A DNA stretch of 64,000 nucleotides, taken from contig CANENE010000003.1 of NCBI GenBank assembly GCA_947428835.1, positions 1 through 64,000 on the forward strand. The letters are read 5' to 3'. Source of the DNA: an uncultured bacterium (GTDB lineage: Bacteria > Cyanobacteriota > Vampirovibrionia > Gastranaerophilales > Gastranaerophilaceae). Under the pieces are notes generated by a model. That model was given only the letters and a program-made list of their open reading frames with translations, was not told the origin of the DNA and ran no database searches. Position 1 is the stretch's first letter; the number at the start of each line of letters is the position of its first letter. Shown piece after piece: positions 1 through 64,000 of the stretch. The position numbers and the translations under genes are program-made.

Positions 1-1070
1 GGTATCGGAGGTCCAAACCCGTCAGGACCTGCGTCTCCTACATTGTATTTAGAAACACAGATGTTTCTGTTTGCTCCTGACATTTTTTTATCTATAAATA
101 TTGCAACAATCTTATCGCAATCTTCCTGGGAAGTTGGTTCTCCATAGAATGGATTTACTGTCGGGTCTTTTATACCATTTCCTCCGGGAAGTTCTGATAC
201 ATCAACAGTGATACTATCAAGTACACATCTGGTTGAATATGCATAGGAATTACTTTGATGTCCTGTGTCACCTGAGCCTGCCGCAGGATTGAAACTGTAT
301 GAAAAATATACATCAGAACCATCTCTTAAAGTGTTTGACCATAAGTTAAACATTCTGCAGTATTTGTCAGGTACACCTATGCATTGTGCCGCTGCTCTAC
401 AGGTATTTGCACCTGTATAATCGTAATCAAAACAAAGCTGCAAACCTTCTTTTCCTTTGTTATTATTTAAAGAGTTTAAGTTATTGCTCCAATTAATTAA
501 TTCATCTTTATTTGGAAGCCTCCATCTTCCTTCATTTTCATCGTTTGGAGCATAAGCAGCGCAGCTTGCATTTGCTCCTTGAAAGTTGCATACTGTTCGA
601 TTACATCCCGAGTAATCACTATCTCCATTTTTTCCGTTTGTACAAGGAGATGACGTAGCACCACTCCAGCAACAGCTTTCATTATCACTACATGTGCTTC
701 CTGCGTTAAGCTTTTTAACACTATCGGCAAGAGGAAGTTCATTGTCTCCCATATTGTATTTAGTTACACAAAGGTTTCTTGTCCCTCCGTTCATTGCAGC
801 AGGGATAAATAAAGCATCATATTTATCGCAATCTTCTTTGGTAACTTGTCTTTCTAATGTCATATTTACATTACTTCCGCTTCCAAAAGAACCTATTGAA
901 ATATCTGATGCTTTCAATTTCTTCGTTATAATCGGAGTAAATGCTGCAACTAAAAGAGAGATTATAATCAAGCTTATCAAAATCTCTATCAAGGAGAATG
1001 CTTTGGATTTATTAAAAAATTTTTTGTACAACAAAAATAACCCTATTGGGCTTAGACTTCTTTTTTTCAT
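1..1070 (-). CDS. Prepilin-like cysteine-rich repeat protein, C-terminal part beyond the window edge
   Basis: An open minus-strand frame starts at ATG 1070 and runs off the left edge with no stop (about 356 codons visible). The N-terminus is basic, then has a type IV prepilin motif AFSLIEILISL and a hydrophobic segment (about residues 24-42) followed by KKLKASDISIGSFG. After that comes one complete Cys-rich unit containing YSGCNRTVC and WRLP, resembling DUF1566-type domains, and the start of a second. It is a paralog of the 36822-39845 gene over its whole visible length. The residue before the cleavage-site Phe is Ala rather than the usual Gly. A weak Shine-Dalgarno (AGGA) lies 10 nt upstream. 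The neighbouring XRE regulator is divergent. Likely a surface or pseudopilus-associated adhesin; the function is inferred. Confidence 0.85.
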   Translation of the reverse strand, partial: MKKRSLSPIGLFLLYKKFFNKSKAFSLIEILISLIIISLLVAAFTPIITKKLKASDISIGSFGSGSNVNMTLERQVTKEDCDKYDALFIPAAMNGGTRNLCVTKYNMGDNELPLADSVKKLNAGSTCSDNESCCWSGATSSPCTNGKNGDSDYSGCNRTVCNFQGANASCAAYAPNDENEGRWRLPNKDELINWSNNLNSLNNNKGKEGLQLCFDYDYTGANTCRAAAQCIGVPDKYCRMFNLWSNTLRDGSDVYFSYSFNPAAGSGDTGHQSNSYAYSTRCVLDSITVDVSELPGGNGIKDPTVNPFYGEPTSQEDCDKIVAIFIDKKMSGANRNICVSKYNVGDAGPDGFGPPI

Positions 1071-1073
1071 GTG

Positions 1074-1098
1074 TGTTAGATCCTATTTCGTGTTAGAT
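1074..1098. promoter_or_regulatory. Two direct copies of TGTTAGAT upstream of the prepilin-like gene
   Basis: TGTTAGAT occurs at 1074-1081 and 1091-1098, between the prepilin-like gene and its divergent XRE regulator. The core TGTTAGA also occurs twice in the equivalent region of the second module (39858 and 39984). Candidate regulator-binding motif; inference only. Confidence 0.35.
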
Positions 1099-1230
1099 AA
1101 ATATTGCAACAATTAGATATTTTACCTATAATTGTTACTGGTTGTAGTTTATAAGATTTATATAGCGCTCTATTTCAAATAACAGCTTAAAATCCGCGCT
1201 CTAGTATAAATATATATCATGTATGTTACT

Positions 1231-1271
1231 TTGTCAACCAAAATAGGGTGAACTAGTTTATTAAGTAAACT
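1231..1271 (+). promoter_or_regulatory. Promoter and inverted-repeat operator of the XRE/S24 gene
   Basis: TTGTCA (1231-1236), a 17-nt spacer and TAGTTT (1254-1259) form a plausible promoter. A 17-bp inverted repeat, AGTTTATTAAGTAAACT (1255-1271), covers the -10 and start region. This placement suits autorepression by the adjacent regulator. The 10-mer ACTTTGTCAA around the -35 is also present at the second XRE gene. Confidence 0.5.
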
Positions 1272-1293
1272 CAATAAGGATAAAATAACAGAA

Positions 1294-1923
1294 ATGTCAG
1301 AAATAAATTTGAAAAAATTACGCTTTGAAAATAATTTAAGCCAACAAGACTTAGGTGATATTTTAAATGTTACAAAACAGCAAATAAGCAAAATTGAAAA
1401 TGGCAGAGCGAAACTAACACAAAAAAACTATGAAGCACTTAAAGAAAAATTTGATATTACCTGTCTTCAAGATAACAAAGTAAACACGGAATTTGTTGAG
1501 CTTGATTATTATCCGAATTCTCCTTGTTTTATTAAGGACGGGCGTGTTTTAATGTCTGATGATAAAAGAAAATACAAGCTTCCGGTTGACTTTTTCCCAT
1601 GGCAAAAGGATAAAAATTATTTTGTATGTCATGCGGTAGGTACTTCAATGGAACCTTTGATTTCCGATGGTGATTTTGTAGTCTTAGAAGAAAAAGTTGA
1701 TAATGAAACGTATTTAGAAATTGAGGATGGTACGATATATTTATTTTCCTATGAAGGAAAAATTTATCTAAAAGCTTTGAGTGTGAATATTAATCAAATT
1801 GTTGTAAAATCCATAAACAAAGATTTTATGGTTCAATATATTAACCATGACGATTTTATGAGCCTTGGGTTAGTTGGCAAAGTTATTTGTCATGGTAGAA
1901 TTTGCCAAAGGTGTATTATATAA
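1294..1923 (+). CDS. XRE-family repressor with S24 (LexA/CI-like) peptidase domain
   Basis: 209 aa. Residues 5-50 are a helix-turn-helix (LSQQDLGDILNVTKQQISKIENG). Residues about 105-205 match an S24 domain with the Ser motif GTSMEP (S118) and the presumed catalytic Lys K160 in IYLKAL, a spacing normal for LexA/CI repressors. No Ala-Gly or Cys-Gly dipeptide is visible between the HTH and S118, so classical RecA-stimulated self-cleavage is uncertain. The start ATG follows AAGGA at 13 nt. It is divergent from the prepilin-like gene at 1-1070 and its own promoter carries an inverted repeat. It probably represses itself and perhaps the prepilin-like gene (inference). Confidence 0.85.
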   Translation: MSEINLKKLRFENNLSQQDLGDILNVTKQQISKIENGRAKLTQKNYEALKEKFDITCLQDNKVNTEFVELDYYPNSPCFIKDGRVLMSDDKRKYKLPVDFFPWQKDKNYFVCHAVGTSMEPLISDGDFVVLEEKVDNETYLEIEDGTIYLFSYEGKIYLKALSVNINQIVVKSINKDFMVQYINHDDFMSLGLVGKVICHGRICQRCII

Positions 1924-1935
1924 ATTTTTTTTTGG

Positions 1936-1944
1936 TGGTATAAT
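1936..1944 (+). promoter_or_regulatory. Extended -10 promoter of the DUF151 gene
   Basis: TGGTATAAT (1936-1944) is an extended -10 element with a perfect TATAAT, just after the XRE gene stop and about 30 nt before the DUF151 start. No clear -35 is needed for such a promoter. Confidence 0.45.
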
Positions 1945-1975
1945 TTCTTTTGTAAGTTTTTCAAAGGAGATATAA

Positions 1976-2488
1976 ATGATTGAAATGCAAGTAATGGGAA
2001 TTGCGCTTGATACGCGTTCAGGCTCGCCTATTGTTGTATTGAATGATAAAGATAACAGAAAAGCGCTTCCGATTTGGATAGGTTCGGCCGAAGCGAGCGC
2101 CATAATCAGGAAAATTGAAAATATTAATTCAATTCGTCCTATGACCCATGACCTGTTTAACCAAATTGCCGAACAATCAGGCTATAAAATTACAAAAGCT
2201 GAAATCAATGATGTCGATGATCAGACCTATTTTGCAACTGTATATATGTATAATGAGGAATTAGACAGGGAACTGCAGATTGATTCAAGACCATCTGATG
2301 CTATTGCAATTGCACTTCGTGCCGATGTGCCCATATTTGTTACAGACAATGTTCTAGCTTCCGGTCTTGTTTCAACAGATATCGAAAAAGATGAACAAGA
2401 GGCGCAGGAATTTAGGAACTTTATTAAAGATATTAAGCCGTCAGATTTTGATAAATTATTAAAGAAAAATTTTGAATCAGATCAATAG
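1976..2488 (+). CDS. Bifunctional nuclease family (DUF151) protein
   Basis: 170 aa. Residues 1-130 match the bifunctional nuclease/DUF151 family: an N-terminal strand (MQVMGIALD), the LPIWIGSAEASAI segment and the signature RPSDAIAIALRADVPIFV near residues 106-122. Family members have reported RNase/DNase activity in plants and are common in cyanobacteria and actinobacteria, mostly uncharacterised. The C-terminal tail (about 135-170) is charged and resembles UVR-like helices. AAGGAG lies 7 nt before the ATG. The DUF1858 gene follows after 24 nt, probably as an operon. Confidence 0.85.
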   Translation: MIEMQVMGIALDTRSGSPIVVLNDKDNRKALPIWIGSAEASAIIRKIENINSIRPMTHDLFNQIAEQSGYKITKAEINDVDDQTYFATVYMYNEELDRELQIDSRPSDAIAIALRADVPIFVTDNVLASGLVSTDIEKDEQEAQEFRNFIKDIKPSDFDKLLKKNFESDQ

Positions 2489-2512
2489 AAATAAATATAA
2501 GCGAGGTAAATT

Positions 2513-2728
2513 ATGGATAAAATTACTAAAGAAATGGGAATCATGGATATTGTTACAAGCCATCCTGAAACACTGGAAGTTTTTTCAAAATTTGGCATGG
2601 GATGTATCGGTTGTGCAGCTGCACATTTTGAAAATTTAGATGCAGGTGCAAGAGTCCATGGTATTGATGTAGATGCTATGGTTGACGAGATGAATGCCGT
2701 TATAGAAAAAGCTGCGCAAGGCAACTAA
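2513..2728 (+). CDS. DUF1858 domain protein
   Basis: 71 aa, the full length of the stand-alone DUF1858 domain. The sequence shows the typical start (ITKEMGIMDIVTSHPETLEVF) and a CIGCAAA motif with two cysteines near residues 31-34. The domain is found alone or fused to hemerythrin/ScdA-like and hybrid-cluster proteins, so a redox or iron role is possible but unproven. GAGG lies 7 nt upstream of the ATG. It follows the DUF151 gene by 24 nt. A weak 8-bp hairpin (2754-2773) follows but lacks a good T-run. Confidence 0.8.
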   Translation: MDKITKEMGIMDIVTSHPETLEVFSKFGMGCIGCAAAHFENLDAGARVHGIDVDAMVDEMNAVIEKAAQGN

Positions 2729-2769
2729 AACAGGTGCATGGATAAAAGACTGGACAATAAATCTTTTTA

Positions 2770-2799
2770 TTGTATTATCATTTTATAAAGTTTGATAAT
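2770..2799 (+). promoter_or_regulatory. Likely promoter of tRNA-Leu
   Basis: TTGTAT (2770-2775), 18 nt, then GATAAT (2794-2799), ending 15 nt before the tRNA 5' end. A second GATAAT lies at 2802-2807. Confidence 0.4.
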
Positions 2800-2814
2800 T
2801 TGATAATTTAAGTT

Positions 2815-2901
2815 GCCCTGGTGGTGGAATCGGTAGACACGTCGGACTTAAAATCCGATGAGGCTAATAACTTCGTGCCAGTTCAAGTCTGGCCCAGGGC
2901 A
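2815..2901 (+). tRNA. tRNA-Leu (anticodon TAA)
   Basis: The acceptor stem GCCCTGG (2815-2821) pairs with CCAGGGC (2894-2900). The anticodon stem TCGGA/TCCGA encloses loop CTTAAAA, giving TAA. A long variable arm, as expected for leucine, and a T-arm with GTTCAAGTC are present. The 3' CCA is not encoded. Confidence 0.95.
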
Positions 2902-2907
2902 TATTTT

Positions 2908-2940
2908 AAAAAAGCTTTCCTTAATGGGAAGCCTTTTTTA
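2908..2940 (+). terminator. Rho-independent terminator after tRNA-Leu
   Basis: AAAAAAGCTTTCC pairs with GGGAAGCCTTTTTT (one bulge), a short loop, and a run of six Ts. Confidence 0.75.
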
Positions 2941-2941
2941 T

Positions 2942-3378
2942 TGCCCTATCGTTCTCCAATTGGGGAAGGCTAATATAGAATAAAAGTAGTACAATAATTG
3001 TATAATTTACACTTGGCCCATGCGCCAACTATGCATAAAAATTTTGAAATGCAATTTTATGTTAAATTCTCTTAACATAAAAATGACGTAATTATGCTAA
3101 TGTTCACTAAGTTTAATTAAATAATTTTAAAAAAACGACCTTTAAATCAAATAATGTAAGACAAACACCAAAAAAAATGATAATATAACAAAGCAGTGTT
3201 TAAAGTTAATTTAAATACCTAAGGAGATATGATTATTAGACATAATATTAACAATAGGGATAAAGAAAAATTAAAATTCGTAATAAAAATTAAAATTAAC
3301 AACAAAAAGGTCAATTATTTTAAATAAAATGTTTTTATAAATATATGTAGTAGTGTGAAATGTTATTGGAGGAAAACA
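2942..3378. other. Gene-poor AT-rich stretch with a palindrome and a weak 32-codon ORF
   Basis: I see no convincing gene in this 437-nt stretch. It contains a 13-bp palindrome TACAATAATTGTA (2990-3002). An ORF of 32 codons (3229-3327) follows AAGGAG by only 2 nt, codes for a Lys/Asn-rich peptide and may be spurious. It most probably holds the promoter and leader of the HEAT-repeat gene. Confidence 0.4.
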
Positions 3379-4233
3379 ATGACAATTAGTGTGAACAATC
3401 GCAAAAAAACAGCGAAAAAATCTTTTGAAGAGTTGATTAAAGATTTAAAAACATCAAATTCTGAAAAAGTTAGATATAATGCAGCAAGAATTCTTGGCGA
3501 AATGGGTGATTTTCAAGCCGTTGAACCTTTGATTGATGTTCTTAAAAACGATAAAAACGGTTCTGTTCGTTTGTATGCTGCCCGCGCACTTGGCGAACTT
3601 GGTGATGTAGGAGCAACTCAACCTCTTATTGATTCTTTAAGGTTAGATAGAAATGTTGATGTTCGTGTTCGTGCTGCCCGTGCACTTGGCCGTTTAGGCG
3701 GTGATATTGTCGTTGAACCTCTTGTAGAAGCATTAAATGACGAAAATCCTCAAGTTTGCATTACTGCAACAGAAGCACTAATTGAAATTGGAGACGTTGC
3801 AACTGATGCGTTGATTGAATCTTTAGACCATGCAAAAGTTAACGTTCGTTGTGATGCTACACGTGCTTTAGGCGAAATTGGAAATCCAAAGTGCGTTGAT
3901 AAAATAATTGGTATGTTAAACGATGAATGGGTTAATGTTAGAATTTATGCGGTTGCTTCACTGGGTAAGTTAAGCGATAAAAAGGCAGTTCCTGCATTAA
4001 TCGAAGTTATGCAAAACAATAAAGAAAATGATTTAGTTAGAGCCGGTGCTGCTGCAGCGCTTGGTGTATTGAGGGATCAAAGAGCTCTTCTTCCTTTGAG
4101 AGAACTGATTATCAATGCTGAAGAACTTGGCGAACTTGAAGATACTGCTTTAAAATCATTTAAGAAAATTATGGCGGCAAATTGGGAAGCTATGCAAGGT
4201 TCTCAAAATGTTAAAAAACCAAGTTTCTTTTAA
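3379..4233 (+). CDS. HEAT-repeat (PBS-lyase-like) protein
   Basis: 284 aa, made almost wholly of about seven HEAT repeats of 30-32 residues, each with a pattern like VRxxAARALGxLGD (clear at about residues 40, 72, 104, 166 and 197). Such PBS-lyase-type repeats occur in phycobilisome lyases and in scaffold proteins. No catalytic residues can be pointed to, so a protein-binding scaffold is the safe reading. The chosen ATG at 3379 has TTGGAGG 6 nt upstream; an earlier in-frame GTG at 3355 lacks a ribosome site. A perfect hairpin terminator follows. Confidence 0.85.
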   Translation: MTISVNNRKKTAKKSFEELIKDLKTSNSEKVRYNAARILGEMGDFQAVEPLIDVLKNDKNGSVRLYAARALGELGDVGATQPLIDSLRLDRNVDVRVRAARALGRLGGDIVVEPLVEALNDENPQVCITATEALIEIGDVATDALIESLDHAKVNVRCDATRALGEIGNPKCVDKIIGMLNDEWVNVRIYAVASLGKLSDKKAVPALIEVMQNNKENDLVRAGAAAALGVLRDQRALLPLRELIINAEELGELEDTALKSFKKIMAANWEAMQGSQNVKKPSFF

Positions 4234-4258
4234 TTTATAAATTACAACTATTGAACTT

Positions 4259-4300
4259 AAAAGCTTGCAAGATATTATATCAATTGCAAGCTTTTGTTTT
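4259..4300 (+). terminator. Strong hairpin terminator between the HEAT gene and pepA
   Basis: A 12-bp perfect stem, AAAAGCTTGCAA (4259-4270) with TTGCAAGCTTTT (4284-4295), is followed by GTTTT. The A/T arms on both sides could let it serve the convergent pepA transcript too. Confidence 0.75.
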
Positions 4301-4335
4301 GTGTATTCATGTTATTTGGTGTGTAGTTTTTGAAT

Positions 4336-5799
4336 TTATATTGTAAGCAGATATCTGATTATGCTTCTTACCATAACCCCTGTAGGCCCTGAAAGTGTTT
4401 CTTTGTTTGATTTATCGAGCCAGGCGGTTCCCGCAATGTCTAAGTGCATCCAGGATGTTGATTGTGTGAAATTAGATAAAAACCAAGCAGCGGTTGAAGT
4501 TCCTGCATTTCTTCCGCCTGTGTTTTTAAAATCTGCAATTTCAGATTTTAAGTTATCTTTGAGCTCGTCTAAAATCGGCATTTGCCAAACATTTTCACAT
4601 GATAATTCCGCACATTTTTTAAAGTTATCTATTTGTTGCTGATTATTTCCAAGAACGCCTGTTATGTTGTTTCCCAGTGCGACAACAACTGCTCCTGTTA
4701 ATGTTGCGATATCAATAACTTCATCTACTCCTAATGTATCTGCATAACATAAAGCATCTGCTAAAGTAATTCTGCCTTCGGCATCTGTGTTATCGACTTC
4801 AATTGTTTTTCCATTCATTGCAGTTAAGACATCACCTTGTTTATAGGCAGAGCCTGACGTCATATTTTCGCAAAGTGCACTTATCACATGAAGCTCTATT
4901 TGAGGTTTTAATTTTGCAATTGCCTGAATAATACCAAGTACGCTTGCAGCACCTGTCATATCGTCTTTCATGGTTAGCATTGAAGCTGCAGGTTTTATAT
5001 TCATTCCACCGGCATCAAAGGTAATTCCTTTGCCAACCAATGCTATTTTCTTTTTAGGTGTGCCAATGGGTCTATATGTCAGGTGTATGAACTTTGGTTC
5101 ATGTTTACTCCCTTGCCCTACAGCTAAAAATGCATTCATATTCAATGCTTTAATTTGTTTTTTGTCATAGACTTTGATTTCCAAATTATAATCTGTTGCA
5201 ATTTGTTCTGCAACGCGCGAGATATAAGAGGGCGTTGCAACTTGAGCAGATTCATTAACCAAATCTTTTGTAAATTTCATAGCAAATGAGCTATAGGCGC
5301 CGATTAGTATATTTTTTTCAATTTCAACCGTTAAATTATCGTCAATTATTTCTATTGTATCTATTTTTTCTATCTTTTCTTTTAGATATTTATTAAATTC
5401 ATAAAGGCCGATTCTTGAAGCTGTTATTGTAATTTGTGCTATATCTGCTTTTGGTATTTGGCAGATTGGGAGTTCAAAAGCAATTGCTGCATTTTTGGAG
5501 ATATTTTTTGCAAGTCTTGAAGTATTAGCAACAACTTGAGAGAATTTTTTCCTTGTTAATTCACATTGTTTGCCAAGTCCTACAACAAGCGCTGTTACTT
5601 CATTGTTAATTGCCATTTTGAAGCTTTCAAGAAAGTTGCCTTTATTCATTTTATATTCAAAAACCTGCTTGCACAAGGTTCCATTTGAAAGGCTATTTAA
5701 ATATTCGAACATAGGGCTGATTTCAAGGCTATCTTCAAAAATATAGCATACTGCAATGTTTGCGCTCATTTCCTGAATCTTTTTTGTTAAAAAACGCAT
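4336..5799 (-). CDS. pepA: Leucyl aminopeptidase (M17 family)
   Basis: 487 aa, usual length for PepA. The catalytic C-terminal half carries the family signature NTDAEGRITLADAL, the upstream metal-binding segment VGKGITFDAGGMNIKP, and MKDDMTGAASVLG. The poorly conserved N-terminal domain (about 1-170) is present. It is a cytosolic di-zinc/manganese aminopeptidase that removes N-terminal residues from peptides; some members also bind DNA at Xer sites. AAGGAGAT lies 10 nt upstream of the ATG and overlaps the end of trmFO (6-nt gap), so the two are co-transcribed and probably translationally coupled. Confidence 0.93.
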   Translation of the reverse strand: MRFLTKKIQEMSANIAVCYIFEDSLEISPMFEYLNSLSNGTLCKQVFEYKMNKGNFLESFKMAINNEVTALVVGLGKQCELTRKKFSQVVANTSRLAKNISKNAAIAFELPICQIPKADIAQITITASRIGLYEFNKYLKEKIEKIDTIEIIDDNLTVEIEKNILIGAYSSFAMKFTKDLVNESAQVATPSYISRVAEQIATDYNLEIKVYDKKQIKALNMNAFLAVGQGSKHEPKFIHLTYRPIGTPKKKIALVGKGITFDAGGMNIKPAASMLTMKDDMTGAASVLGIIQAIAKLKPQIELHVISALCENMTSGSAYKQGDVLTAMNGKTIEVDNTDAEGRITLADALCYADTLGVDEVIDIATLTGAVVVALGNNITGVLGNNQQQIDNFKKCAELSCENVWQMPILDELKDNLKSEIADFKNTGGRNAGTSTAAWFLSNFTQSTSWMHLDIAGTAWLDKSNKETLSGPTGVMVRSIIRYLLTI

Positions 5800-5805
5800 A
5801 TTATT

Positions 5806-7131
5806 TTATATCTCCTTAGTTATATTTTCAATTTCTTTTAAGGCTCTATCTTTTTTGATGGTATTTTTGAGCTTTTTATCTTTCATTTGTTTTTTGTCCA
5901 ATTGAATTTCTTTCAGTATTCCCCAGTTTGAATTTTGCGGTTCAAAATTTTTATGATTATCAAAAGTTATATAATCAATCAATGCCCCAAGCATTGTTGA
6001 GTTGGATAATGTTATCATAGGGGTGTCATTTATGTATTTTTTTATATTTATTGCTGCAAAAAGTCCGGTTGCAATGCTTTCTACATAGCCTTCAACTCCC
6101 GTAAGTTGTCCTGCAAAAAAGATATTTGGGTATTTTTTAGATTGCAGATGTTTATTTAAAATTTTTGGCGAATTAATAAAAGTATTAGCGTGCATTACAC
6201 CATAGCGTGTTATAATAGCGTTTTCAAGACCGGGTATGCTTTGTATAAGTTTTTTTTGCTCTGACCAAACAAGGTTTGTTTGAAAACCGACTAAATTGTA
6301 AAAATCTGCAATTTTATCATCCTGGCGAAGTTGAACGACTGCCCAAAACTGATTTTTCTTAAATGATGTTTCAATTCTTTTATCAAAAAGTCCGACAGGC
6401 TTCATAGGGCCAAATCTAAGAGTATCAATTCCTCTTGACGCCATTACTTCTATTGGCATACAGCCTTCAAAATACTTTGCTTCAAAATCTTTTAAAGGCG
6501 CTCTTTTTGCGTTGATTAAAATGTTGTAGAAATTTTTGTATTCTTCTTCGTTCATAGGGCAGTTGATAAAATCTGCTTCACCTTTGTCCCATCTTGAAGC
6601 ATAAAAGGCTTTTTCAAAATTAATTGAGCTTTTTTCAACAATTGGCGCAATTGCATCATAAAAATGAAAATCTTCTTCACTGAAAACTTCTTTTATATTT
6701 TTACATAATTTTTCATCAGTTAATGGTCCTGTTGCAATTATAGTTGGAACATTAAAATCGATTTCATCATATTTTTCATTGATCAGGGTAATATTGGGGT
6801 GATTTTTTATTATTTCATCTATTGCTTTTGAAAATCCCGTTCTGTCCACTGCAAGAGAGTTTCCGGCAGGTACGCTATTGATAACAGCTTGTTCAATTAG
6901 GATTGAGCCAAGCATTTGTGCCTCTTTTTTTAATAAGCCTGAAGAATTGAGCAAATCCATTGAACCAAGACTATTTGAACATACAAATTCAGCCGGAAGT
7001 TCTGTTTTATGTGCGCCTGTTGTATATTTTGGCCGCATTTCAATAAGCTCAACATCTATCGAGTTTTTGGCTAAATATATTGCAGCTTCGCTTCCTGCTA
7101 AGCCTGCTCCTATAACTCTGACTTTTTTCAT
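5806..7131 (-). CDS. trmFO: Methylenetetrahydrofolate-tRNA (uracil-54-C5)-methyltransferase
   Basis: 441 aa. An N-terminal FAD-binding motif GAGLAGSEAA, the TrmFO segments ELPAEFVCSNSLGS and CMPIEVMASRG (both with the conserved Cys), and GQLTGVEGYVESIATG identify the family. It forms ribothymidine at U54 of tRNAs with methylene-THF, a route typical of Gram-positives and cyanobacteria. I take ATG 7131 as start because TATAAT (7143-7138) ends 6 nt upstream and there is no Shine-Dalgarno, predicting a leaderless message. A TTG five codons upstream is less likely. It is followed closely by pepA. Confidence 0.93.
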   Translation of the reverse strand: MKKVRVIGAGLAGSEAAIYLAKNSIDVELIEMRPKYTTGAHKTELPAEFVCSNSLGSMDLLNSSGLLKKEAQMLGSILIEQAVINSVPAGNSLAVDRTGFSKAIDEIIKNHPNITLINEKYDEIDFNVPTIIATGPLTDEKLCKNIKEVFSEEDFHFYDAIAPIVEKSSINFEKAFYASRWDKGEADFINCPMNEEEYKNFYNILINAKRAPLKDFEAKYFEGCMPIEVMASRGIDTLRFGPMKPVGLFDKRIETSFKKNQFWAVVQLRQDDKIADFYNLVGFQTNLVWSEQKKLIQSIPGLENAIITRYGVMHANTFINSPKILNKHLQSKKYPNIFFAGQLTGVEGYVESIATGLFAAINIKKYINDTPMITLSNSTMLGALIDYITFDNHKNFEPQNSNWGILKEIQLDKKQMKDKKLKNTIKKDRALKEIENITKEI

Positions 7132-7247
7132 ATAACTATTATACAACCGATATAATTTAACAATTATTCTTAATAAAACTTAAACATGATTAAAGATTTT
7201 TGAAGAACATGCCGATATATTAAATAAGAGAAATTTAAGGGGCAATA

Positions 7248-7397
7248 ATGTTTGAAACGTTTAGAAAACCAAAGAATTTTTATTGTGCAAATGAGCTTAT
7301 AACAAATGCTATGATAAGAAGGCGTCAGTACGCTTATAATGCAGTGTCTCAAATATCTTCCATAAAAACAAACCGAAGAATCAGGGTGATAAAATAA
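7248..7397 (+). CDS. Small basic hypothetical protein (49 aa)
   Basis: A 49-codon ORF beginning MFETFRKPKNFYCANELITN and ending NRRIRVIK. An AAGGGG ribosome site lies 5 nt before the ATG. It is rich in Arg and Lys and has no membrane segment. It lies between the divergent trmFO promoter and the convergent FtsB-like gene, whose stop is 9 nt away. I recognise no family. The good ribosome site and the exact fit in the gap make it a plausible small gene; coding-level proof is missing. Confidence 0.45.
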   Translation: MFETFRKPKNFYCANELITNAMIRRRQYAYNAVSQISSIKTNRRIRVIK

Positions 7398-7406
7398 AAA
7401 CTAAAG

Positions 7407-7859
7407 TTACTGCTGATTTTGCTCTTGGCCTGTGTCGGTTATAAATTTTTGGGCAAAATTTTCTAAAAATCTTATAACTTTGTTATCAGGTAGTGTATCA
7501 ATTTTCTTTTCTGCATGTGCAGGTTGATTTATGATAATCAATATTTCGTCTTTTGCAGCCATCTTGAGGTTATTTCTTGCGATAGATTCTACCTTATACA
7601 TTGAACTAAAGTTTTGAACCTCACCTTTTAAGTTTTCGTTTCTATGCTGTGCTTGAGCTTTAAGTTCTTGTGCTTTAATAATTTTTGCTTGATATGCGAC
7701 AATTTTTGCAAGATTTAATAGCGCGCTATAGCTTATTTGAAAAACACATAATAAAAGCACGATAGTTAAAAAAGAGTGATAAAATTTGATTTTTCTAATC
7801 TTTTTTTTCTGCTGTTTTTGCACACGCGATTTAAGATTCATGTAATTTACACTGGTCAT
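7407..7859 (-). CDS. FtsB/DivIC-like septum formation initiator
   Basis: 150 aa. A basic N-terminal cytoplasmic tail, one membrane segment (about residues 29-48, FLTIVLLLCVFQISYSALL), then a coiled-coil stretch (about 55-85) ending in VESIARNNLKMAAKDEIL. This is the typical FtsB/DivIC pattern in which a Gly/Met-containing turn follows the coiled coil. Family members bridge FtsL/FtsQ and activate septal peptidoglycan synthesis. A proline-containing tail extends about 40 residues beyond the domain. The promoter is immediately adjacent to the ATG with no ribosome site (see 7866-7894). Confidence 0.75.
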   Translation of the reverse strand: MTSVNYMNLKSRVQKQQKKKIRKIKFYHSFLTIVLLLCVFQISYSALLNLAKIVAYQAKIIKAQELKAQAQHRNENLKGEVQNFSSMYKVESIARNNLKMAAKDEILIIINQPAHAEKKIDTLPDNKVIRFLENFAQKFITDTGQEQNQQ

Positions 7860-7865
7860 ATATAA

Positions 7866-7894
7866 ATTTTAGCGTATTCAATTAAAAATAACAA
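7866..7894 (-). promoter_or_regulatory. Leaderless-type promoter of the FtsB-like gene
   Basis: On the minus strand TTGTTA (7894-7889), 17 nt, TAAAAT (7871-7866), then 6 nt to ATG 7859. No Shine-Dalgarno is possible in so short a leader. Confidence 0.6.
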
Positions 7895-7904
7895 TAAAAA
7901 ATGA

Positions 7905-8831
7905 TTATCCCGATTTAAAATTATATGTGCAAACTTTTTGTTGTTTTTGATTATAACCGTGGGGAGTGATTTCAGTACTTATCCAGTTGAGTTTATTTAA
8001 CATATTTAAAGCAACAAGCCTTCTTTGAGAATTATTATTTTGTGCCATTTTGATCATTAAAAACATATCTTCTTTTTTGTTATAAATAATAACGAAACCG
8101 CCGGCACCTACTTTTGCAAATAAATTACCTTTGCCAAGCTTGATAATTTCGGTGTCAAATCTTTCAAATCCGCCAAAAAGATATGGATGTTTAATTGCGC
8201 AATTAAACAAAATTTCGTGGTTTTTTATAAGATTATTATAGCCAATCAATACATTTTCAAAAGGCAAACCCCAAAGTGGTGTGCCGCAACCATCGTAGGT
8301 TAAAATCTCACTTTTGAAGTTAGTCAGCTCGTTTTGTTTTTTATGAATTAATTTTTGCAAGCGGTGATTTGGATTTGTGTAGTTTTTTAATTCTAAGCTA
8401 AGATATTTGCACATTATAAGCATCATTATGTGCTTTGCGCTGCAGTTATTGTGCAATTTTGTTTTTTTGCCTTTAAAGATCCTTATATCAAGCGGTTTAG
8501 CTTTAGCAAGCTCAAGTGAAGAAATTTTAAGATTATGTTTGGCCATAATTTCTTTTAAATGCTTTATATGCGTGGGGCTTCCTGCGTGAGATGCCATAAA
8601 AAGCGCAATGTCAGATGATTTGAGCTTATAATCACTGATGATATTGTAGTCGCACATTACACTTGCTTGTATTGGTTTTGCAACAGATCGCATAAAACAA
8701 ATATTCTTTGGATGTTTTCCGTAATAACTTTGAATCTTATTATCTTTAAAAATATAATAAGAACCGTAGTATATTTCATCGTCAAATCCACTGCGCGTGG
8801 TTTTTAAAAGTATTTTATGTTCATTATCCAT
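7905..8831 (-). CDS. Asparaginase (type II family, PF06089-like)
   Basis: 308 aa. It has the conserved blocks of the thermolabile/rhizobial-type asparaginase family: FMRSVAKPIQA near residue 47, MASHAGSPTHI near 80, HNNCSAKH near 127, TYDGCGTPLWGLP near 178 and AKVGAGGFV near 238. It hydrolyses asparagine to aspartate and ammonia in the cytosol. No signal peptide is seen. The start ATG lies 5 nt after the upstream gene stop with no clear ribosome site, so translation is probably coupled. Short for the family at the C-terminus, but the core motifs are intact. Confidence 0.85.
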   Translation of the reverse strand: MDNEHKILLKTTRSGFDDEIYYGSYYIFKDNKIQSYYGKHPKNICFMRSVAKPIQASVMCDYNIISDYKLKSSDIALFMASHAGSPTHIKHLKEIMAKHNLKISSLELAKAKPLDIRIFKGKKTKLHNNCSAKHIMMLIMCKYLSLELKNYTNPNHRLQKLIHKKQNELTNFKSEILTYDGCGTPLWGLPFENVLIGYNNLIKNHEILFNCAIKHPYLFGGFERFDTEIIKLGKGNLFAKVGAGGFVIIYNKKEDMFLMIKMAQNNNSQRRLVALNMLNKLNWISTEITPHGYNQKQQKVCTYNFKSG

Positions 8832-8836
8832 ATGCG

Positions 8837-9586
8837 TTATTGGATATTCAATAATTTTTTAAGACGTTTTTTCATTATGATATTTTCATTTTCAAGTCGG
8901 GCAATTTCTCTCTGAAGTCTTATAAATTGCTCATTTTCGCTTCCTGTTTTTGCATAGTCAACAGAAGTTAAAGAGCTAATTGTAGACAATCTTTTCCTTG
9001 CTTCATCTTTTAAAAGAAGAAGACTATCTAATCCTTTATCTGTAATAAAGCCCATTTTGATTAATATACTTGCCATTTTGATATGGCGGCCTTCGTCGTT
9101 CAATTCTTTTTGATATCTTATAGCTTGCTCCAGCTGCTGAACATCAATTTTTCCGATTCTTTTTAAGAATTCGCCTGTTTTGATTTTTCCTGCAACAAAC
9201 ATTGCAATTGCGATTTTTTTGTTTGTTGCATAATTTTCAACTTGCACAAATTCAAGTTCAATAAGCCTTATAAATATTTTTGCAGTATCAGCTAAAGTCC
9301 AATTATTTTTAAGAGTCATTTCAAATATTGTATCGCCTTCAAGACTATCTTGAAGAAACGCATAATATCCTTCAGAAAGACGCATAGATCTTTCTGTAAG
9401 TTCTTGTTTGCCTTTAAAAGTAAGCTTTGGAATCATATATTGGAACAAGTCACTATCTTGCACGAGTTCTTTAAATTCATCTATTTTGGAAGTCAAATCT
9501 TCCATAATTTCTTTTGCAATAACTTGCTTGACCCATATTGGAAGATTTTTTATATTTTGTATAAATAATTCAGATACTTTTTGCAT
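8837..9586 (-). CDS. Unknown helical protein with GspE/PilB N-terminal-like (MshEN-like) segment
   Basis: 249 aa. No close family recognised overall. Residues about 132-190 (KTGEFLKRIGKIDVQQLEQA ... GFITDKGLDSLLLLKDE) resemble the helical N-terminal domain of type II secretion/type IV pilus ATPases (MshEN/GspE-N), but no Walker motifs follow. The C-terminal 35 residues form a coiled coil (LQREIARLENENIIMKKRL). It could be a cyclic-di-GMP or protein-interaction module cut off from its ATPase. GGGAG lies 6 nt before the ATG. Asparaginase follows by 5 nt, an odd partner. Confidence 0.6.
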   Translation of the reverse strand: MQKVSELFIQNIKNLPIWVKQVIAKEIMEDLTSKIDEFKELVQDSDLFQYMIPKLTFKGKQELTERSMRLSEGYYAFLQDSLEGDTIFEMTLKNNWTLADTAKIFIRLIELEFVQVENYATNKKIAIAMFVAGKIKTGEFLKRIGKIDVQQLEQAIRYQKELNDEGRHIKMASILIKMGFITDKGLDSLLLLKDEARKRLSTISSLTSVDYAKTGSENEQFIRLQREIARLENENIIMKKRLKKLLNIQ

Positions 9587-9651
9587 ACTTGCTCCCTTTT
9601 TCTTGTATTATAAAGTATATTTAGGTTTTAATAAATACATTATTTAATTTA

Positions 9652-11172
9652 TTATCTTAGATTTCTATAACTAAAGCAAGCGTATATTATGATACCTATG
9701 ATAACCCACAAAGCAAACATATAAACGCTTGTTGAAAGTTGGTTAAATGAATATATTACAAGTCCTGTGCATGTGATAACTCCTAAAAGAGGAAATAATG
9801 GAACAAACGGGACTTTAAAACTTCTTTTCAAATCAGGTTCTGTTTTTCTTAAGACTATGACTGCTATACAAATTGCAATTAAGGCGGTAAAGGTACCATA
9901 ATTGCATAGTTGTGCAGAAATATTCAAATCCATAAATATACTGCAGACAATAATTACTGCTCCGACTAACCATGTCATAACATGAGGAGTTCTATGTTTT
10001 CTATGGACTGCCCTTAAGACTCGGGGGAGAAATTTGTCTCTGCTCATGGCATATAAAATTCTTGTTGCTGCAAGCTGACAGATCAAAAAAACTGATGCTA
10101 AAGCACAGACAGCTGCAATAGATATAAAACCCGCAAGAAAATCTTTATTTATCATATGAAGTGCCGCTGCAATGGGGGCAGACGGGTTAATTCCGCTTAC
10201 GGGAACTACTCCTGTAAGTACAAGCGCAACAAGGATATATAAAATTGTGCAAAAAGTTAATGTTCCAAGAATTGCAACAGGTATATCTTTTTGGGGATTT
10301 TTTGCTTCTTCTGCCGCTGTTGAAACAGCATCAAAACCAATATAGGCAAAGAAAATGATAAATGTACCCATAAAAATACCATGAACTCCATTTGGTGCAA
10401 ATGTTGTCCACCAATTTCCCATAGTACCAAACCAATTTTCGGGTCTTACATAAAAAGCGCTTACTGCTATAAAAGAAAAAATCATTAAAAGATTTAACCC
10501 AACCATAACGGTTGCAAATCTTGTTGACTCTTTAATGCCTTTAACTAGTATTAGTGTTGCAAATAATGTTAATAATATTACAGGCAAATTTATTGCAAAA
10601 GGAATTTTATCAAATATAAAAGGCATTTGGCTGTGCGGGTCAAGTCCGTAATTTTCACACATATAACATATAGAGCGAACATCTGATCTTAGAAAAAGTG
10701 GAAAGTTAATTATAAAAGAAGGTAAATGCGCTGAAAACCCTTTTAAAAATTGTGTTAAATAGCCACACCACGCACTTGCAACTGTTACATTGCCTATAAC
10801 GTAATTGAGCATTAAGACCCACCCTACAATCCAGGCAAAAAATTCACCAAGAGCTGCATATGTGTAAGTATAAGTGCTTCCTGCAACAGGAATTACGGAT
10901 GCTATTTCGCTATAACATAAAGCAGGAAAAACACAAACTAAAGCTGCAAGAATCATAGAAATTGTAATAGCCGGGCCTGCCCCTATGTTTTCAGCACTTC
11001 CTTGAATGGCAGTTCCTATTATTGTTAAAATTCCGGTTCCAACAACTGCACCTATTCCTATAGTAAACAAATCACAGATATTTAAGGTTTTTTTAAGCGA
11101 CCCTGTTTTTGTTCTTTCAATAAGTTCTTTGGCTGATTTTGTTGTAAAAAGATTTTTTATAATATTTTTCAT
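9652..11172 (-). CDS. APC-family amino acid permease (second of a tandem pair)
   Basis: 506 aa with about 12-14 membrane helices. IGIGAVVGTGIL near residue 38, the Gly-rich first helix of the APC superfamily, and FFAYIGFDAVSTAAEEAKNP near 275 place it in the cationic amino-acid transporter (CAT, YfnA-like) group. It imports amino acids by proton symport; the substrate is not predictable. Its ATG overlaps the stop of the upstream permease (ATGA), so it is translationally coupled. The two are clear paralogs, alike from the N-terminal tail onward. Confidence 0.9.
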   Translation of the reverse strand: MKNIIKNLFTTKSAKELIERTKTGSLKKTLNICDLFTIGIGAVVGTGILTIIGTAIQGSAENIGAGPAITISMILAALVCVFPALCYSEIASVIPVAGSTYTYTYAALGEFFAWIVGWVLMLNYVIGNVTVASAWCGYLTQFLKGFSAHLPSFIINFPLFLRSDVRSICYMCENYGLDPHSQMPFIFDKIPFAINLPVILLTLFATLILVKGIKESTRFATVMVGLNLLMIFSFIAVSAFYVRPENWFGTMGNWWTTFAPNGVHGIFMGTFIIFFAYIGFDAVSTAAEEAKNPQKDIPVAILGTLTFCTILYILVALVLTGVVPVSGINPSAPIAAALHMINKDFLAGFISIAAVCALASVFLICQLAATRILYAMSRDKFLPRVLRAVHRKHRTPHVMTWLVGAVIIVCSIFMDLNISAQLCNYGTFTALIAICIAVIVLRKTEPDLKRSFKVPFVPLFPLLGVITCTGLVIYSFNQLSTSVYMFALWVIIGIIIYACFSYRNLR

Positions 11173-12782
11173 TCGTTGTCTCCAAAGGAAACTTCTTGTG
11201 CATTTTCGGCTTCTCTTTGTTTTTTATAACTATATGTAAAATAGAATACTATTCCAAGTATTACCCAAACAGGGAAAAGCAATCTGGAGGTTTTTAAAAA
11301 TTGCATAGAATAAATCATAAGTCCGCTGCAGCATATTATTCCCATCAAAGGCAAAATTGGTGAAAAAGGGACCTTGAATGGTCTTGGTCTGTTAGGTTCG
11401 GTCTTTCTTAAAATTAAAACTGCAACGCAAACAATAATAAATGAAGCAAAAGTTCCAAAGTTGCAAAGTTCGGCAGCTGTTGAAATATTCAGAAATAAAG
11501 AACCTAAAATACAAATTATACCAACAATTATTGTTAATATGTGAGGTGTTTTATGTTTTGGATGTAGTGTTTGAAGAATATTAGGCAAAAATCCGTCTCT
11601 GCTCATTGCAAAAAGTATTCTTGTTGCGCCAAGCATTAGTACAAGCAGAACTGATGTAAGACCCGTAAGAGCACCTATGGAAATTAAACCTGCAACCCAG
11701 TTTTGGCCTACCATTGTCATAGCAGAAGCGATAGGGGCGTGTACATCAATTTTATCAATAGGAACAACTCCTGTTAAAATCAGTGCAACTAAAACATATA
11801 CAACCGTGCAAGTTGCAAGGGAGCCTATAATTCCTATAGGAAGGTTTTTTTGCGGGTTTTTTGTTTCTTCTGCAGCTGTTGCAATTGCATCAAAACCAAT
11901 ATAGGCAAAGAAAATTATAAATGCGCCCATAAAAATACCGGATAAACCGTTTGGCGCAAAAGTTTCCCACCAAGGACCGCCCGTTCCAATCCAATTTTCA
12001 GGTTTTACATAAAAAGCGCCTGTGATTACAAAAAGAGCAACAACGCCAAGTTTTATTATAACCATCAATCCTGCCATTTTTGTAGATTCTTGCATACCTT
12101 TTATAAGAATTGCAATAATTAATAATGTAATTAAAATGCCCGGAACATTTATGCACAATGGGATTCCCATAAAACTTGGAATAACCGTCGATGGATCAAT
12201 TCCTTGAGAAATTAGTTCTCTTGCAGCTGTTGAATAATCGTGAATTAAATATACCGGCGGGTTTATTATGCAATCGGGCAAGAAGCTAAAACCTCTTAAA
12301 AACTGCATAAAATATCCGCTCCATGCACTTACAACTGCAATGTAGCCTACAATGTATTCAAGCATAAGAACCCAGCCGATAATCCAAGCCATAAACTCGC
12401 CCATTGTTGCATAAGTATATAAATATGCGCTTCCTGCAACAGGTATCATTGAAGCAAATTCACTGTAGCATAGAGCTGAAAATATACAGGCAAGTGAAGC
12501 CAATAACATTGATATAATAAGTCCGGGACCTGCGCCAATTGATTCAGCCGAACCTGCTGCAGCTATACCTACAACGGTAAAAATTCCGCTTCCTATGATT
12601 GCGCCTACACCTAAAATTATTAGATCAAAGCCGTTTAATGTTTTTTTAAGACCACCGTCTTGTGCCTGTTTTATCATACTATCGGGACTTTTTAGCGTAA
12701 AAAGGTGTTTTGTAAAGTTTGAAATTAAATTCAATTCTTTTTTTTCAAATCCTGTGTTTAAATTATTATCTTCGTTATGCAT
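11169..12782 (-). CDS. APC-family amino acid permease (first of a tandem pair)
   Basis: 537 aa, CAT-like. Membrane helix 1 reads ILGVGAIIGSGIF, and helix 6 region FFAYIGFDAIATAAEETKNP matches the family. A 30-residue longer N-terminal tail and a charged C-terminal tail distinguish it from its neighbour. It lies 14 nt after glyQ and overlaps the next permease by 4 nt, so it is probably expressed with the DAHP synthase and glyQ genes. Only a weak purine-rich site precedes the ATG. The tandem duplication suggests related but divided substrate ranges. Confidence 0.9.
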   Translation of the reverse strand: MHNEDNNLNTGFEKKELNLISNFTKHLFTLKSPDSMIKQAQDGGLKKTLNGFDLIILGVGAIIGSGIFTVVGIAAAGSAESIGAGPGLIISMLLASLACIFSALCYSEFASMIPVAGSAYLYTYATMGEFMAWIIGWVLMLEYIVGYIAVVSAWSGYFMQFLRGFSFLPDCIINPPVYLIHDYSTAARELISQGIDPSTVIPSFMGIPLCINVPGILITLLIIAILIKGMQESTKMAGLMVIIKLGVVALFVITGAFYVKPENWIGTGGPWWETFAPNGLSGIFMGAFIIFFAYIGFDAIATAAEETKNPQKNLPIGIIGSLATCTVVYVLVALILTGVVPIDKIDVHAPIASAMTMVGQNWVAGLISIGALTGLTSVLLVLMLGATRILFAMSRDGFLPNILQTLHPKHKTPHILTIIVGIICILGSLFLNISTAAELCNFGTFASFIIVCVAVLILRKTEPNRPRPFKVPFSPILPLMGIICCSGLMIYSMQFLKTSRLLFPVWVILGIVFYFTYSYKKQREAENAQEVSFGDNE

Positions 12783-12796
12783 ACTTTTCTTTCTGC

Positions 12797-13672
12797 TTAT
12801 TTTTTAATTAGGGGATAACCTAATTTTTCTCTTTGTTCTACATATAATTTTGCAACTCCTGAGGCAAGAGTTCTTACTCTGTTTATAAAATTTACTCTTT
12901 CGTCTTTGCTTATAACGCCTCTTGCATCAAGCAGGTTGAATGTGTGGGAACATTTTAAGACCCAATCATAAGCAGGCAGTACTATGCCGTTTTCCATACA
13001 GCTTTTTGCCTCATCTGATGCTATATCAAATAATTTGAACAATCTGTCTGCATCTGAGATTTCAAAGTTGTATTTTGATTGTTCAATTTCGTTTTGAAGA
13101 TAGATATCGCCATACTTTAAATCATTGTTCCATTTGATGTCAAATACACTGTCAACATTTTGAAGATACATTGCAATTCTTTCTAAGCCATATGTAATTT
13201 CAAGTACAACAGGTTTTACTTCTATGCCTCCGACTTGCTGGAAATATGTAAATTGTGTAATTTCCATCCCATCAAGCCATACTTCCCAGCCTACACCTGC
13301 AGCCCCCAAGGTTGGGGATTCCCAATTATCTTCTACAAATCTTACATCGTGCTTGTTTAAATCAATTCCCATTGCTGAAAGTGAATTTAAATATAGTCCT
13401 TGTGCGTCATCAGGAGAAGGCTTCAGTATTACCTGATATTGAAAATAATGTCCAAGACGATTTGGGTTTTCGCCGTATCTGGCATCTGTCGGGCGCCTGC
13501 AAGGTTCAGGCATTGCAGTGTTGAATGGTTCGGGCCCCAGTGCTCTTAAAAAGGTTGCAGGATTCATAGTGCTTGCACCTTTTTCTATGTCGTATGGTTG
13601 CGCAATAACGCAGCCCATATCAGACCAGTATTTAGATAAATTTAAAATTAATTCTTGAAATGTAAGTGCCAT
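12797..13672 (-). CDS. glyQ: Glycyl-tRNA synthetase alpha subunit
   Basis: 291 aa, the standard alpha-chain length. It opens with [19 protein letters not shown] and has the diagnostic [37 protein letters not shown] and [21 protein letters not shown] blocks of the bacterial alpha2beta2 enzyme. It carries the aminoacylation active site; the beta subunit gene (glyS), normally adjacent, is not in this window and must lie elsewhere. AAGGAAAA precedes the ATG. It sits 15 nt downstream of the DAHP synthase gene and upstream of amino-acid permeases. No T-box leader is visible. Confidence 0.95.
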
Positions 13673-13687
13673 TTTATTTTCCTTAGA

Positions 13688-14725
13688 CTACTTGTTGTTT
13701 TTATTATCGTAATCAATTCTTCCGATAAGTTTATTAAATGCTTTTGCAGTTTCTTTAAATTGTTCTATATTTAGGCTTTGCGCGCCGTCGCAAAGAGCAT
13801 TGTCCGGATCATGGTGAACCTCGAACATTAATCCGTGAGCTCCTGAAATTAAAGCTGCTTTTCCCATAGGCTCAATTAAAAATCTTTTTCCTGTTGCATG
13901 AGATGGGTCAACAATAATTGGAAGATGCGAGTATTTCCTTATAATAGGAACAGCTGAAATATCAAGAACATTTCTTGTAAATTGGTTGTCAAAACCTTTT
14001 ACGCCTCGTTCGCAAAGAATTACATTCGGGTTGCCATTAGATACAACATATTCTGCAGCAAGCAAAAATTCTTTAATAGTTGCCGCAGGTCCTCTTTTAA
14101 TCATAATTGGTTTTTTAATTCTTCCAAGAGCTTTTAAAAGTTTGAAATTTTGCATATTTCTGGCGCCTACCTGTAATACATCTGCGTATTTACAAAGAAG
14201 AGCAATATCCATAGTATCCATAACTTCTGTTACTACTAAAAGTCCTGTTTTTTCTCTTGCCTGCGCAAGATATTGGAGCCCCTTTTCTTCTAACCCCTGA
14301 AAATCATAAGGACTTGTTCTGGGTTTAAAAGCACCGCCTCTTAAAAACTGGCAGCCCATTTCTTTTGCAGCTGTTGCAACCTTTAAAAGTCCTTCAAAAT
14401 CCTTTTCAACAGAACATGGTCCAACCATCAAAACAGGCCTTTCCAAGCCGCCTACTTTAACACCGTTTGGAAAAGAAATAACGGTATCTTCAGGATGTGC
14501 TGCGCGTGAAACCAATTTGTATGGTTCTTGTATTTTTTTAACTTCATAGACACCGTCCATAGCAGCTATACTTTCAGCATTTAATTGTGTTTTGTCTCCT
14601 AAAACGGCAACAACATCCAAAACCGTACCATTGTTAATTTGTGCCTTTAAGCCTCTGTTTTCAATATATTTTACAACTCTATCTAATTGTTCACGAGTTG
14701 AATTGTGCTCCATTACAATAATCAT
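13688..14725 (-). CDS. aroF: 3-deoxy-7-phosphoheptulonate (DAHP) synthase, AroA-beta type with N-terminal regulatory domain
   Basis: 345 aa. Residues 1-70 are the ferredoxin-like (ACT-like) N-terminal domain known from Thermotoga DAHP synthase; the rest is the KDO8P-type barrel with VGPCSVEKD near 102, LRGGAFKPRTSPYDFQG near 128, KRGPAATIKEF near 212 and IVDPSHATGKR near 270. It makes the first shikimate-pathway intermediate from PEP and erythrose-4-phosphate. The N-terminal domain suggests feedback by Tyr/Phe. AAGGA sits just 3 nt before ATG 14725; an in-frame ATG at 14713 is a possible alternative. Confidence 0.93.
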   Translation of the reverse strand: MIIVMEHNSTREQLDRVVKYIENRGLKAQINNGTVLDVVAVLGDKTQLNAESIAAMDGVYEVKKIQEPYKLVSRAAHPEDTVISFPNGVKVGGLERPVLMVGPCSVEKDFEGLLKVATAAKEMGCQFLRGGAFKPRTSPYDFQGLEEKGLQYLAQAREKTGLLVVTEVMDTMDIALLCKYADVLQVGARNMQNFKLLKALGRIKKPIMIKRGPAATIKEFLLAAEYVVSNGNPNVILCERGVKGFDNQFTRNVLDISAVPIIRKYSHLPIIVDPSHATGKRFLIEPMGKAALISGAHGLMFEVHHDPDNALCDGAQSLNIEQFKETAKAFNKLIGRIDYDNKNNK

Positions 14726-14833
14726 ATGTCCTTACTCTCCGATATTCTTAATTTTTGCATTAACCATTCAAACATAAAAAAAGTTTTATGTATATGGGTT
14801 ATTAAGAAATGTTTTTATGCTAAGATTGTGCTT

Positions 14834-15316
14834 ATGAAATCTTTTGTAAAAATATATACAGATGGCGCCTGTGCAAATAATCCCGGAAAAGGGGGCTTTG
14901 GAGTGGTGCTTTTATATGAAGACAATAGTGGAAAAATTTATAAAAAAGAATTTTCAAAAGGCTTTGAAATGACAACAAATAACAGAATGGAACTGATGGC
15001 TGTAGTTTATGCCCTAAATTTACTAAAAAAGCCTTGTGATATTGAATTATACAGTGATTCTAAATATGTAGTTGATGCAATCAATCAAAATTGGCTCAAA
15101 GGCTGGATAGATAGAAATTGGAAACTTGGCACCAAAAATCCTGTTAAAAATATTGATTTATGGAAAGAATTTTTAAATGCCAAAAAGACCCATGATATAA
15201 AATTTATTTGGGTTAAAGGGCATAATGACAACAAATATAATGAACTTTGTGATAAGCTTGCAGTTGAAGCAAGAAATTCTTCAAACCTGGAAATTGATGC
15301 AGGTTTCGCTCATTAA
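14834..15316 (+). CDS. rnhA: Ribonuclease HI
   Basis: 160 aa. The four carboxylates of RNase HI are visible: D10 (IYTDGACANNPG), E53 (NNRMEL), D75 (LYSDSKYV) and D140 (NELCDKLA), plus H130 in VKGH. It degrades RNA in RNA-DNA hybrids in the cytosol. ATG 14834 gives the expected N-terminus; the frame is open 43 codons further upstream but without family similarity. An extended -10 (TGCTAAGAT) ends 7 nt before this ATG, so the message is probably leaderless. Its stop overlaps the stop of the convergent 15313-15711 gene. Confidence 0.95.
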   Translation: MKSFVKIYTDGACANNPGKGGFGVVLLYEDNSGKIYKKEFSKGFEMTTNNRMELMAVVYALNLLKKPCDIELYSDSKYVVDAINQNWLKGWIDRNWKLGTKNPVKNIDLWKEFLNAKKTHDIKFIWVKGHNDNKYNELCDKLAVEARNSSNLEIDAGFAH

Positions 15317-15711
15317 GAATCTTTTTTCTTGAATTTTTTAAAGAAATTTGAAATATTTTCTTTTATTTTTGTCGTATATTTTACTTTTTCACCTTTTTTA
15401 AAGAAAGGTATTTTTTCTTTTATGGTGTTCATAAGTTTTTGTATTTTTTCACCTTTGATTATTTTTCTGCCTGCAAGAAGAAGTCCAATACTGCCGATAA
15501 TACCTCCAATTGCGCCAATAATAAGTTTTGTATCTTTTTTCTTTTCTTCTTTGATTTTAGTATACATGTCCGCATTTAGAATATATTTATTTCTTATATT
15601 ACTTGTATTTAAATTCAAGCCCATCCGTTGTGCTTTGCGCGAGTAGAATTCGCCGGGCACTCTATCTTGACGGTATTCGTTATATGGTGAATTGTAAACT
15701 CCTTCGAACAT
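15313..15711 (-). CDS. Hypothetical one-membrane-segment protein
   Basis: 132 aa. The N-terminal 55 residues are polar; residues about 63-82 (LIIGAIGGIIGSIGLLLAG) form a glycine-rich membrane segment; the C-terminal 50 residues are very Lys-rich (about 40 percent Lys). I recognise no family. No good ribosome site precedes the ATG, and a weak TACTTT hexamer lies 8 nt upstream. The 3' end overlaps rnhA by 4 nt in convergent orientation. Likely a lineage-specific membrane protein. Confidence 0.6.
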   Translation of the reverse strand: MFEGVYNSPYNEYRQDRVPGEFYSRKAQRMGLNLNTSNIRNKYILNADMYTKIKEEKKKDTKLIIGAIGGIIGSIGLLLAGRKIIKGEKIQKLMNTIKEKIPFFKKGEKVKYTTKIKENISNFFKKFKKKDS

Positions 15712-15787
15712 ATATAAATAAAGTATTTTTCTTCTAAAAAATTGCCTTTTTTCTAAAAATTTTTTTAAATTTTAAAAATAATTTTCC

Positions 15788-15816
15788 TTGCTTTTTGTTA
15801 AAGTTATTTAGATAAT
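15788..15816 (+). promoter_or_regulatory. Leaderless-type promoter of rimO
   Basis: TTGCTT (15788-15793), 17 nt, GATAAT (15811-15816). Transcription would begin at about 15823, exactly at the second ATG of the gene. Confidence 0.55.
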
Positions 15817-15822
15817 ATGTCT

Positions 15823-17127
15823 ATGAAAAAAGAAACCATTGGAATTTTACAGTTTGGCTGTGCAAAAAATCTTATAGATATAGAACTCACGCTTGGTCTG
15901 CTTGTTAAAAACGGCTATAAGTATTCTCTTGACGTTGAAGATAAAAATATCAAAACCGTTATAATTAATACTTGTTCATTCATATCAGATGCCGAAAAAG
16001 AATCTGTCAGTGCAATCATTGATATGATAAATAAGGGTAAAAGAGTAATTTTAACAGGCTGCCTTGTTCAAAAGCATAAAGAGGAGCTTGCCAAACTTCT
16101 TCCCGAAGTTGAAGGGTTTATCGGCACTTCTTCTTATGACAAAATTATTGAGGCAATTGAAAACAAAAATTATTATTGTGTAGATGAGGCACCTGATTAT
16201 TGCTATAGAGAAGATATCAAACGCGAACAGATCACTGTTGGAGCTTCTTCTTACTTAAAAATAGCAGAAGGATGCTATTATAACTGCGGATATTGCGTAA
16301 TTCCAAAGCTTCGCGGCAGGTATAAATCAAGAAAAATAGAAGATATTGTAAGAGAAGCAAATGAGCTTGCGGATAAAGGGGTTGCTGAAATTATCCTTAT
16401 TGCACAGGATACAACCAGCTATGGTCTTGATATATACAAAAAACCAATGCTTGCAGAGCTTTTAAAAAAACTTAATAAAATAGAAAAACTAAGCTGGATT
16501 CGGCTAATGTATGCGTATCCGATGAATTTCACCGATGAGCTTATAGATGCTATAAATGATTTAGACAAAGTTGTAAAATATGTTGATATTCCGCTTCAAC
16601 ATAGCAATATAGAAGTTTTGAAAAGAATGAACCGTCCTGCTTTTGATTATACAAAACTTATTACAAAAATTAGAAAAAGAATTAAAAATGTCACAGTTCG
16701 CTCAACTTTTATTGTTGGCTATCCTATGGAAACGGAAGATGAATTCCAAGATTTGTGTACTTTTGTTAAAAAAATGCGCTTTGACAGACTTGGTGTTTTT
16801 GCATATTCAAGAGAAAAAAATACATATTCATATGGCCTAAAGCCCCAAATAAAGGCAGGTGTAAAAAATAAAAGAAAAAATACGATAATGAAATTACAAA
16901 AGCAAATTTCTTTCGAAATAAATTCCTACTTGATTGGAAAAAAAATTCCTTGTATAATTGAGTATATCGAGCCTGATAATTTAATAGTAGCTAGAAGTTA
17001 TCGTGACGCTCCCGAAATTGACGGACTTGTCTACATCAAAACAGATGAATATGTCAACCCCGGCGATATAGTGGATGTCACAATTACAAAAGTTAATTGT
17101 TATGATTTATGGGGCACACTTGTTTAG
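15823..17127 (+). CDS. rimO: Ribosomal protein S12 methylthiotransferase
   Basis: 434 aa. It has the three-domain methylthiotransferase layout: an N-terminal UPF0004 domain (FGCAKNLIDIE, INTCSFI, LTGCLVQ give the three cluster cysteines), a radical-SAM core with CYYNCGYC and the substrate-channel motif VDIPLQHSN, and a C-terminal TRAM domain. CSFISDAEKES and the RimO-like TRAM point to RimO rather than MiaB. It methylthiolates Asp-88 of S12. I prefer ATG 15823 over 15817 because the -10 GATAAT abuts 15817. The MerR gene follows by 29 nt. Confidence 0.92.
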   Translation: MKKETIGILQFGCAKNLIDIELTLGLLVKNGYKYSLDVEDKNIKTVIINTCSFISDAEKESVSAIIDMINKGKRVILTGCLVQKHKEELAKLLPEVEGFIGTSSYDKIIEAIENKNYYCVDEAPDYCYREDIKREQITVGASSYLKIAEGCYYNCGYCVIPKLRGRYKSRKIEDIVREANELADKGVAEIILIAQDTTSYGLDIYKKPMLAELLKKLNKIEKLSWIRLMYAYPMNFTDELIDAINDLDKVVKYVDIPLQHSNIEVLKRMNRPAFDYTKLITKIRKRIKNVTVRSTFIVGYPMETEDEFQDLCTFVKKMRFDRLGVFAYSREKNTYSYGLKPQIKAGVKNKRKNTIMKLQKQISFEINSYLIGKKIPCIIEYIEPDNLIVARSYRDAPEIDGLVYIKTDEYVNPGDIVDVTITKVNCYDLWGTLV

Positions 17128-17156
17128 TCACCCAAGCCGTTGTTCTGGAGATTAAG

Positions 17157-17552
17157 ATGAAAAAAGATGATAATGATATGCTATTAAAGCCAAATTTACC
17201 TTTACTACCGATAAGCTGTGTTGCTTCATCTATTGGTGTACATCCCCGTACATTGAGAATATATGATAAATGCGGTATATTGTCGCCAAAGCGTACCAAT
17301 AAAGACAGGCGCGTATATAGTCTCAATGATGTTGAAAGAGCAAAAGCAATTTTGTATCTCACTCGTAACCTGGCAATGAATATTGCCGGAGTGAAGATGA
17401 TAATCTCTGCTTTGGAAGTTGCAAAAGTTAAGCCTAAAGACTATATAAAATATATTGAAAAAGTTGCAAAAAATGCAAAATTTGACATTGAAATCCAAAA
17501 AAGCAATATAGAAAAAACTGCTAAAAGAGGCAGAAAACCGGCAAGTAAGTAA
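17157..17552 (+). CDS. MerR-family regulator (HspR-like)
   Basis: 131 aa. Residues about 15-85 form a MerR winged HTH (ISCVASSIGVHPRTLRIYDK, then KRTNKDRRVYSLNDVER). The pattern in which the recognition segment reads VHPRTLRIYDKCGIL resembles HspR regulators of chaperone genes. The C-terminal part is basic and ends in a KRGRKPASK tail that may contact DNA. No metal-binding cysteines typical of MerR/CueR are seen. The start follows GGAG by 5 nt; the frame is open into rimO but with no similarity. Gap to the convergent flavoprotein is 2 nt. Confidence 0.82.
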   Translation: MKKDDNDMLLKPNLPLLPISCVASSIGVHPRTLRIYDKCGILSPKRTNKDRRVYSLNDVERAKAILYLTRNLAMNIAGVKMIISALEVAKVKPKDYIKYIEKVAKNAKFDIEIQKSNIEKTAKRGRKPASK

Positions 17553-17554
17553 TA

Positions 17555-18652
17555 TTATTTGTTTGTAAGTATTCTTTTTACAATATTATTTGCTGCGATA
17601 TATCCTGTTGACCAGCAGTTTTGCAGATTATATCCTCCGGTAAAGCCGTCTATATTTAGTATTTCGCCTACAAAGTAGGTGTTGTTATTGATTTTTGAGC
17701 AGCAATGATTATTGATTTCATTTAAATCAACTCCTCCTGCGCGCACTATTTCACCTTTTTTTGATGTAGATAAAATATTTAAATTGAGTTTAGAATATTC
17801 TTTAAGCTTTTCTTTGGATATTTCTGCAGCTTTTGATGTATAATCATCAATTATATAATGTGCAAGGGCTTTTGGTATTAAATTTGAAATGATTGTACCT
17901 ATTGATTTTTTAGGATTTAATTTGATGAGATTAAACAGCTCTTCTTCATCAAAGAGCTTGATTTCTATTTTATATGGCATTTTTTGATAAGCGTTTATGG
18001 ATGAAATTTTAAAGGCTAATGGCCCTGAGATACCGTCTTTTGTGAAAACAAAATCCCCATCTTTTGCTTTAATGCTCACTCCTTGAAGATTTGTTTGTTC
18101 TTTAATTTTTAATTCAACCAGCGACTTTCTAAAAGGAACTAAGGTGTGTTTGGAGCTTTTTATAAGATTTTCGCTGTTTTTGCTTCCTGCTGCAATTACA
18201 ATAAAATTATAATTCTTTAAATCACTAAAATTGGAAATTTCTTTTTTTATTATTTTGTAGTTATTAAAAGTTTTTAAGTATGTAAGAAATTTCTCTCTAA
18301 CATCTTTTGAACTTTGCGAAACGGGAAATACCCTATTATTTTCTTCAATAACGGTTGGAATTGAAATTCTATCCAAAAACTCAATGGTATCAAAGTTGAA
18401 ATATCTTGAATATATTGATTTTAAAAATTGCTTACCTCTGGGATAATTTTCAACAAATTCATCAATATCATAGGCAGCATTTGTTATATTGCATCTTCCG
18501 TTTCCTGTTGGAAGCATGGTTTTTAGAGGAAAATCTTTTTCATATATGTCTATAAAAAATTTGTTAAAATTTTTCTGCTTTAGTTTTTCCAGTATGTGAA
18601 TAGCGCAATATATACCACTTGGACCTAAACCTACAATTGCAATTTTTATCAT
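17555..18652 (-). CDS. HI0933-family FAD-dependent oxidoreductase (BaiN/YhiN-like)
   Basis: 365 aa. The N-terminal dinucleotide motif VGLGPSGIYCA, the family signature PTGNGRCNITN near residue 48, KDGISGPLAF near 210, and the C-terminal GEILNIDGFTGGYNLQ motif with a final Trp-Ser-Thr-Gly define the HI0933/YhiN family. It is a cytosolic flavoprotein; one member (BaiN) acts on bile-acid intermediates, but most have no known substrate, so I assign none. Its ATG overlaps the folK stop (ATGA). Convergent with the MerR gene. Confidence 0.85.
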   Translation of the reverse strand: MIKIAIVGLGPSGIYCAIHILEKLKQKNFNKFFIDIYEKDFPLKTMLPTGNGRCNITNAAYDIDEFVENYPRGKQFLKSIYSRYFNFDTIEFLDRISIPTVIEENNRVFPVSQSSKDVREKFLTYLKTFNNYKIIKKEISNFSDLKNYNFIVIAAGSKNSENLIKSSKHTLVPFRKSLVELKIKEQTNLQGVSIKAKDGDFVFTKDGISGPLAFKISSINAYQKMPYKIEIKLFDEEELFNLIKLNPKKSIGTIISNLIPKALAHYIIDDYTSKAAEISKEKLKEYSKLNLNILSTSKKGEIVRAGGVDLNEINNHCCSKINNNTYFVGEILNIDGFTGGYNLQNCWSTGYIAANNIVKRILTNK

Positions 18653-19158
18653 TGCTGCGTAACCGTGCCATATAAAAAAACATCTTCCGGATTTGCAAGT
18701 TCATCGTATAATTCGCTAATTGTTTTTTTGAAAACAGGATGAACAAGGTCTGATTTAACTTCCAGCATCGGAACAAGTACAAATGCTCTTTTGTGCATAT
18801 AAGGGTGCGGAATAATAAGGACCTCGCCATCTGCCATTATTTCGTTATCGTACATTAAAATATCTATATCAATAGCCCTTTTTTGATAGCGTTCTTTTTC
18901 ATCTCTTATTCTTCCAAGTTTAAGTTCAATTGTTTGACAAAGCCTTAAAAGTTGATTTGGTTTTAAGGACGTATCCAATGCTAAGCAGGCATTTACGAAC
19001 CAAGGCTGATTTTTGTTTCCCCAGGGTTCGGTTTCGTAAAAAGAAGAAGTTTTTATGATTTTAATATCATCCCTCATGGAAAGACTGCTTACTGCTTGTT
19101 GTATATTTGTTACTCTGTCGCCTAAGTTTGAACCCAGTGACAAAAAAACTCTTGCCAT
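18649..19158 (-). CDS. folK: 2-amino-4-hydroxy-6-hydroxymethyldihydropteridine pyrophosphokinase
   Basis: 169 aa, typical HPPK length. It begins VFLSLGSNLGDR and contains SSFYETEPWG, PWFVNACLALDT, the ATP-binding RWQKRAIDIDILMY-like block (here YQKRAIDIDILMYD) and IPHPYMHKRAFVLVPM. It transfers pyrophosphate from ATP to the pterin in folate synthesis. GGGAG lies 6 nt upstream of the ATG. It is the only folate gene here, coupled to the HI0933-family flavoprotein by a 4-nt overlap. Confidence 0.95.
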   Translation of the reverse strand: MARVFLSLGSNLGDRVTNIQQAVSSLSMRDDIKIIKTSSFYETEPWGNKNQPWFVNACLALDTSLKPNQLLRLCQTIELKLGRIRDEKERYQKRAIDIDILMYDNEIMADGEVLIIPHPYMHKRAFVLVPMLEVKSDLVHPVFKKTISELYDELANPEDVFLYGTVTQQ

Positions 19159-19237
19159 ATTTTCTCCCTTGTTATATTTAACATTTTATTATTCTTTTGT
19201 TATAATATCAATAAATATTTAAATATTAAGGAGTTTT

Positions 19238-21121
19238 ATGAATAAAAATCAATCAACAGGTATAGTAATAATTGTTGCAATTATTCTTATAGCTTTGCTT
19301 TCAGTTGCTTTTGAAGGACCCAATACTTCAACCAGCGAAATTTCTTACAGCCAGTTTTTAAACAAAGTTCAAATGGGTTCAATTGAAAGTGTCACAATGT
19401 CAAGCGATTCATTGACAGCGCTTCCTAAAGAAAGCATAGTCAAGGAAGATACAAATAAAAATATTAATCTTCCTTTAAATGTTGGTAAAACTCAGCCAAA
19501 ACCAAAGATTCAATATATAGTCAGGATTCCGGGAAACGATATTACTCTTATAAATCTTTTAAAAGATAATAATGTTGAAATTAATGTTGCAAAGCCACAG
19601 GAAGGTTCCTGGATGAGTATGCTGGGTTCTGTAATCTTACCTATTGTTTTTATAGGAATAATGATTATTCTTATACTAAAAGGCATTCAGCAGACGGGTT
19701 CATCTGCCTTGAATTTTGGTAAATCTAAGGCAAAATTGCTGCAAGATGATAAAATAAAAATTACATTTAAAGATGTTGCAGGTATTGATGAAGAAAGGCA
19801 AGAGCTTGAGGAAATTGTTGATTTTCTAAAAAATAGCGAAAAATATACCGCATTGGGTGCTAAAATTCCAAAAGGAGTTTTGTTAGTTGGAGCACCTGGT
19901 ACCGGTAAAACATTAATGGCAAAGGCAGTTGCAGGAGAAGCAGGAGTTCCTTTCTTTTCTATTTCCGGTTCTGATTTTGTTGAAATGTTTGTAGGCGTTG
20001 GCGCAAGTCGTGTTCGGGATCTTTTTGAACAAGCTAAAAAACACCAACCCTGTATGATTTTTATAGATGAAATTGATGCAGTCGGTCGTCAGCGTGGTGC
20101 CGGAATGGGCGGCGGCCACGATGAAAGGGAGCAGACGTTAAACCAACTGTTGGTTGAAATGGATGGATTTGATGAAAATACAAATATAATTGTAATTGCA
20201 GCAACAAACAGGCCTGATATTTTAGATAGTGCCCTTCTCCGTCCCGGAAGGTTTGACAGGCAAATATACGTAAATGAGCCTGATGTAAAAGGAAGAGAAG
20301 AAATTTTAAATGTTCATGCTAAAAATAAAAAACTTGCTGCTGATGTTGATTTAAAACTTCTTGCAAAAAGGGTTCCGGGGTTTACGGGTGCCGATTTAAG
20401 AAATCTGTTAAATGAAGCTGCCCTTTTGGCTGCAAGAAACGATAGACAAGCTGTTACTATGGAAGATATAGATAAATCTATAGACAGAGTAATTGCAGGT
20501 ATCGAAAAGAAAAGCACGGTTTTAACTCAGGAAGATAAAGAAAGAACAAGTTACCATGAGGCAGGTCATGCAGTCATTTTAAAACTTTTAGAAGATTGCG
20601 AGGAAGTTCAAAAGATATCAATTATCCCAAGAGGAAGGGCCTTAGGGCTTACCTGGTATACTCCAAAAGATGATAGCAAGCATCAGACAAAAAGAAAGCT
20701 TCTTGCGCACATCACAAATCTGCTTGGTGGACGTGTAGCAGAAGAAATTGTATATGGGGATAACATTTCTACAGGTGCTTCTAATGATATGCAAAGGGCA
20801 ACAAAGCTTGCAAAAAATATGGTTTCTCAATGGGGAATGTCTGATAAAATGGGCAACATGACTTATGGCGAACCCCAAGAACATGTCTTTATGGGAAGAG
20901 ATTTTGGTCAGTCTAAAGATTATTCTGAGCAGGTTGCGTATGAAATTGATATGGAAGTTAAAAAAATCATCGATGAAAAATACGCTCTTGCAAAACAGAT
21001 ATTGACTGAAAACAGAGACATTTTAAACGAGCTTGCAATGTCATTATTGGAAAATGAATCAATCAATGCTCAGGAATTTGATGAACTTGTTGAAAAAGTT
21101 AAGCAAAGAAGACAAGCGTAA
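19238..21121 (+). CDS. ftsH: ATP-dependent zinc metalloprotease FtsH
   Basis: 627 aa, full length. Two membrane segments (about 8-25 and 130-149) flank an extracytoplasmic domain. The AAA+ module has Walker A GAPGTGKT (218-225), Walker B FIDEID (275-280) and the second region of homology near 325-345. The protease domain has HEAGH at 440-444. It degrades membrane and misfolded proteins at the inner membrane. Shine-Dalgarno AAGGAG lies 7 nt before the ATG. It is divergent from folK and followed by a hairpin terminator, so it is probably monocistronic. Confidence 0.97.
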
Positions 21122-21144
21122 ATTATTAGCTTGTCGAATTATTT

Positions 21145-21178
21145 AAAAAAAAGAGTCATTTTAAATGGCTCTTTTTTG
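21145..21178 (+). terminator. ftsH terminator
   Basis: AAAAAAGAG (21147-21155) pairs with CTCTTTTTT (21169-21177), and the stem extends inward through TCATT/AATGG. It is symmetric enough to act for the convergent gene at 21200 too. Confidence 0.75.
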
Positions 21179-21199
21179 TATGCAATGTAAAATTTTAAA

Positions 21200-23197
21200 T
21201 TATTCTGCATCATCAGCCGGAGGATCAAGTTTTTGAGCTGGCGCTGTTGTTTGAATTGCTTTTGGATTCACTTCTTCGTTATTATTTTCAATTTTTGGCA
21301 TTATATTTGGCTTTTGTTGTTCTGTGCTTGTGCTTTGTTCGGCTGCAGTTTGCACATCAAAATTTGTTATGGATGAATTTTGCAAGCCTTCATTATTACC
21401 TTTTGTCCTAATTATAAATTTATAAGTTGGGCTTGTTTCTGTAGTTTCATCGAGGTTAACAGTTTTATTGTGAAAAGAAACAATAACATCGTTATAGGAA
21501 TTGACGCTAAACATGTTTGGCAGCATTAGTCCGGTTACTTCTCCTTGAATAGTGTCAATTTTATAGTCTTCAAATCCTTGAGAATATCTTGAAAGAATAA
21601 TATAATTTTTGTTTGTGTTATCTTTTTCTAAAAGAATATTGTAGTTATTGCGCTCATCAATATTTATGACTTCAATACCCGGAAAAAGAGAAGTTACATC
21701 ACTAAATGATACTGTCTGTATATTAAATGTTTTTCCATTAAAAATAACTTTATAAATTGCTAGTCTGTTTCTGTTTAATATGTATAAATCTTTTCCAACA
21801 AGGAAAGTTTCTGAAAATCTTTGGATATTAAGCTGTTGAAAAGGAGAATATGTATTTGTATAAATTATTATATTGTTGTTTTCATTGCTTTTTGAAAATA
21901 GATAGTAACTTGTCAAGACTGGTTTTGACTTATTATATTTTTCAAAACTGCCTGTTGTCATATTATAGATATATTCAAGCTGCATTTCACTATCTTGGCT
22001 CATACTGTTTCTAAGGTCCTTGAAAATGTCATTAAACATAGAACTTTCAATATTTTTGCCGGATTCCTCATTATGTATTTGATAGGGATAATCGTTTATG
22101 AAATTTTGTTCATTATAGGCTTTTTGTTTGTCCAACAGACTTATTATAACAGGGGTTAGGGCTGATTGCTTTTTGGTGTTTATATAATAAATATAGGCCT
22201 GTTTGAAATTAGGAGCCATTTCTTGTGTTGTTGTTGCATAAATTGCAGGATTGAATATAAAGATTCTAAAGTCTTTGTATAGTGTATGGTTGGCGGAATC
22301 TTTAATATATTCGTTGTTTGTTGTGTTATAAGTTTTTTCAAAATCATATATTTTATCTGCAAGTTTTTTTGGCTTAATTTCTATTTCATAACCGTATGAT
22401 GAAGGATGGTTATATTTTTTGTTTAAAGCCAAATATTGTTTGAATTCACTTGATAAATATGGCGAATATGTCTTTTTGATATAAGAATAATCCGGATACA
22501 AGTATACGTTAGCTGATTTACTGTATGCTTTTATTCCAATATTAGAATATAATTTATTTAATTTGTTTGTGCATTTTTGCGCCTTAAAAGATGAGCTGAT
22601 ATTTTTACACTCATTAATTTCGTTTGTGGTAAGATTTTGACTTATGTTTGGTAATTTATTTATTTCATTTAAGTAATTGGCAAAAACCTGTTCTTTGATA
22701 TCCATTGTATCTTTTGAATATTTCATATACATTAGAAGAAACTTTTCAATATCATAGAAATTGGTCCTAATTCCTTCAAAGCTGCTTGGCTCTACAAGCA
22801 TGGGTATTTTCATAGGGTTTTTGAGCATACTTTTAAAATTTAGAGCATCTTTAGTTGCGCTTTGGCTTGATAATATAATATAAAACCCTACAACAAGAAC
22901 CATAACTATGAAAATCATATAAGCAATAAAGTTAAACATGGTATTATTAAAAATGCTTGCTTTTTCAATAGAAAAATATTCATTTTGCCTGTTTTGAGAA
23001 ACACCATCAGTTTTATTCGTATTTTCGTTGTTTTGCTGTGCCTTGTCTTCTAAGAATGATTCATAATCAGAAGTTTTATTCATTACTTCTTTAACTTTTT
23101 CGACTTCGGGCTCTTTTTTAATTTTATATCCGCATCTGGAACAAAAAATATCAAATTCATTGAGTTCATAATTACATATAGGACATTTGCTGCTCAT
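21200..23197 (-). CDS. Zinc-ribbon single-pass membrane protein of unknown function
   Basis: 665 aa. It begins with a zinc-ribbon (C5-x2-C8 ... C19-x2-C22), a charged linker, and one membrane segment at about residues 88-109. The remaining 550 residues are presumably outside the membrane, rich in Asn, Tyr and Ser, with many beta-like stretches and a low-complexity Glu/Gln/Pro-rich C-terminal tail. No enzyme motif is recognised. Zinc-ribbon-plus-TM proteins of this layout are often sensors or envelope anchors. AGGAA precedes the ATG at a normal distance. It appears monocistronic. Confidence 0.75.
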   Translation of the reverse strand: MSSKCPICNYELNEFDIFCSRCGYKIKKEPEVEKVKEVMNKTSDYESFLEDKAQQNNENTNKTDGVSQNRQNEYFSIEKASIFNNTMFNFIAYMIFIVMVLVVGFYIILSSQSATKDALNFKSMLKNPMKIPMLVEPSSFEGIRTNFYDIEKFLLMYMKYSKDTMDIKEQVFANYLNEINKLPNISQNLTTNEINECKNISSSFKAQKCTNKLNKLYSNIGIKAYSKSANVYLYPDYSYIKKTYSPYLSSEFKQYLALNKKYNHPSSYGYEIEIKPKKLADKIYDFEKTYNTTNNEYIKDSANHTLYKDFRIFIFNPAIYATTTQEMAPNFKQAYIYYINTKKQSALTPVIISLLDKQKAYNEQNFINDYPYQIHNEESGKNIESSMFNDIFKDLRNSMSQDSEMQLEYIYNMTTGSFEKYNKSKPVLTSYYLFSKSNENNNIIIYTNTYSPFQQLNIQRFSETFLVGKDLYILNRNRLAIYKVIFNGKTFNIQTVSFSDVTSLFPGIEVINIDERNNYNILLEKDNTNKNYIILSRYSQGFEDYKIDTIQGEVTGLMLPNMFSVNSYNDVIVSFHNKTVNLDETTETSPTYKFIIRTKGNNEGLQNSSITNFDVQTAAEQSTSTEQQKPNIMPKIENNNEEVNPKAIQTTAPAQKLDPPADDAE

Positions 23198-23269
23198 AAT
23201 ATATTCCTTTATTTTTTATGTTTATTTTATAACACAAACAAAGCAAAAAATATAAGAAAACAAGCTTAT

Positions 23270-23686
23270 TTAGTTTATGGTTATTTGCGAATTTGCACCT
23301 TGTAATATGGTCTTAACTCTTTTATAGCAAGTATGAACACAGGATTGAAAGGTGATTGCCTCCAGGTTTTCGGTTTTGTTTTTGGTTATGTTGTCGTAAT
23401 CGCCATTTAAAGCTTCATATTCAGCAGGTTTATAGTTATTAATGCATGCACTAAAAGGATGCGAATGGTTAGACTGTATAGTGCTTACTGTAAAGTCTTT
23501 TCTGCCCGGAAGTCTCAGTTTAATATTATAAAAGTAATATCCGTCAACTACTTTGATGCTGTCTGTATCAAGAAAAACAGTAGCACCATTTGGACTTTTG
23601 TGTTGTTCCCAATTTATTGCAAAACAAGGAGCTACACTTAAACAAAACAAAAAGATTATTATTGTTAATTTTAATTTAGCCGCCAT
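23270..23686 (-). CDS. Small secreted protein of unknown function
   Basis: 138 aa. A signal peptide (MAAKLKLTIIIFLFCLSVAPCFA, in part) ends at about residue 23, followed by a compact domain with INWEQHKSPNGATVFLDTDSI and paired cysteines (CINN, CVHTCYK). The pattern resembles small periplasmic surface-entry proteins where a lysine or glycine-rich beta domain is secreted, but I can name no family. ATG 23686 is preceded by AGGAAAT; an upstream TTG is less likely. Monocistronic and divergent from the rmuC gene. Confidence 0.65.
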   Translation of the reverse strand: MAAKLKLTIIIFLFCLSVAPCFAINWEQHKSPNGATVFLDTDSIKVVDGYYFYNIKLRLPGRKDFTVSTIQSNHSHPFSACINNYKPAEYEALNGDYDNITKNKTENLEAITFQSCVHTCYKRVKTILQGANSQITIN

Positions 23687-23795
23687 CCCATTTCCTTTCA
23701 AGTTGTCTTAGTTAATTTTAATCCCTTTTGAACAAAATTGCAAAAAGAATTTAAAAAAGTTATAATTTTGTTAAATTTTATAAAAGGCTAAATTA

Positions 23796-24800
23796 ATGGA
23801 AAATTATATTATAATAGCGATTAGTGCATTGTTTTCATTTCTTCTTGGAATGTTTTTCATTTTTGTGGTTTTAAAAATATCTTCAAGCAATTCGAATAAA
23901 AAGTATTTTATAAAAGAAATTGATGATTTCAAAAATTCTCTTGAAGAATTTAAAAAGCAAACTCAGATAAATTCTTTTGAAACAAAGAATGCTATTGCAG
24001 TCGCAAGTAAATTGACAAGTATTTTAACAACCAATCAAAATTTAAAAGGTCAATTTGGACAGGATTGTCTTGAGTATGTTTTGAAGGCTTGTTTTAATGG
24101 AGAAAACATTGACTACATAAAACAGCCGACCTTTTCAAATGCTGCCGGTGATAAAATCCGCCCTGATTATCTTGTTTGTCTTCCAAATAATAAAGCAATT
24201 TTAATTGATTGCAAGCTGAATTTGGAAAAATATATGGAATTTAAAGACAATTTTGAAACGGAATTAAAAAACTTAAAAAAGGCTGAATTTATAAAAGATT
24301 TAAATAACACTGTAAATAATTTAGCAAATAAGCGATATGAAACTGCTCTTGAAATTGAAACAGTGGATTTTATATTGATGTATATTCCAATAGAGCCTGT
24401 GATTACTCTTATTTATACTGATAGCGATTTTTTATCTGTCGTTAAAAATGCAACAGAAAAAAATATAGTACTCGTCGGAAATTCTTCTGTTTTGACGGTT
24501 ATTCGCCTGGTTAAATTGTTGTGGGCAAAAGAAATCCAAGATAAAAATATAGAAAATATTGTTGAAACCGCATCAAGGCTTTATGAAAGTATTGCAAGAC
24601 ATTCTAATGAACTTTTTGAAATGAAAGAGAATCTAAACAATTTGGCTGTAAAATTTAATAAAGAATATGAAAAAATGGCAGTAAATTCAAACTTTTTTAA
24701 GACTGCTCAAAAACTCCACAGTTATGGAATTGATTTAAAAACAAAAAAATATGGGAAAAAATTGAGCGAAATTGAAATCAATAGTGAGTTTTTAAGTTAA
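23796..24800 (+). CDS. rmuC: RmuC-family DNA recombination protein
   Basis: 334 aa. An N-terminal membrane anchor (about 5-28), a coiled-coil region, then the RmuC nuclease-like domain: LKGQFGQDCLEYVL (about 84-97), IRPDYLVCLPNNKAILIDCK (about 125-144, with the restriction-endonuclease-like D...DxK), and FILMYIPIEPV near 196. RmuC limits inversions and processes DNA structures. It is somewhat shorter than E. coli RmuC (475 aa), mainly through a shorter coiled coil. A purine-rich AAAGG site lies 8 nt before the ATG. Confidence 0.85.
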   Translation: MENYIIIAISALFSFLLGMFFIFVVLKISSSNSNKKYFIKEIDDFKNSLEEFKKQTQINSFETKNAIAVASKLTSILTTNQNLKGQFGQDCLEYVLKACFNGENIDYIKQPTFSNAAGDKIRPDYLVCLPNNKAILIDCKLNLEKYMEFKDNFETELKNLKKAEFIKDLNNTVNNLANKRYETALEIETVDFILMYIPIEPVITLIYTDSDFLSVVKNATEKNIVLVGNSSVLTVIRLVKLLWAKEIQDKNIENIVETASRLYESIARHSNELFEMKENLNNLAVKFNKEYEKMAVNSNFFKTAQKLHSYGIDLKTKKYGKKLSEIEINSEFLS

Positions 24801-24873
24801 AGTAACTATAAATTTCTAGACACCAAGATAGAATTATTTTATAATTGTCTTTGGAATAGAAAAAGGGGAAGTT

Positions 24874-25167
24874 ATGATGTTTAAAAAATTTATTTTAATG
24901 TTAGTTTTATGTGCAATGTGTTTTGCTTGCGCTCCTTCATTTGCTCAAAGTACTCATGGAACAGATAGAGGTGTTAGCGGGCGAAGTGTTGGTGCTGCTG
25001 CGTGTTCTTTGCTTATTTGGCCCGGCATCGGACAAGCAATCAATAAACAAACAACAGAAAAAAATGTTACCCATGCAGTTTTAGGGTTAACCGGTGTATT
25101 TAGGCTTTGGTCTTTCTATGATGCATTAATTGATAGAAATGGCGGCGTTTGGCATAACAGAATATAA
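24874..25167 (+). CDS. Small exported or membrane protein of unknown function
   Basis: 97 aa. A signal peptide (FILMLVLCAMCFACAPSFAQ) is followed by a Gly-rich segment (GRSVGAAACSLLIWPGIGQ) and a second hydrophobic stretch (THAVLGLTGVFRLWSFYDAL) ending near IDRNGG. A hydrophobic, glycine-containing helix pair of this kind suggests membrane association. AGGGGAA lies 3-6 nt upstream of two tandem ATGs (24874 and 24877). The YbaK gene follows after 12 nt. No family recognised. Confidence 0.65.
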   Translation: MMFKKFILMLVLCAMCFACAPSFAQSTHGTDRGVSGRSVGAAACSLLIWPGIGQAINKQTTEKNVTHAVLGLTGVFRLWSFYDALIDRNGGVWHNRI

Positions 25168-25179
25168 TTTTATTTCATA

Positions 25180-25653
25180 ATGTCAATTGAAAAAGTAAAA
25201 GATTATTTCAAAAAATTTCATATAGAAGATAGAATTTTAGAATTTGACGTTTCAAGTGCTACAGTTGAGCTTGCCGCAAGTGCTTTAGGATGTAGACCGC
25301 AAAGAATAGCTAAATCTCTTTCTTTTAAAACGGCTGATGGCGCAATTCTTGTAGTTGTAGCAGGGGACGTTAGAATTGATAATAAAAAATTTAAGGAAAC
25401 TTTTCTAACTAAAGCAAAAATGTTATCAGCTGATGAAGTAGAAATCTTGGTTGGGTACAAAGTTGGAGGAGTCTGCCCTTTTGCAGTAAATGAAGGCGTG
25501 AAAATTTATCTTGATATGTCGCTTAAGAGATTTGATACCGTATTTCCTGCCTGCGGCAGTTCTAATAGTGCAATAGAACTTTCTATAGAAGAACTTGAAA
25601 AGTACTCGGATTTTACCAAATGGGTTGATGTCTGCCGTCAAATTGTATCTTAA
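25180..25653 (+). CDS. YbaK/EbsC-family aminoacyl-tRNA deacylase
   Basis: 157 aa. The YbaK/ProX fold is indicated by CRPQRIAKSLSFK near residue 38 (with the catalytic-type Lys), VVVAGDVRIDNKKF, and GYKVGGVCPFAVNEGVKIYLD near 91-111. Members hydrolyse mischarged Cys-, Ala- or Ser-tRNAs in trans; which substrate this one uses cannot be told. TATAAT (25163-25168) lies 11 nt before the ATG, leaving a leader of only a few nucleotides, and no ribosome site is visible. Confidence 0.87.
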   Translation: MSIEKVKDYFKKFHIEDRILEFDVSSATVELAASALGCRPQRIAKSLSFKTADGAILVVVAGDVRIDNKKFKETFLTKAKMLSADEVEILVGYKVGGVCPFAVNEGVKIYLDMSLKRFDTVFPACGSSNSAIELSIEELEKYSDFTKWVDVCRQIVS

Positions 25654-25660
25654 AATATAA

Positions 25661-25757
25661 AATTTTTGTAAATAATTATTAAGAATTTAATTTTTGTAGG
25701 AAATTTTTTAATTTACGCAACTTTAAAAATATGATTTAGGCATACAATTTTTGTATG
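25661..25757. repeat. Three exact copies of AATTTTTGTA and an inverted repeat before the 25755 gene
   Basis: AATTTTTGTA occurs at 25661-25670, 25689-25698 and 25746-25755. The last is inside a 17-bp inverted repeat CATACAATTTTTGTATG (25741-25757) that covers the -10 TACAAT and the start codon. The spacing (28 and 57 nt) and position suggest regulator binding sites, though the region is very AT-rich. Confidence 0.4.
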
Positions 25758-26447
25758 CTTTTATTTTATCTTTTAACATTTGTTTACATTCTTATTAAAG
25801 TATGCGGACAAAATGTTGAAATAAATGAATATATCTCCATTAAAAATTTCGACACAGAAAAGAAAGCATACAATTACTTTAAAAAAATCGGCAAAGAAGT
25901 TATAACTTCTCTTGAAGAAGACGATGATTTAACTGCTTTTGAAACTTTAGGGTACGATGTTGATTCGGATTTTGAAACTAATGAAATTACAATAAACGGT
26001 GATTATAAATCATATTTTGAAGCAACTTTTGGCAAAAAACGTGATGAATTATATTTTTCATATTCAGATGCCGGCATTAATGAAGAAAGATTGTTTAAAA
26101 ATGTAAAAAGAATTACGGGTGATCTTAACCTTTCTTTTTCTAAAATCTTTGAATTGGATAAAGACCTTGAAGTAGAAGGTACCATTGTTGGAGTACGCTC
26201 GGCTGATGTATCTAAGTTGTTTAAAAATTTTATATCATACAAAGAAATTGCAGGAATTTATAATTTACTGGTGCATGTGGTAGAAAAACTTTGCTTAGAT
26301 CATAATTTTACGCCTTTATTAAGAATGCGGGATGGTGAAAATTTTATTCGCTTAGAAGGAAAAAACAAAGAATTTTTAGATAATATTTCAAAAAGAAAAG
26401 ATGAAATTTTAACTTTTGATGAGCTTAAGAAAAAATACAGAATATGA
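25755..26447 (+). CDS. Hypothetical protein
   Basis: 230 aa. The first 17 residues are hydrophobic (MLLFYLLTFVYILIKVCG) and could be a signal or anchor; the rest is soluble-looking, acidic and Phe/Lys-rich, with no motif I recognise. A -10 TACAAT ends 6 nt before the ATG, so the message may be leaderless. Alternatively translation could begin further in, but there is no internal ATG near the N-terminus. It is followed by another hypothetical gene after 73 nt. Function unknown. Confidence 0.6.
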   Translation: MLLFYLLTFVYILIKVCGQNVEINEYISIKNFDTEKKAYNYFKKIGKEVITSLEEDDDLTAFETLGYDVDSDFETNEITINGDYKSYFEATFGKKRDELYFSYSDAGINEERLFKNVKRITGDLNLSFSKIFELDKDLEVEGTIVGVRSADVSKLFKNFISYKEIAGIYNLLVHVVEKLCLDHNFTPLLRMRDGENFIRLEGKNKEFLDNISKRKDEILTFDELKKKYRI

Positions 26448-26520
26448 AGGGATTCAACAATTAATAATGCTTTTTATAAAAAAGAACTCATTCCGTATGG
26501 GATGAAAGAATATAATTCGA

Positions 26521-27276
26521 ATGGTTATGCCGGTTGCTTTTTTGTTTGATGTAGCCGATAAAAGAAATGCCGCGGCGATTAAGGAATTTGCGGCTATCAA
26601 GAAGAAAAAAGATAATAAGGATGCAAACCTACCTTTAACCGAAGCTGACAGATTTGCAATAGCCTGCCAAAAAAACAGTGTCAGATGCGAAAACATAAAT
26701 ACAACAAAAGCCTTTCACGCTTCTGATTTAGTGCGCCCTGGATACGGCAGCAAAGCGGATTTGATTGTAAATTGCGGTTTAAGAAACAATGCATATAAAA
26801 TCAGACGATATATTTTAGACAATGATATCTATGATATTTCTGATTCAACTATGACAGATATTCTATTAAGAGCAAGGCACGAAAATCCGGCTCTTATAAA
26901 AATTGCAGATTTAAAAAAGCGATTAGGCAAAGAATTATCTAAAAATGCTCTTACAGAGGCAATTTTTGCAGAGAAATTGAATATTATAACAGAAAATGCA
27001 TGTCGCCTTACAAATTCTGCCGATTATCTTATTGACCTATCCGATAAGAAAAATCTCGAGTTTTTAACAACTATAAATAATGAAGCTTTTCAGATTTGGC
27101 TTAGCGACAAGTTAGAATTAATTAAAACTTACAAAGAAAATAATGAAAATGCTCTTGAAGAATTTAAGACACGAAAAGTTCCAACTAAAACAGAAGAAAC
27201 AATAGAAATTCGAAGTGAGTTTGCAAAAATCCAGGAAAAAATAAAACATAAATGGACACATAATGTCAATTTTTGA
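26521..27276 (+). CDS. Hypothetical protein
   Basis: 251 aa, Lys/Asn/Glu-rich and soluble. It starts MVMPVAFLFDVADKRNAAAI. Blocks such as HASDLVRPGYGSKADLIVN and NSADYLIDLSDKKNLEF look folded but match no family I know. TATAAT (26511-26516) ends 4 nt before ATG 26521 and 10 nt before a second in-frame ATG at 26527. The 3' end overlaps the small ORF at 27263, suggesting an operon with translational coupling. Confidence 0.6.
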   Translation: MVMPVAFLFDVADKRNAAAIKEFAAIKKKKDNKDANLPLTEADRFAIACQKNSVRCENINTTKAFHASDLVRPGYGSKADLIVNCGLRNNAYKIRRYILDNDIYDISDSTMTDILLRARHENPALIKIADLKKRLGKELSKNALTEAIFAEKLNIITENACRLTNSADYLIDLSDKKNLEFLTTINNEAFQIWLSDKLELIKTYKENNENALEEFKTRKVPTKTEETIEIRSEFAKIQEKIKHKWTHNVNF

Positions 27277-27409
27277 AAAACAGATAGATGCAAAAGAGAT
27301 TTATGATGAACTTCTTGCAAAAGAAATAACCCCGCAGGAAGCTAAAGAAAAAATTAAGGAACTTGGGCTATCTAAGCAGGATGAAAATAGATGCTTTAGC
27401 ATATCATAA
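27263..27409 (+). CDS. Small hypothetical protein (48 aa)
   Basis: A 48-codon ORF (MSIFEKQIDAKEIYDELLAK...) begins inside the last 14 nt of the preceding gene in another frame. It is amphipathic and helical, with KEITPQEAKEKIKELGL resembling a short helical-hairpin domain. No ribosome site is seen; coupling to the upstream stop is the likely route. The overlapping-start arrangement favours a real gene, but it could also be chance. Confidence 0.4.
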   Translation: MSIFEKQIDAKEIYDELLAKEITPQEAKEKIKELGLSKQDENRCFSIS

Positions 27410-27569
27410 AAACTGCTGGGAAATTTCAGGAACCAAAGAATGGAAACAAGCACTTGCATCTGCAAAAATTATAGCTTGCATAATTTTAATAAAATTTTAC
27501 ATTAATTTTGTGCTTAAATTTAACATGATAGAATATTTTAACGAATAATATTATAAAGGAATGCATTAA

Positions 27570-28427
27570 ATGTTTTTAAATGAATTTGGCAAAAAGAAAT
27601 TAAAAAATAATATTAGAAAAATTGTTGAAAGTACGCTGTTTCAAAATTTTATTTTGGCTGTAATTATTGTAAATGCTGTGCTTTTAGGTATTATGACTTA
27701 TCCTGTAATTACTTCGCGTTTTAATTTTGTTTTCGATTTAATTTCAAATATTTGTGTGAGTATTTTTGTTGTCGAAATTATTTTGAAATTATTTTGCTAT
27801 GGAAGAAAATTTTTTAGAAGCGGTTGGAACAATTTCGATTTCATAATAGTTTTAATTTCCCTTTTGCCTACAGGTGGCGTATTTTCTTCTTTCCGCGTCT
27901 TTAGAATTTTAAGAGCCCTCAGAGCTTTAAGATTAATTGCTCATTTGGAAAGACTTAGAATTATTGTACAGGCAATAATTGATTCAATACCAAACGTTGC
28001 ATGGGCTTCCGGGCTTTTGCTTATTTTGTTTTATATTTTTTCAATTATGGGAACAATGCTGTTTGGTGCAGATTTTTCTGATTGGTTTGGAACGCTTGGA
28101 AAGTCAATGTATACTCTTTTTCAAGTAATGACCCTTGAAAGTTGGTCTATGGGCATTGCTCGTCCCGTAATTTCGTCTTTCCCTTTTGCTTGGTTGTATT
28201 TTGTATCTTTTATTTTGATATCGTCATTTATAGTGATGAATGTAATTGTAGGGGTTGTAGTGAATGCAATTGGAGAAATTTCTGCTGATATTAAAAAGGA
28301 AAAAGAAGCAGCAGAGTTTCAGGCAAGCGGCAAGGATTTAAGAACCGAATTTTTAAAATTAAAAAATCAAATAGCAGTTGTTGAGTCTTTAATTGAGGTT
28401 AAAAAAAATAAAAATATGAATCTTTAA
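27570..28427 (+). CDS. Bacterial voltage-gated sodium channel (NaChBac/NavAb-like)
   Basis: 285 aa with six membrane helices. S4 carries five arginines at every third residue (R109, R112, R115, R118, R121). The pore loop has TLESWSM at 188-194, identical to the NavAb selectivity filter, with E190 as the ring glutamate. A C-terminal cytoplasmic coiled coil follows S6 (about 235-280). It would form a homotetrameric depolarisation-gated sodium channel in the inner membrane. AAAGGA lies 13 nt before the ATG. A strong terminator follows, so it is probably monocistronic. Closest alternative: a calcium-selective relative, but Asp residues typical of CavAb are absent. Confidence 0.9.
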   Translation: MFLNEFGKKKLKNNIRKIVESTLFQNFILAVIIVNAVLLGIMTYPVITSRFNFVFDLISNICVSIFVVEIILKLFCYGRKFFRSGWNNFDFIIVLISLLPTGGVFSSFRVFRILRALRALRLIAHLERLRIIVQAIIDSIPNVAWASGLLLILFYIFSIMGTMLFGADFSDWFGTLGKSMYTLFQVMTLESWSMGIARPVISSFPFAWLYFVSFILISSFIVMNVIVGVVVNAIGEISADIKKEKEAAEFQASGKDLRTEFLKLKNQIAVVESLIEVKKNKNMNL

Positions 28428-28477
28428 CATGAATGTAATGTTGAAATTGTTGTATTGGTTTTTCGAAATATACATAT

Positions 28478-28512
28478 AAAAAGAGTTTCAATTTTTATTT
28501 GAAACTCTTTTT
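28478..28512. terminator. Bidirectional terminator (channel gene / tRNA-fMet)
   Basis: A perfect 14-bp stem, AAAAAGAGTTTCAA (28478-28491) with TTGAAACTCTTTTT (28499-28512), loop 7 nt. A and T runs on both sides let it work in either direction. Confidence 0.85.
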
Positions 28513-28518
28513 ATTAAT

Positions 28519-28595
<77 letters not shown>

Positions 28596-28666
28596 ATAGA
28601 TGTTAGTGACAGTGGTATTTGCCTTTGTGCTCATATTATGCAACGCTGAAAATTAAATTTCAACCC

Positions 28667-28801
28667 CTAGTTTATAATGTTGCTTCCAAGCCACATTGCA
28701 AGGGTTAATGCAATTGTATAGATAACTGTAAAAAATATTCCGCCGTCTATTTTTTCAACCGCATCAAAATTATCATTAGTTTTAATATCTTTATTTTCCA
28801 T
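28667..28801 (-). CDS. Small membrane protein (44 aa)
   Basis: A 44-codon ORF: a polar N-terminus (MENKDIKTNDNFDAVEK) and a hydrophobic half (FFTVIYTIALTLAMWLG) that is one membrane helix. AGGAG lies 9 nt upstream of the ATG. It sits downstream of the 28858-29220 gene (56 nt apart) and upstream of tRNA-fMet. No family recognised; single-helix microproteins like this often attach to larger membrane complexes. Confidence 0.6.
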   Translation of the reverse strand: MENKDIKTNDNFDAVEKIDGGIFFTVIYTIALTLAMWLGSNIIN

Positions 28802-28857
28802 AAAGCAATTTCTCCTAATTTTGTGTGTGCAACTAAACGTATTTATATAAATTGCAC

Positions 28858-29220
28858 TTATGGGGCGTTAGGATGTATTGCAAAAAGAAGTCTTTCGTTT
28901 TTATTAACATGATTGGCTGTAGATTTGAATTTTAAATTATATGTTAAAGTATCAAGTTCTTTTTTATTATAACTTTTTGCTGCATCAAATCCTGTAAGAT
29001 TCTGCAAAAACTGGGTTCTTGTGGAATATGCAAGTATTTTTGTGTCTGCTTGGTGACTTGTAATTAAATCTTTTGTTTTTTTGTTTAAAGTTTGTATGTT
29101 ATCTATAGTTATTGTATTTTGGAATTCAATTGCATTCGAATGATTCTGACAGGTTAGAATATTCCCCGCCAAAATGCACCACAAAAAAACAACAGATACA
29201 GATATCAAAAATTTTTTCAT
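28858..29220 (-). CDS. Hypothetical exported protein
   Basis: 120 aa. An N-terminal signal-like segment (MKKFLISVSVVFLWCILAGN) is followed by a short polar domain with no cysteine pairs beyond LTCQN; this is not a clear lipobox. The C-terminal 40 residues are basic. No family recognised. The promoter lies directly at the ATG (TTGCTA-17-TAGAAT-6 nt), predicting a leaderless message, and it faces the divergent lptC promoter. Confidence 0.6.
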   Translation of the reverse strand: MKKFLISVSVVFLWCILAGNILTCQNHSNAIEFQNTITIDNIQTLNKKTKDLITSHQADTKILAYSTRTQFLQNLTGFDAAKSYNKKELDTLTYNLKFKSTANHVNKNERLLFAIHPNAP

Positions 29221-29226
29221 TTAATA

Positions 29227-29255
29227 ATTCTACATTCTAAACTACAAGATAGCAA
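29227..29255 (-). promoter_or_regulatory. Leaderless-type promoter of the 28858-29220 gene
   Basis: On the minus strand TTGCTA (29255-29250), 17 nt, TAGAAT (29232-29227), then 6 nt to ATG 29220. Confidence 0.6.
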
Positions 29256-29287
29256 CCACTTTTTTGGTAATTTTCCTTGGTTTGTGC

Positions 29288-29293
29288 TATTAT
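29288..29293 (+). promoter_or_regulatory. Extended -10 of lptC, 7 nt before the ATG
   Basis: TGCTATTAT (hexamer 29288-29293) ends 7 nt before ATG 29301. The same arrangement, TGCTAGATT (hexamer 29912-29917), ends 7 nt before ATG 29925 of lptA. Both suggest leaderless starts. Confidence 0.5.
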
Positions 29294-29300
29294 TTTGGTC

Positions 29301-29903
29301 ATGAGATATCGCTTTACAAAAAAACGTGCAATTAAATTTTCAATATTTATTTTAATATTGGTAATAATTTGGGGCTGTATTTGGTCTTGGGCGATTACAA
29401 AAACGGTAAAGAAGAACAGCAAAGATGATAAAATGAAAAGTCAGCATGCTGTTGTTAAAAATATTATCGTTACAGAAACAAGAGAAGAAAAAAAATATTG
29501 GGAATTTTATGCAAAATCAGGTGAATATGCTTCTATCGATAATAATGTAAAGCTGTATAATATAATTGGCAATTTCTATGATAAAGACCAGCAGGTTGCA
29601 GTAAGCTTTAAATCTTCGACAGGTGCATATGACGAAAAAACAAAAAAAGTTGTTTTAACGGGAGATATTTTATTTGTAAGCAAAAACGGTTCGCAACTAT
29701 ATGCCGATGAAATTATTTGGCAAGGTCAGGATAAAGATATTCTTGCAAATGGCAATGTTCAATATGTTCAGCAAGGGAAAATTGTTACAAAATCGCAAAA
29801 AGCCATTTTTAATTCCAATTTAACAAATTTTAAAATAATGGGTAATGCTAAAACGCAGATTTATGCAAATGATGAGGATAAGAAAAAATACACAAATTTG
29901 TAA
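29301..29903 (+). CDS. lptC: LPS export protein LptC
   Basis: 200 aa. A basic N-terminus, one membrane anchor (about 11-33) and an LptC/YrbK beta-jellyroll domain: EFYAKSGEYASIDN, VVLTGDILFVSKNGSQLYADEI and VTKSQKAIFNSNL follow the repeating beta pattern of the family. It passes LPS from the LptBFG pump to LptA in the periplasm. It begins a run lptC-lptA-lpxI-lpxB. ATG 29301 gives the normal N-terminus; the frame is open slightly further upstream without support. Confidence 0.85.
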   Translation: MRYRFTKKRAIKFSIFILILVIIWGCIWSWAITKTVKKNSKDDKMKSQHAVVKNIIVTETREEKKYWEFYAKSGEYASIDNNVKLYNIIGNFYDKDQQVAVSFKSSTGAYDEKTKKVVLTGDILFVSKNGSQLYADEIIWQGQDKDILANGNVQYVQQGKIVTKSQKAIFNSNLTNFKIMGNAKTQIYANDEDKKKYTNL

Positions 29904-29924
29904 TTTTGTGCTAGATTAAACATG

Positions 29925-30923
29925 ATGAGAAAGATTAATTTTAAAATATTAATATTATTTTTAGTTTTATTGCTTGTAAATAGCGTATTTGCCATTACAA
30001 TTGAATCAAAAAAGCAAGATATCCATTTTGACGAAAACAAGGGTTATTTTACAGGAGATGTTAAAGTTCAGGTAGGTGACGTTGTAGTTACTTCCCCCAG
30101 GGCTGATTTAGATCTTGAACCTGCTACAAAAAAACCTTCACTTGCAACTTTTTTTGACAAGCCTTATGCCCGCCAAACCAAAGATAACAAAAAACACGAA
30201 GTAAAAGCCGATATTATTAAAGTTTCTTTAATTAAAAAAGTAATTGTTGCTCAGGGAAATGCGCAGACAAATGTTTTGCAGGATAAAAAGCCAATAGTAA
30301 TTATTACTGCCGACACTCAAGAGTATGATACAAATACAAATCTTATGAAGGCAATTGGTTCTGTTGTAATTAATTATGAAGATATAACTGCAACGGCAGA
30401 TAATGCTTTTGCTCTTATGGATAAAAAAGGTGATGTCCATAACCTTCGACTGTCGAGTCGCGCTACTTTGAAACAGGATAAAAGCATAATTAAAGGTGAT
30501 AATATCCAGTATTCAAAACTTAGAGGCGATATTATCGTAAGCGGCAATTCTATTTCCGATGTCACTTTTGATAATGGCGATAGAGTCATAATAAATGCCA
30601 GAAGCCAGCAATACAACAGGTTTTCAAATATAATTATGGCAACAGGAAAAGTGAATGTTAAATATGCTGACTATGTTGCAGTCGGGCCAAAAGCAATTAT
30701 GCACGTTAACCCTAAAACAAATAAGCCTGAAAAAATAGTTTTTACGGGTCGTTCTAAAATTACCGAAAAGGGTGTAAATTCAGTCGAAGCTGATAAAATT
30801 ACAATGATAATGAATCCTAGAAAATTTGAGGCTGTAGGTAATGTTAAAACAAGCATAGACCAGGACACAAGCAGCAAAAGCAGCAAAGATAATAAAAAGG
30901 ACGAATTGGAGTTTAGCTTATAA
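29925..30923 (+). CDS. lptA: LptA/OstA-family LPS transport protein
   Basis: 332 aa. A signal peptide ending at NSVFA (about residue 22) precedes repeated OstA-type beta units (YFTGDVKVQVGDVVVTSPRADLD; VIVAQGNAQTN; KAIGSVVINYEDITATADNA). It is about twice the length of E. coli LptA, so it may span more of the periplasm by itself. ATG 29922 and 29925 are adjacent; the -10 TAGATT fits the second. It lies 21 nt after lptC and 3 nt before lpxI. LptD-like proteins share the repeat, but no porin barrel domain is present. Confidence 0.8.
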   Translation: MRKINFKILILFLVLLLVNSVFAITIESKKQDIHFDENKGYFTGDVKVQVGDVVVTSPRADLDLEPATKKPSLATFFDKPYARQTKDNKKHEVKADIIKVSLIKKVIVAQGNAQTNVLQDKKPIVIITADTQEYDTNTNLMKAIGSVVINYEDITATADNAFALMDKKGDVHNLRLSSRATLKQDKSIIKGDNIQYSKLRGDIIVSGNSISDVTFDNGDRVIINARSQQYNRFSNIIMATGKVNVKYADYVAVGPKAIMHVNPKTNKPEKIVFTGRSKITEKGVNSVEADKITMIMNPRKFEAVGNVKTSIDQDTSSKSSKDNKKDELEFSL

Positions 30924-30926
30924 ATT

Positions 30927-31748
30927 ATGGAAAGTATAGTTTTAAATCATAAACAGTGTCTAATTGCCGGTGATGGTTATTTACCTGTTGAAATGGCAAA
31001 AAGTGCAAAGAAAAACGGATTTGAGGTTATTTGCATTTCACTTTCATCAGATAACTATAAAGAACTTAAAAAAACTTGCGATAAAATTGTTTCTTATGGC
31101 CCCGGGCAGGTTGATTCCATAAAGCAATTTTTAATAAACGAACAAATTACACAGCTGACTTTCTTGGGAAAAGTTTCTAAAACAATGCTTATTAAACGCC
31201 CTCGCTTGGAAAAAACCGCAATTGCACTTTTGAAAGAAATGAAAAAATTAAATGATGATGCAATTATGCTAAAAATCATTGAACAATTAGAAGCAATTGG
31301 TGTTACAATTCTTGATCAGACTATTTTTATTAAAAATTTAATGATACAAAAAGGGGTTTTAACCGAGCTCAATCCGTCTGACGACCAAAACAAAGATATT
31401 GAATACGGTTTTAAAATTGCAAAACAAATGGGTGGTCTTGATATCGGCCAATCTGTTGTAATGAAAGATAGAATGATTATGGCAATTGAAGCCATAGAAG
31501 GTACTGATAGGTGTATTAAACGCGGTTGCAAACTTGCAAGAAGAAAAAATGCAGTTGTTGTAAAGGTTTCAAAACCTGCACAAGATAAACGCTTCGATAT
31601 TCCTGCGGTTGGTTTAAGAACAATAAAAACTATGAAAAAATACGGTGCAGATGTCCTTGCACTTGAAAGCGGCGAAACAATAATTGTAGATAGAGACAAA
31701 ATGGTTGATTTTGCAAATAGGCATAAAATGGTTATTGTTGCGCTTTAA
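30927..31748 (+). CDS. lpxI: UDP-2,3-diacylglucosamine pyrophosphatase LpxI
   Basis: 273 aa, the usual LpxI length. An N-terminal domain (CLIAGDGYLPVEMAKSAKKN) and a C-terminal DUF1009 domain (DIGQSVVMKDRMIMAIEAIE, GTDRCIKRGCKL, then FDIPAVGLRTIKTM) match LpxI. It cleaves UDP-2,3-diacylglucosamine to lipid X, and is the alternative to LpxH. It is directly followed by lpxB, the next enzyme. Gap to lptA is 3 nt and no ribosome site is seen. Confidence 0.92.
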   Translation: MESIVLNHKQCLIAGDGYLPVEMAKSAKKNGFEVICISLSSDNYKELKKTCDKIVSYGPGQVDSIKQFLINEQITQLTFLGKVSKTMLIKRPRLEKTAIALLKEMKKLNDDAIMLKIIEQLEAIGVTILDQTIFIKNLMIQKGVLTELNPSDDQNKDIEYGFKIAKQMGGLDIGQSVVMKDRMIMAIEAIEGTDRCIKRGCKLARRKNAVVVKVSKPAQDKRFDIPAVGLRTIKTMKKYGADVLALESGETIIVDRDKMVDFANRHKMVIVAL

Positions 31749-31757
31749 CATAAAATT

Positions 31758-32870
31758 ATGGCAAAAAAAGTATTTATAATCACAGGAGAATATTCAGGGG
31801 ATCTTCATGCTTCAAAAGTAGCACTTGAACTTATGAAGCAAAATCCTGATATTATAATTGAAGGTGTTGGCGAGTATAATCTTGAAAATGCAGGAGTAAA
31901 GCTTTTTAGAAACCACAAAAAAATGGGTAAAGTAGGTCTTACACCTGCTTCTGTAATAAGTCATTTTAGGCTTGGAATTGATATTATAAATTATCTAAAA
32001 AATAATTTTAAACCTGATCTTGTTTTGCTTGTAGACTACGGTGCTTTTAACTTGCAAATGGCAAAAGCCCTTAAAAAGGAAGGCATAAAAACTTTTTATT
32101 TTATCCCTCCTCAAATTTGGGCATCAAGAAAATACCGTCTAAAAACAATCAAAAAAAATATTGACAAGGTATTAACTATATTTCCTTTTGAAAGAGATTT
32201 TTATGATGAAGCAGGCATCAATTCAAGTTATGTTGGTCATCCTATAATATCTGAAATTCCGAAGCTTGATGATAAGGAAGGTTTCTTTAAAAAACATAAT
32301 CTCGACATGAATAAAAAGCTCATTAGTGTTTTCCCGGGTTCAAGAATGTTTGAAATAAAATTTCTTTTAAAGATTTTTATTAAAGCTGTAAAAATAATTG
32401 AAAATACTATGCCTGATACACAATTTATTTTTTCTAAAGCAAAAAGCTTAAAAGAAAATGCATTTAATGTCAATTATAAAACTTTAAGCGATGAAAATTA
32501 TGAGCTTCTTGCCTATAGTGATGCTTTGATTTTAGCATCGGGCACTGTGGCACTTGAAGCCGCAATGTATAATACTCCTATGATAATAGCTTACAAAGGT
32601 CCATTATTTTTCTATCTTGTGTATTTGCTTGTAAGAAATATAAAGCGAGCTTGTTTGGTAAATATCATAACAGGCGTTGATTATGTTAAAGAATTTTTGA
32701 TGTTTGATGCAAAACCAAATAAAATTGCAAAAGAAATAATAGAACTGATTGAAAATAAAGATAAAAGAGCTTATATTAAAGAGGGGCTTACGAAAACAAA
32801 AAGTATGCTTAATGAATTCGATTGTGCGGCAAAAGCTGCCCAAATCATAAATGAAGAATTAATTGGGTAA
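31758..32870 (+). CDS. lpxB: Lipid-A-disaccharide synthase
   Basis: 370 aa. Family blocks include VFIITGEYSGDLHASKV at the start, LVDYGAFNLQMAK, FIPPQIWASRKYR, and the glycosyltransferase end FPGSRMFEIK and ASGTVALEAAMY. It joins UDP-diacylglucosamine with lipid X. Together with lpxI and the lpt genes it shows the organism makes lipid A and so has an outer membrane. The ATG is 9 nt past the lpxI stop and has no clear ribosome site. Confidence 0.95.
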   Translation: MAKKVFIITGEYSGDLHASKVALELMKQNPDIIIEGVGEYNLENAGVKLFRNHKKMGKVGLTPASVISHFRLGIDIINYLKNNFKPDLVLLVDYGAFNLQMAKALKKEGIKTFYFIPPQIWASRKYRLKTIKKNIDKVLTIFPFERDFYDEAGINSSYVGHPIISEIPKLDDKEGFFKKHNLDMNKKLISVFPGSRMFEIKFLLKIFIKAVKIIENTMPDTQFIFSKAKSLKENAFNVNYKTLSDENYELLAYSDALILASGTVALEAAMYNTPMIIAYKGPLFFYLVYLLVRNIKRACLVNIITGVDYVKEFLMFDAKPNKIAKEIIELIENKDKRAYIKEGLTKTKSMLNEFDCAAKAAQIINEELIG

Positions 32871-32886
32871 AGATGAGGAGATAAAT

Positions 32887-33483
32887 ATGATAAAGAAGAA
32901 TTTAGCAAATATAATCACACTTACAAGAATTTTTTTGGTCTTTATTGTTGCAGGGCTTTTATTTTGCACAAATTGCCAAACATCATATATAATTGCACTT
33001 GTATTAACTGCGATTTTAATGTGGTTCGATGGCTTAGATGGCTTTGTTGCACGTAAATTAAACATCTCTTCTAAATTAGGTTCTTTACTTGATATTATGG
33101 GTGACAGAATTGTTGAAAATGTATTTTGGGTTATTTTTGCCACACTTGGCTGGATAAATGTGTGTATTCCAATTATTGTCCTAACAAGAGGCATTATAAC
33201 AGATTCACTTAGAACCCTTGCTTTTAAAGAAGGTTTTACTGCTTTTGGTAAAGACACTATGATGCAAGGACCTGTTGCTAAATTTATTGTTGCATCTAAC
33301 TTTTCAAGATTTACGTATGCACTTTGCAAAGCTGCAGCATTCTTTTTATTGATTGCAGGGCATTTGAATTTTAATAGTGACCACACTATTTATATGGCAG
33401 GCTTAATATGTGCCTGGATTTCAGTTGTATTCTGTGTATTAAGAGGATTACCCGTTGTATTTGAAAGTAAAAGATTCTTTTAA
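32887..33483 (+). CDS. pgsA: CDP-alcohol phosphatidyltransferase (phosphatidylglycerophosphate synthase-like)
   Basis: 198 aa with about five membrane helices. The full catalytic motif DGx2ARx8Gx3Dx3D is present at residues 51-73 (D51, G52, A55, R56, G65, D69, D73). N-terminal NLANIITLTRI is PgsA-like. The likely reaction is CDP-diacylglycerol plus glycerol-3-phosphate to PGP; a different alcohol substrate cannot be excluded. AGGAG lies 7 nt before ATG 32887, which I prefer to an upstream start. trmL follows after 3 nt. Confidence 0.85.
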   Translation: MIKKNLANIITLTRIFLVFIVAGLLFCTNCQTSYIIALVLTAILMWFDGLDGFVARKLNISSKLGSLLDIMGDRIVENVFWVIFATLGWINVCIPIIVLTRGIITDSLRTLAFKEGFTAFGKDTMMQGPVAKFIVASNFSRFTYALCKAAAFFLLIAGHLNFNSDHTIYMAGLICAWISVVFCVLRGLPVVFESKRFF

Positions 33484-33486
33484 GAT

Positions 33487-33954
33487 ATGTCAAAATCTGA
33501 TTTTTTAAACATTGTTTTATATGAACCTGAAATTCCGCAAAATACAGGCAATATTGCCAGACTTTGCGCTTGTGTAGGTGCAAAATTATATTTAGTCGGC
33601 AGACTTGGCTTTAATTTGAGCGAAAAGCATCTTAAGCGTGCAGGTTTGGATTATTGGGACAAGCTTGATATAGAGCAGATTGAAACATTAGATGAGCTGG
33701 TTGAAGAAAATAAGGAAAGCGTCTTTTATTACTTCACAACAAAAGTTAATAATATTTACACTGATTTTCATTATAAAAAAGGCGATTTTTTTGTATTTGG
33801 TCCGGAAACGAGAGGACTGCCTGAAAATATATTAAATCAAAACAATAAAACATGTGCTACAATTCCAATGAAAGAAAACACAAGAAGTCTTAATCTTTCA
33901 AATAGTGTTGCAATAGCTGCATATGAAGCATATAGACAATTTAGCATTAACTAA
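33487..33954 (+). CDS. trmL: tRNA (cytidine/uridine-34-2'-O)-methyltransferase, SPOUT family
   Basis: 155 aa, standard TrmL length. The knotted SPOUT motifs are NIVLYEPEIPQNTGNIARLCA (residues 8-28, in part), FVFGPETRGLP near 102 and IPMKENTRSLNLSNSVAIAAYE near 127. It methylates the 2'-hydroxyl of the wobble base of tRNA-Leu. No ribosome site is evident; the 3-nt gap after pgsA suggests coupling. nnrD follows by 21 nt. Confidence 0.92.
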   Translation: MSKSDFLNIVLYEPEIPQNTGNIARLCACVGAKLYLVGRLGFNLSEKHLKRAGLDYWDKLDIEQIETLDELVEENKESVFYYFTTKVNNIYTDFHYKKGDFFVFGPETRGLPENILNQNNKTCATIPMKENTRSLNLSNSVAIAAYEAYRQFSIN

Positions 33955-33975
33955 AACCATTAAAAGGACAACAAA

Positions 33976-34881
33976 ATGGAAAATAACATATCTAAAAATA
34001 ACGTCATTGTGCCAAGTAAAGAGCATATTTTAAAAATTTTTCCAAGAAGAATTCAAGATTCTAATAAAGGCACTTATGGTCATGTATTAAATATTATGGG
34101 CTCTTCTATGTATCCCGGTGCTGCGCATTTGGCTTCTTTGGCTTCTTTGAAAGTAGGTGCCGGCTATTCAATGCTTGCTTCTACAAGCGAAGTTGTTCGA
34201 TTAACAGCTGCAAAAGTTTCCGACTTAACATATTTTGATTTAGGGCAAAGTGACACTGGCACAATTCCAAAATCTGCCTTAAAATCACTTTTGTCTGTAG
34301 AAAATGCAGACTCTGTTGCGATAGGCTGTGGTCTTGGACTTGACGGCGGAACCGTCGACCTAGTTGTAAATTTTCTTAAGAAAAACAGGGAGTCTACAGT
34401 TCCTTTTGTTATCGATGCTGATGGCTTAAATGCTTGCGCAAGCAAAAATTTTTACGATTTTCCATTTAATACTATAATTACCCCGCACCCAATGGAGCTT
34501 GCAAGATTAGTAGGTGTTGATGTGCAGGAAATTCAAAGCGATAGAGTTGGCTGGGCTAAAAAAATCAGCTCCGACATAGAAAACATTGTTGTTCTAAAAG
34601 GGCATCATACAGTGATTGCAACTCCAAATGGCAAGGTATATGTAAATGATACAGGAAATAGCGCACTATCTAAAGCCGGAACCGGTGACATTTTGACAGG
34701 TATGATAGCCGGATTTTTAGCAAGCGGCGTTTCAAAAGAAAATGCTGCGGTTTTGGCTGTGTTTATCCATGGTGTTGCAGGCGAAATGGCAGCAAAAGAA
34801 TTAAGCGAGTATGGAATGTTGGCATCTGATCTTTTAAAATATATTCCTTATGCCATGAGACTTCTTATAAAAGGCAGGTAA
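33976..34881 (+). CDS. nnrD: ADP-dependent NAD(P)H-hydrate dehydratase
   Basis: 301 aa. The YjeF C-terminal (ribokinase-like) domain is present: GTYGHVLNIMGSSMYPGAA, VIDADGLNA near 150, TPHPMELARL, VLKGHHTVIA and the ADP-binding GNSALSKAGTGDILTGMIAG near 228-247. It repairs hydrated NAD(P)H. The N-terminal epimerase (NnrE) domain found in fused E. coli-type proteins is missing; a separate nnrE must exist elsewhere or be lacking. AAAGGAC lies 7 nt upstream of the ATG. Confidence 0.92.
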   Translation: MENNISKNNVIVPSKEHILKIFPRRIQDSNKGTYGHVLNIMGSSMYPGAAHLASLASLKVGAGYSMLASTSEVVRLTAAKVSDLTYFDLGQSDTGTIPKSALKSLLSVENADSVAIGCGLGLDGGTVDLVVNFLKKNRESTVPFVIDADGLNACASKNFYDFPFNTIITPHPMELARLVGVDVQEIQSDRVGWAKKISSDIENIVVLKGHHTVIATPNGKVYVNDTGNSALSKAGTGDILTGMIAGFLASGVSKENAAVLAVFIHGVAGEMAAKELSEYGMLASDLLKYIPYAMRLLIKGR

Positions 34882-34885
34882 TTTA

Positions 34886-36184
34886 TCATAAACTTGATAT
34901 CATAGAATTATCGGGCCCTATTTCGCTTATGGTAAGCGCGTTTGATACTGCTACCCCTTCTTTGTTTACCGCATTATTTACTATTTTGTCTTTAACAAGA
35001 AGAGCACTTGATGAGCCGCCATCAAAGTTCATTGCATACCGGCATCCTATGTTTTTCATTAATTTTGCAAGTTCAAATAATGTCATTCCAACTGATGCTT
35101 TTTCTCTTCCATCAACTGTGACTATGATAAATGTCCCGTCATCTTTAAAGCCTATTGCGCTTCTTGGGTTTTTACCTGCAATTGCTTCAAATTTTTGTGT
35201 TTTATAATCTACATAAACTTGTGAATCCTTAACCAAATAGGGACCGGCGCCTATGATATGGCTTGCGCCTTGAAGTTCTTGTGAAAGATTTATATTTATG
35301 TAAATCTCACCGTCTTTTGCCAAAGAGTGCATAATATCTTTGCTGCCTTGTAAAACAAGGTCACCTTCTTCCATTTCAATCGGATTTGCTGATACTTTTG
35401 TGATTTTGTTTCCTTTAATCAGTATATTTGCGCCATTTTGAGGAGCATATGGAGAAAACTTATTCCATTTAGAGGTGTACAAAAGAATGTCACTTCTTAG
35501 CATTCGTGGCTGATTAATATTGTTTACTTTAAGCATTCTTGATTTTGTGTAGGCTATTATATTAAAATCAATCGGCATCATTTTGAAATTGGTTTTACCG
35601 TTGTTTTCAAAAATTGCAATTCCTACTCTATTATAAATTGGTCCCGACAGAATATCTTTATCTATCATTAATGCTCCTAAGGGCGCTCCGGTTTGAGGTT
35701 TAAAAAAGCCTGCATTAATTGCTACTATTGCATTATCCTTCCTTGCAATTCTTCTAACCGTTGTTTTAGAATTTAAATTCCTTCCTGCTATTTGTGGTTT
35801 TATTTTTAGATATGGATTTACATTGGTATTTACTTCAACTATATTTACTCTTATGGGCTTAGAATTTATGTATTGGGTTTTTTTAATATGGGCTATTCCT
35901 TTAGATGGAAATGTTACATAAGAACCCGCATATTTGTTTTTTATATTTTCTTCAAAGTTTTTTTGGAGATATATACTCTGCTGTGTGTTTACAACTGTTT
36001 TTGTAGTATCGGCTTTAGCAAATATGGGCTTTGAAACACCGATTACCGCAAGCAAGACACAAATAATGAAAAAAATTAAAATAAGGTTTAGCTTGGTGTC
36101 TTGCGATTTTTTATTTTTAATATATTCGCTTAAATAGACACCACAATAACTCCGACAGTATTCACTTGTCTTTAAGTTAATCAT
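34886..36184 (-). CDS. Phosphodiester glycosidase family protein (NAGPA/DUF2233-like), membrane anchored
   Basis: 432 aa. A cytoplasmic tail of about 30 residues, one membrane segment (33-55), and a large exterior domain with AINAGFFKPQTGAPLGALMI near 156, NPRSAIGFKDDGTFIIVTVDGR near 330-351 (in part), and MNFDGGSSSALLV near 375. These are the conserved blocks of the phosphodiester glycosidase (PF09992) family, which includes human uncovering enzyme and bacterial exopolysaccharide-linked proteins. It probably trims a surface or peptidoglycan-linked phosphodiester. AGGAAG precedes the ATG. Convergent with nnrD (4-nt gap). Confidence 0.85.
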   Translation of the reverse strand: MINLKTSEYCRSYCGVYLSEYIKNKKSQDTKLNLILIFFIICVLLAVIGVSKPIFAKADTTKTVVNTQQSIYLQKNFEENIKNKYAGSYVTFPSKGIAHIKKTQYINSKPIRVNIVEVNTNVNPYLKIKPQIAGRNLNSKTTVRRIARKDNAIVAINAGFFKPQTGAPLGALMIDKDILSGPIYNRVGIAIFENNGKTNFKMMPIDFNIIAYTKSRMLKVNNINQPRMLRSDILLYTSKWNKFSPYAPQNGANILIKGNKITKVSANPIEMEEGDLVLQGSKDIMHSLAKDGEIYININLSQELQGASHIIGAGPYLVKDSQVYVDYKTQKFEAIAGKNPRSAIGFKDDGTFIIVTVDGREKASVGMTLFELAKLMKNIGCRYAMNFDGGSSSALLVKDKIVNNAVNKEGVAVSNALTISEIGPDNSMISSL

Positions 36185-36284
36185 TTGCTTCCTAAACTCT
36201 TTTTATATCTAGTATGCTCTACTTATATTATACCACAATGATAAATATACCTCAATCCCTTATGGGAAAAGATTTTTAGGCTAT

Positions 36285-36363
36285 TTTTTAAGTGTAAACT
36301 TTACCATATTCTATAATTGTAGCAGAATAGTGTTTTTGGCAATAATATCTTTTTAAGTGTAAA
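36285..36363. repeat. Direct repeat TTTTTAAGTGTAAA
   Basis: TTTTTAAGTGTAAA occurs at 36285-36298 and 36350-36363, 65 nt apart, in the gene-free stretch 36185-36821. Meaning unknown; a regulatory repeat or the trace of a duplication. Confidence 0.4.
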
Positions 36364-36494
36364 TTTGATTATTAAGTATTGTAAATTTGGTTAATTTATT
36401 GTTAGAACATGGAATGATATTGGTATTAATTCTATATGCGCGAGATATCAAGGGAGCTTTTTATAGTTTTGTATTTGCTGACAGTTTAAAGAAT

Positions 36495-36598
36495 GGATAG
36501 GTTATAAAAAAGACTTATACACACCTACATTTTTCCTAACCTTTCCTTCCTTTCTATGTACTAAGTAGAAGATCGGTACTTTTGTGCCGATTTTTTTT
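36495..36598 (+). ncRNA. Candidate small RNA ending in a rho-independent terminator
   Basis: A plus-strand terminator (ATCGGTAC tttt GTGCCGAT, then eight Ts, 36572-36598) lies in a stretch with no plus-strand gene nearer than nnrD (convergent, interrupted). Upstream, GGATAGGTTA (36495-36504) pairs with TAACCTTTCC (36537-36546) at 9 of 10 positions. CTGACA (36478-36483) and TATAAA (36503-36508, 19-nt spacing) could be a promoter. Together they suggest a short structured RNA. Its 5' end is uncertain. Confidence 0.4.
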
Positions 36599-36628
36599 GT
36601 GTTTTTGGGTAAGGAATGTTTTTTAATC

Positions 36629-36732
36629 CGTCATGCTGAACTTGTTTCAGTATCCGATATGTTGGGGTGAAATGATAAATTTTTATATTTTACTATACTT
36701 TGTCAGGCCCTGAAACAAATTCGAAGGTGACG
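36629..36732. repeat. Palindromic intergenic repeat (REP/MITE-like)
   Basis: The left end begins CGTCATGCTGAACTTG and ends TTTCAG (36629-36650). The right end (36710-36732) is an imperfect reverse complement, sharing CTGAAACAA and TGACG. The 104-bp element could fold into a long hairpin. Sequences like the left end are a familiar intergenic repeat in many bacteria. No transposase is in the window. Confidence 0.6.
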
Positions 36733-36764
36733 AGTGTTTGAATATTGCATAACAATGATAAATA

Positions 36765-36797
36765 TAAAAAAAGGATGGCGATAAAAAACCGCCACCA
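36765..36797 (-). terminator. Terminator of the prepilin-like repeat gene
   Basis: On the minus strand GGTGGCG pairs with CGCCATCC (one bulge), followed by seven Ts (36772-36766), about 25 nt after the stop of the 36822-39845 gene. Confidence 0.7.
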
Positions 36798-36821
36798 CTA
36801 ACACAAAAATAACATGAAAAT

Positions 36822-39800
36822 CTAATTTATATTTTCCTGCCCGTCATAAACACATCTTGCACTTGCAGCCAAAGTATATGTGCCGCTATATACGTTATCG
36901 GGCATGGCAGGGGCATAATAAACATTGCTTCCTGCTGATGACTGTGTCCAATTATGATGTGCAAAACAGTAGCCGTTAGAATAGCTTGTGCTTGCCGATC
37001 CGGGGCAATTTCCTACATAGTAGCATTGAACGTAGCCCGATGTAATTTCGCGTGTACACAGCTGCAGACCGTCTTTTCCTCTGTTATTATTAATTTCCTC
37101 CATATATTTGGTCATATTGGTAAATTCACTGTTAGTCGGAAGCCTCCAATAATTAGAGGGTGTTTTTCCTCCTGCTGTATACCTTTTACAAGAGGCATTT
37201 GATACATTCCACTGGCATACTGTCCTGTTGCATCCCGAGTAATCAGCACCTGCGTTTCCTGTCATACCACAGCTTCCTTTTTGTGCAGTTGCGCCACTCC
37301 AACAACAATAGCCCGCTTTAGGGCAGGACTGTCCAGCAGTTAAAGAATATTGTTTATATTCCGATGGAATGTTTGGGCCTGAACCGTTTGGGCCGTTGTC
37401 TCCCACGTTATATTTGCTTATACAAAGGTTTCTTCCGCCGCCTGTGTATTTTTTATGTGCAAATATAGCTGTCAATTTATCACAATCAGCCTGACTTTTA
37501 GGCTCATCATCAGGTGCATTTGAATCATCATAATCGCTTATATTTCCTTTTTTTCTTACCGTTCCATCATATACACATCTTGCACTTGCTGCTAAAGTGT
37601 GATTAGCACTATAAGTTGAATTTGGAGTTATAGGAGCATAGTATATATTTGTTCCTGCTGAAGTTTCGGTCCAATTATGATGTGCAAAACAGTAGCCGTT
37701 AGAATAGCTTCCGCTTGCCGATCCGGGGCAATTTCCTATATATTCGCACTGTACATAACCTCCTAAAGGAGTATGCGTGCATAATTGCAAACCGTCCTTT
37801 CCTCTGTCGTTATTGATGATATTAAAATAATTAGCCATACTTGAATATTCAGCTTGTGTTGGAAGTCTCCAGCTTCCTGCCTGGGTTTTTCCGTTTGCTG
37901 TCCAGCTTAAGCAGCTTTCATTTGCAGGTGTCCATTGACAGACTGTCCTGTTGCATCCCGAGTAATCAGCACCTGCGTTTCCTGTCATAGAACAACCGGC
38001 TGCAGTTTTGCCCTTCCAGCAGCAATAGCCGCTATGAGGACAGCTTTGTCCTACATTTAAAACATAATTTTTGTAGCTGTCAGGAATTTTTGGGCCTGAG
38101 CCGCTTGGACCCGAGTCTCCCACATTATATTTACTTACACATAAGTTTCTCATGCCGCCGGCGTACTTTTTATGAACAAAAATTGCGGTTAATTTTTCAC
38201 AATCAGCCTGAGATTTGGGTTCGTCTTTCGGGGCATTGGAGTCATCATAACCGCTTAAATCTTCTTCGTAGTTATTAGCCTTAGTAATACCATCATAAAC
38301 ACATCTTGCACTTGCAGCAAGGGTATGTTGCATAGAAGATGATATGTTTGGTGTTATTGGTGCATAATACATATTGCCTGAACCTGCAGAAGACTCAGTC
38401 CAGTTGTGATGCGGGAAGCAATATCCTGCAGAATAACTTCCCCCGGCAGACCCCGGACAATTTGGTGCGTAGTAACATTGAACATAACCGCCTGTAGCCT
38501 CACGTGTGCAAAGCTGCAGACCGTCTTTTCCTTTGTTGTTGTTTAATACATTAAAATTCTGTGCCCAAACACTATATTCTGAAATTTTAGGAAGTCTCCA
38601 GGCACCTTTTGCAGTAGCTCCAAAGGCATTATATTCCCTACAGGCAGCGTTTGCTGCATTCCATTGACAGACTGTTCTGTTGCAACCGCTATAGTTTGCC
38701 CCTGCATTACCTGTGATACCGCATGTGCCTGCCGTTTTACCTTTCCAACAACAGCTTCCATTGTATGGACAGCTTTGTCCGATGTTCATTATATATTGTG
38801 TAAAGCTTTCAGGTATAGGCGGTCCAAAGCCATCGGGACCAGCGTCTCCTACGTTATATTTAGAAACGCAGATGTTTCTGTTTGCTCCTGACATTTTTTT
38901 ATCTATAAAAATAGCAACAATCTTATCACAATCTGCCTGGTCTTTGGGCTCTCCATAAAAAGGATTTACTGTCGGATCTTTTATTCCGCCACCATTTGGA
39001 AGCTCCGATATATCAACAGCAATACTATCAAGCACGCATCTTGTACTGGAAGCAAAATTATCAGATGTGCTTGTTACTTTTATAAGTTTTCCTTCGCTGA
39101 AATAGTGATGAGCCCCTTCACCATCGCCTGTAATAAAAGCATAGGGATAACACCTGTTGTTATCATTTGCACCTATACAATTTTCAGCATAATCGCAAGT
39201 ATCAGAGCCGTCAACTGCTTGTAAGCTGCACATCTGTAGACCATTTTTCCCTTTATTTGTCTGCAAATTTGTTAAATTATTTCCCCAGTTTGTTTGTTCT
39301 TCAATTGTGGCAAGCCTCCAACTTCCTTCATTTTCATCGTTTGGAGCATAAGAGGCGCAACTTGCATTTGCAGCAGCAAATTGACATACAGTTCTATTGC
39401 ATCCCGAGTAATCGCCGTCTCCATTCTTGCCTGTTGTGCAGGTTGTACTTGTATTTCCGCTCCAGCAGCAATTCCCTTTATCTTTGTCGTTGCATGTTTG
39501 TCCAACATTAAGTTTTTTCACGCTTTCTGCCAAAGGAAGTTCATTGTCTCCCATATTGTATTTAGTTACACAAAGGTTTCTCACTCCCCCGTTCATTGCA
39601 GCAGGGATAAATAAAGCATCATATTTATCGCAATCTTCTTTGGTTACCTGCCGCTCCAGCGTTATATTAACATTACTTCCGTTTCCAAAAGAACCTATTG
39701 AAATATCTGATGCCTTAAGCTTCTTTGTAATAATCGGCGTGAATGCTGCAACCAAAAGAGAGATGATGATTAAAGAAATTAGAATTTCAATCAAAGAAAA

Positions 39801-39845
39801 TGCACAAAATTTACCATAACAACTTGTGCTATGTTTATAATTCAT
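36822..39845 (-). CDS. Giant prepilin-like protein with four cysteine-rich DUF1566-like repeats
   Basis: 1007 aa. Residues 1-16 are a basic leader, then AFSLIEILISL begins a prepilin-type hydrophobic helix (to about 36). Four tandem units follow (about 64-283, 300-530, 545-775, 785-1003). Each opens with an ADCDK/AIF block and RNLCVSKYNVGD-like block and carries CCWKGKTA, GNAGADYSGCNRTVCQW, WRLP, RGKDGLQLC and LAASARCVYDG, with 12-14 cysteines. Units 2-4 are most alike. The domain resembles the DUF1566/FISUMP-type C-type-lectin-like family. It is likely exported, disulfide-stabilised and surface bound. It is divergent from an XRE gene and paralogous to 1-1070. The residue before the cleavage Phe is Ala. 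CTCC-complement GGAG lies 6 nt upstream of the ATG. Confidence 0.85.
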   Translation of the reverse strand: MNYKHSTSCYGKFCAFSLIEILISLIIISLLVAAFTPIITKKLKASDISIGSFGNGSNVNITLERQVTKEDCDKYDALFIPAAMNGGVRNLCVTKYNMGDNELPLAESVKKLNVGQTCNDKDKGNCCWSGNTSTTCTTGKNGDGDYSGCNRTVCQFAAANASCASYAPNDENEGSWRLATIEEQTNWGNNLTNLQTNKGKNGLQMCSLQAVDGSDTCDYAENCIGANDNNRCYPYAFITGDGEGAHHYFSEGKLIKVTSTSDNFASSTRCVLDSIAVDISELPNGGGIKDPTVNPFYGEPKDQADCDKIVAIFIDKKMSGANRNICVSKYNVGDAGPDGFGPPIPESFTQYIMNIGQSCPYNGSCCWKGKTAGTCGITGNAGANYSGCNRTVCQWNAANAACREYNAFGATAKGAWRLPKISEYSVWAQNFNVLNNNKGKDGLQLCTREATGGYVQCYYAPNCPGSAGGSYSAGYCFPHHNWTESSAGSGNMYYAPITPNISSSMQHTLAASARCVYDGITKANNYEEDLSGYDDSNAPKDEPKSQADCEKLTAIFVHKKYAGGMRNLCVSKYNVGDSGPSGSGPKIPDSYKNYVLNVGQSCPHSGYCCWKGKTAAGCSMTGNAGADYSGCNRTVCQWTPANESCLSWTANGKTQAGSWRLPTQAEYSSMANYFNIINNDRGKDGLQLCTHTPLGGYVQCEYIGNCPGSASGSYSNGYCFAHHNWTETSAGTNIYYAPITPNSTYSANHTLAASARCVYDGTVRKKGNISDYDDSNAPDDEPKSQADCDKLTAIFAHKKYTGGGRNLCISKYNVGDNGPNGSGPNIPSEYKQYSLTAGQSCPKAGYCCWSGATAQKGSCGMTGNAGADYSGCNRTVCQWNVSNASCKRYTAGGKTPSNYWRLPTNSEFTNMTKYMEEINNNRGKDGLQLCTREITSGYVQCYYVGNCPGSASTSYSNGYCFAHHNWTQSSAGSNVYYAPAMPDNVYSGTYTLAASARCVYDGQENIN

Positions 39846-39857
39846 AGTTACTCCTTT

Positions 39858-40055
39858 TGTTAGATTTTAGCTAAAGTTATCTTAATTTTGGCTATTTTTA
39901 ACTAATTCACCATAAGCCAAAATAACTTTTACAAAACCCCATGTAAAAATTTCGCTTATATGTTATAGTTATAGAAAATAGTTTGTTAGAATAATATGAT
40001 TGTACAGTTATTTTAAAACTTTGTCAATCTATAATAAAACTATTTTACAATAGTT
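39858..40055. promoter_or_regulatory. Regulatory region between the giant prepilin gene and its XRE gene
   Basis: It holds TGTTAGA at 39858 and 39984 (also twice in the first module), ACTTTGTCAA at 40018-40027 (also at the first XRE gene), and an 18-bp inverted repeat AACTATTTTACAATAGTT (40038-40055) just upstream of the XRE start. The layout mirrors 1074-1271 and suggests autoregulation and control of the prepilin gene. Confidence 0.45.
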
Positions 40056-40075
40056 AATATGTATTGATTAAAAAA

Positions 40076-40372
40076 ATGTCGACACAAGGGCAACGCTTAA
40101 AGAAAATTAGATTAGAATTAAATCTCTCTCAAGATGAACTGGGAAAGAAACTTGGTGTTTCTAAGCAATATGTTTCAAATATAGAAGCAGATAGAAATGT
40201 TTTGAACAATGAAAAACTTGTTTGCTTGTTATCTGATTTCAATATTAATATAAACTATATTTTAGCAGGGCTTGAAGAGCCTTTTATTTCTGCTAAAACA
40301 AGTATAACAGATGATTTTAGGCAAAATGTAAAAATTATTTTAAAAGAAGAAGGGCTTATTGCAAAGCTTTAA
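40076..40372 (+). CDS. XRE-family HTH regulator
   Basis: 98 aa. Residues 4-60 are a canonical helix-turn-helix (LKKIRLELNLSQDELGKKLG, then VSKQYVSNIEADRN). There is no S24 peptidase domain, unlike the first module's regulator; the C-terminal 40 residues are short and helical. I start at ATG 40076; an upstream TTG at 40064 is possible. No ribosome site is seen, and TAATAT (40055-40060) would give a very short leader. It is divergent from the giant prepilin gene and overlaps the 3' end of the TOPRIM gene by 17 nt. Confidence 0.82.
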   Translation: MSTQGQRLKKIRLELNLSQDELGKKLGVSKQYVSNIEADRNVLNNEKLVCLLSDFNININYILAGLEEPFISAKTSITDDFRQNVKIILKEEGLIAKL

Positions 40373-41324
40373 GAATATCTTTTATTTCACTGTTTTTAAA
40401 ATCTTCTCTGTTCGCATTTTTTTTAATATAATCTTTTAAAATTAACGCAAATTTTGCTTTTTTATAATCACCAAAACCGTATTTTCTATGAATTGTTTCA
40501 AGATTATCAACAGTTGATATATTGTCTGCAAAATCATCAATTTTACAGTGATAATCATTTTTATAGTAGTTATTTATAGCGCCTATCATAAGTTCTTTCG
40601 GGATAATGTCTTCAAATTCGCCGCTTTTTAATAAATATATTGTGTCTTTTTTTCGAAGCTTTGTTTTAATGAGGTTTTTGACTTCAAGTGCATCAATATC
40701 AAGCAAAATAAAAATTGGAAGTTCAAGATATTCGATTAATTCATAGTATTTTCTTGCAAGTCTGTTTTTGCCATCAGCCCTAAAAACAAAGTAGCCTTCC
40801 TTGTCTAAATCAAAATCAAAAAGCTTAAATATCGTTTTTAAAAGTATGAGTTCTGTCTGTCCTTCAACAAGAAGAACTTTTTCAATTGGGTATAGAAGTT
40901 TCTTTTCTTTTCTTAAATCAGTTATAGCGCAATTGCTTTTATTAATTTCTTTTAGCCAATTGATATTTTTTAAATCAGATTGTATATCTTTAATTCTATT
41001 GATAATTTCACTGTAGTTGATATCAGAAGACAAATACTTATATGAAATCATTGACTTGTCAAAATTTTTAAAATATTTTCTTTCTAAATCAATCAAAATG
41101 TTTTTAATTTTATTTTCGTTGTTTGATGGCAAATTGGAGGTAAAGATATTTTCTGCAATATTTATAATTTCATCGTCATTTAAATTTTTAGCGTTAATAT
41201 TTTGATATTTATTAATGATATCCGAAAATACTCTTTTATATCTTACATATGCAGGCTCTAATCTTGTTAGTCTGTCTAGAATTGTAACCAAATATTCATT
41301 ATTATCAAAAATATTTTGCTTCAT
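40356..41324 (-). CDS. Stand-alone OLD-type TOPRIM domain protein
   Basis: 322 aa. The C-terminal half is a TOPRIM domain: LLVEGQTELILLKTIF (catalytic-type Glu E154), ILLDIDALEV (D209-x-D211) and SGEFEDIIPKEL (E236, E238, D239), as in the OLD family of nucleases. The N-terminal 140 residues are helical with no Walker A/B motif, so the ABC ATPase that normally precedes this TOPRIM is missing. OLD proteins serve in phage defence and DNA processing. It has a leaderless-type promoter and overlaps the XRE gene's 3' end. A defence role is inference only. Confidence 0.75.
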   Translation of the reverse strand: MKQNIFDNNEYLVTILDRLTRLEPAYVRYKRVFSDIINKYQNINAKNLNDDEIINIAENIFTSNLPSNNENKIKNILIDLERKYFKNFDKSMISYKYLSSDINYSEIINRIKDIQSDLKNINWLKEINKSNCAITDLRKEKKLLYPIEKVLLVEGQTELILLKTIFKLFDFDLDKEGYFVFRADGKNRLARKYYELIEYLELPIFILLDIDALEVKNLIKTKLRKKDTIYLLKSGEFEDIIPKELMIGAINNYYKNDYHCKIDDFADNISTVDNLETIHRKYGFGDYKKAKFALILKDYIKKNANREDFKNSEIKDILKALQ

Positions 41325-41330
41325 AGACTA

Positions 41331-41359
41331 AAAATACAATAAATTAGGTGTTATTGCAA
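41331..41359 (-). promoter_or_regulatory. Leaderless-type promoter of the TOPRIM gene
   Basis: On the minus strand TTGCAA (41359-41354), 17 nt, TATTTT (41336-41331), then 6 nt to ATG 41324. Confidence 0.55.
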
Positions 41360-41371
41360 AAATTTAATGTT

Positions 41372-42505
41372 TTATGATAGAAGATAGCTGCTTATAACCT
41401 CACTAACATAACTCAAAGAATCTTTTGTGCCTATGTTTTTACCTGCGCAATTATGTCTATACATCAAATAAGGCACCTTTTCTCTTGTGTGGTCGCTTCC
41501 AATATATGTCGGGTCGCATCCGTGGTCGGCTGTTATTATTAAAATATCATTATCTGTCATATATCGGATAAATTTTTCAATGTAACTATCAATTTCTTCT
41601 ATTGCCTTTTTATAGCCTGAAGAATCGCGCCTGTGACCATAGAGCATATCGGTATCAACCAGATTTGTAAAAATCAAATCAGCATCACTATTTTTTATGG
41701 AATCAAGAGTCTTATTGAGCCCATCGGTGTTGCCTTTTGTGAGGATTTTTTCAGTAATTCCCGAACCTGTAAAAATATCAAATATTTTTCCGATACCAAG
41801 TACTTTTTTATTATTTTTTTCAAGAGTATTTAAAATAGTATCTTTATATGGCGCAACCGAATAATCGTGTCTTAATTCACCAATTCTTGCAGGTTTTTCA
41901 TTATTTATTTTATATGGTCTTGCAATTACTCTGGAAACTCCCCAATTGCCATCATCTAACAGTTTTCTTGCAATTTTACACCAGTCATATAATGTTTCAA
42001 CGGGGATTAAATCTATATCAACCGCTATTTGAAAGACACTGTCTGATGATGTATAGATAATAGGATATTTTGTTTTTTGATGTTCATCATTCAAATCTTT
42101 GATAATTTTAGTACCTGATGCAGGGTAGTTCCCTAAAATTCCTTTGCAGCCGGTTTTAGTTATAAATTCATTAATTAGACTATCATCAAATTTTTTATAT
42201 GTTTTAAAAGGTTTATCAAGCACAAGCCCCATCATTTCCCAATGGCCCGTTGTTGTATCTTTGCCTTTGGATTTAAGCTTTAATATACCATAATCAGCTG
42301 TTGCGTGTTCTACCTTTTTTACTCCGATAATGTCATCCAAATTGCCAAGACCCATAGCCTCCATATTTGGCACACTCAGTCCGTTTTCTTTTTTTGAAAT
42401 ATTAACTATTGTATTACAGCTTGAATCATCATTGAACTCTTTAGCATCTTCCATAGCGCCTATACCCATAGAATCAACTACTACTACAATAGCTCTTTTT
42501 TTCAT
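41372..42505 (-). CDS. deoB: Phosphopentomutase
   Basis: 377 aa. Alkaline-phosphatase-superfamily metal motifs are present: [12 protein letters not shown] at the start, the catalytic Thr region [14 protein letters not shown] near 82, [10 protein letters not shown], and [21 protein letters not shown] near 307-327. It converts ribose-1- and ribose-5-phosphate (and deoxy forms) in nucleoside salvage. AGAGG lies 6 nt before ATG 42505; an earlier in-frame start would add ten unrelated residues. It lies 10 nt downstream of the decarboxylase gene. Confidence 0.95.
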
Positions 42506-42515
42506 ATATACCTCT

Positions 42516-45883
<3,368 letters not shown>

Positions 45884-45904
45884 AATAAAAAAGGAGGTTT
45901 GAAA

Positions 45905-46624
45905 ATGAAAAAAACTATTATTGCCCTACTTGCACTGCTTGTTATTCCTTGCATGGCAGCAGAAGTTATGGAATCTGTCATATCAGCAGATGCATCTGTT
46001 ACAAACGAATACGCACCTGATACTGCAACAATTAGATTCTATGTTGAAAATTCGGGTACAAATTTGGCAGAATTAAAAACTAAAAATGATGCAACGGTTA
46101 ACGCTGCCATAACTGAAATTAAAAAGAAATTAACCGATAAAGAAAGCATCAAAACTATAGCATTTAGCATAAATAATGTTTATTCGTACAAGGACAAAAT
46201 TAGAATTTTTCAAAAATATGAAGTAAAAAACGGTTTTGAAGTAAAATTAAAAGATTTATCTAAAGTGTCTCAAATTATTCAAACTGCAATGGATAAGGGT
46301 GTAAAAAAAGTAGATAGATTAAACTTCTCAATTGAAAATGGCGAACAGTTGTGTAATGAAATGATGGCAAAAGCAATCGTAACTGCTAAAAATAGGGCTC
46401 AATACTTGTCTTCTGCGGCAAATAGCCAGCTTGATAAACCAAAAAATATCAATGCATATTGCTCATTGAGTTCAAGTGTTGTTCAACCAAGATACTATGC
46501 AAATTCTTCTATGAAAATGGCGATGACAGAAGACGCTGCAGGTGATGCCGGCGCCGTTGAAACAATTGAACCCGGAGCAATTACGGTAAGGGCGAACGTT
46601 TCAATGTCATATTATTTAAAATAA
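45905..46624 (+). CDS. SIMPL-domain (DUF541) secreted protein
   Basis: 239 aa. A signal peptide (KKTIIALLALLVIPCMAA) is followed by the SIMPL/DUF541 domain with the repeat pattern TNEYAPDTATIRFYVE, LKTKNDATVNAAITEIKK and AIVTAKNRAQYLSSAAN. Family members are periplasmic or surface proteins linked to oxidative-stress tolerance (YggE) and oligomeric channels (BP26). GGAGG lies 7 nt before ATG 45905, so it is preferred to an earlier TTG. It may be co-transcribed with ligA. A hairpin element follows. Confidence 0.85.
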   Translation: MKKTIIALLALLVIPCMAAEVMESVISADASVTNEYAPDTATIRFYVENSGTNLAELKTKNDATVNAAITEIKKKLTDKESIKTIAFSINNVYSYKDKIRIFQKYEVKNGFEVKLKDLSKVSQIIQTAMDKGVKKVDRLNFSIENGEQLCNEMMAKAIVTAKNRAQYLSSAANSQLDKPKNINAYCSLSSSVVQPRYYANSSMKMAMTEDAAGDAGAVETIEPGAITVRANVSMSYYLK

Positions 46625-46646
46625 TTTAAATTAAAAATCTTTTTAT

Positions 46647-46735
46647 AGTTGCATTTTTTCTATGCTGATGGTAATCTATAAGTAATAAAGCACTTTTATT
46701 AACTTTATAGTTTTGGCATTAGAAAAGGTGCAACT
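46647..46735. repeat. 89-bp hairpin element with 16-bp inverted ends flanked by TTTAT
   Basis: AGTTGCATTTTTTCTA (46647-46662) pairs at all 16 positions (two G-U) with TAGAAAAGGTGCAACT (46720-46735). An inner hairpin is formed by CTATAAGT/AACTTTATAG and AATAAA/TTTATT. TTTAT lies directly outside each end (46642-46646 and 46736-46740), resembling a target-site duplication. It could be a MITE or a structured 3' end or leader RNA. Confidence 0.5.
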
Positions 46736-46762
46736 TTTATTTTATATAAAGATTGTCGTGGG

Positions 46763-49700
46763 ATGACTTTGAAACAACAGACGAAATATACGTTTAATAA
46801 CAAGTTTTTAAAAGATAATTCGCGCCCCGGTTCATATAGAAGGGGCTATGAAACCTTCCAAAAAGGCATGGTTGGCGATGTTAAATTTAATGAAAATATA
46901 GTGCGCGCTAAGGTCAAAGGAAACTTCAAGGCTTTTTATGAGACCGGTATTAAATTTACAAAATCAGATGTGCGACCGAGCTGCAACTGTCCTCTTGAAG
47001 AACCTTGGTGTAAGCATGCTATTGCTCTTGCATTTCATTCTTTAAAAAATCATTATTGGGACGAATTTTTGTATGAAAAACTAAATATTGAACCAAGCTT
47101 GTTAGATGAAGATTTGCCAATGAATGACAGTCCCCAGGGTGATTTTATTTTTCATTTCAATCCCAAAAGAAGACAAAATTTCTTTTCCATTTTGGTTATG
47201 AACAGACACACTAATAAAGTCATACGTGACCTGGAAGCAGTTTTTAAACAAATTATTTTAAAACAAAAAGAAGAAGAAAATTTTGAATTAAATAATTCCC
47301 AAAAGCTTGAAGTACTGATGTTTAAAAGGCTTCTTGCAATTTCAAGACTGGATAAAAAATCCGGTTGGTATGACATTCAAATTAATAAGTTTGATGAATT
47401 TTTTAAGTTATTATCCAAAATGGACGACGTTATTGATGCTAAAACGCACAAAAAAATCAAATTTGCCTCTGATGTTTGGAATTTGTGTTTGGACGTTAAC
47501 TTTTCTTATGTTGGAAATGTTTTATTAAGTCTGTATTGGAAAAGGAATGATATTGATGAAATATATCCTTTTGAAGAAGTTCGTTATTTTTCAAGACAAC
47601 TTAAATGGGGAAGATATAAAGATGTTATTTTCCAGGCCGATACACAAGTTAGCGTCATTCCGCAAAATCTTACCAAGGCTAGTTTTTCTGACGTAAAAGA
47701 TGCCGATGGCGGAAAATTTATCTATGAAGAACTTCCAAAGCTTAAAAAAGTCATGACGGTTAATATGTCAGAAGAAATGGAAAAACTGACTTTTGAAAAA
47801 CGTCCTCCAAAATGCATTGTGGAGCTTGGTGTAGATTATGACCAATCACTTAAAGCTTCGCTTGAATTTGAATATGATGGTGTCAAAGTTCCTTATCAAA
47901 AGCAATACAAAAGCCCCTATGTAACAATAAAAGATCCAAAAAGAGAACTTTTATATTGGATTAAGCGCGATATGGAATATGAACAAGCTGCCTATAAGAT
48001 GCTTTTGGCATGCAGATTTGCTCCGGTTCAATCTAATAATCTTGCACTTGATAAAGAATTTGCCATTGATTTCTATAATTATTATATCTCCAAAGCAGGA
48101 CCTAATTGGGAATTTATTGAAAAAGATAATCTTGATTTTTATAAATTAAATAAAGACGGGCTAAAAATTATTGCTGATATTGATTTTACATCAGATGGTA
48201 CCGATAAATTCTATGTAAAATTAAAAGCGCTTGCGCATGATAAAGAGCTTGATTTTGAAAAAATTATTGATTTAACATATGAAGGCTCAAAGTATTACAA
48301 TGTTCCATCCGGCGGTCAGGTTAATATTCCAACAGATGATATTTTTTCGCTTTTGAAGTCATTTAACACCTATGATGTTTATAAAGATGATGAGGACAAA
48401 TACATAGTTAAAACTTATCGTGCAGGGGTTATCTCTGAAATGGAAAAAATGGGCATAAAATTAAAAATGAGCCGAAAGTTTTCCATGTTTTGGAAGGAAA
48501 TTTCAACTTTTTCTGATATGGATACAACTCCTCTTCCAAAATCCCTTAAAGCAGATTTAAGAGAATATCAGCTAAAAGGGTACAGTTGGCTTTGGTTTTT
48601 ATATAAGTATGGCTTAAATGGAGTTTTGGCAGATGATATGGGGCTTGGAAAAACTGTTCAAACTCTTGCCCTTCTTCAAAAAGCAAAAGAAAAAGATGCC
48701 AAAATGCCATCTCTTGTAATTTGCCCTACAACAGTTGTTTTTAACTGGGAAAAGGAAATTGATAAATTTGCTCCTAACTTAAAATACTTAAATTTAACAG
48801 GTGTTCTAAGGAAAGATAAGTTTAAAGATATTTCAAAATATGATGTAGTTATAACAAGCTATGCACTTGTGCGCCGAGATATTGAAGTATTGGAAAAAGA
48901 AAAATTCAGATATGTTATTCTAGACGAATCGCAAAATATCAAAAATGCCCAAAGCCAGACTTCTAAAGCCTGCAAAAAGTTAAACGCTGTTCACAGACTT
49001 GCTCTTTCAGGTACTCCTATTGAAAACAAACTTGAAGAATTATGGTCTGTATTTGATTTTCTAATGCCGGGGTTTTTGTTTGATGCCAATGAATTTAATC
49101 ATCGTTATGTCAATCCTATTGTCGAAAACGAAGATACCGAAGTTCAAAAGCGCCTAAAAACTCAAATATATCCATTTATTCTGAGAAGAATGAAAAGAGA
49201 TGTTGCAAAAGATTTGCCTGATAAAGTTGAATCAGTTCAATATTGCGAACTTACACCCGATCAAAAAGATTTATATTTACAAGTGCTTGATTCAACCAAA
49301 GAAGAGCTATTTAAGTCAATTGAAACTGTTGGCCTTGAAAAATCAAGAATGTCAATATTTTCTGCTCTTCTTCGCTTGCGTCAGATTTGCTGCCACCCGA
49401 GGTTATACGACAAAGAAGGCAGGCTTGGTATAAATGAATCAGGTAAATTTGAGCAGCTTCAGACAATGCTTGAAGAAGTTATAGCAGAAAAACACAGAAT
49501 TCTGTTGTTCTCTCAATTTGTCGGAATGCTTGATATAATTAAAAACTGGCTTGAAACAAAAGGTATTAAACACGAATATTTGTCAGGCAAGACAAAAGAC
49601 AGGCAAGAAGTTGTTGAAAGATTTAATAACGACCCAACTATTCCTATTTTTCTTGTGTCTCTTAAAGCGGGCGGCACCGGCTTGAATTTAACGGGCGCTG

Positions 49701-49948
49701 ATTATGTTATCCACTATGACCCTTGGTGGAACCCTGCTGTTGAAGACCAGGCAACAGACAGAGCATACAGAATCGGGCAAACTAAAAAAGTATTTGTGTA
49801 TAGACTTATTACAAAAAATACTGTTGAAGAAAAAATCCAAGCACTCAAATCCAAAAAACGCTCTCTTGTTGATAGCGTAATATCAATAGATAGAAATATT
49901 GTAAAATCGCTAACTTTCGAGGATATTAAAGACATCTTCTCTATTTAA
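46763..49948 (+). CDS. SWIM zinc-finger Snf2-family helicase-like ATPase
   Basis: 1061 aa. An N-terminal SWIM-type zinc finger (CNCPLEEPWCKHAIAL near 73) precedes a 500-residue unassigned middle and a C-terminal Snf2 motor: LADDMGLGKTVQTLALL (motif I), ILDESQNIKN (motif II, DESQ instead of DEAH), SGTPIENKLEELW (III), and the helicase C part LKAGGTGLNLTGADYVIHYDPWWNP and QATDRAYRIGQ. It is probably a dsDNA translocase in repair or remodelling. A 39-nt convergent overlap with the next gene is unusual. No strong ribosome site is visible. Confidence 0.9.
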   Translation: MTLKQQTKYTFNNKFLKDNSRPGSYRRGYETFQKGMVGDVKFNENIVRAKVKGNFKAFYETGIKFTKSDVRPSCNCPLEEPWCKHAIALAFHSLKNHYWDEFLYEKLNIEPSLLDEDLPMNDSPQGDFIFHFNPKRRQNFFSILVMNRHTNKVIRDLEAVFKQIILKQKEEENFELNNSQKLEVLMFKRLLAISRLDKKSGWYDIQINKFDEFFKLLSKMDDVIDAKTHKKIKFASDVWNLCLDVNFSYVGNVLLSLYWKRNDIDEIYPFEEVRYFSRQLKWGRYKDVIFQADTQVSVIPQNLTKASFSDVKDADGGKFIYEELPKLKKVMTVNMSEEMEKLTFEKRPPKCIVELGVDYDQSLKASLEFEYDGVKVPYQKQYKSPYVTIKDPKRELLYWIKRDMEYEQAAYKMLLACRFAPVQSNNLALDKEFAIDFYNYYISKAGPNWEFIEKDNLDFYKLNKDGLKIIADIDFTSDGTDKFYVKLKALAHDKELDFEKIIDLTYEGSKYYNVPSGGQVNIPTDDIFSLLKSFNTYDVYKDDEDKYIVKTYRAGVISEMEKMGIKLKMSRKFSMFWKEISTFSDMDTTPLPKSLKADLREYQLKGYSWLWFLYKYGLNGVLADDMGLGKTVQTLALLQKAKEKDAKMPSLVICPTTVVFNWEKEIDKFAPNLKYLNLTGVLRKDKFKDISKYDVVITSYALVRRDIEVLEKEKFRYVILDESQNIKNAQSQTSKACKKLNAVHRLALSGTPIENKLEELWSVFDFLMPGFLFDANEFNHRYVNPIVENEDTEVQKRLKTQIYPFILRRMKRDVAKDLPDKVESVQYCELTPDQKDLYLQVLDSTKEELFKSIETVGLEKSRMSIFSALLRLRQICCHPRLYDKEGRLGINESGKFEQLQTMLEEVIAEKHRILLFSQFVGMLDIIKNWLETKGIKHEYLSGKTKDRQEVVERFNNDPTIPIFLVSLKAGGTGLNLTGADYVIHYDPWWNPAVEDQATDRAYRIGQTKKVFVYRLITKNTVEEKIQALKSKKRSLVDSVISIDRNIVKSLTFEDIKDIFSI

Positions 49949-51220
49949 ATTAAGTTCTTGCATACTATCTAATTTAGCAATAATACTTGAGATGGTTTCC
50001 GGAAAATGGGTTGTCACAAATGCGATAGCTTCCTTATTTGCCGGACTGTGTCCACAATTCCATAAATAACTCATTATTGTATTTGCAATTATATCTAAAA
50101 TTTTGTCTTCTTGTTCGCAATTCATATATGCTTCAAACACAAGTGCATAGCGGTTATTTTTAAAGCAATCATGAAGCATGTTGTTATTTTTTAAAGCAGC
50201 AAAGTTATGAAGCTCATCTGTAAATTCATCTAATACATTTTCATTTTTTAATACATTGCTGTTATATATTACAGATCCGATAATTTGATCGATAAGCTGC
50301 GTTTGAATTGCATATCTTGAAGTGTTTTTTGTGTCAATCAAATATCTGCCCTTTTCTTTGGAATCAGATGTATGCGATGTTTGTAAATCTATTGAGTCGG
50401 CATTTGAATCAAGATACAAAAGCAAAGGTGCGGGAATTTCTTTAAGAGCATTTAAAATTTCATCTTTATCAGCAAAATCACAAGATACACGTTGCTCAAA
50501 ATCTAAACATTTCTCGTTAAAATCGGTTGAGATTCTGATGTGATTCAAATCGACAAATTCAGTAGCATATTTTATACCGTTAATCTGTGTTTCGCTGACA
50601 TCGGGATTTTTTTGAGTATGCTTTAATTCATATGTACAAAAAGGCTCAGGATAGGTCGAATGTTTGTCATATATATACAAGAAATTTTGATATTTCGAAT
50701 TATTGTATTTTGTATTGCCTCTACTGAATTCTAAACCGGCACAGTAATCTTTATTTCCTGTTAAATTAATTTTACACTCACATGTAGGAGGGTTGTGCCT
50801 TGAGTATGATTTGTCTTGTGTAAAATCAATGACATTTTCAAGGCAGTATTTAGTTCTAACAAGTTCCTTTTTAACCATAGGCTGAAGCAGACGGTATTCT
50901 TTTAAGTTGTATAAGTCTGTGGTTTTGCTTGTAATATTTAGTTGAGTGTCACTGTTTCTTAAAAGCGAATTTTGCGTTTTCAACATTGATTTAATTTCTT
51001 CAAAATCCCCGGCATTTAAAGCTACTATTTTTGTTTTATCTATGAAAGAGAAATTATACTTGTTCATAAATTCTCTTTTTGTTGAAATGGGGCCATTTGA
51101 CGAAAAATATATATCGTTTTTGGATTGGTTAATTAAATGCTGCCGATAGGATAAAACAGGAAATGACTTTGAAAAATTACTATTATCATATTTGGCTGTG
51201 GGACATAAATTAATATTCAT
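49910..51220 (-). CDS. Hypothetical protein, tandem paralog A
   Basis: 436 aa, soluble-looking, Asn/Ser-rich at the N-terminus, no signal peptide. The middle and C-terminus align with the next gene's product (ALKEIPAPLLLYLD versus ALKILPPQILFGLD; THFPETISSII versus NFFPETVSYVV). I recognise no family and see no HExxH or other catalytic motif. AAGGA lies 10 nt before the ATG. It follows paralog B by 22 nt, so both are probably one operon. The 3' end overlaps the Snf2 gene by 39 nt. Confidence 0.7.
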   Translation of the reverse strand: MNINLCPTAKYDNSNFSKSFPVLSYRQHLINQSKNDIYFSSNGPISTKREFMNKYNFSFIDKTKIVALNAGDFEEIKSMLKTQNSLLRNSDTQLNITSKTTDLYNLKEYRLLQPMVKKELVRTKYCLENVIDFTQDKSYSRHNPPTCECKINLTGNKDYCAGLEFSRGNTKYNNSKYQNFLYIYDKHSTYPEPFCTYELKHTQKNPDVSETQINGIKYATEFVDLNHIRISTDFNEKCLDFEQRVSCDFADKDEILNALKEIPAPLLLYLDSNADSIDLQTSHTSDSKEKGRYLIDTKNTSRYAIQTQLIDQIIGSVIYNSNVLKNENVLDEFTDELHNFAALKNNNMLHDCFKNNRYALVFEAYMNCEQEDKILDIIANTIMSYLWNCGHSPANKEAIAFVTTHFPETISSIIAKLDSMQELNLNREDVFNILES

Positions 51221-51242
51221 AACTTATTTTCCTTATTACTAA

Positions 51243-52574
51243 TTAGACTGCATTCAGCTCAAATTGCGAAACAACATAACTTACCGTTTCGGGGAAGAAA
51301 TTCAAAAGAATGCGTTTTGATTCATCATCGGTTTTATTTTCTTCGTATTCCTGAGTCCATAGCATATCGCTGATTGCCTTAACTGTTTCCATAAGCTCAT
51401 TTTCTACAGGAATATTTTTAATATATGAGCTTTTTTCTTTTATTAATCGACCGTCTGATTGGGCAAAAAGCCAATGCAAGAATTCAATTTGTTCTTTTTT
51501 AAAAATACTGTTTAGCTTTTTGTCTTGCAAAAGTGAATTTTTGCGGGTTGAGCCCTTTGGTTGCTTGTTAGTCTTGAGTTTTGGTCTGCGACTTAATCTT
51601 TCTATGGTTGAATCCATTATAGATTTAGCTGCCAAATATGGGTCATAAGTATTTACATACATTGTTTGCCTTTGATAGTAGCTTTTTGAAGTTGTTGGAA
51701 GAATTTTTGAGAAGTTTTCATCAAGTCCGAATAAAATCTGCGGAGGAAGAATTTTCAATGCTTCGATTAGCGTTTCTCTTCCTTTATTAAATTCTTTAAT
51801 TTTATCCGATAAATCTACAAGCCGCCCTTTGTCTCCGCTTGTTATAATGATTTTTCCATTATCTTGAACTTTTACTGTGTATTTTTTTCCATTTATATTG
51901 TAACTGATATTATCTGAATTACTGTCAGTTTTTCTGGTGTATGAGTAATTTAAGATTTTTTGTTTATCTTTATTGCTTATTGAAATTTCTTTAGTTGCAC
52001 CTTCTTGCATACTTTCTGCTGTTCTTATTTGCGCTTCTTTAAATTTATTTTCAATTTGATAATTTGGATTAAAAGCAGTTTTGTCAATAAGCTCGGATGT
52101 TCTTCTTCCATCTTTTTCATATGTGGCTCTTTTTACATTTAAGGCGCCTGATTCGCTTGTAGTATTTAAACTGCTATAATAACCAAAAGTGTTTGTAAAA
52201 CCCAGATTCATTCTTTCTTCAATGACGCCGTTGTAGTTGTCTTTGCTGTATGAAAGGTCAAAACCCGGTTCTTTGTCGGTGGGATTTATTTTTCTATTTA
52301 AAGATGTGTTTAAGATTTCCACTAATTTGGCATAATTTGTGTCATCTAATGCCATTGCTCTAAAAAGAGCACTTTTAGTAGGGTTATACTTTTTTATTTC
52401 AATATATCTGTTTTTTAATTGGTTTATTTTGTTTTCTTTTTTATACGCAACAGAAGGTCTATTTAGCGTAATTGTATCAGTCCCGCTGAAATTAATACTA
52501 TTAGCTGAAGAAAGATGGGTAGAAAATCTGAATTGGTGCACAAAATTGGCATTATTTATGCTTCGTATTTGCAT
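51243..52574 (-). CDS. Hypothetical protein, tandem paralog B
   Basis: 443 aa. The N-terminus (RFSTHLSSANSINFSGTDTI) is polar and the middle is Lys/Asn/Ser-rich with a beta-type stretch (NYSYTRKTDSNSDNISYN). The C-terminal 150 residues resemble paralog A. No membrane helix, signal peptide or known motif. The ATG follows TAGGAT by 6 nt, which could be read as a weak ribosome site or as a -10. This pair may be specific to the lineage and could be effector- or structure-related, but that is speculation. Confidence 0.68.
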   Translation of the reverse strand: MQIRSINNANFVHQFRFSTHLSSANSINFSGTDTITLNRPSVAYKKENKINQLKNRYIEIKKYNPTKSALFRAMALDDTNYAKLVEILNTSLNRKINPTDKEPGFDLSYSKDNYNGVIEERMNLGFTNTFGYYSSLNTTSESGALNVKRATYEKDGRRTSELIDKTAFNPNYQIENKFKEAQIRTAESMQEGATKEISISNKDKQKILNYSYTRKTDSNSDNISYNINGKKYTVKVQDNGKIIITSGDKGRLVDLSDKIKEFNKGRETLIEALKILPPQILFGLDENFSKILPTTSKSYYQRQTMYVNTYDPYLAAKSIMDSTIERLSRRPKLKTNKQPKGSTRKNSLLQDKKLNSIFKKEQIEFLHWLFAQSDGRLIKEKSSYIKNIPVENELMETVKAISDMLWTQEYEENKTDDESKRILLNFFPETVSYVVSQFELNAV

Positions 52575-52672
52575 GTTAGTATCCTATATTAAATCTTGAC
52601 TAAATGTATTCATATAAAATCCCGCAAAAAAATTTTTTGCCTCTCTTAATAATTTTTAACAAAAATCAAAAT

Positions 52673-52705
52673 AAAAAAGTGCAAAGAAACTCATTGCACT
52701 TTTTT
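52673..52705 (-). terminator. Terminator of the S1-domain gene
   Basis: AAAAAAGTGCA (52673-52683) and TGCACTTTTTT (52695-52705) form a perfect 11-bp stem with T-runs on both strands, 20 nt after the stop of the S1-domain gene. Confidence 0.8.
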
Positions 52706-52724
52706 ACTGAATTTAAAAAACAGA

Positions 52725-53792
52725 CTATTTTTGAATGTCTTTCATAGAAAGTCCGATTCTGTGTTCTTGAGGAGTGAATTTTTTAATCAAAACTTCAACT
52801 TCATCGCCAAGGTTAAACATAGTATTTATGTTGACCTGACCATCTGAAATTTCAGATGAAGGAAGAAGTGCTTCAACACCCGGGTAAATATTGATAAATG
52901 CACCAAAAGAAGTTATTTTATTGATAGTTCCTTTGATAACATCGCCTTCTTTAAATTTATCAACAATTTCTTCCCAAGGATTTGCACCCATTCTTTTAAG
53001 TGAAAGAGAAATTCTTTTTAGGTCCTCATCAATTTTGATAATTTTTACTTCGATTTTTTGACCTAATTGAATAACATCAGACGGGTGTTTAATTCTTTCC
53101 CAAGAAATTTCAGAAATTGGAAGAAGTCCGTCTATTCCTTCGATATCAACGAATGCACCAAAATCTGCAATTCTTACAACTTCGCCTGATACAATTTGAT
53201 CAACTGCAAGTCTTGAAATAATTTCATCAGCGACCATTTCTCTTTGTTGAGTATAAACTTGTCTTTGAGAAAGAATAAGTTTATTTCTTTTTGGATCAGC
53301 TTCAAGAATTTTAACTTCAATTTCTTGGCCGACCTGAGTTTCGCTTGGTGTTCCGGTTCTTAATTGGCTTGATGGAATAAATCCTCTTAAGCCTTCGATT
53401 TCAGCAATTAAACCGCCTTTGACAGAAGATAAAACTTTTGCCATAACGTTTTCGTTGTTTGCTTTAATATCTGAAAGTTTTTGCCAAGCTTGAGCGCAAG
53501 AAACTTTTTTAAGGGAAAGAATAGCGACTTCATCATCTTCTTCATCTTTTACGATATAAAATTCTTTTTCATCCCAAAGCTTAACAATTTCATCGACATT
53601 TTTATCCTGGAAATTTGAAACTTCACGATTTGGCAAAAATGCTTCCGTTTTAGCTCCGATATCGACTAAAAATCCGTCTTTTTCTTTTTTTACGATAACG
53701 CCTTTAACAACGTCTGCTACATTGATTTTGTAGGTGTAAGAATTTAATAATAATTCTTCAAATTCCTTGTTTGACATAGTGTCTGTACTCAT
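52725..53792 (-). CDS. rpsA: S1-domain RNA-binding protein (ribosomal protein S1-like)
   Basis: 355 aa with four S1 domains (about 20-92, 105-175, 190-262, 275-348). Domains 3 and 4 are canonical (GEVVRIADFGAFVDIEGIDGLLPISEISW; GTINKITSFGAFINIYPGVEALLP, each quoted in part), domain 2 weaker. It binds mRNA and supports translation initiation on leadered messages. The length matches the short S1 of cyanobacteria and low-GC Gram-positives rather than the six-domain E. coli S1. AAAGGAC lies 8 nt before the ATG. It follows ispH by 19 nt, a conserved pairing. Confidence 0.88.
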   Translation of the reverse strand: MSTDTMSNKEFEELLLNSYTYKINVADVVKGVIVKKEKDGFLVDIGAKTEAFLPNREVSNFQDKNVDEIVKLWDEKEFYIVKDEEDDEVAILSLKKVSCAQAWQKLSDIKANNENVMAKVLSSVKGGLIAEIEGLRGFIPSSQLRTGTPSETQVGQEIEVKILEADPKRNKLILSQRQVYTQQREMVADEIISRLAVDQIVSGEVVRIADFGAFVDIEGIDGLLPISEISWERIKHPSDVIQLGQKIEVKIIKIDEDLKRISLSLKRMGANPWEEIVDKFKEGDVIKGTINKITSFGAFINIYPGVEALLPSSEISDGQVNINTMFNLGDEVEVLIKKFTPQEHRIGLSMKDIQK

Positions 53793-53811
53793 TTATTTTG
53801 TCCTTTCTAAT

Positions 53812-54675
53812 TTATATTTTTATTTTTTTTATTACATTATTTATAATTTCATCAGGAGTTGAAGCACCTGCTGTAATCCCTATTTCGAGACTGCTTTTAA
53901 TTAAGTCTTTGTATTTGTCAAGTTCTAAATCATCTTCTATATGGATTGTTTGTGTTATATTGCTCAAAAGATTGGCTAAATGTGTTGTATTTGCACTTTT
54001 TTTAGAACCAATTACAATCATAAGATCGCATTTATTTGCAAGTTTTTTTGCTTCCGTTTGTCTTAAAGAGGTAGAAGGGCAGATGGTATTTTGTACGTTT
54101 AAGACCCTGCAAACAGACGTTAGGTAATCAATTACTTCAAATAAATATTCTTTTGTTTGGGTTGTCTGCAAAACTACTCCAACTTTTTGGGCACTTTTAA
54201 TTTCTTCTTTCAATACTTTAAGCTCTGAAATATTTTGGGCAATAATAATATTATCTTTATTTTTTGCAAACATAAGCGCATCGGTACTTATCGCTTTTAC
54301 TTCAGGATGTTCTTTTTTGCCTAAAATAATTACCAAGCAATTGTCTTTTGAAAGTTCTATTGCTTTATTTTGAACTTTTTTTACATCAAGACAGGTCAAA
54401 TCTACAATTTTATAGCCTTTTGATTTTAATTTTTCAAAAGTTTCTATGCTTTCACCATGACTTCTTATAATACATATATCATTATTTTGTGCAGGGCAAG
54501 ACGGAATTTCACTTAAAGTTATAATTCCAAGATTATTTAATGAATTAATAACATGGGAATTGTGTATTAATTCACCTAAAACATAAACATTAGCATCAGG
54601 ATTTTCTTCTTTGAGTTTTTTTGTGGTGTCAACCGCCCTTTTAACACCATAACAAAAACCTGCATGCAAAGCCAA
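53812..54675 (-). CDS. ispH: 4-hydroxy-3-methylbut-2-enyl diphosphate reductase
   Basis: 287 aa from TTG 54675. Family blocks are HAGFCYGVKRAVDT (first cluster Cys), LGELIHNSHVINSL, IRSHGESIETFE, LTCLDVKKVQ (second Cys), KKEHPEVKAIS, TICPSTSLRQTEAKKLA (third Cys) and GITAGASTPDEII. It makes IPP/DMAPP in the MEP pathway with a [4Fe-4S] cluster. No ATG is in frame upstream before the stop at about 54790; TTG 54675 is used, but the family's first beta strand (KNITLALHAGF) suggests a start somewhat earlier, with ATT 54723 a candidate. Confidence 0.9.
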   Translation of the reverse strand: MALHAGFCYGVKRAVDTTKKLKEENPDANVYVLGELIHNSHVINSLNNLGIITLSEIPSCPAQNNDICIIRSHGESIETFEKLKSKGYKIVDLTCLDVKKVQNKAIELSKDNCLVIILGKKEHPEVKAISTDALMFAKNKDNIIIAQNISELKVLKEEIKSAQKVGVVLQTTQTKEYLFEVIDYLTSVCRVLNVQNTICPSTSLRQTEAKKLANKCDLMIVIGSKKSANTTHLANLLSNITQTIHIEDDLELDKYKDLIKSSLEIGITAGASTPDEIINNVIKKIKI

Positions 54676-54722
54676 GGTGATGTTTTTTTCTTTTTTTGAA
54701 GTATGAGTTTTTATATTACTAA

Positions 54723-54773
54723 TGGTTTTGTAACCAACCTTTTCAATAAAGTCAATATTTAAAAAAAATATTG
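54723..54773. promoter_or_regulatory. Two inverted repeats and ispH promoter candidate
   Basis: TGGTTTTGTAACCA (54723-54736) and CAATATTTAAAAAAAATATTG (54753-54773, quoted in part in the count: 8-bp arms, 5-nt spacer) lie between ispH and the aldolase gene. On the minus strand TTGACT (54755-54750) and TACAAA (54732-54727) are 17 nt apart, a possible ispH promoter. Confidence 0.4.
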
Positions 54774-54839
54774 CTAACAGTATTTAAACATAAACATTTT
54801 TTTAGTACAATATTATATGAAAAGATTTGGAGATAATTA

Positions 54840-55469
54840 ATGGAATTTGTGCAAACGGGAGTAAAAAACGAAATTTTATATTGGGGAAAAAGGCTCTATC
54901 AAAAAGGAATGTCACCTTCAACCAGCGGCAATATCTCTATTAAAACAAAGGAAGGTATTCTCATCACTGCAAGCGGCACCTGTGCAAATGATTTGAGCGA
55001 AGATGATATTGTTTTAATAGATTATGACGGCAATTTAAAAGATGGCAATAAAAAACCATCAAGTGAAAAAATTATGCATAGCGAAATCTATACTCTAAGA
55101 AATGATATAAATGCTATAATTCATTGTCATTGCCCTTTGATAACTTCCTTTGCAGTTGCTGGTATTCCGATTAAAAAAGCTATAATCCCTGATTTTGTAT
55201 ATGAATTTGATGAAATTCCGCTTGTTCCTTATTTTTGTCCTTCAAGCATAGAACTTGCCCAATCTGTAGGCAAGCGTTTTGAAAAATATAATGCGGTTTT
55301 ATTGAAAAATCATGGCATTGTTATAGGCGATGTGAATTTACAGCAAGCTTTTTATAAGCTTGAAATTATACGAAACTACGTTGAAATCTATTTTGGCTCA
55401 CAAGTTTTAGGAAAAACTTGTTTATTAAATAGAAAACAGCAAAACGAAATTAAAAACTTAAAAATATAA
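54840..55469 (+). CDS. Class II aldolase/adducin-family protein
   Basis: 209 aa. Zinc-binding histidines are visible in HCHCP near 98-102 and in LLKNHGIVIGD near 156. The sequence SPSTSGNISIKTKEGILITASGTCAN near 24-49 (in part) and the Glu-bearing GKKPSSE-like block match the fuculose-phosphate aldolase group (also MtnB and AraD). The catalytic details do not decide the substrate. GGAG lies 6 nt before the ATG. thiC follows after 20 nt, hinting at a shared operon. Confidence 0.85.
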   Translation: MEFVQTGVKNEILYWGKRLYQKGMSPSTSGNISIKTKEGILITASGTCANDLSEDDIVLIDYDGNLKDGNKKPSSEKIMHSEIYTLRNDINAIIHCHCPLITSFAVAGIPIKKAIIPDFVYEFDEIPLVPYFCPSSIELAQSVGKRFEKYNAVLLKNHGIVIGDVNLQQAFYKLEIIRNYVEIYFGSQVLGKTCLLNRKQQNEIKNLKI

Positions 55470-55489
55470 TGCAATTCAAGGAGAGATAA

Positions 55490-56767
55490 ATGAATCAGAT
55501 AGTTGAAGCAAAAAAGGGCAATATAACAGATGAAATGTTTGCTGTAAGCAAATATGAAAAAGTTAATGCTGAATATATAAGACAAAATGTCGCCAAAGGC
55601 AGAATTGTAATTTTGAAAAATAACACCAGGGCAAATTGCACTCCTGTGGCAGTAGGTGAAGGTTTGAAGGTAAAAATTAATGCTAATATCGGAACTTCGA
55701 ATGAAAAATCTTCAATAGAAGAAGAGCTTGAAAAAGTAAAAGTTATTGAAAAGTATGGTGCAGATGTTCTTATGGACTTATCTACAGGAAAATATGTTGA
55801 CGAAACAAGGACTACAATAATAAAAGCAACAAATCTTCCAATAGGAACCGTTCCTATGTATCAGGCAGGAAAAGAAGCGCTTGATGAGCATAAAAATATC
55901 TCAATGCTATCTAAAGATAAATTATTTTCTGATATTGAAAAGCAGTGCAAAGACGGTGTTGATTTTATAACAGTACACTGCGGAGTTACAAAATTTGTTA
56001 TAGAGCAATTGGAAAAACAAAAAAGACTCACGGGCATTGTTTCCCGTGGGGGTTCTATGTTGGCCTGCTGGGTTAAAATGACAGGAAGAGAAAATCCCCT
56101 TTATGAATATTATGATGAACTTTTAGATTTGGTTAAAAAATATGATGTAACTTTATCGTTAGGCGATGGCTTAAGACCCGGATGCACCAATGATGCCAAT
56201 GATAGAGCGCAGGTAGCTGAAACAATTGTTTTGGGTGAGCTTGTTAAACGTGCAAGAGATTTTGGTGTACAAGCTATGGTAGAAGGTCCGGGACATGTTC
56301 CTTTAAATCAGGTTTCTTATGCAATAAAAACAATAAAACAATTAACCGACTATGCTCCGTTATATGTGCTTGGGCCATTAGTTTGCGATTGCGCACCAGG
56401 ATATGATCATATAACTTCTGCTATAGGCGGGGCTGTTGCTGCTATGAACGGGGCGGATTTCTTGTGCTATGTGACACCGGCCGAACATATCAGCCTTCCT
56501 AATGCTCAACAGGTTAAAGAGGGGATAATTTCTGCTAAAATTGCAGCCCATGCGGCAGATTTGGCAAGAGGCAACCAGGAAGCTGTGGATAAAAACTTTG
56601 AAATCTCAAAAGCAAGAGTAGAACTCGATTGGGCGGGACAGATAGATAATTCCATAGATAGAACAGTTTTTGATGAATTTCAAATTGCAAAAGAAGGAAA
56701 ACCCTGCACTATGTGTGGTTCATATTGTTCTATGAAATTATTCAGGCAGCATTTTGATGAAAAATAA
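55490..56767 (+). CDS. thiC: Phosphomethylpyrimidine synthase (ThiC)
   Basis: 425 aa, the shorter ThiC type common in anaerobes. ThiC blocks include INANIGTSNEKSSIEEELEK (near 64, in part), DLSTGKYVDETR, DFITVHCGVTK, RGGSMLACW, LSLGDGLRPGCTNDAND, EGPGHVPLNQV and the C-terminal cluster motif CTMCGSYCSMK (C-x2-C-x3-C). It turns AIR into HMP-P for thiamine. AAGGAGAG precedes the ATG. No TPP-riboswitch consensus is seen upstream of this gene or of the aldolase, so its control may differ from the norm. Confidence 0.95.
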   Translation: MNQIVEAKKGNITDEMFAVSKYEKVNAEYIRQNVAKGRIVILKNNTRANCTPVAVGEGLKVKINANIGTSNEKSSIEEELEKVKVIEKYGADVLMDLSTGKYVDETRTTIIKATNLPIGTVPMYQAGKEALDEHKNISMLSKDKLFSDIEKQCKDGVDFITVHCGVTKFVIEQLEKQKRLTGIVSRGGSMLACWVKMTGRENPLYEYYDELLDLVKKYDVTLSLGDGLRPGCTNDANDRAQVAETIVLGELVKRARDFGVQAMVEGPGHVPLNQVSYAIKTIKQLTDYAPLYVLGPLVCDCAPGYDHITSAIGGAVAAMNGADFLCYVTPAEHISLPNAQQVKEGIISAKIAAHAADLARGNQEAVDKNFEISKARVELDWAGQIDNSIDRTVFDEFQIAKEGKPCTMCGSYCSMKLFRQHFDEK

Positions 56768-56787
56768 GGTTATTTTTTAAATAAGAT

Positions 56788-56816
56788 TTGACCGAAGTTA
56801 TATATTTTAATATAAT
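56788..56816 (+). promoter_or_regulatory. Consensus-like leaderless promoter of the 56824 gene
   Basis: TTGACC (56788-56793), exactly 17 nt, TATAAT (56811-56816), then 7 nt to ATG 56824. This is the clearest case of the leaderless pattern in the window. Confidence 0.75.
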
Positions 56817-56823
56817 ATTAACC

Positions 56824-57072
56824 ATGCAACCTCTTATAAGTATAGAAAATATGGAAAATGTAGTGTCTGAAATGCTTGTAGATATCCAAGGATGGCGCAA
56901 GGAGATGATACACTATATAAAAGATGAAAATCCGGAATTAAATACTGCAATAATTGAAATTGCCCAAAAAACACAGCTCGACCCAAAAGCTGTTGCCACA
57001 GGGGCTTATATGACATATAAACTTTTAGAAAATGAAAGCGGCGGGGCGCAGATTGATTTTGCAGACGAATAG
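56824..57072 (+). CDS. Small hypothetical protein
   Basis: 82 aa, acidic and helical (residues 10-35 and 40-75), ending ESGGAQIDFADE. No family recognised. ATG 56824 is preferred because a strong promoter ends 7 nt upstream; an in-frame TTG at 56788 is part of the -35 box. It is followed by the uridine-kinase-like gene after 22 nt, so both are probably transcribed from this promoter. Confidence 0.6.
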   Translation: MQPLISIENMENVVSEMLVDIQGWRKEMIHYIKDENPELNTAIIEIAQKTQLDPKAVATGAYMTYKLLENESGGAQIDFADE

Positions 57073-57094
57073 TAGCATTTAAATAAGGTCTAAA

Positions 57095-57943
57095 ATGAGT
57101 GAAATTAGTGAAAAAGAGATAGAACAAGCCAAAAAAATAGCATCTATTTCAAAAATATCTAAAATTCTTGAAAATATACGTGAAGTTATCTTAAAAGACA
57201 GAAAGCAGAAACAACCTCTTATATTAAGAATAAATGAAGCATTTATCTTTAATATTGCACGAAAAGCGATATTGGAGAAAGACTCTACATTCATAATTTC
57301 TATTGCTGGAGAAAGTGCCTCAGGAAAGACTACTCTTGTGCACAATACCGCAAAAGCTTGTGTGAAATCTGACACAGACAGCGTCTATTGTGTAATCAGT
57401 TGTGATGATTATTATAGAGATGCTTCAAAGGAACTTAAAGCAGCAGGAAATTATGAAAAACTTTTTGAATCAGGCTTTAGCTTTGATACACCTGATGCAA
57501 TCGACCTTGATTTAATGAAAGAACATTTAATTAAACTTAAAAGCGGTGAAACAATATATTCTCCTGAGTATGATTTTGTTACATGTAAAAGCACAAAAAA
57601 TAAAATTCTCAAAAAACCTGCAAAACTTATTTTAAATGAAGGATTATATGTACTGAAAGACCTTTTAAGAGATATTATTGATGTTAAAATATATGTCTAT
57701 ACTCCTTTTGAAACAATGAAAGAAAGATGGTTTGCCCGTGCCGAAAGCAGGGGAAAAACCGGTGTTGCTGCTCAAATGCAGTTCCATGATGTTAATCAAA
57801 CAGCTTTCCGCCACATAAGGCCAACTATGGACATGGCTGATGTTGTAATTAATGGCATGACAACATCAGCTTATATAGAAGATTTTGTACAAGAGCTGAT
57901 TAATGCTATAACAAGTGTTTCAAAGAACTCCAGCGAAGAATAA
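57095..57943 (+). CDS. Uridine kinase/phosphoribulokinase-family protein
   Basis: 282 aa. Walker A GESASGKT lies at 72-79, preceded by a 70-residue helical extension. ISCDDYYRDASKEL near 104-117 and DTPDAIDLDLMKEHL near 133 match the uridine-kinase phosphate/base site, and RDIIDVKIYVYTPFE with RWFARAESRGKTG resembles the lid. It could phosphorylate uridine or a related substrate; the N-terminal extension is unusual and the substrate is not fixed by sequence. AAGG lies 7 nt upstream of the ATG. Confidence 0.78.
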   Translation: MSEISEKEIEQAKKIASISKISKILENIREVILKDRKQKQPLILRINEAFIFNIARKAILEKDSTFIISIAGESASGKTTLVHNTAKACVKSDTDSVYCVISCDDYYRDASKELKAAGNYEKLFESGFSFDTPDAIDLDLMKEHLIKLKSGETIYSPEYDFVTCKSTKNKILKKPAKLILNEGLYVLKDLLRDIIDVKIYVYTPFETMKERWFARAESRGKTGVAAQMQFHDVNQTAFRHIRPTMDMADVVINGMTTSAYIEDFVQELINAITSVSKNSSEE

Positions 57944-57952
57944 TACTGTTTC

Positions 57953-57983
57953 TTGACAAAAGGTATTTATATATTATTATAAT
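57953..57983 (+). promoter_or_regulatory. Promoter of tRNA-Gln
   Basis: A perfect TTGACA (57953-57958) is followed by TATTAT (57975-57980, 16 nt) or TATAAT (57978-57983, 19 nt), ending about 10 nt before the tRNA. Confidence 0.7.
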
Positions 57984-57993
57984 ATCTGTCCGT

Positions 57994-58066
57994 TGGGGCG
58001 TCGCCAAGTGGTAAGGCACCTGGTTTTGGTCCAGGCATTTCGGAGGTTCGAGTCCTTCCGCCCCAG
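57994..58066 (+). tRNA. tRNA-Gln (anticodon TTG)
   Basis: TGGGGCG (57994-58000) pairs with CGCCCCA (58059-58065), discriminator G 58066. The anticodon stem CCTGG/CCAGG encloses TTTTGGT, giving TTG. T-arm GGTTCGAGTCC is normal. CCA is not encoded. Confidence 0.95.
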
Positions 58067-58072
58067 ATTTAT

Positions 58073-58100
58073 AAAAGACTACTTTATGTAGTCTTTTATT
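58073..58100 (+). terminator. Terminator after tRNA-Gln
   Basis: A perfect 10-bp stem AAAAGACTAC/GTAGTCTTTT with a 5-nt loop, followed by T-rich sequence. It may also end the convergent operon at 58099. Confidence 0.8.
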
Positions 58101-58284
58101 ATATTTTTTTATTCTTTAACATATCATATAAATCAAGAATATTGCCCATTTCGTCTATTCTATCATCTCCTATATTTACAAAAAGGCCTTCGTTTTCAGC
58201 ATCTTTCATATATAGCGAGGAATGAATCATATCGCGAACTACAGTAAATTTATCATTAGTATTTAATCTGTAAAAATTTTTCAC
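58099..58284 (-). CDS. Small hypothetical protein (third gene of an unknown operon)
   Basis: 61 aa, acidic, soluble (MKNFYRLNTNDKFTVVRDMI...). No family recognised. Its ATG overlaps the stop of the preceding gene by 4 nt (ATGA), a strong sign of co-translation. It ends at the tRNA-Gln terminator hairpin. Confidence 0.6.
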   Translation of the reverse strand: MKNFYRLNTNDKFTVVRDMIHSSLYMKDAENEGLFVNIGDDRIDEMGNILDLYDMLKNKKI

Positions 58285-58913
58285 AAATTCTGTTCTTTTT
58301 TGTGCTTTGCTTTTGGTAGTTCACTAAATCCTTCCTGATGTATAATATTGCTATATTCATATAATGGCGACTTTTTGATTCTATTTAAAAATGCTTCGTT
58401 AAAGTTATTTTCAATAATTTTTCCACTTCTTATAAGCTCAACAAACATTGCAGTCTTGTAAAACTTATCCCTGGTGCATGCATCTAAAGGTAATCTTTCA
58501 GCAAGCCTTATATTAAATTCTCCGGCTTTTACAAAATCCTTTGAATCGTCAAATAAATTTTCTTTAAAACGTTCTAAATCCATAGCATTAAAATTTGCAT
58601 CTTTGAAAGCAAAATCTGCAAGCTCAAGTCCTTCTTCAATAAAGTCGGTCGACAATACCTCCGGCAGACTATTTGCCGGAGTATTAAGAATTCTTTGGTT
58701 GACTAAATCCTTAAACTGCCAGCGCATTTGCACTGCAAACCAAGGTTCTTCATGTTTGGACGTATCAATTATCACAAATAATGCATCGCAGTCTCTTCCG
58801 GGTAGTGCTGTGCTGCGTCCGACGGAACAATTTTTATCATAACCTATAAACATTATATCAAAATTATTTTTATCTGCTAATGTATGTATAGCTCTTAGCG
58901 CTTCATTCTCCAT
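58281..58913 (-). CDS. Hypothetical protein with a nucleotidyltransferase-like start (second gene of an unknown operon)
   Basis: 210 aa. Near the N-terminus, FIGYDKNCSVGRSTALPGRD followed by CDALFVIID resembles a nucleotidyltransferase loop (Gly/Ser then D-x-D) but the match is partial and no second Asp cluster is obvious. The rest is helical. I therefore leave the function open. AAAAG lies just before the ATG, 8 nt after the stop of the upstream gene. Overlaps the third gene by 4 nt. Confidence 0.6.
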   Translation of the reverse strand: MENEALRAIHTLADKNNFDIMFIGYDKNCSVGRSTALPGRDCDALFVIIDTSKHEEPWFAVQMRWQFKDLVNQRILNTPANSLPEVLSTDFIEEGLELADFAFKDANFNAMDLERFKENLFDDSKDFVKAGEFNIRLAERLPLDACTRDKFYKTAMFVELIRSGKIIENNFNEAFLNRIKKSPLYEYSNIIHQEGFSELPKAKHKKEQNL

Positions 58914-58921
58914 TTTTTCTT

Positions 58922-59239
58922 TTACTTTCCATCTTCCCCTTCAAAATAATACTTCTTTTCGGGATTTTCATAGCTAAGCATATCAAAAATTGCTCTTTCT
59001 CTCCCTAAACCTTGTGGTATTGCGTATGTTTTTATCGGAACAAAGCCGCAATCAACATCTTCTGTATAAAGCATTCTTTTTGTATTTGCTGCATTAGAAT
59101 CAGTGGAATTTTTGCCCAAAAATTGTACAACCGAATTAGTATTTAAATTTATTGTGCTTTTTTCAAAAGAATCATAATTTTTATTAAATTTAGGTTTTAC
59201 ATATGTGTGGCTAGGATTATTATGTAATTTTTTATACAA
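58922..59239 (-). CDS. Hypothetical protein (first gene of an unknown operon)
   Basis: 105 aa from TTG 59239. Polar, Asn/Lys-rich; residues 38-44 read VVQFLGK and the C-terminus is acidic (FEGEDGK). No family recognised. No ATG is in frame before residue 56, so a TTG start is assumed, lying inside a 16-bp palindrome. The true start may differ. Confidence 0.5.
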   Translation of the reverse strand: MYKKLHNNPSHTYVKPKFNKNYDSFEKSTINLNTNSVVQFLGKNSTDSNAANTKRMLYTEDVDCGFVPIKTYAIPQGLGRERAIFDMLSYENPEKKYYFEGEDGK

Positions 59240-59250
59240 AATATTTTGTA
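59235..59250. promoter_or_regulatory. 16-bp perfect palindrome TACAAAATATTTTGTA
   Basis: The palindrome spans the presumed TTG start of the operon (59239-59237) and lies about 220 bp upstream of adhE. It could be an operator; in AT-rich DNA chance is also possible. Confidence 0.4.
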
Positions 59251-59404
59251 ATGGGTAAAAAGTTAAGCGAAAAATTCATTTCAAACCTTTAAATTACCTG
59301 ATAACAAAACTGACAAAACAGCTGAAAATGTAAAATTTACTTTATTTTTACAAATTTTTTTGCCTAGCAATAAAAATTTACATAATGCATTCAAAAGTGT
59401 ATAA

Positions 59405-59432
59405 TTGACATTTAAAAATTATGTAGTATCAT
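59405..59432 (+). promoter_or_regulatory. adhE promoter
   Basis: A perfect TTGACA (59405-59410), 16 nt, TATCAT (59427-59432), about 30 nt of leader and AAGGAG before the ATG at 59469. No palindromic Rex site is seen here, only a TAACAA half-site near 59313. Confidence 0.65.
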
Positions 59433-59468
59433 TTTAATAGAGATTTTTATCACGAAAAGGAGAATAAA

Positions 59469-62093
59469 ATGACAGCTACAGAAGAAATCAAAGAAACTGC
59501 TCTTGTTGAAACTGCTGAACAACTTGAAGCATTAATCGACAGAGTAGCTGCAGCTCAAAAAGAATTCGCTACATTCAGCCAAGAACAAGTAGACAAAATC
59601 TTTAAAGCGGCAGCAACAGCAGCAGACAAAGCTCGTATTCCTCTTGCAAAAATGGCAAGACAAGAAACAGGAATGGGCGTTGTTGAAGATAAAATTATTA
59701 AAAATCACTACGCAGCAGAATATGTTTATAACAAACATAAAAACACTAAAACTTGCGGCGTAATTGAAGAAGATAAACCAAACGGAATTAAAATTGTCGC
59801 TGAACCTTTAGGAATTTTAGCAGGTATTGTTCCTACAACAAATCCTACTTCAACTGCAATATTTAAATCATTAATTTCTCTAAAAACAAGAAACGGAATT
59901 ATCTTTTCTCCACACCCAAGAGCAAAAGAATGCACTATAGCAGCTGCTAAAATTGTTTTAGATGCTGCAATTAAAGCAGGTGCTCCGAAAGATATTATAG
60001 GCTGGATTGATGTTCCTTCAATTGAACTTTCAGGTCAATTAATGAAACATAAAAAAATTAGCTGCATCTTAGCAACAGGCGGCCCCGGAATGGTTACGGC
60101 TGCTTATTCATCAGGCAATCCTGCATTAGGTGTTGGCCCCGGTAATACATCCGCTGTTATTGACGAAACAGCTGATATTAAAATGGCAGTTTCTTCAATT
60201 CTTATGTCAAAAACATTTGATAACGGTATGATTTGTGCTTCTGAACAATCAGTAATGGTTGTAGATGGTGTATACGAAGAAGTATTAAAAGAATTCGAAT
60301 ACAGAGGCGCTCATATCTTAACTGATAAAGAAATGCAAAAACTGATCGACTTTGGATTTATTGATCCTGCCCGTGGTACAGCTCATCCTAAAATCGTTGG
60401 CCAACCTGCAGCAGAAATCGCCAGACTTGCAGGATTTGAAGTTCCGGAAAATGCTAAAGTATTGCTTGCTCAAAGACCAGTTTTAGATTGGGCAGATCCA
60501 TTTTCAAGAGAAAAATTATCTCCGATTTTAGCAATGTATAAAGCAGAAAGCTTTGAACAAGCTGCTGATATGGCATACACTCTTGTTTCAAAAGGTGGTG
60601 CCGGCCATACATCGGTTTTATATACAGATGAAAGAAAATCCGATAGAATTGATACTTATGCAAAGAAAATGCCTTCTTGCAGAGTATTAATCAATCAACC
60701 ATCATCTCAAGGTGGTATTGGTGACCTTTATAACTTCCGTATGGATCCTTCCTTGACACTAGGTTGTGGTTCATGGGGTAAAAACTCAGTTTCTGAAAAC
60801 GTTACCGTAAAACACTTATTGAACTACAAAAGAGTTGCTGAAAGGAGAGAAAACATGCTTTGGTTCAAAGTTCCTCAAAAAGTTTATTTCAAACGTGGTG
60901 CAACAGATTTAGCACTTCGTGAATTAGAAGGCAGAAAAAAAGCATTTATCGTAACTGATAGATTTCTTTTCAATTCAGGTGCAGCTGATACCATCATCAA
61001 AACACTAGATGAAATCGGTATTGATCACGAAGTATTCTTCGATGTTAAACCAGATCCAACTTTATCTACAATTGATGAAGCATATGCAATTATGAAACCA
61101 TTTGAACCTGATGTAATTATCGCCCTTGGTGGTGGTTCTCCTATGGATGCTGCAAAAATTCTTTGGTTGAAATACGAACAACCTGATACAGTATTTGAAG
61201 ATATCGCAATGAGATTTATGGATATCAGGAAAAGAATTTGTCAGCTTCCTGAACTTGGTAAAAAAGCTCTTATGGTTGCAATTCCTACAACCTCAGGAAC
61301 CGGTTCTGAAGTTACTCCATTTTCAATCATTACCGATGACAAATCAGGTGTTAAATATGCAATTGCAGATTATGCTCTAACTCCTTCTATGGCAATTGTT
61401 GACCCCAATTTTGTTGACGGTATGCCAAAAGGTCTAACAAGTGCAAGCGGTATAGATGCTCTTGTTCATGCTATCGAAGCTTATGTTTCTTGTATGGCTA
61501 CAAACTTCACAAATTCAAATGCTCTTGAAGCTATAAAGCTTGTATTCAAATATTTGGGACGTTCATATCATGAAGGTGCAAATGATCCGATTGCAAGAGA
61601 AAAAATGCACTATGCTGCAACTATAGCTGCAATGGCTTTTGCAAATTCATTCCTCGGACTTTGTCACTCAATGGCACATAAACTTGGTGCAATGTTCCAT
61701 ATTCCGCACGGTGTTGCAAATGCATTATTAATTAGACAAGTAATTAAATATAATGCTACCGATTGCCCCAAAAAACAAGCAACATTCCCTCAATACAAGT
61801 TCCCATGTGCAATTGAAAGATATGCTCAAATTGCAGATGAATTGAAGCTTGGCGGAAACAGCAACGAAGAAAAAACACAATTGCTGCTTAAAGCTATTGA
61901 TGATTTGATGGCTGATATTGAATTACCAAGATCAATTAAAGATTTTGGTGTAAGCGAAGATGACTTCTATGCTAAACTTGATGAGATGGTTGAACTTGCA
62001 TTTGACGACCAATGCACAGGCGCAAATCCTGTTTATCCTATCATGGAAGATATGAAGCAGCTATATATTGATGCATTCAATGGTAATGTATAG
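59469..62093 (+). CDS. adhE: Bifunctional acetaldehyde-CoA/alcohol dehydrogenase
   Basis: 874 aa. The N-terminal aldehyde dehydrogenase half (1-440) has GILAGIVPTTNPTSTAIFKSL near 117 and the catalytic-Cys segment FDNGMICASEQ near 251. The C-terminal iron-dependent alcohol dehydrogenase (about 450-870) has ALGGGSPMDAAK, IPTTSGTGSEVTPFS, GIDALVHAIEAY and the iron ligands HSMAHKLGAMFHIPHGVANA. It reduces acetyl-CoA to ethanol with NADH, typical of fermenters, and forms spirosomes. AAGGAG lies 8 nt before the ATG. A terminator separates it from rex. Confidence 0.97.
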   Translation: MTATEEIKETALVETAEQLEALIDRVAAAQKEFATFSQEQVDKIFKAAATAADKARIPLAKMARQETGMGVVEDKIIKNHYAAEYVYNKHKNTKTCGVIEEDKPNGIKIVAEPLGILAGIVPTTNPTSTAIFKSLISLKTRNGIIFSPHPRAKECTIAAAKIVLDAAIKAGAPKDIIGWIDVPSIELSGQLMKHKKISCILATGGPGMVTAAYSSGNPALGVGPGNTSAVIDETADIKMAVSSILMSKTFDNGMICASEQSVMVVDGVYEEVLKEFEYRGAHILTDKEMQKLIDFGFIDPARGTAHPKIVGQPAAEIARLAGFEVPENAKVLLAQRPVLDWADPFSREKLSPILAMYKAESFEQAADMAYTLVSKGGAGHTSVLYTDERKSDRIDTYAKKMPSCRVLINQPSSQGGIGDLYNFRMDPSLTLGCGSWGKNSVSENVTVKHLLNYKRVAERRENMLWFKVPQKVYFKRGATDLALRELEGRKKAFIVTDRFLFNSGAADTIIKTLDEIGIDHEVFFDVKPDPTLSTIDEAYAIMKPFEPDVIIALGGGSPMDAAKILWLKYEQPDTVFEDIAMRFMDIRKRICQLPELGKKALMVAIPTTSGTGSEVTPFSIITDDKSGVKYAIADYALTPSMAIVDPNFVDGMPKGLTSASGIDALVHAIEAYVSCMATNFTNSNALEAIKLVFKYLGRSYHEGANDPIAREKMHYAATIAAMAFANSFLGLCHSMAHKLGAMFHIPHGVANALLIRQVIKYNATDCPKKQATFPQYKFPCAIERYAQIADELKLGGNSNEEKTQLLLKAIDDLMADIELPRSIKDFGVSEDDFYAKLDEMVELAFDDQCTGANPVYPIMEDMKQLYIDAFNGNV

Positions 62094-62107
62094 AATGCAA
62101 TAAAATT

Positions 62108-62141
62108 AAGGAGGGCAAGATAAATCTTACCCTCCTTTTTT
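62108..62141 (+). terminator. adhE terminator
   Basis: AAGGAGGG (62108-62115) pairs with CCCTCCTT (62130-62137), with an inner AAGAT/ATCTT stem, followed by Ts. Confidence 0.85.
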
Positions 62142-62153
62142 AATGGAACATTT

Positions 62154-62777
62154 ATGAAAAATTCACTTTCCCAAAGAACTATAAATCGTCTTACGCAGTA
62201 TTATACGATTCTTAGAGACTATAGTAAAAAAAACATAGATTATATAACATCTTCTACAATTTCGACTTTGCTTTTTATAGATGAAACTCAGGTTCGAAAG
62301 GATGTTAAGCTAATAAATTGCAAAGGAAAATGCAAGGTTGGCTACTTGGTTAGCGAACTGAAAGAAAAAATAGAAGATGTGCTTGACTATAAAATAGTAA
62401 AAAAAGCTTTTGTAATAGGCGCTGGTAACCTTGGAGTTGCGCTTTCAAAATATTCTAAATTTTCTCAATTCGGACTGGAGATTGCTGCGCTTTTTGACAC
62501 TGATAAAGCTAAAATCGGTACATATATTGATGATAAAGAAATATTTGACTTAGCAATGTTAAAAGAAAAAGTTAAAGATACAGGGATAAATATAGCAATA
62601 CTAACAACTCCAAATAAAGTTGCCCAACAAGTTTGTGATGAAATTACCTGTGCAGGTATTAAATATATTTGGAATTTTGCGCCTACGATTTTGAGGGCTC
62701 AATCTGATATTAAGATTTGGAATGAAAATCTTATAGGCAGTTTTATTCAGTTCTGTGCTATAGAAAACATAAAATAG
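62154..62777 (+). CDS. rex: Redox-sensing transcriptional repressor Rex
   Basis: 207 aa, standard length. The winged HTH (residues 5-75; SQRTINRLTQYYTILRDYSK then STISTLLFIDETQVRKDVK) is followed by KVGYLVSELKEKI and a Rossmann domain with VIGAGNLGVALSKY near 88. It senses the NADH/NAD ratio and represses fermentation genes, typically adhE, which lies next to it. No strong ribosome site is seen. I could not find a palindromic Rex operator in the adhE promoter. Confidence 0.92.
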   Translation: MKNSLSQRTINRLTQYYTILRDYSKKNIDYITSSTISTLLFIDETQVRKDVKLINCKGKCKVGYLVSELKEKIEDVLDYKIVKKAFVIGAGNLGVALSKYSKFSQFGLEIAALFDTDKAKIGTYIDDKEIFDLAMLKEKVKDTGINIAILTTPNKVAQQVCDEITCAGIKYIWNFAPTILRAQSDIKIWNENLIGSFIQFCAIENIK

Positions 62778-62795
62778 TAACAAAATGTTAAGATT

Positions 62796-62945
62796 TTTTC
62801 TATGACTCTTGTAAAATTATATTGATTAGCTATCATAGAAAATGCACCAAAAACCACTTCAATAAATTTAATTATCAAAGTGGTTGGAAAACAGATTCTT
62901 GTATCGTTAGTAAATCTTAGCCCAATGTATATTGGGCTTTTTTTA
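62796..62945 (+). ncRNA. Candidate structured RNA (three hairpins) after rex
   Basis: Hairpin 1: TTTTCTATGA (62796-62805) with TCATAGAAAA (62833-62842). Hairpin 2: AACCACTT (62852-62859) with AAGTGGTT (62878-62885). Hairpin 3: AGCCCAAT (62919-62926) with ATTGGGCT (62931-62938) and a T-run, a clear plus-strand terminator. It lies about 20-170 nt after the rex stop, so it is either a long structured rex 3' UTR or a separate small RNA. Confidence 0.45.
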
Positions 62946-62967
62946 TGTTAAATCTTGCAATTGAGCC

Positions 62968-63393
62968 CTATTGGTCATCATTTGCACTCGTTTTGACCAC
63001 GTCAAATCCTGCTTTATGCCAGCCTTTAAAGCCGCCTAAAAGTACTTTTACGGGGTAATCTTTATCTGCAAGCAACAAAGCTGCCTTATGCGAAAGCATG
63101 CAGCTTTGGCAGGCGCAATATACTATATTCATCTTGTCTTTATGGAACATATCCATGTAGTTTTCGAGGCTTTCAAACGGTATATGTGTTGCAAACGGAA
63201 TGTGTCCGTCAGTATAATCTTCATAACATCTAATATCAACTATATTAAGCTCTTCTATATGATACTCGATAAGTTCTTTTAAGCCCCAAGGACAAACATG
63301 AGTCATTAAAAAAGTTTGGAAACTTTCTTTAGCTTTTTTATGATCGTATTTTTTAATTTGTTTTTCAAAACATTCGTGTAAATTTTCGTGCAT
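62968..63393 (-). CDS. Rhodanese-domain protein
   Basis: 141 aa. A 45-residue helical N-terminal extension, then a rhodanese domain: VDIRCYEDYTDGHIPFATHIP (about 52-72), the active-site loop VYCACQSCMLSHKAA near 91 (C93 likely catalytic, with C95 and C98 nearby) and VLLGGFKGWHKAGFDV near the end. It may carry persulfide sulfur. The extra loop cysteines differ from the usual CxxGxR. AAAGGAAG lies 6 nt before the ATG. Inverted repeats lie upstream. Confidence 0.82.
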   Translation of the reverse strand: MHENLHECFEKQIKKYDHKKAKESFQTFLMTHVCPWGLKELIEYHIEELNIVDIRCYEDYTDGHIPFATHIPFESLENYMDMFHKDKMNIVYCACQSCMLSHKAALLLADKDYPVKVLLGGFKGWHKAGFDVVKTSANDDQ

Positions 63394-63416
63394 CGTTTCT
63401 TCCTTTCGTATAATTA

Positions 63417-63473
63417 AGTCGGTTCGACTGATATCGATAATATTTTAAACATAACAAACATATATTATCAATA
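63417..63473. promoter_or_regulatory. Inverted repeats upstream of the rhodanese gene
   Basis: AGTCGGTTCGACT (63417-63429, 5-bp arms) and a longer pair TATCGATAATAT (63432-63443) / ATATTATCAATA (63462-63473), 11 of 12 matching, lie between the rhodanese and response-regulator genes. Possible operators or a hairpin. Confidence 0.4.
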
Positions 63474-63503
63474 TGCGTCGTGTCGATTGGTAGTTATAAT
63501 ATA

Positions 63504-64000
63504 TTAAACAATCCCTTCGCGGATTGCTTTAACTGCAGCTTGTGTTCTATCATCTACAACAAGCTTTTGTATAATATTGCAAACGTGTGCTTTTGAAGTA
63601 TGCTCTGAAATATGCAGCTCATCTGCTATCTGTTGATTAGATTTACCATCTACGACAAGCTTCAAAACCTCATATTCTCTGGCTGTAAGATTTGCGTGTG
63701 TGTTTTTAAAATTAGCCCTGCTTACTTGGGTATTTGGAACAACATTTGGGTTCAATTCTCTCAGTATTTGAACAACTTTTTTATCTATCCACATTGCCCC
63801 ATTTGAAACGGATTTTACTATCATATCTAAAAATTCAGAATTGATATCTTTCAAAATATAACCATAAATTCCCATTTTCATTGCTTTATTTATCACATGT
63901 TCATTTACGTGGCTTGTCAAAATAACAAATTTGACGCTTGGCTTTTGACTTATGACTTTTTCAATCAAATCCAAGCCGTTTATATCACCAAGCTCAAGGT
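63504..64000 (-). CDS. LuxR/NarL-type response regulator, N-terminus beyond the window
   Basis: At least 165 codons; the frame is open to the window edge, so the N-terminal receiver residues are missing. Visible receiver parts are LELGDINGLDLIEKV, VKFVILTSHVNE and GIYGYILKDI (the conserved Thr and Lys). The C-terminal HTH is LTAREYEVLKLVVDGKSNQQ followed by IADELHISEHTSKAHVCNI, typical of the NarL group. Its sensor kinase is not in the window. Confidence 0.87.
   Translation of the reverse strand, partial: LELGDINGLDLIEKVISQKPSVKFVILTSHVNEHVINKAMKMGIYGYILKDINSEFLDMIVKSVSNGAMWIDKKVVQILRELNPNVVPNTQVSRANFKNTHANLTAREYEVLKLVVDGKSNQQIADELHISEHTSKAHVCNIIQKLVVDDRTQAAVKAIREGIV

Follow-up and report, generated by a model that had tools for sequence, protein, structure and literature searches.

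Divergent regulator genes opposite a large family of prepilin-headed Lcl_C proteins in a gut bacterium of the Candidatus Gastranaerophilales: an array of candidate private switches

INTRODUCTION

The genetic switches of temperate phages are built around a CI-type repressor, and in coliphage 186 the promoters of the switch stand face to face. A dedicated local regulator is also familiar from bacterial surface systems, as in fimbrial operons, which have their own regulators, and in TonB receptors, which have their own sigma/anti-sigma pair; to our knowledge, such systems use one regulator family for each kind of system. Large paralogous families of surface proteins are often phase variable. Closest in protein sequence to the genes treated here are the Legionella protein Lcl (PDB 8q4e), which carries the Pfam domain Lcl_C, and the variable proteins of diversity-generating retroelements (DGRs). 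In the available portions of two reports on such elements (PMC4159848, PMC6642488), DGR variable proteins are described with DUF1566/Lcl_C domains and as pilin-linked targets, so the retroelement part of the present system is of a known kind; those portions make no mention of a dedicated regulator for each DGR target.

We analyzed a window of 64,000 nucleotides from a gut bacterium of the Candidatus Gastranaerophilales (Melainabacteria) in which two prepilin-headed genes lie opposite regulator genes. Like a phage repressor switch, the arrangement combines a divergent regulator (XRE or XRE-S24) with operator-like palindromes specific to its type and, in nine modules, with predicted face-to-face promoters; the operator-like DNA is co-conserved with the regulator by type, with the window's own block having diverged. 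However, a phage CI-type switch has an opposed regulator (Cro, Cox, or Apl), whereas here the opposed gene encodes a prepilin and there is no second repressor, and about 40 such predicted switches run in parallel in one genome. The likeness to fimbrial operons and TonB receptors is that every surface system has a local regulator dedicated to it; the difference lies in about 40 single-gene units with XRE, XRE-S24, MerR, and other regulators. Unlike in Legionella Lcl, the Lcl_C domain is here repeated and placed behind a prepilin anchor. The window proteins have their C-terminal domain family (DUF1566/Lcl_C) in common with DGR variable proteins, but these carry a VR, and the two window genes have none matching the genome's own TR. 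No such layout was found in the openly licensed literature on Gastranaerophilales/Melainabacteria pilins or retroelements, on prepilin/DUF1566/retroelement combinations, or on divergent XRE and pilin genes, in agreement with the original prediction, which knew of no described system of this kind. The parts are known; we judge the arrangement to be new, with its 40 or so parallel modules in which the regulators differ from one another and the control DNA is conserved along with them.

RESULTS

At the locus between 36822 and 40372, the minus strand encodes a prepilin-headed protein of 1007 amino acids (36822..39845; ORF and Pfam matches) that begins with the prepilin N-terminus FSLIEILISLIIISLLVAAFTPIITKK and continues into four Cys-rich repeats of the Lcl_C/DUF1566 type (39024-39635, 38289-38933, 37563-38204, and 36840-37487, all on the minus strand). 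Its Lcl_C match scored 50.5 bits against a Pfam cut-off of 34.9. Across a gap of 218 bp lies a divergent XRE regulator on the plus strand, a bare HTH protein of 102 amino acids (40064..40372; HTH_3 E=4e-12) for which an ATG at 40076 (MSTQG) is an alternative start. By the sigma-70 consensus, the pilin promoter is predicted on the minus strand with its -35 (TTGACA) at 40022..40027 and, over a 17-bp spacer, its -10 (TACAAT) at 39999..40004; the predicted ribosome-binding site of the pilin gene, AAAGGAG, is at 39851..39857 on the same strand. Inside the pilin leader, the plus-strand sequence TTATATGTTATAGTTA (39956..39971) is a predicted extended -10 of the regulator promoter, as judged from its agreement with the consensus TGnTATAGT. 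A similar sequence occurs in most of the orthologous intergenics compared and is absent in one of them (L214). Tail to tail with the XRE gene, and overlapping its 3' end, is an ORF with an OLD-like TOPRIM domain (40356-41324; PF20469). A HipB-like type II toxin-antitoxin pair was considered and rejected: the couple_hipB model scored 34.5 bits against a cut-off of 71.65, and the partner of the XRE gene is the prepilin gene.

The second locus occupies positions 1 to 1923. Since the window begins at base 1 of its contig (C3), the minus-strand prepilin/Lcl_C gene found here (3..1070) is incomplete, running for 356 amino acids before it is cut by the contig end, and its Lcl_C score is only 21 bits, below the cut-off of 34.9. 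It is of the same kind as the 1007-residue gene, with 73% identity between the products across the matched length. The divergent regulator (1294..1923, plus strand; E=5e-14) joins an XRE domain to a CI-like Peptidase_S24 domain and matches PHROG repressor families. A pilin promoter is again predicted from the sigma-70 consensus (1209..1237, minus strand), with TTGACA at 1232-1237, a 17-bp spacer, and TATATT at 1209-1214. Both window regulators exceeded the HTH_3 cut-off of 23 (46.6 and 40.5 bits), and both prepilin genes exceeded that of PF07963 (N_methyl), their N-termini carrying the FSLIE motif. The ORFs and Pfam matches bear out the original prediction that each locus pairs a minus-strand, prepilin-headed, Cys-rich repeat gene with a divergent XRE gene, that the two prepilins are paralogs, and that the regulators are unlike, one with an S24 domain and the other a bare HTH.

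Whole-genome searches with N_methyl, the 1007-residue protein, and HTH_3 covered 1.8 Mb and returned 45 prepilins, 41 of which belong to the Lcl-type prepilin family of the window genes. The "two copies" of the module first proposed were thus low by a factor of about 20, the larger number being beyond what the window alone could show. A divergent HTH_3 (XRE) gene lay 120 to 320 bp away, hit to hit, from 37 of the 45 prepilins, compared with a chance expectation of 0.4, and all 37 were family members. Among the four remaining members of the family, the gene opposite encodes a MerR protein in one case (PF13411, E=9e-17) and, in two, a small putative HTH protein of one kind that lacks a firm Pfam match; the fourth, located where a contig ends, has tyrS opposite and no regulator. 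Four short ordinary prepilins of the GFTLAEIL type have no divergent regulator-type neighbor and so provide an internal negative control for the linkage. The two small proteins (L033:5405-5620 and L048:2808-3065; 71 and 85 amino acids) probably represent an unrecognized HTH type, and a further module regulator (C12:17405-17938; 177 amino acids) has two HTH domains in tandem. By match ends, 16 of the 48 contig ends fall within family members, and many contig ends have exact matches of at least 51 bp to other sites, which indicates that the assembly breaks on the prepilin family.

The query region of the 1007-residue protein was present in 19 of 28 genomes of the genus, and most prepilins of the family kind in the stretches fetched from these relatives face an XRE or HTH-S24 gene; those in L113, L138, and L141, and one in L126, have no divergent regulator. 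Of eight other congeneric genomes with an ortholog of the window XRE (54 to 60% identity), seven have a prepilin opposite it, and in the eighth the stretch is interrupted by a contig end. Homologs of the S24 regulator had a prepilin opposite at 9 of 11 places. None of the more distant XRE homologs in those congeneric genomes faces a prepilin. Outside the genus but within the family, 15 homologs of the window XRE were compared: 14 had no adjoining prepilin, and opposite the remaining one (L232) is an ordinary prepilin of the GFTLAEIL type, 269 amino acids long. As far as sampled, then, the layout is mainly a property of the genus. The regulators have stayed linked to pilin genes in relatives, and this linkage, together with the type-specific intergenic conservation described below, supports the earlier suggestion of a dedicated regulator beside each surface protein.

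Intergenic DNA was conserved according to regulator type. Of 38 same-type pairs compared across genomes, 36 scored higher than any of the 1,665 different-type pairs, which supports one cognate regulator for each pilin gene. Many of the conserved blocks contain a TTGAC-type -35 plus palindromes that differ by regulator type, for example TTCTATCACGTTCACGAACGTGATAGAA or ATTTATAAGTATATAAATATTGACTTATAAAT. Eight modules with a regulator of the window XRE's type have ATTGACAAGTATT and a TATAAT-like -10 in common; in the window itself, the promoter block has diverged from those of its orthologs (intergenic score 9.5). The mean palindrome score of the intergenics was 13.9, compared with 10.8 (standard deviation, 0.26) in dinucleotide shuffles. 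The best palindrome lay on the promoter, as opposed to elsewhere in the intergenic, in 14 of 26 cases, not significantly more than the 11.4 expected. Near-consensus sigma-70 promoters point towards the pilin in 20 of 40 intergenics (3.1 expected) and towards the regulator in only 3; half of the modules are without a clear consensus pilin promoter. TGnTATAGT occurs on the reverse strand of the leader in nine long-leader modules of this genome, the window's included, and may be an extended -10 from which the regulator would be transcribed back over the pilin promoter. A GGCA-n-TGCC palindrome adjoins this box in seven of the nine, beside different regulators (e.g., C10:58681, C2:45765, and C9:62255); possibly it is a shared site or an RNA hairpin.

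The two halves of the module have had opposite histories. For the cross-genome statistics, G021 and SUTT01, which a locus common to both shows to be one genome, were merged, and uncertain records were left out. Within the genome, the regulators are mutually distinct (best identity, median 43% and maximum 62%), whereas the pilin N-termini are near-identical (best identity, median 94%). The best match of a pilin N-terminus was within the same genome for all 40 of its modules and for 24 of 31 modules in relatives, but the best match of a regulator was within the same genome for only 22 of 40 and 2 of 31, respectively. The regulators have counterparts in other species at up to 90% identity, as recurring types that stand beside pilins of another clade. 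Pilins are thus homogenized within species, while the regulators, together with their control DNA, have been preserved from one species to another. Paralogous pilin genes also share exact tracts of 100 to 258 bp although their proteins are often only about two-thirds identical, which points to recent gene conversion among them.

A model of an Lcl_C repeat of the 1007-residue protein (pLDDT 85) had as its best match among solved structures the C-terminal domain of Legionella Lcl, at a Z score of 7.8, under the caution line of 8. Other top matches were the Treponema DGR protein TvpA, formylglycine-generating enzymes, and C-type lectins, the top rows being mostly of C-type-lectin-like fold. Foldseek with the repeat model gave no E value under 0.001, and a sequence-profile search of solved structures gave nothing useful. 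The structural matches make a ligand-binding, lectin-like fold for the modeled repeats likely. The genome has one prepilin peptidase (PF01478, at C2:217867) and five matches to the pilus-type ATPase family PF00437, four of them above the cut-off.

A single reverse transcriptase was found in the genome, 13 kb past the window on the same contig. It belongs to a DGR comprising a bAvd protein, a TR, and a variable protein that is itself a prepilin and likewise has an XRE gene opposite. The window prepilins were considered as variable proteins of this DGR and rejected, as the TR matches only other loci and neither gene has a VR corresponding to it. In this element (L036:12817-16306, corresponding to C3:76817-80306), coding-strand T positions account for 12 of 16 TR-VR mismatches (12/56 at T, 3/60 at C, 1/36 at A, and 0/61 at G), a pattern that would fit mutagenesis of a TR strand antisense to the variable protein. 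In the DGR of a relative (L193), the pattern is the canonical one, and 24 of its 26 mismatches are at A.

DISCUSSION

From intergenics conserved by type, with their promoters, palindromes, and reverse -10 boxes, we infer a private repressor switch. With a probability of roughly 0.7, the two window loci belong to a set of about 40 such modules distributed over the genome, in each of which the regulator controls its own pilin alone. The linkage, the diversity of the regulators, the type-wise conservation of regulators and control DNA, and the homogenization of the pilins are observed; what they may amount to in the cell is read from the DNA. Each module would consist of one prepilin-headed surface protein, mostly of Lcl_C (C-type-lectin-like) repeats, and one divergent DNA-binding regulator, which would bind sites in the intergenic DNA and exert cis-acting control with private specificity for its own pilin gene. 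Most likely it would repress both the pilin promoter and its own. In the nine long-leader modules, the regulator promoter is predicted inside the pilin leader, face to face with the pilin promoter, so that expression could be switch-like. The surface proteins would probably be processed by the single prepilin peptidase and reach the cell exterior through the type IV pilus machinery, to act there as ligand-binding pilins. Among the modules of one genome the pilin coding sequences recombine, the regulator and its DNA site serving as an old, conserved, and mutually distinct address, and the DGR, which has a few of the pilins as targets, further varies this subset.

Private control has to be weighed against cross-talk, that is, one network of regulators binding many intergenics, with coordinated or mutually exclusive expression and not 40 private circuits. 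The TGnTATAGT box is common to nine modules with different regulators, seven of them with the nearby GGCA-n-TGCC palindrome, and within one regulator subfamily, at 54 to 62% identity, several palindromes are variations on CAATTG. However, intergenic conservation runs within regulator types and not between them, and most of the regulators are too dissimilar for a common site to be expected. On balance we think such a network unlikely.

The sign of the control is a separate question. XRE and MerR proteins can activate, and a regulator acting as a signal-responsive activator of its pilin gene would fit the half of the pilin promoters that are not near consensus as well as the activation known for these families in general. 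Repression is nevertheless the better account, as the other half are near consensus and should need no activator and the conserved palindrome covers or flanks the -35 in several types; we would be surprised, though not greatly, to find activation.

That the XRE and pilin genes together form a mobile or selfish cassette, their linkage being due to transfer or recombination with no control of the pilin by the regulator, we consider improbable. Regulator types do recur across species beside different pilin clades, and the family holds many contig ends and its copies recombine. Against this, regulators unrelated in kind fill the same position, and homogenization within the genome affects the pilins and not the regulators, so the pair is not evolving as one traveling unit; a phage origin was likewise dropped, no relative of the modules being confirmed among viral contigs. 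Switching by DNA rearrangement, through slipped-strand tracts or invertible promoters with the regulators secondary, is very improbable despite the general frequency of phase variation in large paralogous surface-protein families, since none of the 40 intergenics has a homopolymer or short-repeat tract and a spaced inverted repeat (15 bp) flanks only one of the 40 modules.

Returning to the private repressor switches, we offer one extension tentatively, as a possible but rather doubtful reading: the roughly 40 mutually distinct regulator/site addresses kept across species might each hold an interchangeable pilin-lectin cassette, with the switch-like, face-to-face modules letting single cells show different small subsets and with gene conversion and the retroelement renewing the cassettes. 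If private control is true, this member of a little-studied lineage of non-photosynthetic cyanobacteria from animal guts would have an unusually large set of parallel, distinct genetic switches on one surface-protein family. The prediction can be put to a direct test with short DNA fragments and the purified proteins, and the conserved switches, set against their interchangeable pilins, would constitute a natural experiment in regulator specificity among dozens of relatives per cell.
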